NCBI RefSeq assembly: GCF_902829245.1
Contig: NZ_CADEPJ010000156.1
Location: forward strand, 1 to 35,033
DNA: 35,033 nucleotides
DNA from: Comamonas jiangduensis
GTDB taxonomy: Bacteria; Pseudomonadota; Gammaproteobacteria; Burkholderiales; Burkholderiaceae_C
Direction of reading: 5' to 3'
Shown here: one piece after another, positions 1 through 35,033 of the stretch
How the letters are laid out: each line of letters opens with the position of its first letter
Position numbering within the stretch: position 1 is the first letter of the stretch
Made by a program: the position numbers and the translations under genes
The notes under the pieces: model-generated
The model's input: only the letters and a program-made list of their open reading frames with translations
Told to the model about the DNA's origin: nothing
The model's database searches: none

Positions 1-84
1 GGTCTGGAAAAGCTGGTGTTGGGCAGCGTGGCGCAGCGCGTGCTGCAAACCGCCCGTATGCCGGTGCTGGTGGTGCGCGACTAA
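1..84 (+). CDS. Universal stress protein, C-terminal end (5' partial)
   Basis: The first 27 codons are open from the window edge and end at TAA. The residues GLEKLVLGSVAQRVLQ followed by MPVLVVR match the end of the UspA fold: the glycine-rich ATP-binding turn (G-9x-GS pattern) and the last beta strand of the core sheet. The start and most of the protein lie outside the window. A strong hairpin terminator follows 25 bases after the stop. A second, complete Usp gene is at 22347-22790. Confidence 0.85.
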   Translation, partial: GLEKLVLGSVAQRVLQTARMPVLVVRD

Positions 85-108
85 GCGACTGCCTAGGCTC
101 AAGCCCAA

Positions 109-135
109 AACGCTGCCTGCGAGCAGCGTTTTTTT
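109..135 (+). terminator. Intrinsic terminator after the stress protein gene
   Basis: The arms AACGCTGC (109-116) and GCAGCGTT (123-130) pair perfectly around a six-base loop and are followed by a run of T to 135. It ends the plus-strand stress protein transcript. Because A bases precede the 5' arm, it could also work for minus-strand transcripts leaving bioN, whose stop is at 167. Confidence 0.9.
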
Positions 136-166
136 ATGGGCGTTGGACGGTGGCTGTGGGCTTGGC

Positions 167-760
167 TTACTGGCCCAGCCGGGCAAACAAGGCGTCGGCC
201 ACGCGTTGGGCGGTTTGCAGCATTTGAATGGTCAACGGCGCGAGCAGGCGAAAGCCTCCCGCTTTACCGGTACGCAGGCGGTAGGCGTCGTCCAGGCGCT
301 TCCACTGCACAAAAAAGTGTTCGATAAAGCGCATCATCAACGCCAACTGCAGCGCAACCCGCTGGGCCGGAAAACCCAGTTTGGCCAGTGGCGCAAGCAG
401 GGCTTCGAGTAGTTGCAGGATGTGGGTGGGGTGCGTGGTCACGGTCAGGGCAACGCCCAGTGTGGAAGCGCAGGCCAGGCGCAGCGCACTGGTGGCGGCC
501 AGCGCGTAGTTGCCCATGTAGGCATGAAAGGCCGCAATCAGGGCGGCTGCTATCAGCACCGAAACCATCAGGCGGCGCGCTACACGGGTGGCTTTGCCCA
601 GGCTGAACCACAGCACAGCACAGGCTACGCTGCAAATACCCATGACCAGGGGCGACTGCACCAGAAACAGCAAGGTGCTGAGCACGGCCATCAGCACCAG
701 CTTGAGCGCAGGGCTTAAGCGGTGCAGCCAGGTAGGGTGTTCGCTGTAGAGGCTACCCAT
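167..760 (-). CDS. bioN: BioN-like transmembrane (EcfT) subunit of a biotin ECF transporter
   Basis: The product of about 197 residues is a membrane protein of the EcfT/CbiQ family, the coupling subunit between an ATPase and a vitamin-binding S component. Hydrophobic segments follow one another from residue 20 to about 110, then a polar cytoplasmic region carries DAYRLRTG and ALFARLG, resembling the two A-x-x-x-R-G coupling motifs. I chose the ATG at 760 because ATGGGTAG overlaps the bioM stop by 8 bases, which indicates translational coupling; an ORF extension to 853 would lie inside bioM. The length fits BioN (about 200 residues). No bioY is in the window, so biotin as substrate is inferred from family resemblance. 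Confidence 0.8.
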   Translation of the reverse strand: MGSLYSEHPTWLHRLSPALKLVLMAVLSTLLFLVQSPLVMGICSVACAVLWFSLGKATRVARRLMVSVLIAAALIAAFHAYMGNYALAATSALRLACASTLGVALTVTTHPTHILQLLEALLAPLAKLGFPAQRVALQLALMMRFIEHFFVQWKRLDDAYRLRTGKAGGFRLLAPLTIQMLQTAQRVADALFARLGQ

Positions 761-1508
761 GGTGCGTGGGGGGCTGAGGGTGCAAAGCGGCGATGCGCTG
801 GCGCACATGGGCTTCGTAGGCCGCGCAGACCTGTGCACCGGGCCCATCGGCACGCACGTGGCCGCCCTCCATCCAGATCACGCGGGGGAAATGGCGCACA
901 TGATCGAGCAAGTGGGTGGAGACAATCCCCTGCTGCGTGGTTTGCGCAATGTCGTGTGCCAACTGGGCTTGGCTGGGTAAATCAAGGCTGGCATAAGGCT
1001 CATCCAGCAGCAAGCTGCGCGGGCCCGCCAGCAGCAGCGCCAGCCAGCACACATGCTGGCGCTGGCCTTGGCTGAGGCTGGTGACGGCACGTTCGGCCCA
1101 GTCTTGCAAGCCACGTGCGTGCAGAAATTGCCGGGCTTGGGCTTGGGCGGCTTTCTTATTCAAACCCTGGGGCTGCAGGCCCAAAGCCAGCTCTTCCACC
1201 ACGGTGGGGAAAATGATCTGGTCATCCGGGTTTTGAAACATCATGCCCACCCAGCGCGCGCGCTGGCTGCCGGCGGCGTGCAGGTTCTGCCCCTGGCTGA
1301 GCACCTGGCCCTGGTCGGGTGCCTCCAAACCACACAGCAGGCGCAGCAAGCTGGTTTTGCCGGCACCGTTGTCGCCAATCAAGCCTATGCGGGGTTCGTG
1401 CAACTGCAGGCTCAAGCCTTGAAAGACTTGGGTGCGGCCACGTTGCAGGTGGACATGTTGCAGCTCCAGCGCGGGAGCAGAGGGCATAGAGGCGGTGGGG
1501 GCGTTCAT
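753..1508 (-). CDS. bioM: BioM-like ATP-binding subunit of an ECF transporter
   Basis: This 251-residue ABC ATPase would power vitamin uptake together with BioN. Visible motifs are the Walker A loop GDNGAGKTS near residue 45, the Q-loop region MMFQNPDDQ, a signature LSQGQ, Walker B SLLLDEPYASLD and the switch histidine in STHLLDH. The Q-loop sequence FQNPDDQ is typical of ECF ATPases (CbiO, EcfA, BioM). The ATG at 1508 lacks a clear ribosome binding site; another ATG seven codons in is possible. It is the first gene of a two-gene minus-strand unit with bioN. A general EcfA role cannot be excluded because the substrate-binding component is not adjacent. Confidence 0.83.
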   Translation of the reverse strand: MNAPTASMPSAPALELQHVHLQRGRTQVFQGLSLQLHEPRIGLIGDNGAGKTSLLRLLCGLEAPDQGQVLSQGQNLHAAGSQRARWVGMMFQNPDDQIIFPTVVEELALGLQPQGLNKKAAQAQARQFLHARGLQDWAERAVTSLSQGQRQHVCWLALLLAGPRSLLLDEPYASLDLPSQAQLAHDIAQTTQQGIVSTHLLDHVRHFPRVIWMEGGHVRADGPGAQVCAAYEAHVRQRIAALHPQPPTHHG

Positions 1509-1664
1509 TCAAAGACAGGCAAGGCGGCGCAAAGCAGCTGGCATTGTGCCTGATGGGGTGCGGGCAGACAGCGGTTGTCGGCGTGTGCCCACGCATGCAA
1601 ATGGGTTGGCCAGTTTCATAATGGCAAGGTCACTAACCCCGTCGCTACCTAAGGAGTGCATGTT

Positions 1665-2216
1665 ATGAGCCAAACCCAAATTGCTATTGTGGTGGGCAGT
1701 CTGCGCAAAGACTCGTTCAACCGCCAGTTGGCGCATGCCATCATGAAGCTGGCCCCAGCGGGCGTGCATTTCAAAGAAGTCGCGATTGGTGACTTGCCGC
1801 TGTACAACCAGGATGCCGACGGCAATGAGGTAGCGCAGGTCAAGCAGTTTCGTGATGCGCTGCGCAGTGTGGATGGTGTGCTGTTCGTCACGCCCGAGTA
1901 CAACCGCTCGGTTCCAGGGGTGCTGAAAAATGCCTTGGACCAAGGCTCGCGCCCCTACGGCCACAGTGTGTGGGATGGCAAACCGGCGGCGGTGGTAGGC
2001 ATGTCACCTGGCGCTATTGGCACGGCGTTGGCGCAGCAGCATCTGCGCAATATCTTGGCCCTACCTGAACATGCCCACGCTGGGGCAGCCGAGATGTTCT
2101 TGCAGTACCAGGACGGCTTTTTCACGGCCGATGGCGCGGTGGCTGAGCGCAGCCATGCCTTCATCCAGAAGTTTGTGCAGCAGGTGGTGGACTGGGTGCA
2201 TCAGCACAAGAAGTAA
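1665..2216 (+). CDS. NADPH-dependent FMN reductase / NAD(P)H quinone reductase family protein
   Basis: The 183-residue protein has the flavodoxin-like fold of the ChrR/YieF/azoreductase family, which passes electrons from NAD(P)H through bound FMN to quinones, chromate or azo dyes. The evidence is the phosphate-binding start IVVGSLRKDSFNRQLA, the flavin loop TPEYNRSVPGVLKNALD near residue 75 and SPGAIGTALAQQHLRNIL near 110. I chose the ATG at 1665 because AAGGAG at 1651-1656 sits eight bases upstream; a GTG at 1656 would overlap that site. It is monocistronic, with a strong hairpin downstream. The physiological substrate cannot be told. Confidence 0.88.
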   Translation: MSQTQIAIVVGSLRKDSFNRQLAHAIMKLAPAGVHFKEVAIGDLPLYNQDADGNEVAQVKQFRDALRSVDGVLFVTPEYNRSVPGVLKNALDQGSRPYGHSVWDGKPAAVVGMSPGAIGTALAQQHLRNILALPEHAHAGAAEMFLQYQDGFFTADGAVAERSHAFIQKFVQQVVDWVHQHKK

Positions 2217-2258
2217 ATGCACGCGCAGCCGTGCTTTGCGGCGCCTTGTGAGTGCTTC

Positions 2259-2347
2259 AAAGAGCTGCCAGCGCATGGTATGGATGGGTTTGCATATGTT
2301 TTCTATGCGAAACACAGTAAATACCAGCGCTGGCAGCTCTTTTTTTA
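2259..2347. repeat. Long structured hairpin, copy A of the AGCTGC repeat family, acting as a two-way terminator
   Basis: Arms AGAGCTGCCAGCGC (2261-2274) and GCGCTGGCAGCTCT (2327-2340) are perfectly complementary. The stem continues past one bulged A with TGGTAT against ATACCA, and the loop folds into a second stem (GTTT-GCATA against TATGCGAAAC with one bulge). A T run follows at 2341-2347 and A bases precede the 5' arm. It lies between convergent genes, so termination of both is likely. The AGCTGC core is shared with 12986-13066 and 15941-16032. Confidence 0.8.
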
Positions 2348-2403
2348 TTTAGTAGGGAATTTATTTGGTACCGAATGCGCAGCGAGCAGTTGTGCGCAGG
2401 TCA

Positions 2404-2775
2404 TTACAGCCCCTTGGCTTGGTCGATTGCTTGGACAATCGCTTTGCCCGTGGTTTGCACACCGGGTTTGTCAAAGCCTGAGCCGGGTGTCACCGCAGGG
2501 TGGCCCAGCAGGTATTGGCGTGTTTCTTGCGCCTGCGCTTGCTGGCTACGCACCGCTGACGCTTGGGCCGCTGGGGGCATGGGCGTGGGGCGCGTGTTGT
2601 TCAGGTAGTTTTGGTAGGCGTTGGCTTGCATGCGTTCGGCGCTCTCGCCACGTTGCTTTTGCATCCAGTAGCCGCCCACGATCAGCGCGGCCACCAACAC
2701 CAGTACGGTAAATATCAAACCTGTGACCAAGCTGGAGTCAGTGCTTTTCGCGGGGAGGGGTGTGCGTGCTGCCAT
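2404..2775 (-). CDS. Hypothetical membrane-anchored protein with one transmembrane helix
   Basis: I do not recognise a family. The 123-residue product has a short polar N-terminus, one strong membrane helix (LVTGLIFTVLVLVAALIVGG, about residues 17-36) and a polar C-terminal part rich in Q, A and P (about 80 residues) that would lie in the periplasm. A coiled-coil or low-complexity role is possible. The ATG at 2775 is chosen because a -10 box (TACAAT, minus strand, at 2816-2811) lies 36 bases upstream, which excludes the longer reading frame to 2952. It converges with the flavin reductase gene and shares its terminator hairpin. Confidence 0.65.
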   Translation of the reverse strand: MAARTPLPAKSTDSSLVTGLIFTVLVLVAALIVGGYWMQKQRGESAERMQANAYQNYLNNTRPTPMPPAAQASAVRSQQAQAQETRQYLLGHPAVTPGSGFDKPGVQTTGKAIVQAIDQAKGL

Positions 2776-2810
2776 GGTGTGTGCTGTCCCAAGCGGTGGT
2801 GTTAGGTTCA

Positions 2811-2816
2811 ATTGTA
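2811..2816 (-). promoter_or_regulatory. Putative -10 element (TACAAT) for the 2404-2775 gene
   Basis: On the minus strand TACAAT lies 36 bases before the chosen ATG. The same hexamer occurs at a similar distance upstream of the cytochrome gene (13509), the receiver-domain gene (9951) and zapB (32732). A matching -35 box is not obvious here. Confidence 0.45.
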
Positions 2817-3151
2817 GGTCGGGGAAACACTGAGTAACGATTTGTCGCAGCTTGGGGCAGGGGCTCTTCGCGCAACGCGCGCCAGCCGTCGTTTTTCGGT
2901 ATGTGCGTACAAACACGTAGAAGCCGCTGTGGCGGGGTGGCTGTGTTTTCAATCCTTGTTTTTCAATATTTTTTTAGATTTTTTCCAGGGATTTGCCCCC
3001 GGTTTGGGGTGGATCAAATTTTTACAATGTGCATCAGACTTTCAAATACCAAGCGCTTTGTCGTTACAAGCGCCTTCTGTAGAAAAAGAACTATGGAAGG
3101 TGAGTGGGCGGCGCAAGCGTGCAATCGCTGGACAAAACGAGGGACATTTCC
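2817..3151. other. Divergent intergenic region between a membrane protein gene and dctP
   Basis: This stretch of 335 bases carries no coding sequence I can support. The part 2945-3090 is richer in A+T than its surroundings. On the plus strand TACAAT at 3023-3028 is a possible -10 box for dctP, giving a leader of about 115 bases. No recognisable riboswitch or operator was seen. Confidence 0.4.
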
Positions 3152-4132
3152 ATGGTCATGATTCGCCGTACTTTTATCGCCGCTTGTGCCTCTGCTGCTG
3201 TGGCGCTAACTGCGGGCACCGCAGCGGCTGCACCCAAAGAGGTGAAGCTGGGTTACGCACTGGCAGTGAACTCGCACTACGGCGCTGCCGCCAAGGCATG
3301 GGCGGATTCCGCAGAAAAGCCACGGGCGGCGCATTCACCGTCAAGCACTTCCTCCAGCGCCCTGGGCGGTGAGCGCGAGCTGATCGAAGGCTTGCAACTG
3401 GGTACGGTGGAGGCGGCCATCGTCTCCACCGGCGCGCTGAGCAACTTTGTCAGCGATGTGGGTGTGGTGGATATTCCTTCCTGTTCTCAGACCAAGCACG
3501 CCCGCGCAGTGCTGGATGGCAAGTTTGGTCAAGACCTGCTGGCCAAGTTCAAGCAACGCGGCCTGATCGCACTGGCCTGGGGTGAGCAAGGTTTCCGTCA
3601 CTTGACCAACAACAAGCTGGCGGTCAAGAGCGTGGCTGACCTGAAGGGTCTGAAGATTCGTGTGACAGAAAACCCTGTGCACATCACCGCCTTCCGCACC
3701 CTGGGTGCCGCACCTACGCCCATGTCTTGGCCCGAAGTGATCAGCGCCTTGCAGCAAGGCACGATCGATGGTCAGGAAAATCCCATTTCGGTGCTGACTT
3801 CCTCCAAGCTGTGGGAAGTGCAAAAGCACCTGACACTGACTTCGCACGTGTATGCACCGGTGGTGTTGGTGGTGTCGCCCACTTTCTGGGGTGGCTTGAC
3901 TGATGCGCAAAAGGCGGCCTTTACCGAAGGTGCCAAGGCGGGTGCACAGGCTTCTCGCGCCTTTGTGGATGATGTGGAAGCCAAGGGCGTAGAGCTGGCC
4001 AAGAGCCACGGCATGCAAGTGGTCGAAAAAGTGGATGCGGCAGCCTTTCGCACTGCCTTGGAGCCTGCTTACAAGCAGTACGCCAAGAAGTTCGGTCAGC
4101 CAACGCTGGACGCTATTGCCAACGTGAAGTAA
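3152..4132 (+). CDS. TRAP transporter substrate-binding protein, DctP family (two compensating frameshifts)
   Basis: A periplasmic solute receptor of 326 residues with a signal peptide ending at GTAAAA. Family hallmarks are SALGGERELIEGLQLGTV near residue 70, the ligand-binding arginine in LKGLKIRVTENP near 175 and WPEVISALQQGTIDGQENP near 200. GAGGG at 3139-3143 supports the ATG at 3152. Between about 3320 and 3350 the frame is wrong: the +1-shifted frame reads ATGGAFTVKHF, the expected sequence before the SSALGG motif, so bases are missing at both ends of this 30-base segment. No dctQ or dctM permease gene follows, which is unusual; an AT-rich junction begins 160 bases downstream. Organic acids are typical ligands, but the actual ligand is unknown. 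Confidence 0.88.
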   Translation: MVMIRRTFIAACASAAVALTAGTAAAAPKEVKLGYALAVNSHYGAAAKAWADSAEKPRAAHSPSSTSSSALGGERELIEGLQLGTVEAAIVSTGALSNFVSDVGVVDIPSCSQTKHARAVLDGKFGQDLLAKFKQRGLIALAWGEQGFRHLTNNKLAVKSVADLKGLKIRVTENPVHITAFRTLGAAPTPMSWPEVISALQQGTIDGQENPISVLTSSKLWEVQKHLTLTSHVYAPVVLVVSPTFWGGLTDAQKAAFTEGAKAGAQASRAFVDDVEAKGVELAKSHGMQVVEKVDAAAFRTALEPAYKQYAKKFGQPTLDAIANVK

Positions 4133-4171
4133 GGAAGCGCAGCTTCCGTTGTACCGCTGCGGTATTGCAAG

Positions 4172-4206
4172 GCCTGCGAGTGCTGATAGAGCCCCGCAGG
4201 CTTTTG
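4172..4206 (+). terminator. Probable intrinsic terminator after dctP
   Basis: GCCTGCG (4172-4178) pairs with CGCAGGC (4195-4201) around a 16-base loop, followed by TTTTG. The T run is short, so efficiency is uncertain. Confidence 0.6.
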
Positions 4207-4290
4207 CTGTTTGGCAGTGACGCAGCGCGATGTTGCGCATTGGTGCCTGCAAGCTGGTGTGCAACACATAGGCTAGCAGGCGGAGTGGAC

Positions 4291-4481
4291 TCTTGTTATA
4301 TTCTAGTTTGCTTTGATTATGTGATAGTATCAATTTTTTTATTTGCTTTTTTCGGTTTTTTTTTATTTTTTGTTATCTGTTTTTGTTTTTCGTTTATCTT
4401 TTTTTTTTTTTTTTTTCCAGCAGAAAGCGGGATTCCGGGTCAACCTCGGTTTCGTGGGGTCGGGGATGTGTTTAAGGGGCC
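4291..4481. other. AT-rich, T-homopolymer stretch joining dctP 3' flank to a broken livG (suspected assembly junction)
   Basis: From about 4291 to 4416 the plus strand is almost only T with scattered other bases, ending in 18 consecutive T (4399-4416). The next 65 bases (4417-4481) are neither livG nor recognisable coding sequence. The rest of the window is GC-rich and has nothing similar. The pattern resembles a low-quality read end or a contig join more than a promoter or terminator. No inverted repeats, target duplication or transposase fragment marks an insertion. Confidence 0.6.
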
Positions 4482-5096
4482 GCCATACTGGTCGCGCAAT
4501 TGGCGAATCAGGTTTTGCAGATCGATTTTTTCCTGCGGGTTCAAGCCGGCCGCAGGCTCATCGAGCATCAGCACCTTGGGGTCGGTGATCATGCAGCGCG
4601 CAATTTCCAGCCGGCGCTGGTGGCCATAGGCCAAGTTGCCCGCCTCGCGGTTGGCAAATTCGCGCAGTCCCATGTAGTCCAGCCAGTGCAGGCTGCGCTC
4701 AATGGCTTCGGCCTCTTGGCGGCGAAAGCTGGCGGTGTTGAACAAACCAGCCAGCACGTTGACGCGTGCTTTCTGGTGCTGCGCGACCAGCAGGTTCTCC
4801 AGCACCGTCATGCGCTTGAACAGGCGCACGTTCTGGAAGGTGCGCACCACGCCTTTGCGTGCCACGGCGTGGCTGCCCAGCCCGGCAATGCTTTCACCTT
4901 GCAGCACGACGCTGCCGTTGGTGGGGGTGTAAAAACCGCTGATGCAGTTAAACACGGTGGTTTTGCCGGCCCCGTTGGGACCGATGATGGCAAGAATTTG
5001 CTTCTCGCCCAATTCAAGGTTGACGCCATCGACCGCGAGCAAACCGCCAAAGCGCATGCTCAGGTCTTTCACGTCCAACAAATGGCTGCTATGCAT
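4482..5096 (-). pseudogene. livG: LivG-type branched-chain amino acid ABC transporter ATPase, 3' end missing
   Basis: The first 205 or so residues are a clear LivG ATPase: Walker A GPNGAGKTT near residue 40, VVRTFQNVRLFKRMTVLENL, signature region LAYGHQRRLEIAR, Walker B KVLMLDEPAAGLNP. Homology stops after IRQLRDQYG, just before the switch-histidine segment normally reading close to LLIEHDM; the frame then runs through unrelated sequence to a chance stop at 4440. About 45 residues and the usual following gene livF are absent. The start ATG at 5096 has GAAGAAG about 11 bases upstream. As written the protein could not hydrolyse ATP normally. The break coincides with the abnormal stretch 4291-4481, so misassembly is more likely than natural decay. 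Confidence 0.85.
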
Positions 5097-5135
5097 GCTG
5101 GAATATCTTCTTCAATGTGATCGGTGAACGGCGGC

Positions 5136-6379
5136 TTAAGCGGCTCGCTTTTGCGGCACTGCCACATGGGAGCGGGTGACCGGGAACAGGCCCTGAGGGC
5201 GCCAGACCATCATCAAAATCATGACCAAACCGAAAATCAGCATGCGGTATTCAGAAAACTCGCGTGCCAGCTCTGGCAGTACCGTGATCAAAATAGCCGC
5301 CACGATAACGCCCAGTTGAGAGCCCATGCCCCCGAGCACCACAATCGCCAAGATCAAGGCCGACTCAATGAAGGTGAAGGACTCGGGGTTCACAATGCCT
5401 TGGCGGGCCGCAAAAAATGCGCCACCAAAGCCGGCAAACATGGCACCCAAGGTGAAGGCGGAGAGCTTGATGTGCATGGGGTTCAGCCCCAGTGAGCGGC
5501 AAGCGATCTCGTCCTCACGCAGCGCCTCCCACGCGCGGCCAATCGGCATGCGGATCAAACGGTTGGAAATCCACAGGGTGACCACGGCCAGCATCAAAGC
5601 CATCAGGTACAAGAAGATGACCATGTGTACGGAGCTGAACTCCAGGCCCATGAGCTGGTGGAAGGTGGTGCCACCTTCTACGCTGGGGTTGCGGGTCATC
5701 TCCATGCCCAGCACCGTGGGTTTAGGGATGCCGGAGATGCCATCCGGGCCGCCGGTCCAGTCATTCAGGTTAATCAGCAGCAGGCGAATGATTTCGCCAA
5801 AGCCCAGCGTCACGATGGCGAGGTAGTCGCCGCGCAAACGCAGCACGGGAAAGCCCAGCACAAAGCCAAACAATGCCGCTGCAGCACCTGCCAAGGGCAA
5901 TGCCTCCCAGAAAGACCAGCCAGCCCAGTGGAACAGTAAGGCGTAGGTATAGCGCCACGGCATAAAACCGACAAAGCCCAAGTCCAGCAGACCAGCAAAG
6001 CCCACCACGATGTTCAGGCCCAGGCCCAGCATGACGTAAATCATGGCGAGGGTGGCGATGTCGACGGCATTGCGGCCTGCAAAGAAGGGCCAAGATACGG
6101 CCATGAGCAAGGTGGCAAAAATCAACGCATTGCGCAGCTTGGGTGACAAGTCAGGCACGCGTGGCAGGCTAATGCCTTTGGTGACGCCTTTTAGGGCTGG
6201 TTTGAGCAGTTGCACGGCAAATACGATCAGCGATGCCCAAAGGACGTAGTGCCATTGGGGCTCTAGGCTCATTTGCCGCCCACACGCTGCAGTTGCAAGC
6301 CGAAGATGGGGGTGACGACCAAAGCAGTAATCACGGCCGCCATCAAAGCCGGGCCGAGGTTATGGAGAATGCGTTGCAT
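5136..6379 (-). CDS. livM: LivM branched-chain amino acid ABC transporter permease (frameshifted)
   Basis: The long part (5136-6272, 378 residues) is an unmistakable LivM permease: [42 protein letters not shown], the ATPase-contact loop [19 protein letters not shown] and RPQGLFP near the end. A 36-codon frame starting at the ATG of 6379 (sharing its A with the livH stop TGA) encodes [13 protein letters not shown]...QLQRVGGK, which matches the LivM N-terminus; it ends in a TGA overlapping the internal ATG. One more A in the AAA run at 6272-6274 would fuse them into about 415 residues, the family length. Near 5950-5969 MPWRYTY replaces the expected YAVGAYTY, explained by three missing single bases. 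Confidence 0.88.
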
Positions 6380-7305
6380 CAGACTTTCTCCACTTCTGGT
6401 TTGCCCAACAAGCCTGTGGGGCGGAACAGCAAAATCAGCACCAGCAGGCTGAAGGCCACGATGTCCTTGTATTCCGAAGAAATGTAGGCGGCGGCCAAGG
6501 TTTCGGCCACCCCCAAAATCACGCCGCCCAGCATGGCGCCGGGAATGCTGCCAATCCCGCCCAACACAGCTGCGGTAAAGGCTTTGATGCCCGCAATAAA
6601 GCCAATAAAGGGGTTGAGTTTGCCCACAGCCAGTGCAATCAGCACCCCACCGACGGCAGCCAGCATGGCGCCCAGAATGAAGGTGAAAGAGATCACGCGG
6701 TTGGTGTTAATGCCCAGCAGGCTGGCCATGTGCATATCTTGCGAACAGGCGCGTGAGGCGCGGCCCATGCGAGAGTGCTTGATGTAGATCGTGAGCAAGA
6801 TCATCAGCACAACGGCCACGGCGATGATCAAGATACGGGTGTAGGGCACAAAGACTTCAAAGCCACCCCCCATTTCAAACTGAAACGCGCCTGGCAGCAG
6901 CGAAGGCACGGCCATGTCACGCGCACCTTGGCCCAAGGCGACCCAGTTCTGCAAAAAGATAGACATACCGATTGCCGAGATCAAAGCCACCAAACGTGGG
7001 CTGTTGCGCACGGGTTTGTAGGCCACTTGTTCAACGGCAAAACCATAAATGCCGGTGATGATGACGGCCACGATCAGCATCAAACCAATCACCATCCAAA
7101 TCGGGACGGCCCCTTGAATACCGACGGCTGACAGTGTGACCAGACCGACATAGGCGCCAATCATGTAGATATCGCCGTGCGCAAAATTGATCATGCCGAT
7201 GATGCCGTAGACCATGGTATAGCCGATAGCGATCAAGGCGTAGATGGCCCCGAGGGAGAGGCCATTGAATAGCTGTTGTATCAGCTGAGGGAGAAATTCG
7301 TTCAT
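6379..7305 (-). CDS. livH: LivH branched-chain amino acid ABC transporter permease
   Basis: This intact 308-residue membrane protein is the second permease subunit of the leucine/isoleucine/valine importer. It starts with NEFLPQLIQQLFNGLSLGAI, has the conserved GYTMVYGIIGMINFAHGDIYMIGAY segment, about eight membrane helices, the cytoplasmic loop SRMGRASRACSQD that contacts the ATPase, and ends at LLFRPTGLLGKPEVEKV. Its stop overlaps the livM start (TGATG), so the two are translationally coupled. It is separated from livK by a hairpin at 7363-7398, which probably lowers expression of the permease relative to the binding protein. Confidence 0.94.
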   Translation of the reverse strand: MNEFLPQLIQQLFNGLSLGAIYALIAIGYTMVYGIIGMINFAHGDIYMIGAYVGLVTLSAVGIQGAVPIWMVIGLMLIVAVIITGIYGFAVEQVAYKPVRNSPRLVALISAIGMSIFLQNWVALGQGARDMAVPSLLPGAFQFEMGGGFEVFVPYTRILIIAVAVVLMILLTIYIKHSRMGRASRACSQDMHMASLLGINTNRVISFTFILGAMLAAVGGVLIALAVGKLNPFIGFIAGIKAFTAAVLGGIGSIPGAMLGGVILGVAETLAAAYISSEYKDIVAFSLLVLILLFRPTGLLGKPEVEKV

Positions 7306-7362
7306 GTGCGCGATGACCTAGCGAAATGAGAGAGCGCAGCACAAAGCAAGCTTTGAACTGAA

Positions 7363-7398
7363 AAGCCCACAGGCTTAAGCGTTAAGCGCTGTGGGCTT
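7363..7398 (-). terminator. Hairpin between livK and livH (partial terminator or mRNA stabiliser)
   Basis: AAGCCCACAG (7363-7372) and CTGTGGGCTT (7389-7398) form a 10-bp stem; on the minus strand the stem is followed by TT from the flanking A bases. It lies within the operon after the abundant periplasmic receptor gene, a classic place for partial termination or for a stem that protects the livK message. Confidence 0.7.
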
Positions 7399-7413
7399 GG
7401 GACATGCCGCGAC

Positions 7414-8538
7414 TTACTTCGCAGCAGGAGTCTTGCTGCCGTCTTTATGCCATTGGAAGATTTGGAAGTCGAAAGAGGTCAGGTCGCCTTGCTTGTTCCA
7501 AGACACTGGGCCAATGACGGTGTCAATCTTGGCTTTGTGCAAGTGGTCTGCCACCTTCTTGGGGTCATCGCCCACAGCTTTGATGCTTTCTGCAATCGCC
7601 TGTGTGGCAGCATAGGCGGTCAACTGAAAAGCGCCCGAGGGATTGCGCTTTTTGTCTTGAAAGGCCTTAACGATGGCGGCATTCTTGGGGTTGGTCGAAA
7701 AGTCTGCAGGCAAGGTCACCAGCATGCCTTCGACAGCATTGCCAGCAATTGCGTTGACCTCAGGGTTGCCCACGCCTTCAGGGCCCATCATGCGCACTTT
7801 CAGGCCCTGTTCAGAGGCTTGGCGCAACAGCAAACCCATTTCAGGGTGGTAGCCGCCGTAGTACACAAAGTCCACGCCTGCGCTCTTGAGCTTGGTGATG
7901 ATGGCGGAGTAGTCGCTGTCACCGGCGTTGATACCTTCAAACAATGCAACGTTGACCTTGGCTTTTTGCAGTTCGTCACGCACCGAAGAGGCAATGCCCT
8001 GGCCGTACGACTGCTTGTCGTGCAGTACGGCAACCTTGCTGGGTTTGGCTTTTTCGATGATGAACTTGGCTGCAGAGGGGCCTTGCTGGTCATCGCGACC
8101 AATCGTGCGGAAGATGTAGTGGAAGTTCTTGCCTTCTGTCAATGCAGGCGATGTGGCAGAAGGTGTGACCACGACAACACCTTCGTTGTCGTAAATGGGG
8201 GCTGCAGCAATAGCTGCGCCAGAACACACTGGGCCAATCATGTAGCCAATCTTGGCATTGACCACGCGGTTGGCAGCCACAGGCCCTTGCTTGGGCTCGC
8301 AAGCGTCGTCCACGGTGGTGACTTCGATTTTCTTGCCATTGATGCCGCCAGCAGCATTGATTTGCTCCACAGCTGTGGATACGCCTTCTTTGACCATGTC
8401 GCCATATTGGGTCAGTGGTCCTGTGGTGGGGATCACCATGGCGAACTTGATGTTCTGAGCCTGAGCTTGGCCGGCCACTGCGGCACCCAGCAGGCCCAAA
8501 GTAGCTACTACAGTTTTCAAACGGAACGAAGCACGCAT
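7414..8538 (-). CDS. livK: LivK-type branched-chain amino acid ABC transporter substrate-binding protein
   Basis: A periplasmic receptor of 374 residues, intact. A signal peptide (RLKTVVATLGLLGAAVAGQAQA, cleavage after residue 27) precedes the type I periplasmic binding fold beginning NIKFAMVIPTTGPLTQYGD. Other conserved segments are GKKIEVTTVDDACEPKQ, GPVCSGAAIAAAPIYDNEGV and DFVYYGGYHPEMGLLLRQA. The ATG at 8538 is preceded by GAGAGGA about 10 bases upstream. It is first in the minus-strand order livK-livH-livM-livG and probably carries the operon promoter in 8539-8792. Leucine, isoleucine or valine is the expected ligand, but related receptors bind other amino acids or amides. Confidence 0.92.
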   Translation of the reverse strand: MRASFRLKTVVATLGLLGAAVAGQAQAQNIKFAMVIPTTGPLTQYGDMVKEGVSTAVEQINAAGGINGKKIEVTTVDDACEPKQGPVAANRVVNAKIGYMIGPVCSGAAIAAAPIYDNEGVVVVTPSATSPALTEGKNFHYIFRTIGRDDQQGPSAAKFIIEKAKPSKVAVLHDKQSYGQGIASSVRDELQKAKVNVALFEGINAGDSDYSAIITKLKSAGVDFVYYGGYHPEMGLLLRQASEQGLKVRMMGPEGVGNPEVNAIAGNAVEGMLVTLPADFSTNPKNAAIVKAFQDKKRNPSGAFQLTAYAATQAIAESIKAVGDDPKKVADHLHKAKIDTVIGPVSWNKQGDLTSFDFQIFQWHKDGSKTPAAK

Positions 8539-8792
8539 TGTGGAATGTCCTCTCGGTTAGTTTTGCATCAAGCACTTGCTTTAGAGAAGGTTTGCAAATT
8601 GCATGCCTGATGCTCAGGGAGCAAGCTTAAAAATGAGCTCCTAGAGGGCGCAATCGGGTTTGTCTCTATAGCGTTGAGAGGTGCAGGAAATTTCTTTAAT
8701 CGCTGCGAAAAATCAAAATTAATGCGTGGATGACTTCGCAATACGACGGCTTTGATGCATACGACCAGCTATTGCGGATGGTTGAGCCTGTT
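8539..8792. other. Intergenic region between livK and rluA (both minus strand)
   Basis: This non-coding stretch of 254 bases must contain the livK promoter and the 3' end of the rluA transcript. It is less GC-rich than the flanks. I see no strong intrinsic terminator and no consensus promoter, riboswitch or operator. Confidence 0.4.
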
Positions 8793-9443
8793 TCAAAATG
8801 GTGCAGGGCTATCTATGTGCACCAGCTGATTGCGCTGGGGGTGCTGAAACTTCAGCGTGGTGGCGTGCAGGCACAGCCTTTCACTCAAATCGATCACGCA
8901 GGCGGGTGCATACAGTGCATCGCCCAGCATTGGGTGGCCAATGTGCGCCATGTGAACACGCAGCTGGTGCGAGCGGCCCGTAATAGGCTCCAGCCACAAT
9001 TTGGTGCATCCCGGTGGAACCTGCTGCTGATCAGGAGCGCGCAGATAGCGCGTTTGGCTGGGTTTGCCTTTGTGCAGAGCAACAATTTGTAGGGGTCTGT
9101 TTTCCCAGTCGCACACCAAAGGGGCGTCAACAAGTTGCCAGGTTTCGGCGGCGACATCGCCGTGCACGATGGCCGTATAGCGTTTGTGAACTTCACGGGC
9201 GGCAAAAGCATCGCCCAGCTTGCGCTGCACTTCTTTGCTGCGCGCAAACAGCAACAAACCTGAAGTGGCCATATCTAAACGGTGTACCACCAGTGCATCG
9301 GGCCAGTGCTGCACCGTGCGATGGATTAGGCAATCTTGCTTGTCAGGGCCACGTCCGGGAACGGACAACAGGCCTGCAGGTTTGTCGAGCACCAGCAAAT
9401 GTTCGTCTTCATAAAGACAAGTCGGTCGGGGAGCGGTCTGCAA
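8793..9443 (-). CDS. rluA: RluA-family pseudouridine synthase (23S rRNA / tRNA)
   Basis: The enzyme isomerises uridine to pseudouridine in RNA. At 216 residues it has the size of E. coli RluA (which modifies 23S rRNA U746 and tRNA U32) and lacks the S4 domain of RluC/RluD. The catalytic motif HRLDMATSG carries the essential aspartate near residue 57; KPAGLLSVPGR, PLVCDWENRP and PITGRSHQLRVHM are further family segments. The frame opens at TTG (9443), five bases after the stop of the receiver-domain gene; no in-frame ATG lies before the catalytic motif, so TTG with translational coupling is the best choice. Confidence 0.88.
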   Translation of the reverse strand: MQTAPRPTCLYEDEHLLVLDKPAGLLSVPGRGPDKQDCLIHRTVQHWPDALVVHRLDMATSGLLLFARSKEVQRKLGDAFAAREVHKRYTAIVHGDVAAETWQLVDAPLVCDWENRPLQIVALHKGKPSQTRYLRAPDQQQVPPGCTKLWLEPITGRSHQLRVHMAHIGHPMLGDALYAPACVIDLSERLCLHATTLKFQHPQRNQLVHIDSPAPF

Positions 9444-9448
9444 AATTC

Positions 9449-9811
9449 TTAGAACTGCTGGGGTTGAATAAGGCGATCTACGGTCTCACACAGCTCATTG
9501 ACATCGTTGGGTTTGTAGATCAAGGCAAGGGCACCCGCAGCAATCGCTTGGGCTTCAATTTCTGCTGTGACATAACCTGATGCCAAAGCCACGGGTAAAT
9601 CGGGGCGAATGGCTTTGGAGTCGCGTACCAAATCCACGCCGCAGTAGCCGGGCATGTTGTAGTCCGTCACGAGCAAGTCGTAGGCGAATGGATTTTGGCG
9701 CAGCGCTTGCGTCGCCTCGCGCGGGTCCAGAAAACCCGTTACCTGATAGCCCCTGCGGCGCAGCAGTCGCTGTACCAGTGACACCAAGGCTTGGTCATCA
9801 TCCACATACAT
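9449..9811 (-). CDS. Single-domain response regulator receiver (CheY-like), true start uncertain
   Basis: The 120 residues form one receiver domain: acidic pocket VDDD, phospho-acceptor aspartate in LLVTDYNMPGYCGVDL, the switch Ser in ALASGYV and the lysine in LIYKPND. There is no output domain, so it either signals by protein contact or is the detached end of a hybrid kinase. ATG at 9811 is the last usable start but clips the first beta strand and has no ribosome site. An ATG at 9890 lies about 50 bases after a TACAAT box but in another frame; removing one T from the 8-T run (minus strand, about 9831-9838) would join it in frame, adding about 27 residues. It is divergent from acs and coupled to rluA. 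A role in acetate regulation is conceivable from position only. Confidence 0.75.
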   Translation of the reverse strand: MYVDDDQALVSLVQRLLRRRGYQVTGFLDPREATQALRQNPFAYDLLVTDYNMPGYCGVDLVRDSKAIRPDLPVALASGYVTAEIEAQAIAAGALALIYKPNDVNELCETVDRLIQPQQF

Positions 9812-9945
9812 CACGTGCTTGTGCGCCCCCAAAAAAAAGGGGTGTGTGGGCTGGGGCTGTCGACTCGTGGATAGGGTCAGGGTGAGCCATAAATGCAATG
9901 CGAAGACGTTGAAATAAAGCTGCGCAGAAACGAAGCAGGGCGCGC

Positions 9946-9951
9946 ATTGTA
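9946..9951 (-). promoter_or_regulatory. Putative -10 element (TACAAT) for the receiver-domain gene and rluA
   Basis: On the minus strand TACAAT lies 56 bases before the ATG at 9890. No good -35 box accompanies it. It supports a start upstream of 9811. The remaining divergent region to acs (9952-10090) holds no clear consensus promoter for acs. Confidence 0.4.
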
Positions 9952-10090
9952 GAGGCAGTGACTCATGGTTAACCCTTGATAAGTCTTTCATTTTCCTCAG
10001 GTTTAAACCATAGGGAGTCAGTGGTATGTAAGTGCCGGCGCCGACATTTGCTCGCAAACTACTACCCCTAAAGAGCAAGGAGACAAAGCC

Positions 10091-12091
10091 ATGAATGCAC
10101 CTACTTCAGCCATTGAATCTGTGTTGGTGGAAAACAGAGTGTTTCCCCCCTCAGAGGCGATTCAAAAAGCAGCCCGTGTCTCGGGCATGGCCGGTTATGA
10201 AGCCCTGTGCGCAGAGGCAGAAAAAGACTATGAGGGCTACTGGGCCCGCTTGGCGCGTGAAAACGTGGTCTGGTGCAAGCCTTTCACCCAGGTGCTGGAT
10301 GAAAGCAATGCCCCGTTTTACCGCTGGTTTGCCGACGGAGAGCTCAACGCCAGTGCCAACTGCCTGGACAAGCACATGGGCACGGCGACAGAGCACAAGA
10401 CGGCCATCATTTTTGAGGCTGACGATGGGCAAGTCACCAAGGTCAGCTACCGTGAGCTGCTGGAGCGTGTGGCGCAGTTTGCCAATGGCTTGAAAGCGCA
10501 AGGGGTGAAAAAGGGTGACCGCGTACTCATCTACATGCCCATGACGATCGAAGGCGTGGTGGCCATGCAGGCATGCGCCCGTATCGGTGCTACGCACTCG
10601 GTGGTGTTTGGTGGTTTTTCCGCCAAGGCGGTGCAAGAGCGGATTGTGGATGTGGGCGCTACTGCAGTGATTACGGCCAACTTCCAGATGCGCGGTGGCA
10701 AAGAGCTGCCACTGAAAGCGATTGTGGACGATGCCCTGCAAATGGGCGGCTGCGAAGGCGTGAAGCATGTCTTTGTGTATGAGCGCACCGCTTCTGCGTA
10801 CAGCAAGGTGGCAGGCCGTGACATGAGCTTTGCAGAACTGCTGGCCGGGCAGAGCACCGAGTGCCCGCCCGTAGCGGTGGAAGCGGAGCATCCGTTGTTC
10901 ATCCTCTACACCAGTGGCTCAACTGGCAAGCCCAAGGGCGTGCAGCATTCCACTGGTGGCTACATGCTGTGGGCCAAACAGACGGTGGAGTGGACGTTTG
11001 ACATGCAGCCCTCCGATGTGTTTTGGTGCACCGCAGACATTGGCTGGATCACTGGTCACACCTACGTGGCTTATGGCCCGTTGGCCGCAGGTGCCACGCA
11101 AATCGTCTTTGAAGGCGTGCCTACGTTCCCGCACGCAGGGCGTTTCTGGGAAATGATTGAGCGCCACGGCTGCACCGTTTTCTACACAGCGCCGACAGCG
11201 ATTCGCTCTTTGATCAAGGCCTCGGAAACCGACGAGAAGGTGCACCCCAAGAACTGGAATTTGTCCAGCTTGCGTATCTTGGGCAGTGTGGGTGAGCCAA
11301 TCAACCCCGAGGCGTGGATGTGGTACTACCGCAATGTGGGTGCAGAGCGTTGCCCGATTGTGGATACCTTCTGGCAGACCGAAAACGGTGGCCACATGAT
11401 CACTCCGCTGCCCGGTGCCACGCCCTTGGTGCCTGGCTCGTGCACCTTGCCTTTGCCAGGCATCATGGCTGCCATCGTTGACGAAACCGGCAACGATATG
11501 CCCAATGGCGCGGGCGGCATGCTGGTGGTCAAGCGCCCATGGCCCAGCATGATTCGCAATATCTGGGGCGACCCTGAGCGTTTCAAAAAGAGCTATTTCC
11601 CGGAAGAGCTGGGCGGCAAGACCTATCTGGCGGGCGATGGTGCTGTGCGCAGCGAAGACCGTGGCTACTTCCGCATTACGGGACGCATTGACGATGTGCT
11701 CAACGTCTCTGGCCACCGTATGGGCACCATGGAAATTGAGTCCGCTTTGGTGAGCAAAACCGATCTGGTCGCTGAGGCTGCCGTGGTAGGCCGCCCTGAC
11801 GATCTGACGGGCGAGGCGATTTGTGCGTTTGTTGTGCTCAAGCGCCCGCTGCCAAGCGACCCTGAGGAAGCCAAGGCGCTTGCCAATGAGCTGCGCAACT
11901 GGGTGGCCAAGGAAATTGGCCCGATTGCCAAGCCCAAGGACATTCGCTTTGGTGAGAACCTGCCAAAAACGCGCAGCGGCAAGATCATGCGCCGCTTGCT
12001 GCGCTCGATTGCCAAGGGCGAGGCCATCACCCAAGACACCTCCACGCTGGAAAACCCCGCCATCCTGGAGCAGTTGGGCAAAACCCATTAA
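10091..12091 (+). CDS. acs: Acetyl-CoA synthetase (AMP-forming)
   Basis: Acs activates acetate to acetyl-CoA via acetyl-AMP in the cytoplasm. The 666-residue protein is intact and of normal length (about 650). The phosphate-binding loop [11 protein letters not shown] lies near residue 272, [18 protein letters not shown] near 315 and [10 protein letters not shown] near 427. The C-terminal domain carries [11 protein letters not shown] near 626, with the catalytic lysine that Pat-type acetyltransferases and CobB-type deacetylases control in other bacteria. AAGGAG at about 10075-10081 supports the ATG at 10091. It is monocistronic with a terminator at 12214 and is divergent from a receiver-domain gene. 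Confidence 0.97.
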
Positions 12092-12213
12092 TCCATGCGA
12101 AATGGCGCGGTGACGGCACTTGCTCAGTCTCCGCCTCAACCTTGGGCAGATGTTTGGGGTGCTGGGCCAAGCGCCGTGGAATTCCCAACGCCGCATCGCG
12201 TTGCATGAAGTTC

Positions 12214-12237
12214 AAGCCACCTTCGGGTGGCTTTTTC
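12214..12237 (+). terminator. Intrinsic terminator downstream of acs
   Basis: AAGCCACC (12214-12221), loop TTCG, GGTGGCTT (12226-12233), then T to 12236. The stable UUCG-type tetraloop and T run make a strong terminator. The same hairpin occurs in opposite orientation at 13114-13140. Between the acs stop and this stem (12092-12213) there is only a weak 37-codon frame at 12095-12208. Confidence 0.92.
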
Positions 12238-12352
12238 TTGTGCTGTAGGAAACCAAGCCAGCCATGAAAGCGTTACACACTGGCTTGGCTGTGGGTGGTA
12301 TTGAGGTACAAACCAGCGCATACAGAGCAAATACAGAGCAAAGGAAATAGGC

Positions 12353-12868
12353 ATGAAATCACGCATCGCACTGCTGGTACTCATCATTGTTTTGATTGGG
12401 GTGTTGGGCTTTTTTAACTTCCCCTACCTAGCGCAGACGGTTCCCATGTCGTTGGGGATCACAACGATAGATGCTCCCTTGGGGCTGATCTTGCTGGCAC
12501 TGACGGCTTTGATGGCCGTGGTGTTTGTTGCGTATGTAATTGCCATGCAAGGCGCATGGCTGCTGGAGGCGCGCGCACATGCCAAGGAGATGGCTGCGCA
12601 GCGTGAGCTGGCAGACAAGGCAGAGGCATCGCGTTTTACGGAGCTGCGCATTGCCATCGAAAATCTGCACAGAGAGGAAGAGCGCAAGCTGCTTGAGCGC
12701 CTGGATGTGCTGGAGTCACACCTGCAGGCCCGCGCGCAGGAGAGCGATAACTCCACCGCCGCTTATGTGGGGCAGCTGGAGCAGCAGTTGCGGGCCAGGT
12801 CGCATGCAGCGTCCGCTGTGCCCAGCGGCGATCCGCTGGACGTCACGCCGCGCAACACGCAGTTTTAA
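12353..12868 (+). CDS. LapA-like membrane protein with two helices and a coiled-coil tail
   Basis: The 171-residue product has two hydrophobic helices (about residues 5-23 and 44-67) separated by a short loop, then a long charged helix (EARAHAKEMAAQRELADKAE and onward to about 150) rich in E, R, A and L with the spacing of a coiled coil. The layout resembles the LapA/DUF1049 group of small inner-membrane proteins, but I cannot assign a reaction. AAAGGAAAT lies about 8 bases before the ATG at 12353. It stands alone between the acs terminator and a repeat copy. The end LDVTPRNTQF is polar and probably unstructured. Confidence 0.6.
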   Translation: MKSRIALLVLIIVLIGVLGFFNFPYLAQTVPMSLGITTIDAPLGLILLALTALMAVVFVAYVIAMQGAWLLEARAHAKEMAAQRELADKAEASRFTELRIAIENLHREEERKLLERLDVLESHLQARAQESDNSTAAYVGQLEQQLRARSHAASAVPSGDPLDVTPRNTQF

Positions 12869-13113
12869 AGAGGGTTCCCTGCTGCTGTCCTACGAGGGTG
12901 TGGCAGGGCGTTTATCACGCGCACATGCCGTCTTGTGCACAGAGCGCGGTGTGCAGCATGGCTGGCTACGCGTAGGGCGAAAAAGATAGCTGGTGGCGCT
13001 TGTATTTTCAGGTTTTTAGACACAAAAGTATCTTTATCCTCGATTGGATAAGCGCGGGCAGCTATCAAAATACAGGGTGGGTGGCCCCACCAGAGCAACA
13101 TTCCACAGCCCAA
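12869..13113. other. Intergenic region after the LapA-like gene, mostly repeat B
   Basis: No gene is supported between 12869 and 13161. The first 115 bases show no clear signal; repeat copy B occupies 12986-13066 and the cytochrome terminator 13114-13140. The LapA-like gene has no other visible terminator. Confidence 0.4.
12986..13066. repeat. Intergenic hairpin repeat, copy B of the AGCTGC family
   Basis: The outer arms GATAGCTG and CAGCTATC (3' arm 13059-13066) pair, then an internal mismatch, then GCGCTT (12996-13001) pairs with AAGCGC within ATAAGCGC (13049-13055). The loop is AT-rich. Read on the minus strand the copy begins TAGCTGCCCGCGCTTATCCA, nearly the same as the reverse complement of the 3' arm of copy C, which has AGCTGCTTGCGCTTATCCA. 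Confidence 0.75.
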
Positions 13114-13140
13114 CAAAAAGCCACCCGAAGGTGGCTACTT
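13114..13140 (-). terminator. Intrinsic terminator of the cytochrome c gene
   Basis: On the minus strand AGCCACC, loop TTCG, GGTGGCT are followed by TTTTTG. The stem occupies 13119-13136. Flanking bases on the plus strand (CTACTTTTTGG) could also support weak termination of rightward transcription. Confidence 0.88.
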
Positions 13141-13161
13141 TTTGGAGGGGCGACGCGGTGC

Positions 13162-13467
13162 TTACTTCAAGCTCAGTACCCAGGCCGCCAGTTTTTGGGC
13201 ATCGGCTTCACTCACCTGGTTGTTCGCGGGCATGGGCACGGGGCCCCACACGCCGCTGCCGCCTTTGACGATTTTGCTGGCCAATTTGGCCTTGGCGTCG
13301 CTTTGGTTGGCGTAGCGGTTGGCCACGTCTTTGAATGAGGGCCCCACCAATTTCTTTTCGACAGCGTGGCAAGCCATGCAGTTTTTCGATGTTGCCAACG
13401 CCTGGTCGGCCAGCGCGGGGGCAGCCACGCTCAGTGTCAAAGCAAGGGTGATCAAAGAACGCTTCAT
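13162..13467 (-). CDS. Small periplasmic c-type cytochrome (c551/c552 type)
   Basis: A soluble electron carrier of 101 residues. A signal peptide (KRSLITLALTLSVAAPALA) is followed by a class I cytochrome c of about 82 residues with the heme site CMACH, the tail segment GPSFKDVANRY, and the axial methionine in VPMPAN, ending in the helix DAQKLAAWVLSL. This is the size and pattern of cytochrome c551, which can feed electrons to oxidases such as cbb3 or to nitrite reductase; the actual partner is not shown. GAGGAAAG lies upstream of the ATG at 13467, and TACAAT at 13509-13504 (minus) gives a leader near 30 bases. The gene is intact. Confidence 0.92.
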   Translation of the reverse strand: MKRSLITLALTLSVAAPALADQALATSKNCMACHAVEKKLVGPSFKDVANRYANQSDAKAKLASKIVKGGSGVWGPVPMPANNQVSEADAQKLAAWVLSLK

Positions 13468-13503
13468 CGTTACACTTTCCTCTATCAGGGGATGGTTTGA
13501 ACC

Positions 13504-13509
13504 ATTGTA
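13504..13509 (-). promoter_or_regulatory. Putative -10 element (TACAAT) of the cytochrome c gene
   Basis: TACAAT on the minus strand lies 37 bases upstream of the start codon, a normal distance. The -35 region is not close to consensus. Confidence 0.5.
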
Positions 13510-13573
13510 GAGCGACGTGTCTTAGACAGGCGGTTAGCACCAGCGAAGCTATGGTGCAGAAAGGTGACAAATT

Positions 13574-13828
13574 ATGTGGTTGTTAAGCGCGGTAACGGTG
13601 CTGGCTTTGCTAAAGGTGCTGGCGCATCTGGATGTGGTGGATGTGGGCGGTATTTCCGCGCTGTCATGGTGGTGGGTTGTGGGCGGATTTGCGCTGTCAG
13701 CGGCATGGTTTAGCTATGCCGATCGCTCGGGGCTGAGCACGCGCAAAGCCATGGAACGGCTCGATCAGCGCAAGCAAGAGCGTATCCAGAAGCAACGCGA
13801 GTTGCTGGGCTCGCGGCGCAAGCGCTGA
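13574..13828 (+). CDS. Small Trp-rich protein (TIGR04438-like)
   Basis: The 84-residue product has an N-terminal hydrophobic helix (WLLSAVTVLALLKVLAHL), a second one with three adjacent tryptophans (SWWWVVGGFALSAAWFSYA) and a strongly basic C-terminus (RKAMERLDQRKQERIQKQRE). This matches the small family known only as Trp-rich proteins of Burkholderiales; no function is established. AAAGGTGA just upstream supports the ATG at 13574. It is divergent from the cytochrome gene and upstream of ilvD in the same direction. Confidence 0.8.
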   Translation: MWLLSAVTVLALLKVLAHLDVVDVGGISALSWWWVVGGFALSAAWFSYADRSGLSTRKAMERLDQRKQERIQKQRELLGSRRKR

Positions 13829-13907
13829 AGCCTGCGTTCGCCAATAGCGAGGTCTGCAGGCCGTGGCTTGCGGGGTGTTACGTATCGGGTGCGCGCAGAG
13901 GGTGGGT

Positions 13908-13913
13908 CATAAT
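13908..13913 (+). promoter_or_regulatory. Putative -10 element (CATAAT) of ilvD
   Basis: CATAAT lies 65 bases upstream of the ilvD start and would give a leader of about 55-60 bases. No clear -35 box, attenuator or leader peptide was seen. Confidence 0.35.
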
Positions 13914-13978
13914 CAAACGATGGGCCGCAAGTGCCCACTTGTGAGACATTGACCGCAACCAAAAAACTCAGCTCCACC

Positions 13979-15837
13979 ATGCCTGCATACCGTTCCAAGA
14001 CCTCTACCGGCGGCCGTAACATGGCCGGTGCCCGCGCCCTGTGGCGTGCCACTGGCATGAAAGATGGCGACTTTGACAAGCCCATCATCGCCATCGCCAA
14101 CTCTTTCACCCAGTTTGTGCCCGGCCACGTACACCTGAAGGACATGGGCCAGTTGGTGGCCCGTGAGATTGAGGCGGCAGGCGGTGTGGCCAAAGAGTTC
14201 AACACCATTGCGGTGGACGACGGCATTGCCATGGGCCACGACGGCATGCTGTATTCGCTGCCCAGCCGCGATTTGATTGCGGACTCGGTCGAGTACATGG
14301 TTAACGCCCACTGCGCCGATGCGTTGGTGTGCATCTCCAACTGCGACAAGATCACCCCTGGCATGCTGATGGCTGCCATGCGCCTGAACATTCCGGTGAT
14401 TTTTGTCTCCGGTGGCCCCATGGAAGCGGGCAAGACCAAGCTGGCCAACCCCGACACCAAGGTCATCGAGTTCAAGAAGCTGGACTTGGTGGATGCGATG
14501 GTGATTGCTGCCGACCAGCGCTTTACCGACGAAGAAGTGGCCCAGGTCGAGCGCTCGGCCTGCCCCACTTGCGGCTCGTGCTCGGGCATGTTCACCGCCA
14601 ACTCCATGAACTGCCTGACCGAGGCGCTGGGCTTGTCCCTGCCCGGCAATGGCACCGTGGTGGCCACGCACGCCGACCGTGAGCAGCTGTTCAAACAAGC
14701 AGGCCACCGCATTGTCGAGCTGGCCAAGCAGTACTACGAACAAGATGACGAGTCCGTGCTGCCACGTTCCGTGGGCTTCAAGGCCTTTGAGAACTGCATC
14801 ACCCTGGACATTGCCATGGGCGGCTCCACCAATACCATCTTGCACCTGCTGGCGATTGCGCAGGAAGCGGGTATTGACTTCACCATGGCCGACATTGACC
14901 GCCTCTCGCGCGTCGTGCCCCAGTTGTGCAAGGTGGCGCCCAACACCCAAAAGTACCACATCGAAGACGTGCACCGCGCAGGCGGCATCATGGCCATCCT
15001 GGGTGAACTGGCGCGGGCGGGCAAGCTGCACACCGATGTGCCCACCGTGCACGCCAAGACCATGGCCGAGGCCCTGGCCAAGTGGGATGTGATGGTGACG
15101 CAGGATGAAGCCGTCAAGCACTTTTACCTGGCTGGCCCCGCAGGCATTCCTACACAAACTGCTTTCAGCCAGAACACGCGCTGGCCCAGCCTGGACTTGG
15201 ACCGCGCCGAAGGCTGCATTCGCTCGTACGAGCATGCGTTCAGCAAGGAAGGCGGCTTGGCCGTGCTGTTTGGCAACATTGCGCAAAACGGCTGCGTGGT
15301 GAAGTCGGCGGGCGTGGACGAGTCCATCTTGGTGTTTGAAGGCACAGCCCACGTGACCGAGTCGCAGGACGAAGCGGTGGCCAACATCTTGGACGACAAG
15401 GTCAAGGCCGGTGATGTGGTCATCGTGCGCTATGAAGGCCCCAAGGCGGCCCCGGCATGCAGGAAATGCTCTACCCCACCAGCTACATCAAGTCCAAGGG
15501 TTTGGGCAAGGCCTGTGCGCTGCTGACGGACGGGCGCTTTTCGGGCGGCACTTCGGGCCTGTCGATTGGCCACTGCTCACCCGAAGCGGCAGCAGGCGGT
15601 GCGATTGGCCTAGTGCAAAACGGTGACCGCATTCGCATCGACATTCCCAACCGCAGCATCAATGTGCTGGTCAGCGACGAAGAGTTGGCCCGCCGCCGCG
15701 CTGAGCAAGATGCCAAGGGCTGGAAGCCTGCGCTGCCTCGTCCACGCAAGATTTCGGCTGCTTTGAAGGCCTACGCCAAGTTGGTGACTTCTGCCGATAC
15801 AGGTGCGGTGCGCGATCTGTCCAAGCTGGAAGACTGA
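13979..15837 (+). CDS. ilvD: Dihydroxy-acid dehydratase (one frameshift)
   Basis: IlvD converts 2,3-dihydroxy acids to 2-keto acids in valine, leucine and isoleucine synthesis and uses an Fe-S cluster. The sequence is of the E. coli type: [14 protein letters not shown] near residue 15, [12 protein letters not shown] near 120, [20 protein letters not shown] near 195 and, in the second frame, [12 protein letters not shown] and [17 protein letters not shown]. The frame breaks at 15444-15446: AAGGCGGCC should read AAGGGCGGCC, giving YEGPKGGPGM. With one G restored the protein has about 619 residues, close to E. coli IlvD (616). The ATG at 13979 aligns with the family start; no strong ribosome site is seen. 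A single-base loss in an essential biosynthetic gene points to sequence error. Confidence 0.93.
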
Positions 15838-15857
15838 GCGGGCGGACGTGCCGTGCA

Positions 15858-15884
15858 AAAAGCCGCCGGCTCGGGCGGCTTTTC
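15858..15884 (+). terminator. Intrinsic terminator after ilvD
   Basis: AGCCGCC (15861-15867) pairs with GGCGGCT (15874-15880) and is followed by TTT. A bases before the stem extend the pairing with the T run. Confidence 0.85.
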
Positions 15885-15940
15885 ATGCCGCAGCGCACCG
15901 AAGCGCGGGGGTGGGAGGCTTGGTGAACTTATCCCTCAGT

Positions 15941-16032
15941 TGATATCAAAAAGAAGCTGCTAGTGCAGTAAATACAAGCATTTCATCAATAAATGTATTG
16001 GAAAGTATTGCTGGATAAGCGCAAGCAGCTCA
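15941..16032. repeat. Intergenic hairpin repeat, copy C of the AGCTGC family
   Basis: Arms AGCTGCTAGTGC (15955-15966) and GCGCAAGCAGCT (16019-16030) pair with few mismatches, and the loop has an inner CATTT/AAATG stem. TGATATCAAAAAG precedes the first arm, and TGGATAAGCGC belongs to the second. It lies upstream of the Bug protein gene and overlaps the open frame before the chosen start, an argument for the later start codon. Confidence 0.75.
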
Positions 16033-16076
16033 TGTTTATGAATTTAACGTTCTTTGCTAAGAAAGTGGTGTCTGTC

Positions 16077-17081
16077 ATGTTGTTGCCAAGTTGGATGCGT
16101 CGCACGTGGTGCACCGCAGTGTGTATGGGCTTGGCCAGTGTGGCCCTGCCAAGCTGGGCGCAAGCGCAGCCGTATCCCCAGCAGCGCCCGATCAAGCTGG
16201 TGGTGCCCTTTGCAGCGGGGGGCTCTACCGACATCGTGGCGCGCTTGGTGGCTGAAGGTATGCAGGCGCAGTTGCAGCACCCCATCTACATCGAAAACAA
16301 GGCGGGCGCTGGTGGCCTGGTGGGCGCAGAGGTGGTAGACCATGCTGCGGCAGGAGGCTACACGGGTGGGCTGGGCTCTATCAGCTCGCTGGCAGTGAAT
16401 CCCGTGGTGCTCAAAGCCGCACGGGTGCAACCGCTGCAAGACTTCAAAATGGTGGTGCCCTTGGCGTCGATTGCCTCGGTGTTTGCTGTGCCGCCGTCTG
16501 CCGGTGTGCGTGATTTCGCCCAGTTTTTGCAGGTGGCTCGCAAGCAAGGTGATGCATGGGCGGTGGGCTCTTCCGGTGTGGGCTCTGTAGGTCATGTGAT
16601 TTTGGAAGCACTCAATGCGGACTTGGGTTTGCGTATGCGCCACATTCCGTTCAAGGGCATGGGCCCTGTGGTGCAAAGTGCGCTGGCAGGTCAAACACAA
16701 GTGCTCAGCGATCAATATCCGTCTTCAGCCCCTCACATCAAGGCTGGGTACTTAATTCCTTTCGCCGTGGCTGCCAACAAGCGTTTGCAAGCGTTGCCGC
16801 AAGTGCCTACGCTCAAGGAACTGGGTTATCCGCAGCTCAACGCACTGGCTATTACCTGGTTTGGTCTGGTGGTGCCAGCGGCCACGCCAGATGCGGTGGT
16901 ACAACGCCTGAATCAAGCGGCGAATGCCGCGTTGGCACAACCCGAGCTGCAAGCGCGCTTGAAGGCATTGGGGGTCGATGTTTTGGGGGGCACATCCGCA
17001 GACTTGGTGCGCATGGTGGAGGAAACCAGCGCGCAGGTACGTACCTTGGTACAACAGCGCGGTATTACTGACGGCATGTGA
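16077..17081 (+). CDS. Bug-family (TctC-like) periplasmic substrate-binding protein
   Basis: A periplasmic receptor of 334 residues. The signal peptide (RRTWCTAVCMGLASVALPSWAQA) is followed by the Bug start YPQQRPIKLVVPFAAGGSTD with its conserved VPFAAGG loop, then ENKAGAGGLVGAE, the HIPFKGMGPVVQSALAGQ segment and LGYPQLNALAITWFGLVVPA. Such proteins bind small carboxylates and often pair with tripartite tricarboxylate transporters or act as sensors; no membrane partner is nearby. The ATG at 16077 is chosen because the frame further upstream lies in repeat copy C. It precedes malonyl-CoA decarboxylase, so malonate or a related dicarboxylate is a reasonable but unproven ligand. Confidence 0.88.
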   Translation: MLLPSWMRRTWCTAVCMGLASVALPSWAQAQPYPQQRPIKLVVPFAAGGSTDIVARLVAEGMQAQLQHPIYIENKAGAGGLVGAEVVDHAAAGGYTGGLGSISSLAVNPVVLKAARVQPLQDFKMVVPLASIASVFAVPPSAGVRDFAQFLQVARKQGDAWAVGSSGVGSVGHVILEALNADLGLRMRHIPFKGMGPVVQSALAGQTQVLSDQYPSSAPHIKAGYLIPFAVAANKRLQALPQVPTLKELGYPQLNALAITWFGLVVPAATPDAVVQRLNQAANAALAQPELQARLKALGVDVLGGTSADLVRMVEETSAQVRTLVQQRGITDGM

Positions 17082-17273
17082 TCCGGTAATTCACCACTAT
17101 GCAACGCTCCAAGTGAGCGCAGTGTTTGTGGCTTGGCTGCACAGCGTGGTCTTGCACTTGTAGGTGCAGGTCGCCGTGGTGACGACTGGTGCACAGGGCA
17201 TGCTGATAATGAAGCAGCACCCTCCCGTTGGGTTGGGGCACTTTGTTTATTCACCCTAGCTAGATCTTGTTCC

Positions 17274-18703
17274 ATGAAAGCAGCTCCTGATTGGTTAGCC
17301 CGTAGCGTTGATAAATTGCGTGGCACCGCTGCACAACCTGTGGCCGGTGCAGCCCAGCGGCCTATGGCGCAGCGTTTGAAAGCCACATTGCGCCGCGGGC
17401 CAGAGGCTTTGTCTCCGCATGTCTTGCGGCGCTTGATGGACGACTTGCAGGCCGCTGCGAGTGAGCAGCTCAGCGAGGTGGAGGCGGCCAAGCATGCGCA
17501 GTCCGTCATGGATTGGTATGCCAGCGCAACGGATGCGCAAAAAGCCGATCTGTGGCTGTTGATGTGCGAAGAGTTTGGCCCCGATGCACAGCGCATTCAG
17601 GCCGTGCGCCTGCAATTGGAGCAAGCGCGCAACCCGGGTGAAATGACGCAGGCAGAAATCGATTTGCGCAAAGTGCTGGTGTCCGCACGCACCCGGCTGC
17701 TGCAGCGCTTTTCTGTGCCCGAAGGCGGCATGCGCTTTCTGATCGACATGCGTGCTGAACTGCTGAAGCTACCTAAAAGCGACAAACGTTTTGTGGCGCT
17801 GGATGCAGAACTGGAGCACTTGTTTGCCAACTGGTTTGATGTGGCTTTTTGGAGCTGCGCAAGCTGACCTGGGATTCGCCGGCATCACTGCTGGAGAAGT
17901 TGATTCAATATGAAGCGGTGCATGACATCCGCAGCTGGGCAGATCTGAAAAACCGCGTAGACAGTGATCGTCGCTGCTATGGTTTCTTTCACCCCAAAAT
18001 GCCCAATGAGCCACTGATTTTTGTGGAGGTGGCGCTGGTTGAGCAAATGTCTGCGGCGATTGCTCCTTTGCTCGATGAGCATGGCGCACGCGCTGACTTA
18101 AGCAAGGCCAGCACTGCAATTTTCTACTCCATCAGCAACACCCAAAACGGATTGCGCGGTGTGAGCTTTGGCAACTCGTTGATCAAGCGTGTGGTGGATG
18201 ATTTGCTCTCGGAGTTCCCCAAACTGCGCAGTTTTGCCACCTTGTCTCCCATTCCTGGCTTGCGGCAGTGGCTGCTCAAGCACGGAGATGCGGTGACCGC
18301 ACAGTGGACACCCAAGCAACACACGGCGGTTGCCCAGGCGCTCGGCGTGACTGCACCAGTGCAAATCGCGCAACTCGTACAGGCAGGTGGTGATGTGCAG
18401 CAGTGGGCAGAGACGCATGTGCTGCGCAAAGCCTTGATGGCGTGTGCGGCACATTATTTGGCCAAGGGGATGGACCAAGGCCGCCCTCTAGACCCTGTGG
18501 CGCGCTTTCACCTCGGCAATGGTGCCCGGGTGGAGCGCATCAACTGGGCGGCAGACTTGTCCAGCAAAGGGTTAAAGCAATCGCTGGGTTTGATGGTGAA
18601 TTACTTGTATGACCTCAAGCGCCTGGATAAACATCGTGACTCTTTGGCGCAAGGCAAAGTGCCTGTTTCAGCAGAAGTGGATGCATGGCGCAAAGGGTGG
18701 TGA
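17274..18703 (+). CDS. matA: Malonyl-CoA decarboxylase (one frameshift)
   Basis: The enzyme converts malonyl-CoA to acetyl-CoA and CO2. The helical N-terminal part (SVMDWYASATDAQKADLWLL, VLVSARTRLLQRFSVPEGG) is in one frame and the GNAT-like catalytic part in the next: YGFFHPKMPNEPLIFVEVAL, YSISNTQNGLRGVSFGNSLI, FATLSPIPGLRQWL, the histidine in CAAHYLAKG and YLYDLKRL. The switch occurs at the T run 17846-17850; a sixth T gives DVAFLELRKLTW in one frame and about 476 residues, the expected length. The ATG at 17274 fits the family start, though no strong ribosome site is visible. It follows a Bug protein gene and is closed by a terminator. The matB synthetase expected nearby is not present as a whole gene. 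Confidence 0.92.
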
Positions 18704-18721
18704 AGCAGTATGCTAGCACGT

Positions 18722-18751
18722 AAAAAAAGCGCCTTCGAAGGGCGCTTTTTT
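18722..18751. terminator. Two-way intrinsic terminator between matA and bfr
   Basis: GCGCC and GGCGC arms around TTCGAAG, flanked by seven A on the left and six T on the right, form a symmetric hairpin. It lies between convergent genes and should stop transcription from both sides. Confidence 0.93.
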
Positions 18752-18783
18752 GGGTTTGTGCTTGTCTCAGGGAGGGGGGTGTA

Positions 18784-19260
18784 TCAAGCCGCTGTGCCCA
18801 TTTGGGCCTGCAGATAATTGGCCAAGCCCACCATCTGAATCAGCCCCAGCTGCTTCTCCAGCCAGTAGGCATGGTCTTCTTCGGTGTCTTTGAGTTGGGC
18901 CAGCAGCAAATCACGTGACTGGAAGTCATGGTGCTTTTCGCACAGCGCCATGGCAGCGCGCAGGTTGTCGCGCACCCGGTATTCCACAGCCAAGTCTTTG
19001 CGCAACATTTCTTCCACGGTGTTGCCAGCTTCAAAGGCGTGAGGGCGCATATCGGGCTTACCACCCAAGAACAAGATGCGGCGCAAGATCACATCCGCGT
19101 GCAGCGTTTCTTCTTCCATTTCGTGGTTGATGCGCTCATACAGACGCATGAAGCCCTGATCTTCATACTGGCGCGAGTGGATGAAGTACTGATCGCGCGC
19201 AGAAAGCTCGCCGCGCAGCAATTCGTTGAGGCAGGCGATGACTTCGGGATGACCTTGCAT
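18784..19260 (-). CDS. bfr: Bacterioferritin
   Basis: The 158-residue protein forms 24-subunit iron-storage shells with heme. The family start [15 protein letters not shown] is at 19260; a longer frame to 19323 has no support. Ferroxidase ligands are visible as the glutamate in [12 protein letters not shown] (about 18), E and H in [11 protein letters not shown] (about 51-54), the glutamate in [13 protein letters not shown] (about 94) and E/H in [12 protein letters not shown] (about 127-130). The methionine in NHEMEEE is the likely heme ligand. It is divergent from lgt. No clear Fur box was seen upstream. Confidence 0.95.
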
Positions 19261-19462
19261 AGTTATTTTTCTCAGGAAAGTGATGGATGCTTGCAGTATG
19301 GCTTTAAGCAAAAGCTTCGCCAAATCACTGGTTCATAAATCCCTAGCACGCTGCATTGCATGCATGCGAAACACAGAATCATTCGCGATTGGCTGAAATT
19401 AGGAGTGGGTGTGCCGCATTGGTGCCATCAGATGGTCATTGGCCTGCGGCACAATGCACACC

Positions 19463-20272
19463 ATGCTGATGTACCCACAGATTGATCCGGTGGCCCTGCA
19501 ATTGGGTCCTCTCGCCATTCACTGGTATGGCTTGACCTATTGGCAGCGTTTGGGCTGTTTTTGTGGCTGGGCACACGCAGGCTCAAACACCCTCCGTTTA
19601 ACCGCCTGCAAGGCGAGGCGGCATGGACGCGCCGCGATGTGGAGGACTTGCTGTTCCAAGGCGTTGTGGGGGTTATTGTGGGTGGGCGCTTGGGGTACTG
19701 CCTGTTTTACAAGCCCGCGTATTACCTCAGCCATCCGCTGGAGGTACTTGCAGTGTGGGAAGGCGGTATGAGCTTTCATGGCGGGCTGCTGGGTGTTATT
19801 GCTGCCATGGTGTGGTTTGCTGTGACACGCAAGCGCTCTTGGCTGCAAGTCGTGGACTTTGTGGCGCCGTGCGTGCCAACTGGCCTGGCCGCAGGCCGTA
19901 TTGGTAATTTCATCAACGGGGAGCTGTGGGGCCGTTTGCCGATCCTGCTTTGCCGTGGGCCATGGTTTTCCTCAGAGTGGCTCGCTGTTGCCGCGGCATC
20001 CTTCGCAGATTTATCAGTTTTTGATGGAAGGCTTGTTGCTGTTTGTATTGCTATGGCTGTATGCACAAAAACAGCGCAAGCCTGGGCAGGTGGCTGCCGT
20101 GTTTTTGATGGGCTATGGCACGTTCCGCTTTGTTGCAGAGTACTTCCGTGAACCCGATGCTTACCTCGGCATTCTTTCGATGGGTATGAGCATGGGGCAG
20201 TGGCTTTGCGTACCAATGATCGTAGGTGGCGCCGCTATGTGGATGTGGGCGCGCCAGCGCAACGTGGCTTAA
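19463..20272 (+). CDS. lgt: Prolipoprotein diacylglyceryl transferase (three frameshifts)
   Basis: Lgt moves diacylglycerol from phosphatidylglycerol to lipoprotein cysteines in the inner membrane and is essential in most Gram-negatives. The family pieces occur in three frames: [20 protein letters not shown], then [14 protein letters not shown]...[11 protein letters not shown] and the signature [14 protein letters not shown], then [16 protein letters not shown] and [14 protein letters not shown]. Three single missing bases restore one frame: T at 19540 (TATTTGGCA), G at 19938 (TTGGCCGAT, giving [14 protein letters not shown]) and C at 19970 (TTCCCTCAG). The repaired protein would have about 270 residues, the normal size. 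MLMYPQIDP at 19463 matches usual starts. Three homopolymer losses in one essential gene argue for sequencing error. Confidence 0.93.
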
Positions 20273-20308
20273 GGCTTGCAAACCATAAGAAAAAGAAAGT
20301 AGGTGGGC

Positions 20309-21106
20309 GTGGTAGAGCGGCGTGCATATTTGCAATGGTTAGCAGCAATGGCGGTTGCAGCACCCGCGTGGGCACAAACTGCAAAGACACGTCGTCACAG
20401 CGTGGACTGGCCCAGTCAGGCTGTCAATCTGATCGTTCCCTTTCCTGCCGGGGGCTCTAGTGCGATTTTGGCCAAGCAAGTTGCACTCTCGTTTGAACGC
20501 ACCACAGCGCAATCTTTGCGCCTGCAATACCAAGGTGGCGGAGGAGGGGTGCAGGGGGCCAGCTTTGCTGCCAAGGCGCAGGCGAATGGACAAAACATTT
20601 TTATTGGTGGCAGCCACCTTGCAGTAGCCAGAACGCTCAGCGTGGATGAAGATTTTGATCTGATTGAAGATTTGCGCCCCTTGGCGCTGGTGGCTCTGGT
20701 GCCGCAGGTGGTGGTGATCAATCCGGAACGTATTCGAGTGCGGACGGCCATGGAGTGGCTGGCAGACTTGGCGCGCAAGCCGATGCGTTATCGCATGGCT
20801 ACAGCGGGAGTTGGATCCTCCAGCCATGTTTCTGCAGAAATCCTGAGGTATCAAGAATCGCTGCGCTTTGATTTTGTGCACTTTCGTGGTGCAGGCCCTG
20901 CTTTGCAAGATTTGCTGGCGGGGTCGGTAGACATGATGGTAGATGGGTTGATATCTTGTCTGCCGCATGTGCGCTCAGGTCGATTAAAGGCCTTGTTGGT
21001 GACGGGGCGCCAGCGCGTAGCGCTTTTGCCTGATGTGCCATGTGCGCTGGAGATGGGCGTGCATGCGCTGGATAGCGTGACTTGGTATGGTCCATGGTGT
21101 GGATGA
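20309..21106 (+). CDS. Second Bug-family substrate-binding protein, C-terminus missing
   Basis: A Bug/TctC-type receptor with a short signal peptide (LQWLAAMAVAAPAWA) and the conserved segments VNLIVPFPAGGSSA, NGQNIFIGGSHLAV, ATAGVGSSSHVSAEIL and HFRGAGPALQDLLAGSVDMM. The start GTG at 20309 follows AGGTGG; a GTG two codons upstream is also possible. At LDSVTWYG the protein should continue for about 60 residues (the usual partner-helix region), but the frame runs directly into the crotonase-family gene and stops at 21106 after PWCG. The join near 21090 looks like a missing block. The ligand is unknown; location suggests a carboxylic acid linked to malonate metabolism. Confidence 0.82.
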   Translation: MVERRAYLQWLAAMAVAAPAWAQTAKTRRHSVDWPSQAVNLIVPFPAGGSSAILAKQVALSFERTTAQSLRLQYQGGGGGVQGASFAAKAQANGQNIFIGGSHLAVARTLSVDEDFDLIEDLRPLALVALVPQVVVINPERIRVRTAMEWLADLARKPMRYRMATAGVGSSSHVSAEILRYQESLRFDFVHFRGAGPALQDLLAGSVDMMVDGLISCLPHVRSGRLKALLVTGRQRVALLPDVPCALEMGVHALDSVTWYGPWCG

Positions 21107-21845
21107 GCAAGGGCAACCTACCGGGATTGTCGAAGTCGCAATCACGAATTCTGGCAAGCTGAACGCAATGACGCGCAAGATGTGGCGGGAGTTGCGTTCT
21201 GTTTTTGAGGTCATCCACAACAACTCTGCCGCTCGTTGCGTTGTGATTTATGGGCAGGGTGAGTCTTTTTGCGCGGGCGGTGATATCTCGGAATATCCGG
21301 CGTTCCGTTTTGATCCCATTACTTTGGCTGCTTTCCATGAAGATGATGTATGGGGAGGGCTGAATGCCATCTTGGCCTGTGACGTTCCAGTCATAGCGAG
21401 TATTCAAGGGGCGTGCATGGGGGCAGGGGTGGAAATTGCCAGCTGCTGTGACGTGCGTTTGGCGGCTGAAACCGCTAGGTTTGGTGCGCCGATTGCCAAA
21501 CTTGGCTTCCCCATGGCCCCAAAAGAGTTGCAGTTGGTAGCATCGGCACTTGGTGGCCATACCGCTAGACGCATGCTGTTGGAGGCGGCCGTTTTTTCTG
21601 CCCATGAAATGGCCGCGATTGGCTGGTGTGCTCAGCCATTGAGTGGACAGCAGTTGCCCCTTGAGGTCGCGCGCACGTCTTCGCGCATTGCCAGCTTGGC
21701 TCCGCAAGCTGCGCGCTTGAACAAGCAGACCATGCGTAGTTTGGCCAGTGGTCGTCCGGTGCCGACTCCCTATGCGTATGCCAATTCGGCAGAGCACCGC
21801 GAGGGGATTGGCGCATTCTTGGAAAAACGAACCCCAATTTTTTGA
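21087..21845 (+). CDS. Enoyl-CoA hydratase/isomerase (crotonase) family protein, N-terminus possibly clipped
   Basis: The product of about 252 residues has the crotonase fold for acyl-CoA substrates. Oxyanion-hole segments are SFCAGGDIS and QGACMGAGVEIASCCD, with the first catalytic glutamate present in GVEIA. The second glutamate of classical hydratases is not found: FGAPIAKLG replaces the usual F-G-x-P-E-I, so a simple hydratase reaction is doubtful and isomerase, hydrolase or decarboxylase activity is possible. The first residues overlap the truncated Bug gene by 20 bases in another frame, and a few N-terminal residues are probably lost at the join. The N-terminal strand VDEQGQPTGIVEVAITNSGKLN is complete enough for folding. 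It may belong to the malonate gene set. Confidence 0.83.
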   Translation: MVHGVDEQGQPTGIVEVAITNSGKLNAMTRKMWRELRSVFEVIHNNSAARCVVIYGQGESFCAGGDISEYPAFRFDPITLAAFHEDDVWGGLNAILACDVPVIASIQGACMGAGVEIASCCDVRLAAETARFGAPIAKLGFPMAPKELQLVASALGGHTARRMLLEAAVFSAHEMAAIGWCAQPLSGQQLPLEVARTSSRIASLAPQAARLNKQTMRSLASGRPVPTPYAYANSAEHREGIGAFLEKRTPIF

Positions 21846-21881
21846 TGGATGGACGCGGGTCTACGGCTGCACAATACGCCA

Positions 21882-22262
21882 ATGTCTGATGTGATGCCTC
21901 GTATTCAAGTCTCTGCGCAGTGGCGATCTTTCGTACAGCCTATTTCCCGGCTTTTCCAAAGCGTTCCAGTGAGTAACGGTAGTGTTGTGTTGCTCATTCT
22001 GCAGAGTGAGGAGGCACGGGCGGCAATTTGTGCAGCAGCTCGCGCAGTCGATTGTGAATGTGTCGAAATTTCCGTGAATGCTGCGCAAGCAGATGTCCAG
22101 CAAGCCATCGTGCAACATTTGCCCGTGGTCGTGGTTTGTGTGCCTGAAATTTTTGGCTGGGTATCGAAAACTGCCTTCGTAGCAGGCTGTGCTGCTATTT
22201 ACACCTGCGGGGAAAATTCAGAAGGAACGCTACTGGCGCGCGCAGCGCATTTCGCAGCATGA
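21882..22262 (+). CDS. Small protein resembling the N-terminal piece of an AMP-forming acyl-CoA synthetase (MatB-like), truncated
   Basis: I am not certain of this gene. The 126 residues contain SVVLLILQSEEARAAICAAA, then IVQHLPVVVVCVPE and YTCGENSEGTLLARAAHF, an alternating pattern like the first subdomain of AMP-binding acyl-CoA ligases (substrate-independent strand, then a G-E-N-x-x-G-T-LL segment before the missing phosphate loop). No YTSGTTG-type loop follows; a stop and terminator come right after. Just upstream, another frame at 21844 reads STAAQYANV, reminiscent of the same family. Given the matA and crotonase neighbours, a decayed or misread matB is plausible. No ribosome site supports the chosen ATG. 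Confidence 0.4.
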   Translation: MSDVMPRIQVSAQWRSFVQPISRLFQSVPVSNGSVVLLILQSEEARAAICAAARAVDCECVEISVNAAQADVQQAIVQHLPVVVVCVPEIFGWVSKTAFVAGCAAIYTCGENSEGTLLARAAHFAA

Positions 22263-22304
22263 AACAGTTGCTTGATTGCTCAGTTGGTCTAAGGCGCTAT
22301 AAAT

Positions 22305-22333
22305 AAAAAAAGGATCCTAAGGATCCTTTTTTT
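22305..22333. terminator. Perfect symmetric terminator between convergent genes
   Basis: AAAAAAAGGATCC (22305-22317), loop TAA, GGATCCTTTTTTT (22321-22333). The stem is perfectly symmetric and works in both directions, for the synthetase-like fragment and for usp. Confidence 0.95.
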
Positions 22334-22346
22334 GGGTTTTGCCGAA

Positions 22347-22790
22347 TTAACGTAGCACGAGTACAGGCACTTGAGAGTGTGTGAGCACATGTTGTGTCTC
22401 GCTGCCCAGCAGCAGGCGCTTGATACCCTTGCGGCCGTGCGAAGCCATGATGATCAGGTCTGCATTTTGCTTATCGGCTGCTGCAATGATGGACTCCGCA
22501 ATCAAGTCAGACTTGGCAATGCTTGTCTTGACTTTTACGCCAACTGCTTTGCCATCGGCTTTGATTTTGTCCAGCACGGCTTGAGCCTGTTCGGTCCACT
22601 GTGCTTCGATGCGCTTAATTTCCGAAAGCTCAACGGTTGCGCCGCCTTCTAGGTAGCTGCGGGGGTAGCGAGGAATGACCTTCAGGGCGATCAGCGAAGC
22701 GCCAGTGAGTTTGGCCAAGTCCATCGCATGGCTGACTGCCTTGTCGGACAGAGGGGAGCCATCAGTTGCAACCAGAATCTTTTCGTACAT
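22347..22790 (-). CDS. Universal stress protein UspA family
   Basis: A single-domain Usp of 147 residues. It has the ATP-site start ILVATDGSPLSDKAVSHA and the C-terminal loop ASHGRKGIKRLLLGSETQHVLTHSQVPVLVL with the G-2x-G-9x-GS pattern, so it should bind ATP. GGAG lies 10 bases before the ATG at 22790. It is divergent from ccoI, and a perfect FNR/ANR box lies between them. For usp this box would be centred about 41.5 bases upstream of a start site near 22824, with TAAGCT as a -10 box, the arrangement of a class II activated promoter. ANR-controlled Usp proteins are known in Pseudomonas for survival without oxygen; the same role here is inference. Confidence 0.93.
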   Translation of the reverse strand: MYEKILVATDGSPLSDKAVSHAMDLAKLTGASLIALKVIPRYPRSYLEGGATVELSEIKRIEAQWTEQAQAVLDKIKADGKAVGVKVKTSIAKSDLIAESIIAAADKQNADLIIMASHGRKGIKRLLLGSETQHVLTHSQVPVLVLR

Positions 22791-22858
22791 ATTTGATCTC
22801 CAAGTTTTTATTAAGGGAGTGTGATGCCTAGAGCTTAGGCGAGTGGTGTAAAGGGTTC

Positions 22859-22872
22859 TTGATGCACATCAA
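22859..22872. promoter_or_regulatory. Perfect FNR/ANR binding site between usp and ccoI
   Basis: The sequence TTGATGCACATCAA matches the FNR consensus TTGAT-N4-ATCAA at all ten positions. Toward usp, a start near 22824 would place it at -41.5, with TAAGCT (22837-22832, minus) as -10. Toward ccoI, a start near 22907 with TACGCT (22894-22899) as -10 also fits, but would coincide with the chosen ATG. Binding could therefore activate one or both genes at low oxygen. Confidence 0.88.
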
Positions 22873-22906
22873 GATACTTGGGGTGTTTGTGGATACGCTT
22901 GCGGCC

Positions 22907-25328
22907 ATGTCTGCAAACTCCCAACAGCCGTCTCTGGATTTAGAGAGGGTTGATTCATCTTGCCTAAATTCTGCTTCTACTGCTGTAGGCGAGTTGCACC
23001 TGCTTGATGATCCCGGTGAATGGGCAAGTTTTGGTAAACCGTATGGCGAGCAGGGTGCTCAAGTGGTTCCGCCTGAGGATGTCGAAGTCTGGGAGTCACA
23101 AGTTGCGCTGGATGGCATGTACTGCGCAACGTGTGCGTTAACAATTGAAGATGCTTTACGTGCTGTGCCAGGTGTGCAGCAGGTAGAGGTCAGTGCAGCA
23201 GCTAAGCGCGCCAAAGTTGTCTGGTCACCTGACAAAGTGTTGCCATCGGAATGGATCAAGGCCATTGAAAAAGCAGGCTATCAAGCGGTGCCTGCTAACG
23301 ATGCTTTGGCGCGTGAATTACGCCAAGCGCAGCATAGAAAGGCGCTGTGGCGCTGGCTGTTGGCAACGTTTTGCATGATGCAAGTCATGATGTATGCATG
23401 GCCTTCTTATAGCGCCAATCCTGATGATTTACTCATGGAGTACGAGCGGCTTTTGCGCTGGGCCTCTTGGGTGATTTGTATTCCCATGCTGATTTTTGCT
23501 TGCGGCCCATTCTTTAGTGGCGCATGGCGTGACCTTAAGCAGTTTCGAGTCAGCATGGATATGCCTGTGGCTCTGGGCATGATCATTACCTTTATCGTCA
23601 GCTCGATAGGTACGTTCGCGCCAACCGGGATATTTGGTAAAGAAGTTTTTTACGACTCTTTGACCATGTTCGTCTGCTTTTTGTTAACGGGGCGATGGCT
23701 GGAAATTCGTTTGCGTGATCGTACGGCAGGGGCTTTGGATGCTGTATTAAACCGTTTGCCTGATAGCGTTGAGCAGCGTCAGCCTGATGGTGGTTTTATA
23801 CGAGTGCCGTTGCGGAAAATAAGTGTGGGTGATGTTTTGCGCGTCTTGCCTGGAGAAGCGTTTCCTGCGGATGGGCTGATTATTGCTGGGCGTACGCAAG
23901 CAGACGAGGCGTTGCTAACGGGGGAGTCTCGCCCGGTCTCGCGTGGCGAGGGCGAGCGAGTGATCGCAGGCAGCTATAACTTGACGGCACCTGTGGAGTT
24001 GCAGGTTGAGCACGTAGGTGGGCAGACAAAGTTTGCACAGATCGTGGATCTGATGGAGAGTGCATCCACGCAGAAGCCGCGCTTGGCTCAATTGGCAGAT
24101 AAAGTTGCCGCACCTTTCTTGATTGTGGTGCTGGTATTAGCTGCTGCCTCAGCCATGTATTGGTGGTCAGAAAGTCCAGGTCAGGCATTGATGGTAGCTG
24201 CCTCGGTACTGATTGTGACGTGCCCATGTGCGCTTTCTTTGGCAACTCCGGTGGCCATGCTCACATCAGCTGGTACTCTTGCGCGCCAAGGGGTGTTGGT
24301 GCGCAATTTGCAGGGCTTGGAGGCGCTGGCATCCATTGATACCTTGGTATTTGATAAGACGGGCACGCTCACCAAGGACGGGATGGAAGTCTCTGGAATG
24401 GCAGTGCTCAATCAGTCTAAAGCGAAGGATTGGCAAGGATTGGCGGCTGCGATTGCTCTGCAATCTCGTCATCCTGTATCTAAAGCAGTTGCTGGCTTTG
24501 GTGTGGCCCTTGCTGCTGAGTGGCAGGTTTTGTCGTTAGAGGAAATCAGTGGGCAAGGACTGCGTGCCCAGGTTCAAAAAGCGAACGATGCGGCGGTTTC
24601 CATGTGGGTGCGCCTTGGATCGCAAAAATTTGCTGGAACAGGGCAGTTGTGCAGTGAAAAGCAGGCCGTCTATTTGGCGCAAGAAATATCGGCTCAAGAA
24701 GTGCGTTCGCTCGCATTCTTTGAGCTCAATGAGAGTGTGCGTAAAGAGGCTCAGCAGGTGGTGACTGCTTTGCAGCAAAGCGGAGTTGATGTTCAGTTGC
24801 TGTCTGGTGACGGGCGTCAAGCGGTATCACGTATTGCTGCACAGCTCGGTATTGAGCGCTATGACGCTGAGTGTTCGCCAGAGACTAAGCTCAAGACCAT
24901 CCTCACTGCACAGCAGGCGGGCCATCGTGTCGGCATGGTAGGGGATGGTCTCAACGATGGGCCGGTTTTGGCGGGAGCGGATGCGTCGTTTGCTTTTGGT
25001 AAGGCGGTACCTTTGGCCCAGGCAAAGTCTGACTTTGTGGTGTTGAGTGACAACTTAGAGTTGGTGTTGCAAAGCATATTGCTGGCCCGCAAAACTTTGC
25101 GCATTGTGCGTCAAAACTTGTTTTGGTCAGCGTTCTATAACGCTGCCTCTATTCCGTTGGCCATGATGGGGCTTATGCCGGCGTGGCTGGCAGGGTTGGA
25201 TGGCTTTGAGCTCTTTATTGGTGGTTCTGAATGCGGCGCGATTGGCCAAACCTTCGACATTCGCCGCTGTGCAGTTGAGCGCAAGCACGTCTTTGCAGAC
25301 TCCTGGCGTGGTGGCTCTGGCTAAATAA
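22907..25328 (+). CDS. ccoI: CcoI copper-translocating P-type ATPase for cbb3 oxidase assembly (frameshift near 3' end)
   Basis: CcoI exports copper across the inner membrane to supply the CuB site of cbb3 oxidase. After about 60 residues comes a heavy-metal-binding domain with GMYCATC, then eight membrane helices with the metal site VTCPCALSLATP, the actuator loop LLTGESRPVSRGE, the phosphorylation site VFDKTGTLT and the hinge VGDGLNDGPVLAGADAS. Near 25194-25200 the frame shifts: the written frame ends at 25324, but the adjacent frame reads MALSSLLVVLNAARLAKPST and ends VVALAK at 25328, the true family end. The start is uncertain: ATG at 22861 lies in the FNR box, so ATG at 22907 is preferred, while a TTG near 22994 before LHLLDDPGEW is possible. 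About 807 residues. Confidence 0.93.
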
Positions 25329-25338
25329 AGGGCATTCC

Positions 25339-25476
25339 GTGGAAATTCTTTATCTACTTATTCCTTTGTCCGTGATTTTGGTGTTGTTCATTGCAGGTGG
25401 TCTGTGGTGGGCAATTTATCGCGGCCAATTTGAGAGCGTCGAGCAAGAGGCAGAGCGCATTCTTCGAGACGATTGA
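25339..25476 (+). CDS. ccoS: CcoS cbb3-type oxidase assembly protein
   Basis: A 45-residue single-helix protein needed for maturation of cbb3 oxidase in other bacteria. It has the typical form: start [18 protein letters not shown], the helix end [16 protein letters not shown] and an acidic tail [11 protein letters not shown]. The start is GTG at 25339, ten bases after the repaired ccoI stop, with GGG as a weak ribosome site. Translation is probably coupled to ccoI. Its stop codon lies inside an FNR-like box in front of ccoN. Confidence 0.92.
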
Positions 25477-25486
25477 TGTTTGTCAA
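25473..25486. promoter_or_regulatory. FNR/ANR-like box upstream of ccoN
   Basis: TTGATGTTTGTCAA matches the FNR consensus with one mismatch (G for A in the second half-site). It overlaps the ccoS stop and is centred 61 bases before the ccoN ATG. No convincing -10 box lies at the ideal spacing, so its strength is uncertain, but FNR-type control of ccoN is known in related bacteria. Confidence 0.65.
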
Positions 25487-25540
25487 CAACGAAAAAACCA
25501 TAACAGTGAACACTTTCGACTGCATATTAAGAGGTGCCCG

Positions 25541-26980
25541 ATGGATTCTCTAAAAACTAGTGCTGCACACTACAGTGATACCGTAGTTAGGCAGTTTTCA
25601 ATCATGGCCGTCGTGTGGGGGGTAGTAGGCATGTTGGTCGGCGTTTTTATCGCCGCCCAATTGGCTTGGCCCGAACTCAACTTCGATATTTCTTGGCTTA
25701 GCTTTGGTCGCTTGCGCCCATTGCATACAAACGCGGTAATTTTTGCGTTCGGCGGAAGCGCCTTGTTCGCAACCAGCTACTACGTGGTTCAGCGTACCTG
25801 GCAAACCACGTTGTTCTTGCCTAAGTTGGCTGCATTTACCTTCTGGGGTTGGCAGTTGGTTATTGTGGCTGCAGCTGTTAGCTTGCCTTTGGGTTTTACC
25901 TCGGGCAAAGAATATGCTGAACTGGAATGGCCTATCGACATCTTGATCACTTTGGTGTGGGTGTCTTACGCGATTGTGTTCTTTGGCACGGTTGGTACAC
26001 GTAAGGTTAAGCACATTTATGTGGCTAACTGGTTCTTTGGTGCCTTCATCATCGCCGTAGCTTTGCTGCACGTAGTGAATAGTGCTGCTATTCCTGCAGG
26101 CTTCATGAAGAGCTACTCCGCTTATGCCGGCGTGCAAGACGCGATGGTGCAGTGGTGGTATGGGCACAATGCGGTGGGCTTCTTCTTGACCGCAGGTTTC
26201 CTGGGCATGATGTACTACTTCGTGCCTAAGCAAGCTGGCCGTCCTGTCTACTCGTATCGCCTGTCGATCGTGCACTTCTGGGCGCTGATCTTTACTTACA
26301 TGTGGGCAGGTCCTCACCACTTGCACTACACCGCGCTGCCTGACTGGACGCAGTCCGTTGGTATGGTGTTCTCACTGATTTTGTTGGCACCTTCTTGGGG
26401 CGGCATGATCAACGGTGTGATGACGCTGTCTGGCGCATGGCACAAGCTGCGCGAAGACCCCATCCTGCGCTTCCTGATCGTGTCGCTGTCGTTCTACGGT
26501 ATGTCCACTTTCGAAGGTCCGATGATGGCGATCAAGACAGTGAACGCACTGTCGCATTACACCGACTGGACCGTGGGTCACGTGCACTCTGGTGCATTGG
26601 GCTGGGTGGGTTTAATCACCATGGGCTCTTTGTATTACCTGATCCCGCGTTTGTTCGGTAAAACCGAAATGCACTCCAAGTCTGCGATTGAGCTGCACTT
26701 CTGGATGGCCACGATCGGTATCGTGCTCTACATCGCCGCGATGTGGATCTCCGGTGTGATGCAAGGCCTGATGTGGCGTGCTGTGAATGCTGACGGTACT
26801 TTGACCTATACCTTTGTGGAAAGCGTGAAGGCTTCTTACCCCTTCTATGTGATCCGTGTGATCGGTGGTCTGTTGTACTTGTTTGGCATGTTGATCATGG
26901 CTTGGAACGTTATGAAGACAGTGGCTTCGGGTCGTTCTGTGAAGGTGGCAGTGCCTGCCGTTAACCCTGCTCACGCCTAA
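25541..26980 (+). CDS. ccoN: cbb3-type cytochrome c oxidase subunit I
   Basis: CcoN is the catalytic, membrane-embedded subunit that reduces O2 at heme b3-CuB. The 479-residue protein is intact with about 12 helices. Metal ligands are visible as histidines in [14 protein letters not shown] (heme b), [11 protein letters not shown] (CuB), the active-site tyrosine and histidine in [27 protein letters not shown] (CuB), and [14 protein letters not shown] (hemes b3 and b). AAGAGGTGCC supports the ATG at 25541; the frame upstream is non-coding leader. It is first in ccoN-ccoO-ccoQ-ccoP. Confidence 0.97.
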
Positions 26981-26998
26981 GTACGAGGAGCCTGAAAA

Positions 26999-27621
26999 AT
27001 GTCCGCAAACAACAACAAAGGGTTCACCCACGAGAAGTCGAAACCAGCAATTTCTTGATGATCGTTTTGATCTTGCTGGTAGTGGCTGTGGGTGGTCTGG
27101 TGGAAATTGTTCCGCTGTTCTTCCAAAAATCTACGACAGAAGCTGTGCAAGGCGTAGAGCCTTACCAGCCTTTGCAGTTGATGGGTCGTGATGTTTATAT
27201 CCGCGAGGGCTGCTACAACTGCCACTCGCAGATGATCCGTCCTTTCCGAGCAGAAACCATGCGCTACGGCCACTACTCGGTGGCGGGTGAGTTCGTGTAC
27301 GACCATCCCTTCCAGTGGGGTTCCAAGCGTACAGGTCCTGACCTGCACCGCGTGGGTGGCAAGTACAGCGATGAATGGCATCGTATCCACTTGAACAATC
27401 CACGTGACGTGGTGCCCGAGTCGAACATGCCTGAGTACCCTTGGCTCAACAAAAATACGGTTGACCATACGGTAGTTGCTCAGCGTATGACGGCCTTGCG
27501 CACTATTGGCGTGCCTTACACCGATGAGCAAATCGCCGGTGCTGCAGAGCAAATCAAGGGTAAGACTGAGATGGAAGCAGTGATTGCTTACCTGCAAGGT
27601 CTGGGTACAGCGCTTAAGTAA
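26999..27621 (+). CDS. ccoO: cbb3-type cytochrome c oxidase subunit II (frameshift near start)
   Basis: CcoO is the membrane-anchored mono-heme cytochrome c subunit that passes electrons to CcoN. The ATG at 26999 has GAGGAG upstream and gives [11 protein letters not shown], the family start, but the frame then stops; the continuing frame reads [20 protein letters not shown]. One more A at 27035-27036 joins them. The rest is standard: the anchor helix to residue 35, the heme site [37 protein letters not shown] and the axial methionine in [11 protein letters not shown]. Repaired length is 207 residues. Confidence 0.95.
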
Positions 27622-27634
27622 AAAGGATAGGGCT

Positions 27635-27772
27635 ATGGACATCACCACAATGCGCATTGTTGCAACATTGGTATCGATGGCGCTGTTCATCGGCATCTGG
27701 TGGTGGGCGTATGCCCGCCGCAATCAGGAGCGTTTTGACGAAGCGGCACAGCTGCCGTTTCAACAAGACTGA
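27635..27772 (+). CDS. ccoQ: CcoQ small subunit of cbb3 oxidase
   Basis: A 45-residue protein with one membrane helix (RIVATLVSMALFIGIWWWAY) and a polar tail RRNQERFDEAAQLPF, the common form of CcoQ/FixQ, which stabilises the oxidase complex. AAAGGAT at 27623-27628 precedes the ATG at 27635 by a normal distance. It lies 13 bases after ccoO and 26 before ccoP. Confidence 0.93.
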   Translation: MDITTMRIVATLVSMALFIGIWWWAYARRNQERFDEAAQLPFQQD

Positions 27773-27798
27773 TTCCCCATCCAGAACGAGAACATCCC

Positions 27799-28716
27799 AT
27801 GAGCGATTTCGTAAATAACTTCTGGTCGGTCTACGTCGCTGGCATTACTGTGGTGGGCATCATTGCTTGCTTGGTACTGCTTATCATCACTGCCCGTAAA
27901 AAGGTTGTGGCTGACGGCGATAACACCACTGGCCACGTGTGGGACGAAGACCTGCGCGAATTGAACAACCCGATGCCACGTTGGTGGGTCTGGATGTTTG
28001 TGATCACTGTTGTCTTTAGCCTGCTGTATTTGCTGGCATACCCAGGTTTGGGCTCTTATGCTGGCAAGATGCAGTGGAGCCAGGTGGGTGCATATCAGGC
28101 AGAGGTTGAAAAAGCAAATGCAGAGTTGGAGCCTCTGTATGCGCGCTTTACAGCCATGAGTTCGGAAGATATGTCCAAAGACAGCCAAGCAATGGCTGTT
28201 GGTGAGCGTTTGTTCATGAACAACTGCGCCCAGTGCCACGGCTCGGATGCTCGCGGCAGCAAGAGCTTCCCTAACTTGACCGACGGGGACTGGCTGCATG
28301 GTGGCGCGCCTGCAAACATCAAGCAAACCATTACTGAAGGCCGTGTGGCGATGATGCCGCCTCAGGCTGAAGTGGTCGGCACTCCTGATGATGTTCGTAA
28401 CTTAGCGCACTACGTGATGAGCTTGTCGGGCAGCCCCCATGACTCTTTGAAGGCTGCTTTGGGCAAGTCCAAGTTCACCGCGTGTGCGGCATGCCACGGT
28501 ACGGATGCCAAGGGCAACACCATGCTGGGTGCACCTAACTTGACCGATGATATCTGGCTGCATGGCTGGGGTGAGCAAGCCATTGTGGACATCATCACTA
28601 ACGGCAAGATGAACGAAATGCCTGCACAGAACAAGAAATTGACTCCTGCGCAGATTGACGTTTTGACTGCTTATGTTTGGGGCTTGTCTAATAGCAAGCC
28701 TGGAGCAACCAACTGA
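27799..28716 (+). CDS. ccoP: cbb3-type cytochrome c oxidase subunit III, di-heme cytochrome c
   Basis: CcoP receives electrons from soluble cytochrome c and passes them toward CcoO and CcoN. The 305-residue protein begins with an N-terminal helix (WSVYVAGITVVGIIACLVLL), the conserved GHVWDEDLRELNNPMPRWW, a second helix, and then two cytochrome c domains with heme sites NNCAQCHG and TACAACHG. Axial methionines lie in VAMMPPQ and KMNEMPAQ. The segments FPNLTDGDWLHGG and APNLTDDIWLHGW show the internal duplication. It is intact and closes the ccoNOQP transcript, followed by a terminator. Confidence 0.96.
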   Translation: MSDFVNNFWSVYVAGITVVGIIACLVLLIITARKKVVADGDNTTGHVWDEDLRELNNPMPRWWVWMFVITVVFSLLYLLAYPGLGSYAGKMQWSQVGAYQAEVEKANAELEPLYARFTAMSSEDMSKDSQAMAVGERLFMNNCAQCHGSDARGSKSFPNLTDGDWLHGGAPANIKQTITEGRVAMMPPQAEVVGTPDDVRNLAHYVMSLSGSPHDSLKAALGKSKFTACAACHGTDAKGNTMLGAPNLTDDIWLHGWGEQAIVDIITNGKMNEMPAQNKKLTPAQIDVLTAYVWGLSNSKPGATN

Positions 28717-28733
28717 TCGTTGTGGCGATCGTG

Positions 28734-28761
28734 AAGGCGGCACTGTGTGCCGCCTTTTTCT
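28734..28761 (+). terminator. Intrinsic terminator between ccoP and ccoG
   Basis: AAGGCGGCAC (28734-28743), loop TGT, GTGCCGCCTT (28747-28756) and a T run to 28759. It separates the structural subunits from the assembly genes, so ccoG expression may depend on readthrough or on its own promoter. Confidence 0.92.
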
Positions 28762-28787
28762 TTGGTGCGATTTAGGGAGTTTGACTC

Positions 28788-30214
28788 ATGAGTTCCGAGC
28801 AAAAAAAACCGCAAAAAATCATTCCTATCAAAGCGGATAGCCAGGAAAAAACCATATCGTTTTTTGAAGCGCACAAGAAGATTTATCCGCGCTCCATCAG
28901 CGGACGTTTTATGAGCTGGCGCTGGGCCATGGTGTGGCTGACGCAGCTGATTTTTTATGGTTTGCCGTGGCTGGATTGGGGCCAGCGCCAAATGGTCCTG
29001 TTTGACCTGGGTGCGCGACGCTTTTATCTGTTCGGCTACGTGCTGTATCCGCAAGATTTCATTTACCTGACGGCCTTGCTGATTGTCAGTGCGCTGTCGC
29101 TGTTTTTATTTACTGCGGTGGCCGGGCGCTTGTGGTGCGGCTTTACGTGCCCACAAACGGTATATACCGAAATATTTATGTGGATCGAGCACAAGGTCGA
29201 GGGTGACCGCAGTGCGCGTATTCGCTTGGACCAAGGTGGCTGGACGCTGGAAAAAATCTGGCGCAAAACCCTCAAACAATTTTTGTGGATTGCCTTGGCG
29301 CTGTGGACGGGCTTTACCTTCGTAGGCTACTTTGTGCCTATCCGCGAGTTGGGTGGAGAGTTGCTGGCGCTCCAAGGCGGCTGGCAGATTTTCTGGGTGT
29401 TGTTTTACGGTTTTGCGACGTATGGCAATGCGGGCTACATGCGTGAGCAGGTTTGCAAGTACATGTGCCCTTATGCGCGCTTCCAAAGCGCGATGTTTGA
29501 CAAAGATACATTGGTCGTCAGCTATGACGCCAAGCGTGGTGAAAACCGTGGCCCTCGCAAAAAAGACCTGGATTACAAAGCCCAAGGCTTGGGCGACTGT
29601 ATCGACTGCAAGTTGTGTGTACAGGTCTGCCCGGTTGGAATCGACATTCGCGATGGTTTGCAGTACGAATGCATCGGTTGTGGCTTGTGTGTGGATGCAT
29701 GTAACAACGTGATGGACAACATGCACTATCCGCGTGGGTTGATACGCTTGACGACACAAAACGCGGTGAGCCAAGGCTGGACCGGCGCGCAAATTTGGCG
29801 CCGTATCGCGTCCCCGCGTGCTGATTTACACCATGATTTTGGTAGGTTTGCCGTCGGCCCTGGTCTTTTGTATGGCGGTGCGAGAGCCTCAAGGTTGATG
29901 TGATTCGGGATCGTGCATCGTTGGCGCGGATTGTGGCCGGTGGCAAGCTGGAGAATGTCTATCGTTTGCAGGTGATGAATGCTACGGAGCAAGCCCAAAC
30001 TTATAGCGTTGCTGTGAAGGGGCTGGAGGGCATTGCGATGGCAGAAGGCACTACCGTGGACGTGGACTCCGCCCAAACGCGCGGTGTCGCCGTGCGTGTA
30101 CAAATTCCGTATGGAACTGCTGAACCTGGTTCACATCCTATTGAGTTTGAAATCACGGCGCAAAGTGGCAAAGGCCATGTGCTTGAAAAATCAGTTTTCT
30201 TAGTGCCTCGCTAA
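28788..30214 (+). CDS. ccoG: CcoG (FixG/RdxA-like) ferredoxin-type cbb3 assembly protein, two frameshifts
   Basis: A membrane protein with two [4Fe-4S] sites that acts in copper reduction for cbb3 oxidase maturation in other bacteria. The first frame covers the membrane part (GRLWCGFTCPQTVYTEIF, MREQVCKYMCPYARFQSAM) and the ferredoxin repeat region (CIDCKLCVQVCP, CIGCGLCVDACN). At 29808-29811 the sequence GCG-TCC should read GCGCGTCC, giving RRIARPRVLIYT; the helix ILVGLPSALVFCMAVREP follows, and at 29889 two bases are missing before KVDVIRDRASLARIV. The last frame (29900-30214) supplies the periplasmic Ig-like end NVYRLQVMNATEQAQTYSV. Total about 476 residues after repair, the usual length. 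AGGGAG precedes the ATG at 28788. Confidence 0.93.
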
Positions 30215-30282
30215 GAACGCAGCATTGTTGGTGTGCAAGACTGAGTGCTTGCACACTGCGTTTGATGGAAAGAGAGTGGGTT

Positions 30283-30525
30283 ATGTCTCAGGTAGCAAAA
30301 AAGCTGGAAGTGCCATCAGGTCCTTGGTGGAAATATGGCCACGTATGGTTGGTGTTCGCAGGGCCTGCCGTGGTGGTCGTGGCAGGTATTGCGACGGCCA
30401 TGATTGCCATGAATGGCGCGGATCCCGTTGTGGACAACGATTACTACCAAAAGGGCCTGAATATCAACCAGGAACTGCGCCACATCGAAAAGAGCTTGGC
30501 GCCAGCGGGTGCTGCGCGTAACACG
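30283..30525 (+). CDS. ccoH: CcoH (FixH-like) cbb3 assembly protein, 3' end missing
   Basis: A small inner-membrane assembly factor. The start at 30283 (GAGAG upstream) gives VPSGPWWKYGHVWLVFAGPA, a membrane helix VVVVAGIATAMIAMNG and the family motif PVVDNDYYQKGLNINQELRHI followed by SLAPAGAARN. In relatives of the short (about 90-residue) type only a few residues follow. Here, right after codon 81, the sequence turns into hemN in another frame, so the ccoH stop and the start of the next gene are lost. The ORF as written runs to 30642 with meaningless residues. Confidence 0.85.
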
Positions 30526-30527
30526 TT

Positions 30528-31052
30528 TATGTGGGAATGGATCACTTTGCGTTGCCGGAAGACGCATTGGCGATTGCGAAACGCCAAGGTCGCTTGCACC
30601 GTAATTTCCAAGGCTATAGCACGCAGCCAGACTGCGATTTGATCGCCTTGGGCGTTTCCGCGATTGGTCGCGTGGGTGCAACCTACAGCCAAAATGCCAA
30701 GACGCTGGAAGAGTATTACGACCTTCTGGATCAAGGGCGGCTGCCTGTTGTCCGTGGGCTCGCGTTGACCCGCGACGATACGATTCGCCGTGCCGTCATC
30801 ATGACGATCATGTGCCAGGGCGAGCTGTTTTTTGAATCTATCAACAGCGCTTGGCTGATTGATTTCAAGCAGTACTTTGCTGCTGAAATCGAAGCTTTGG
30901 CTGCGCAGCAAGACGAAGGTTTGGTAGAAATTACGGACGACTGCCTCACGGTGACTGCCAAGGGCTGGTTCTTTGTGCGCGGCGTAGCCTTGGTCTTTGA
31001 CCGTTATTTGCAAGCAGACCGCAACAGAGCCAGGTTCTCGCGGATCATCTGA
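30528..31052 (+). pseudogene. hemN: Oxygen-independent coproporphyrinogen III oxidase, C-terminal fragment
   Basis: HemN makes protoporphyrinogen IX precursors without oxygen and is a radical SAM enzyme. Only the last 174 residues are here: GMDHFALPEDALAIAKRQG, LHRNFQGYSTQ, DLIALGVSAIGRVGATYSQN, ALTRDDTIRRAVIMTIMCQ and the C-terminal ARFSRII, all strongly like E. coli HemN from about residue 305 on. The N-terminal two thirds, including the CxxxCxxC iron-sulfur site, are missing and replaced directly by ccoH. The fragment cannot be active. hemN commonly sits next to cbb3 genes and is FNR-controlled, so a whole gene probably existed here, with about 0.9-1 kb absent from the sequence. Confidence 0.9.
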
Positions 31053-31057
31053 TCCCT

Positions 31058-31771
31058 ATGACTTTTTCTTTGCTTTGGACCGCTTTCTTTATGGGGCTCG
31101 TGGGGGGGCCCCATTGTCTTGCCATGTGTGCAGCCCCTTGTCATGCCGTCATTCAAGGCCATGGCACGGCGGTGCAAATGCACGGCAAGTTGTCGCGGCA
31201 CACCACGGTATGGAACTGGAGTGCGCTTCAATTCCATATGGGCCGTCTGGCTGGCTACGGTGTCTTAGGAGCCATTTCTGCTTTTGCCATGGAGCAGGTA
31301 GCATGGTTTTCTGATCAAACTTCTGCCTTGCACCCGGTGTGGGTGGTGATGCACTTGGCGATTTTGGCTTGGGGGCTGTTGATGCTATTCCAAGGCCAGC
31401 AGCCAGCTTGGCTGGAGCGCGCTGGCCGGGCTATGTGGCAGAAGGTGCAGCCCGTACTTTCGATGCGCGGTGGAGCGCTTTTTGCAGGTATGTCTTGGGC
31501 GTTCATGCCTTGTGGGCTGCTGTATTCCGCTATCTTGGTGGCCGCCTTAAGCGGTGCTGTCTGGGCGGGTGCTGTCAGCATGGTGGCATTTGCCGTCGGT
31601 GGGGCATTGTGGCTGGCAGGAGCACCTCTGGCTTGGCGCTGGCTCAGTGGCAGAGTGGGGCGCTGGCGTGCAGACTGGGGTACACGCGCAGCAGGCCTGA
31701 TGTTGGTGGCGGCGTCACTATGGGCACTGTGGATGGACTTGATCTACAAGCCATCAGTGTGGTGCCGTTAA
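31058..31771 (+). CDS. Sulfite exporter TauE/SafE-family (UreH-like domain) membrane protein
   Basis: A 237-residue protein with about six helices. The N-terminus FFMGLVGGPHCLAMCAAPCHAV carries the G-G-x-H-C-x-x-M-C pattern of the group often found beside cbb3 oxidase genes, and the second half has WAFMPCGLLYSAILVAALSG with a further M-P-C-G motif. Conserved Cys, His and Met in helices suggest metal handling, possibly copper for the oxidase, but this is inference; sulfite export is only the family label. The ATG at 31058 lies five bases after the hemN stop, so translation is probably coupled. Confidence 0.82.
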   Translation: MTFSLLWTAFFMGLVGGPHCLAMCAAPCHAVIQGHGTAVQMHGKLSRHTTVWNWSALQFHMGRLAGYGVLGAISAFAMEQVAWFSDQTSALHPVWVVMHLAILAWGLLMLFQGQQPAWLERAGRAMWQKVQPVLSMRGGALFAGMSWAFMPCGLLYSAILVAALSGAVWAGAVSMVAFAVGGALWLAGAPLAWRWLSGRVGRWRADWGTRAAGLMLVAASLWALWMDLIYKPSVWCR

Positions 31772-31794
31772 TTTTTTGGGAATGTGGCAGATGC

Positions 31795-31976
31795 GCCGAG
31801 AAGGTGTCTGCAAAACCGCCGAGCCCTCAACCTGAACCGGGGGTTCAGGTGGGCGAGAGCAACCTAGCGTTGGGTTCGTCTGACGCGAGACGATCACGCT
31901 TGCTAGGCAATGTATCAAGCCCGTGCTCAATGAGCATTGGTTCAAGGCAATATAAAGCCCGGCGGATTGCAGACGG
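31795..31976 (-). ncRNA. ssrS: 6S RNA
   Basis: 6S RNA binds the sigma-70 RNA polymerase holoenzyme and lowers transcription in stationary phase. The closing stem is visible: GTCTGCAATCCGCCG near the 5' end (minus, from 31974) pairs with CGGCGGTTTTGCAGAC near the 3' end (to 31806). The hairpins CGTCT-CGCGTC-AGACG and CACCTGAACC...GGTTCAGGTT correspond to the conserved arms of E. coli 6S RNA, and the large central bubble lies between. Position right after zapA is the classical location. The -10 box TAAAAT (31987-31982) starts in the zapA stop codon. Ends are estimated within about ten bases. Confidence 0.82.
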
Positions 31977-31981
31977 TTCTG

Positions 31982-31987
31982 ATTTTA
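31982..31987 (-). promoter_or_regulatory. Putative -10 box of 6S RNA overlapping the zapA stop codon
   Basis: TAAAAT on the minus strand begins with the TAA stop of zapA. It would start transcription near 31975, next to the first base of the closing stem. The -35 region would then lie inside the last zapA codons. Confidence 0.5.
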
Positions 31988-32506
31988 CTGGTTTTCAGGG
32001 ACTGCGAAAGGCAAGTCCACTTCACTCGCGTTGTCTAAATGGGTGACCAAGCTCTCGGCGACTTCTTTTGCCTCGGGTGGGGCAGCAAGGTCTTGCAAGG
32101 CAGCTTCTGCGCTGGTTGGTGCTGTGGGTTTTTCGTGCAGAGCTAGCGCTTCATCCAGGCGCAGGGTGAGCTGGCGGGCGGCTGCATGCTCTTGATGCAG
32201 TTGGGCCTCGAGGTTTTGCAGGCGCTCTGCTTGAGCATCCGCTTGGGCTGTATCCGTGGTGCCTTGCAGTTGCGCTAACTGTTGCTGCAAGGCTTGGAGT
32301 TGTTGACGGAGCTCCAAATTTTCAAAAGCCAAATTCACAGCCAGCAAAACACCCACACGCTCTCTAGAGCGCAGCTTGGTGGTGTCGAGCATCTGCTGAA
32401 ATTGCTGATCCACGCGCTCAACAGCTTCTAACAGCTGTGCTTCTCGCCCATCTGGGCAGGAGAGCACGTAGTGTTGGTGCAGGATTTGCGTGTCTAGCTG
32501 GCTCAA
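31985..32506 (-). CDS. zapA: Cell division protein ZapA with long C-terminal extension
   Basis: ZapA bundles FtsZ filaments in the Z ring. The first 75 residues are a typical ZapA domain: TQILHQHYVLSCPDGREAQL, the helix LLEAVERVDQQFQQML and SRERVGVLLAVNLAFENLEL. A further 98 residues follow, Q- and A-rich coiled coil to about 125 and then an acidic tail rich in P, E and A. Usual ZapA proteins are about 100-110 residues, so this is unusually long. The start is TTG at 32506, overlapping the zapB stop as TTGA, with GGGAGG just upstream. The stop is used by the 6S RNA promoter. Confidence 0.88.
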   Translation of the reverse strand: MSQLDTQILHQHYVLSCPDGREAQLLEAVERVDQQFQQMLDTTKLRSRERVGVLLAVNLAFENLELRQQLQALQQQLAQLQGTTDTAQADAQAERLQNLEAQLHQEHAAARQLTLRLDEALALHEKPTAPTSAEAALQDLAAPPEAKEVAESLVTHLDNASEVDLPFAVPENQ

Positions 32507-32715
32507 GACGCCTCCCGGTTGGCTGGTAATCGTTCGATCAAGTCATCCACGCGCGCGCGCGCTGCTTTGAGGCGAGATTGCAAGGAGTCACGCTCTTTGC
32601 GCACAGCCTCAATTTCTTCGGTAAGCAGGCGGTTGGTCTGCACCAAAGCCTCGTACTTGGCTAGCAGCAGCTCGACGCGCTCAGCAACGGGGTCAAGAAT
32701 GGATGTCGTCGTCAT
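32503..32715 (-). CDS. zapB: ZapB-like cell division coiled-coil protein
   Basis: A 70-residue protein that is almost entirely helical with heptad spacing (VELLLAKYEALVQTNRLLTE, then EIEAVRKERDSLQSRLKAAR). Its size and its position directly before zapA fit the small ZapB-like/TIGR02449 partners of the Z ring in proteobacteria. The ATG at 32715 gives MTTTSILDPVAERVE; a TTG at 32727 would lie within the -10 box. It overlaps zapA by four bases. Similarity to E. coli ZapB is in layout rather than identity. Confidence 0.78.
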   Translation of the reverse strand: MTTTSILDPVAERVELLLAKYEALVQTNRLLTEEIEAVRKERDSLQSRLKAARARVDDLIERLPANREAS

Positions 32716-32726
32716 GGATGCTCGCA

Positions 32727-32732
32727 ATTGTA
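32727..32732 (-). promoter_or_regulatory. Putative -10 element (TACAAT) of zapB-zapA
   Basis: TACAAT on the minus strand lies only 12 bases upstream of the zapB ATG, which would give a very short leader. Either the transcript starts nearly at the ATG or translation begins further inside. Confidence 0.4.
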
Positions 32733-32899
32733 GGGCGCGCCCTCAGAGAGAATTGCAAATTTATGGCAGATCACGGGTTATGGTCACAAAAGCTTGTTTC
32801 AAGCTGTCAATGACTCAGCTTAGAAGTCAGTAGAGTATTCGTGGCGTGAGGGGCACTACTGTTTGAGATGTGTTTTGGGTGATTAGAATCAGCGCCTAT

Positions 32900-33118
32900 A
32901 TGTTGGTGCCCGCAACTTGGTTCACAGGTTGCAGTTCAACGAGAAGCAGGGTGGAGATGCTGGCCTTCAGCACTTCCTAGCCTGCGCTGCCCCCGCAACG
33001 GTGAGTTCTTGGCGTTAGCACGTAACGCACACACCATCTCATAAGCCACTGAGTGCCTTGAACAAGCATTTGGGAAGGCGATGGTGTTGAGGAACCAGCC
33101 CGGATACCGGCCAACATT
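32900..33118 (+). ncRNA. Cobalamin (B12) riboswitch
   Basis: The leader of btuB carries the ordered landmarks of the adenosylcobalamin riboswitch class: GTTGGTGCCCGCAACTTGG at the 5' paired end, AAGCAGGGTGGAGATGCTGG, the strongly conserved GCTGCCCCCGCAACGGTG (32989-33005), AAGCCACTGAGTGCC (about 33043), GGGAAGGCGATGGT and the B12-box-like AGCCCGGATACCGGCC (33097-33112). About 76 bases separate it from the btuB ATG. Repression at high cobalamin is expected, by terminator or by hiding the ribosome site; no strong terminator is visible, so translational control is more likely. Confidence 0.93.
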
Positions 33119-33194
33119 GGTGCATCTGTCTGTCAGGTGCGTTGTACCCATTGCTGGCGGGGAGGCTGGCGCGGGTGATTTTGCATTTTGTTCT

Positions 33195-35033
33195 ATGCGT
33201 TCCAATACTTTACAGGCCCGTTCCTGCGCGCCTGCATGCGCTTATTCTTCCATCATGCTGGCGGTGTGCTGCGCTTATTCTGCGGGTGCTTACGCGCAGT
33301 CATCCGCTGCCACGGGTGTCGTGATGGAGGAGACTGTGGTGGCTGCAACACGGTCATCACAGCCGTTGTCGGATACGTTGGCAGATGTCTCGATTGTGGA
33401 TCGTGAGACGCTGGATCTGAGTGGTGCCGCAGCCTTGGAGGATGTGCTCTCGCGTCTGCCAGGGGTTGAGATGGTGCGTAACGGTGGCCCTGGCTCGACC
33501 ACTAGCGTGTACCTGCGTGGTGCCAGCAATGAATTTACGGCGGTGTATATCGACGGGATTCGGGTGGATATGCAAAGCGGCTCTGGTGGTGCTCCGTGGG
33601 AGGCCATGCCCCTGGAGGCTATTGAGCGTGTGGAGGTGCTGCGTGGTCCAGCCGGTGCGGTGTATGGCTCGGATGCGATTGGTGGCGTGATTCAGATCCT
33701 GACCCGCAAGGGCGAGGGGCCTGCACGCCCTTCGGTCAGCGTGGGGGCGGGCAGCTACGGCACCCGCAACGGTGCGGCGAGCCTCAGCGGTGGAAACGGT
33801 GTGGTGGATTACGCGCTGGGTGTGTCGTACGCCGAGGCGGATGGATTCAGTGCCCGTACCCGACCCCAGGACAATCCGGATGATGATGGCTACCGGCGTA
33901 AGTCGGCACGTGCCCGTGTGGGGCTGCAGTTGAATGCAGACCATCGCCTGGAAGGCACGTTGCTGCACAGCACGTCGAATGTGGGGTATGACACTTCCAA
34001 GGCGGATGATCGTGCGATCAATTCTTTGAATGCCGCAGGCCTGAGCTGGAGCGCGCAGTGGAGTGCGCACTATCGCACCAAGCTGTCGCTGGGGGAGTCG
34101 CGCCAAGAGTATGAGACGCAGCCTTCGCCCTATCAGACCAAAACCCTGCTGCGCAATTATCTGTGGCAGAACGAGTGGCAGGCAGGCATCCACCGATGGA
34201 GCGCGACACTGGAGCGGCGTGAGGATCAGTTGACGAATGCCTCCATCACGCCACAGCAGCGGCAGCGCCATCAGAATGCGCTGGCGCTGGGCTGGGGCAT
34301 GCAGTCGGGAGCGCACACACTGCAGCTGAGCGCGCGCCACGATGTCGATAGTGAATTTGATGGCAAGACCACAGGCAGTGCTGCGTATGCGTATGCGTTG
34401 ACACCGCAGTGGCGTGTACATGCGTCGACCAGCACAGCGTTTCGTGTGCCCACGCTGTACCAGCGCTTTAGTGCCTATGGCGATGCCAGATTGCGCCCAC
34501 AGGACAGCAGTAATGCCGAGATCGGCGTGCGCTGGGCGCAAGGCAGCCAGCAGTTCTCGGCTACTGCCTACCGCAACCGTGTGCGCAACCTGATTACGTA
34601 TGTTGAGGGGAAGGGGGCCTGTGCGAATAAGGGTGGCTGCTATGAAAATGTACAGGCAGCTGTGTATGAAGGCATCACTTTGGCTGGTGCTTACAAGCTC
34701 GGTATGGTGCGCTGGAGTGGTTCGCTGGATTTCCAGAATCCGCGCAATGAAACCCTGGACAAGCAGCTGGCACGCCGTGCCAAGCGCCATGCAGTGCTGG
34801 CTGCGGACACCATGCTGGCAGGCTGGAATCTGGGGGCGCAGATGCAGGCTTACAGCCAGCGCTTTGATGATGCGGCCAACCGCAAGACTCTGGGCGGCTA
34901 CACCTTGTGGAACCTGTATGCCAGCCGTAGTCTGGGGCGCGATCTGACCCTGCTGGCACGCGTGGACAATCTGGCGGACAAGCACTACCAACTGGCCGAT
35001 ACCTACGGTGTGGCAGGGCGTGCTTTCTATGTC
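33195..35033 (+). CDS. btuB: TonB-dependent cobalamin receptor BtuB-like (3' partial)
   Basis: The frame runs open for 613 codons to the window edge. A signal peptide (end CCAYSAGAYAQ, about residue 35) precedes the plug domain: a TonB-box-like segment near MEETVVAATR, LEDVLSRLPGVEMVRNGGPG, VYLRGASNEFTAVYIDGIRV and the plug end IERVEVLRGPAGAVYGSDAI followed by GGVIQILTR. Barrel strands follow, with STAFRVPTLYQRFSAYGDAR and NLITYVEGKG in the second half and LARVDNLADKHYQLADTYG near the end, as in BtuB. The riboswitch upstream strongly supports cobalamin or a cobinamide as ligand. The start ATG at 33195 has no good ribosome site; GGGGAGG lies about 28 bases upstream. The long antisense frame is a shadow. 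Confidence 0.93.
   Translation, partial: MRSNTLQARSCAPACAYSSIMLAVCCAYSAGAYAQSSAATGVVMEETVVAATRSSQPLSDTLADVSIVDRETLDLSGAAALEDVLSRLPGVEMVRNGGPGSTTSVYLRGASNEFTAVYIDGIRVDMQSGSGGAPWEAMPLEAIERVEVLRGPAGAVYGSDAIGGVIQILTRKGEGPARPSVSVGAGSYGTRNGAASLSGGNGVVDYALGVSYAEADGFSARTRPQDNPDDDGYRRKSARARVGLQLNADHRLEGTLLHSTSNVGYDTSKADDRAINSLNAAGLSWSAQWSAHYRTKLSLGESRQEYETQPSPYQTKTLLRNYLWQNEWQAGIHRWSATLERREDQLTNASITPQQRQRHQNALALGWGMQSGAHTLQLSARHDVDSEFDGKTTGSAAYAYALTPQWRVHASTSTAFRVPTLYQRFSAYGDARLRPQDSSNAEIGVRWAQGSQQFSATAYRNRVRNLITYVEGKGACANKGGCYENVQAAVYEGITLAGAYKLGMVRWSGSLDFQNPRNETLDKQLARRAKRHAVLAADTMLAGWNLGAQMQAYSQRFDDAANRKTLGGYTLWNLYASRSLGRDLTLLARVDNLADKHYQLADTYGVAGRAFYV

Follow-up and report, generated by a model that had tools for sequence, protein, structure and literature searches.

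Gene content and composition of the junction

The window, that is the whole stretch of DNA that was analysed (35,033 nucleotides), is the complete contig C156 of an assembly that comprises 2,758,586 bases in 322 contigs and is 75.45% complete and 3.58% contaminated. Two transporter genes lie on either side of a T-rich junction. The gene dctP, encoding the solute-binding subunit of a TRAP transporter, occupies positions 3104–4132 on the plus strand (NCBIfam TIGR00787, 204.6 bits against a cut-off of 175.05). On the minus strand, positions 4483–5096 hold the genuine part of livG, about its first 205 codons, as judged from protein and DNA similarity to G010, the closest same-genus genome by both livG (92%) and dctP (88%).

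At the DNA level, similarity of livG to G010 and to C. aquatica ends at position 4481. It is followed by 66 foreign bases (4482–4417, minus strand) and a T-rich stretch of 126 bases at about 4291–4416. The latter includes a run of exactly 18 T at 4399–4416, which is the sole run of at least 12 T in the window. The five 100-base tiles with the lowest GC content in the window all belong to this stretch, having 18–22% GC as compared to the window mean of 56%. Thus, the initial annotation, which described a livG intact until about 4482, then 65 unrelated bases and about 125 T-dominated bases with an 18-T run, is confirmed almost to the base. Positions 4215–4290 have a normal GC content; similarity to G010 after dctP is clear only to 4214, and this stretch is probably the genuine spacer between dctP and dctQ.

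The dctP and livG half-operons

On the dctP side, positions 1–138, 165–2216 and 2404–4214 of the window are collinear with the stretch of G010 contig C16 that holds dctP. The two dctP proteins share 88% amino acid identity. In G010 the gene is followed by a dctQ-like gene and by dctM. The dctM product passes its model (416 bits, cut-off 268), while the dctQ-like gene is under the cut-off (53.9 against 260 bits); this model is its best hit and the name rests also on position. The DNA of G010 dctQM matched our assembly only at the window stub 4133–4214 (40 of 70 first-look candidates were scored). With the Pfam model DctM four matches in three contigs of the assembly were found, at most 30% identical to G010 dctM.

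On the livG side, positions 4481–9625 are collinear with G010 contig C11. The livG reading frame starts at 5096 and is 92% identical in amino acids to residues 1–206 of the G010 protein and 91% identical to residues 1–205 of C. aquatica livG; among the best 80 loci the nearest named relatives are Comamonas, with C. aquatica first. The reading frame here has 218 amino acids as compared to 256 in C. aquatica and G010, meaning that the end of livG is missing, and with it presumably the switch histidine. The best NCBIfam model is LivG PRK11300 with 353.4 bits, under the cut-off of 362, while the full gene of G010 scores 452.7 bits. In relatives the gene continues past the break, and in G010 contig C11 it is followed by a livF-like gene (370.5 bits, under the cut-off of 441; again the best hit, and the name rests also on position).

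It had been proposed that livF is absent here and that dctP has no permease genes. Both points hold for the contig: its only LivF match is livG itself and it has no match to DctM. The idea that the rest of livG, livF and dctQM could be recovered at contig ends was not borne out, as a search across the assembly found only distant paralogues. Specifically, the C. aquatica LivF protein gave 12 matches at E 1e-20, none of them close; the best by E-value is in C23 (44%), and a match at the start of C61 is 63% identical over residues 124–239. G010 DNA from the livF region reached no more than 72% (scored for 40 of the 111 first-look candidates). These are matches at the level of paralogues, because livG itself is 92% identical to its G010 counterpart. 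The missing end of livG (G010 residues 201–256) was compared with 53 loci of the assembly and the best identity was 60%, in C26.

The insert is a Nextera adapter

Read on the minus strand from the edge of livG, the 66 foreign bases follow the layout of a Nextera adapter. Positions 4482–4449 carry a damaged 19-nucleotide transposase mosaic end (4482–4464, ungapped identity 14/19) located at the genomic edge, directly followed by 15 nucleotides of the Read 2 adapter (13/15). Next comes an 8-nucleotide i7 index at 4448–4441, which reads CGAGGTTG, and a damaged Illumina P7 sequence at 4440–4417 (ungapped identity 16/24). The adapter begins at 4482, coinciding with the end of livG similarity at 4481. 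The template consisting of transposase end, Read 2, eight free positions and P7 matches 43 of its 58 informative bases at 4482–4417 in an ungapped comparison. The runner-up site in the window, on either strand, reaches 32/58, and 300 shuffled templates searched against the whole window on both strands gave best scores that averaged 29.7 and never exceeded 34, which puts the junction match far beyond chance. For three other Illumina adapter constructs the top listed sites scored 28–32 of 58–62, none of them at the junction, and these were rejected.

The index matches N710 at 7 of 8 positions, the next best of 26 i7 indices reaching 4/8. With N710 inserted, the template matches 50/66 bases at the junction, and in a gapped alignment the junction tiles score 34 while the next of 348 tiles scores 16. 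A table in PMC7589761 prints N710 as CGAGGCTG and also lists the P7 primer, and the Nextera Read 2 string is given among the trimming parameters in PMC6460022. It is important to note that 15 of the 58 bases differ in the window copy, which is more damaged than the copies in contigs C135 and C88 described below, and for this reason its identity rests on the whole pattern.

Directly after P7 follows an uninterrupted run of 18 A (4416–4399, minus strand). An Illumina read that proceeds past the end of its template yields A's, and the run probably represents base calls made beyond the end of the sequenced fragment. Behind it, positions 4398–4291 form an A-rich tail resembling low-quality read sequence, its left edge being approximate; on this strand A makes up 37 of the 50 bases at 4351–4400 and 36 of the 60 at 4291–4350. 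The longest exact match of the tail elsewhere in the window is 11 nucleotides. When positions 4200–4760 were searched against the assembly, only the region itself and a 40-nucleotide place matching its livG part were found. Judging from its A richness and lack of matches, the tail is probably non-genomic. The DNA at the junction is synthetic adapter plus A-rich sequence that matches neither other parts of the assembly nor plasmid records. The join on the dctP side is without an adapter of its own.

The adapter recurs in the assembly

A query composed of adapter, N710, P7 and ten A's gave nine matches in the assembly at E up to 10, five of which are clear further copies (E 1.5e-31 to 5.6e-11). 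Three are located less than about 150 nucleotides from a contig end: C135:60–134 (99%, N710 index 8/8), C110:84–151 (87%, 6/8) and C201:52–122 (79%, 7/8). The remaining two are internal, namely C88:13215–13283 (94%, 8/8) and C63:7500–7575 (84%, 6/8). These index identities were scored at fixed spacing, and since the query carried N710, the best-aligned copies are favoured in the comparison. An A run and then a mixed tail are found behind the adapter in all five copies, the A run being broken in C110. Of the other matches, one (C88:13289–13309) is a P7 fragment immediately following the C88 copy, and three with E values of 0.18–2.2 are apparently due to chance. The search did not return the window copy, whose damage is probably too great for the initial screening step; that copy was scored directly instead.

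The flanks of the two internal copies differ in their arrangement in G010. At C63 the two flanks are on different G010 contigs. At C88 a single G010 contig holds both flanks, equally oriented and separated by about 9.7 kb, which shows that linked sequences, too, can be bridged by an adapter join.

The flanks are separate in related genomes

Among the 20 relatives searched, eight same-genus genomes have both livG and dctP matches at E 1e-60, and the two genes are adjacent in none of these eight. G003, G006, G007 and G010 have them on separate contigs; in G001, G002, G004 and G008 they share a contig but are about 1.66, 1.43, 0.98 and 0.19 Mb apart, respectively. These positions are those of the best dctP match, which in G007 and G008 is only 47–48% identical. 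G004 has in addition a second, weaker dctP-like match (72%, with one internal stop) about 48 kb from livG. The earlier suggestion that two unrelated chromosomal ends were joined is therefore supported by the separate locations of the flanks in relatives.

Other irregularities were noticed in the window. Gene order relative to G010 also breaks at 9822–9945, where the left side matches G010 contig C11 and the right side (acs) contig C16; the flanks of this break are about 0.8–1.1 Mb apart in G001, G002 and G004 too. At the break itself only residues 608–730 of a 731-amino-acid G010 protein, response-regulator-like by eye, are matched. The adapter search gave tile scores of 8–11 near 9826, which is background level. 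This second break may be either a real rearrangement or another false join.

There are also small local frame-shifting indels relative to G010 at 3320–3352, 3477–3499, 5952–5967, 6275 and 2059–2090, located in dctP, livM and the gene at 1656–2216. Four of these five groups cancel within about 15–32 bases; the one at 6275 does not. The indels hint at poor consensus quality.

Discussion

The T-rich junction between dctP and livG is not a real feature and not biology. We consider it practically certain that it is an untrimmed Nextera read-through adapter that produced a false join between distant parts of the chromosome, i.e. an artefact of assembly. What the sequence itself demonstrates is the adapter with its parts in order, its coincidence with the end of livG similarity, its recurrence in the assembly with the same index, and the separation of the flanks in relatives. 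In the course of events that we infer, including the direction and length of the read, its untrimmed state and the attachment of its tail to the dctP side, a short Nextera library fragment would have ended inside livG at about 4483. An Illumina read would have passed the end of this fragment and continued through the transposase adapter of Read 2, the N710 index and finally P7. Having run off the template, the base caller would have put out A's and then A-rich noise. The assembler may then have lengthened the livG contig with this untrimmed read, whose noisy tail would have become fused to a contig end just after dctP. The roughly 190 non-genomic bases would imply a long read.

There are other ways to read the same junction. 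One is that this organism really has dctP close to the liv cluster, in a real rearrangement relative to the genus, and that the adapter-bearing read only fills the gap between them wrongly. The copy in C88, whose flanks are linked in G010 at a distance of about 9.7 kb, sets a precedent for this, and the weaker dctP-like match of G004 lies near livG. The separate contigs of livG and dctP in G010, their lack of adjacency in all eight same-genus genomes with both matches, and C63, where the flanks of the adapter are on different G010 contigs too, speak against it, and we find such proximity very improbable. According to a second reading, dctP came to lie next to livG through a genuine rearrangement of the chromosome, with a T-rich insertion at the junction. 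The order break at 9822–9945, where no adapter was detected, means that rearrangements between these species are possible. At the junction, however, the 66 inserted bases are adapter, index and P7, correctly ordered and spaced, and five further adapter copies in the assembly have an identical or almost identical index, so that this reading was rejected as scarcely credible. Insertion of a T-rich-tailed mobile element or phage end into livG, to which the low GC content and the sharp edge would fit, was likewise rejected and has a negligible probability, as the insert matches the adapter, the list of open reading frames shows no transposase or integrase by eye near the join, inverted repeats were not found in 4100–4600 and positions 4215–4420 have no match in 72,556 plasmid records.

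With the adapter join as the preferred reading, the absence of the livG end, livF and dctQM is best attributed to sequencing and assembly. The searches described above found no close copies of them in the assembly, which is 75.45% complete; they are missing from an incomplete assembly, and nothing follows from this as to the organism itself. The contig is unsafe for inferring gene loss or operon fusion, and C88 and C63 of the same assembly likewise carry an internal adapter. A simple test for false joins in draft genomes is to look on one strand for an adapter followed by an index, P7 and an A run.

Comparison with adapter remnants in public records

Adapter remnants of this sort are a known contaminant of deposited sequence. 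A search with the 66-mer carrying N710 hit 41 of 50,697 phage records, and in 29 of these the match covers 80% or more of the query. Among 20,395 E. coli records at complete-genome level there was no hit. This absence is expected, because the oligonucleotide is synthetic and the assemblies are finished. With a free index it is found exactly in at least 120 IMG/VR stretches.

Some of these records deserve mention by themselves. The exact Nextera Read 2, N710 and P7 oligonucleotide is present in MK327946 / NC_054919 at 76694–76759, under a gene annotated as baseplate hub/tail lysozyme, and in MH973725 at 6641–6706, under a hypothetical protein gene. IMGVR_UViG_3300028837_000933 (121,820 bases) carries the adapter 6,345 nucleotides from its nearer end, the only such locus of 80, and is possibly a false join in a viral contig.

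The window copy agrees with Nextera read-through (Read 2, i7, P7 and an A run) in the order and spacing of the parts, in the 8-nucleotide index and in the A run, and other contigs of the assembly carry this index or one very close to it. It differs from the copies in C135 and C88 in being more damaged, and it lies inside its contig and not at the end. Phage and IMG/VR records have the same oligonucleotide left in deposited sequence, some copies being internal. In 79 of the 80 IMG/VR loci that were checked the adapter is at most 150 nucleotides from the end of the locus, whereas the window copy is internal and joins distant loci.
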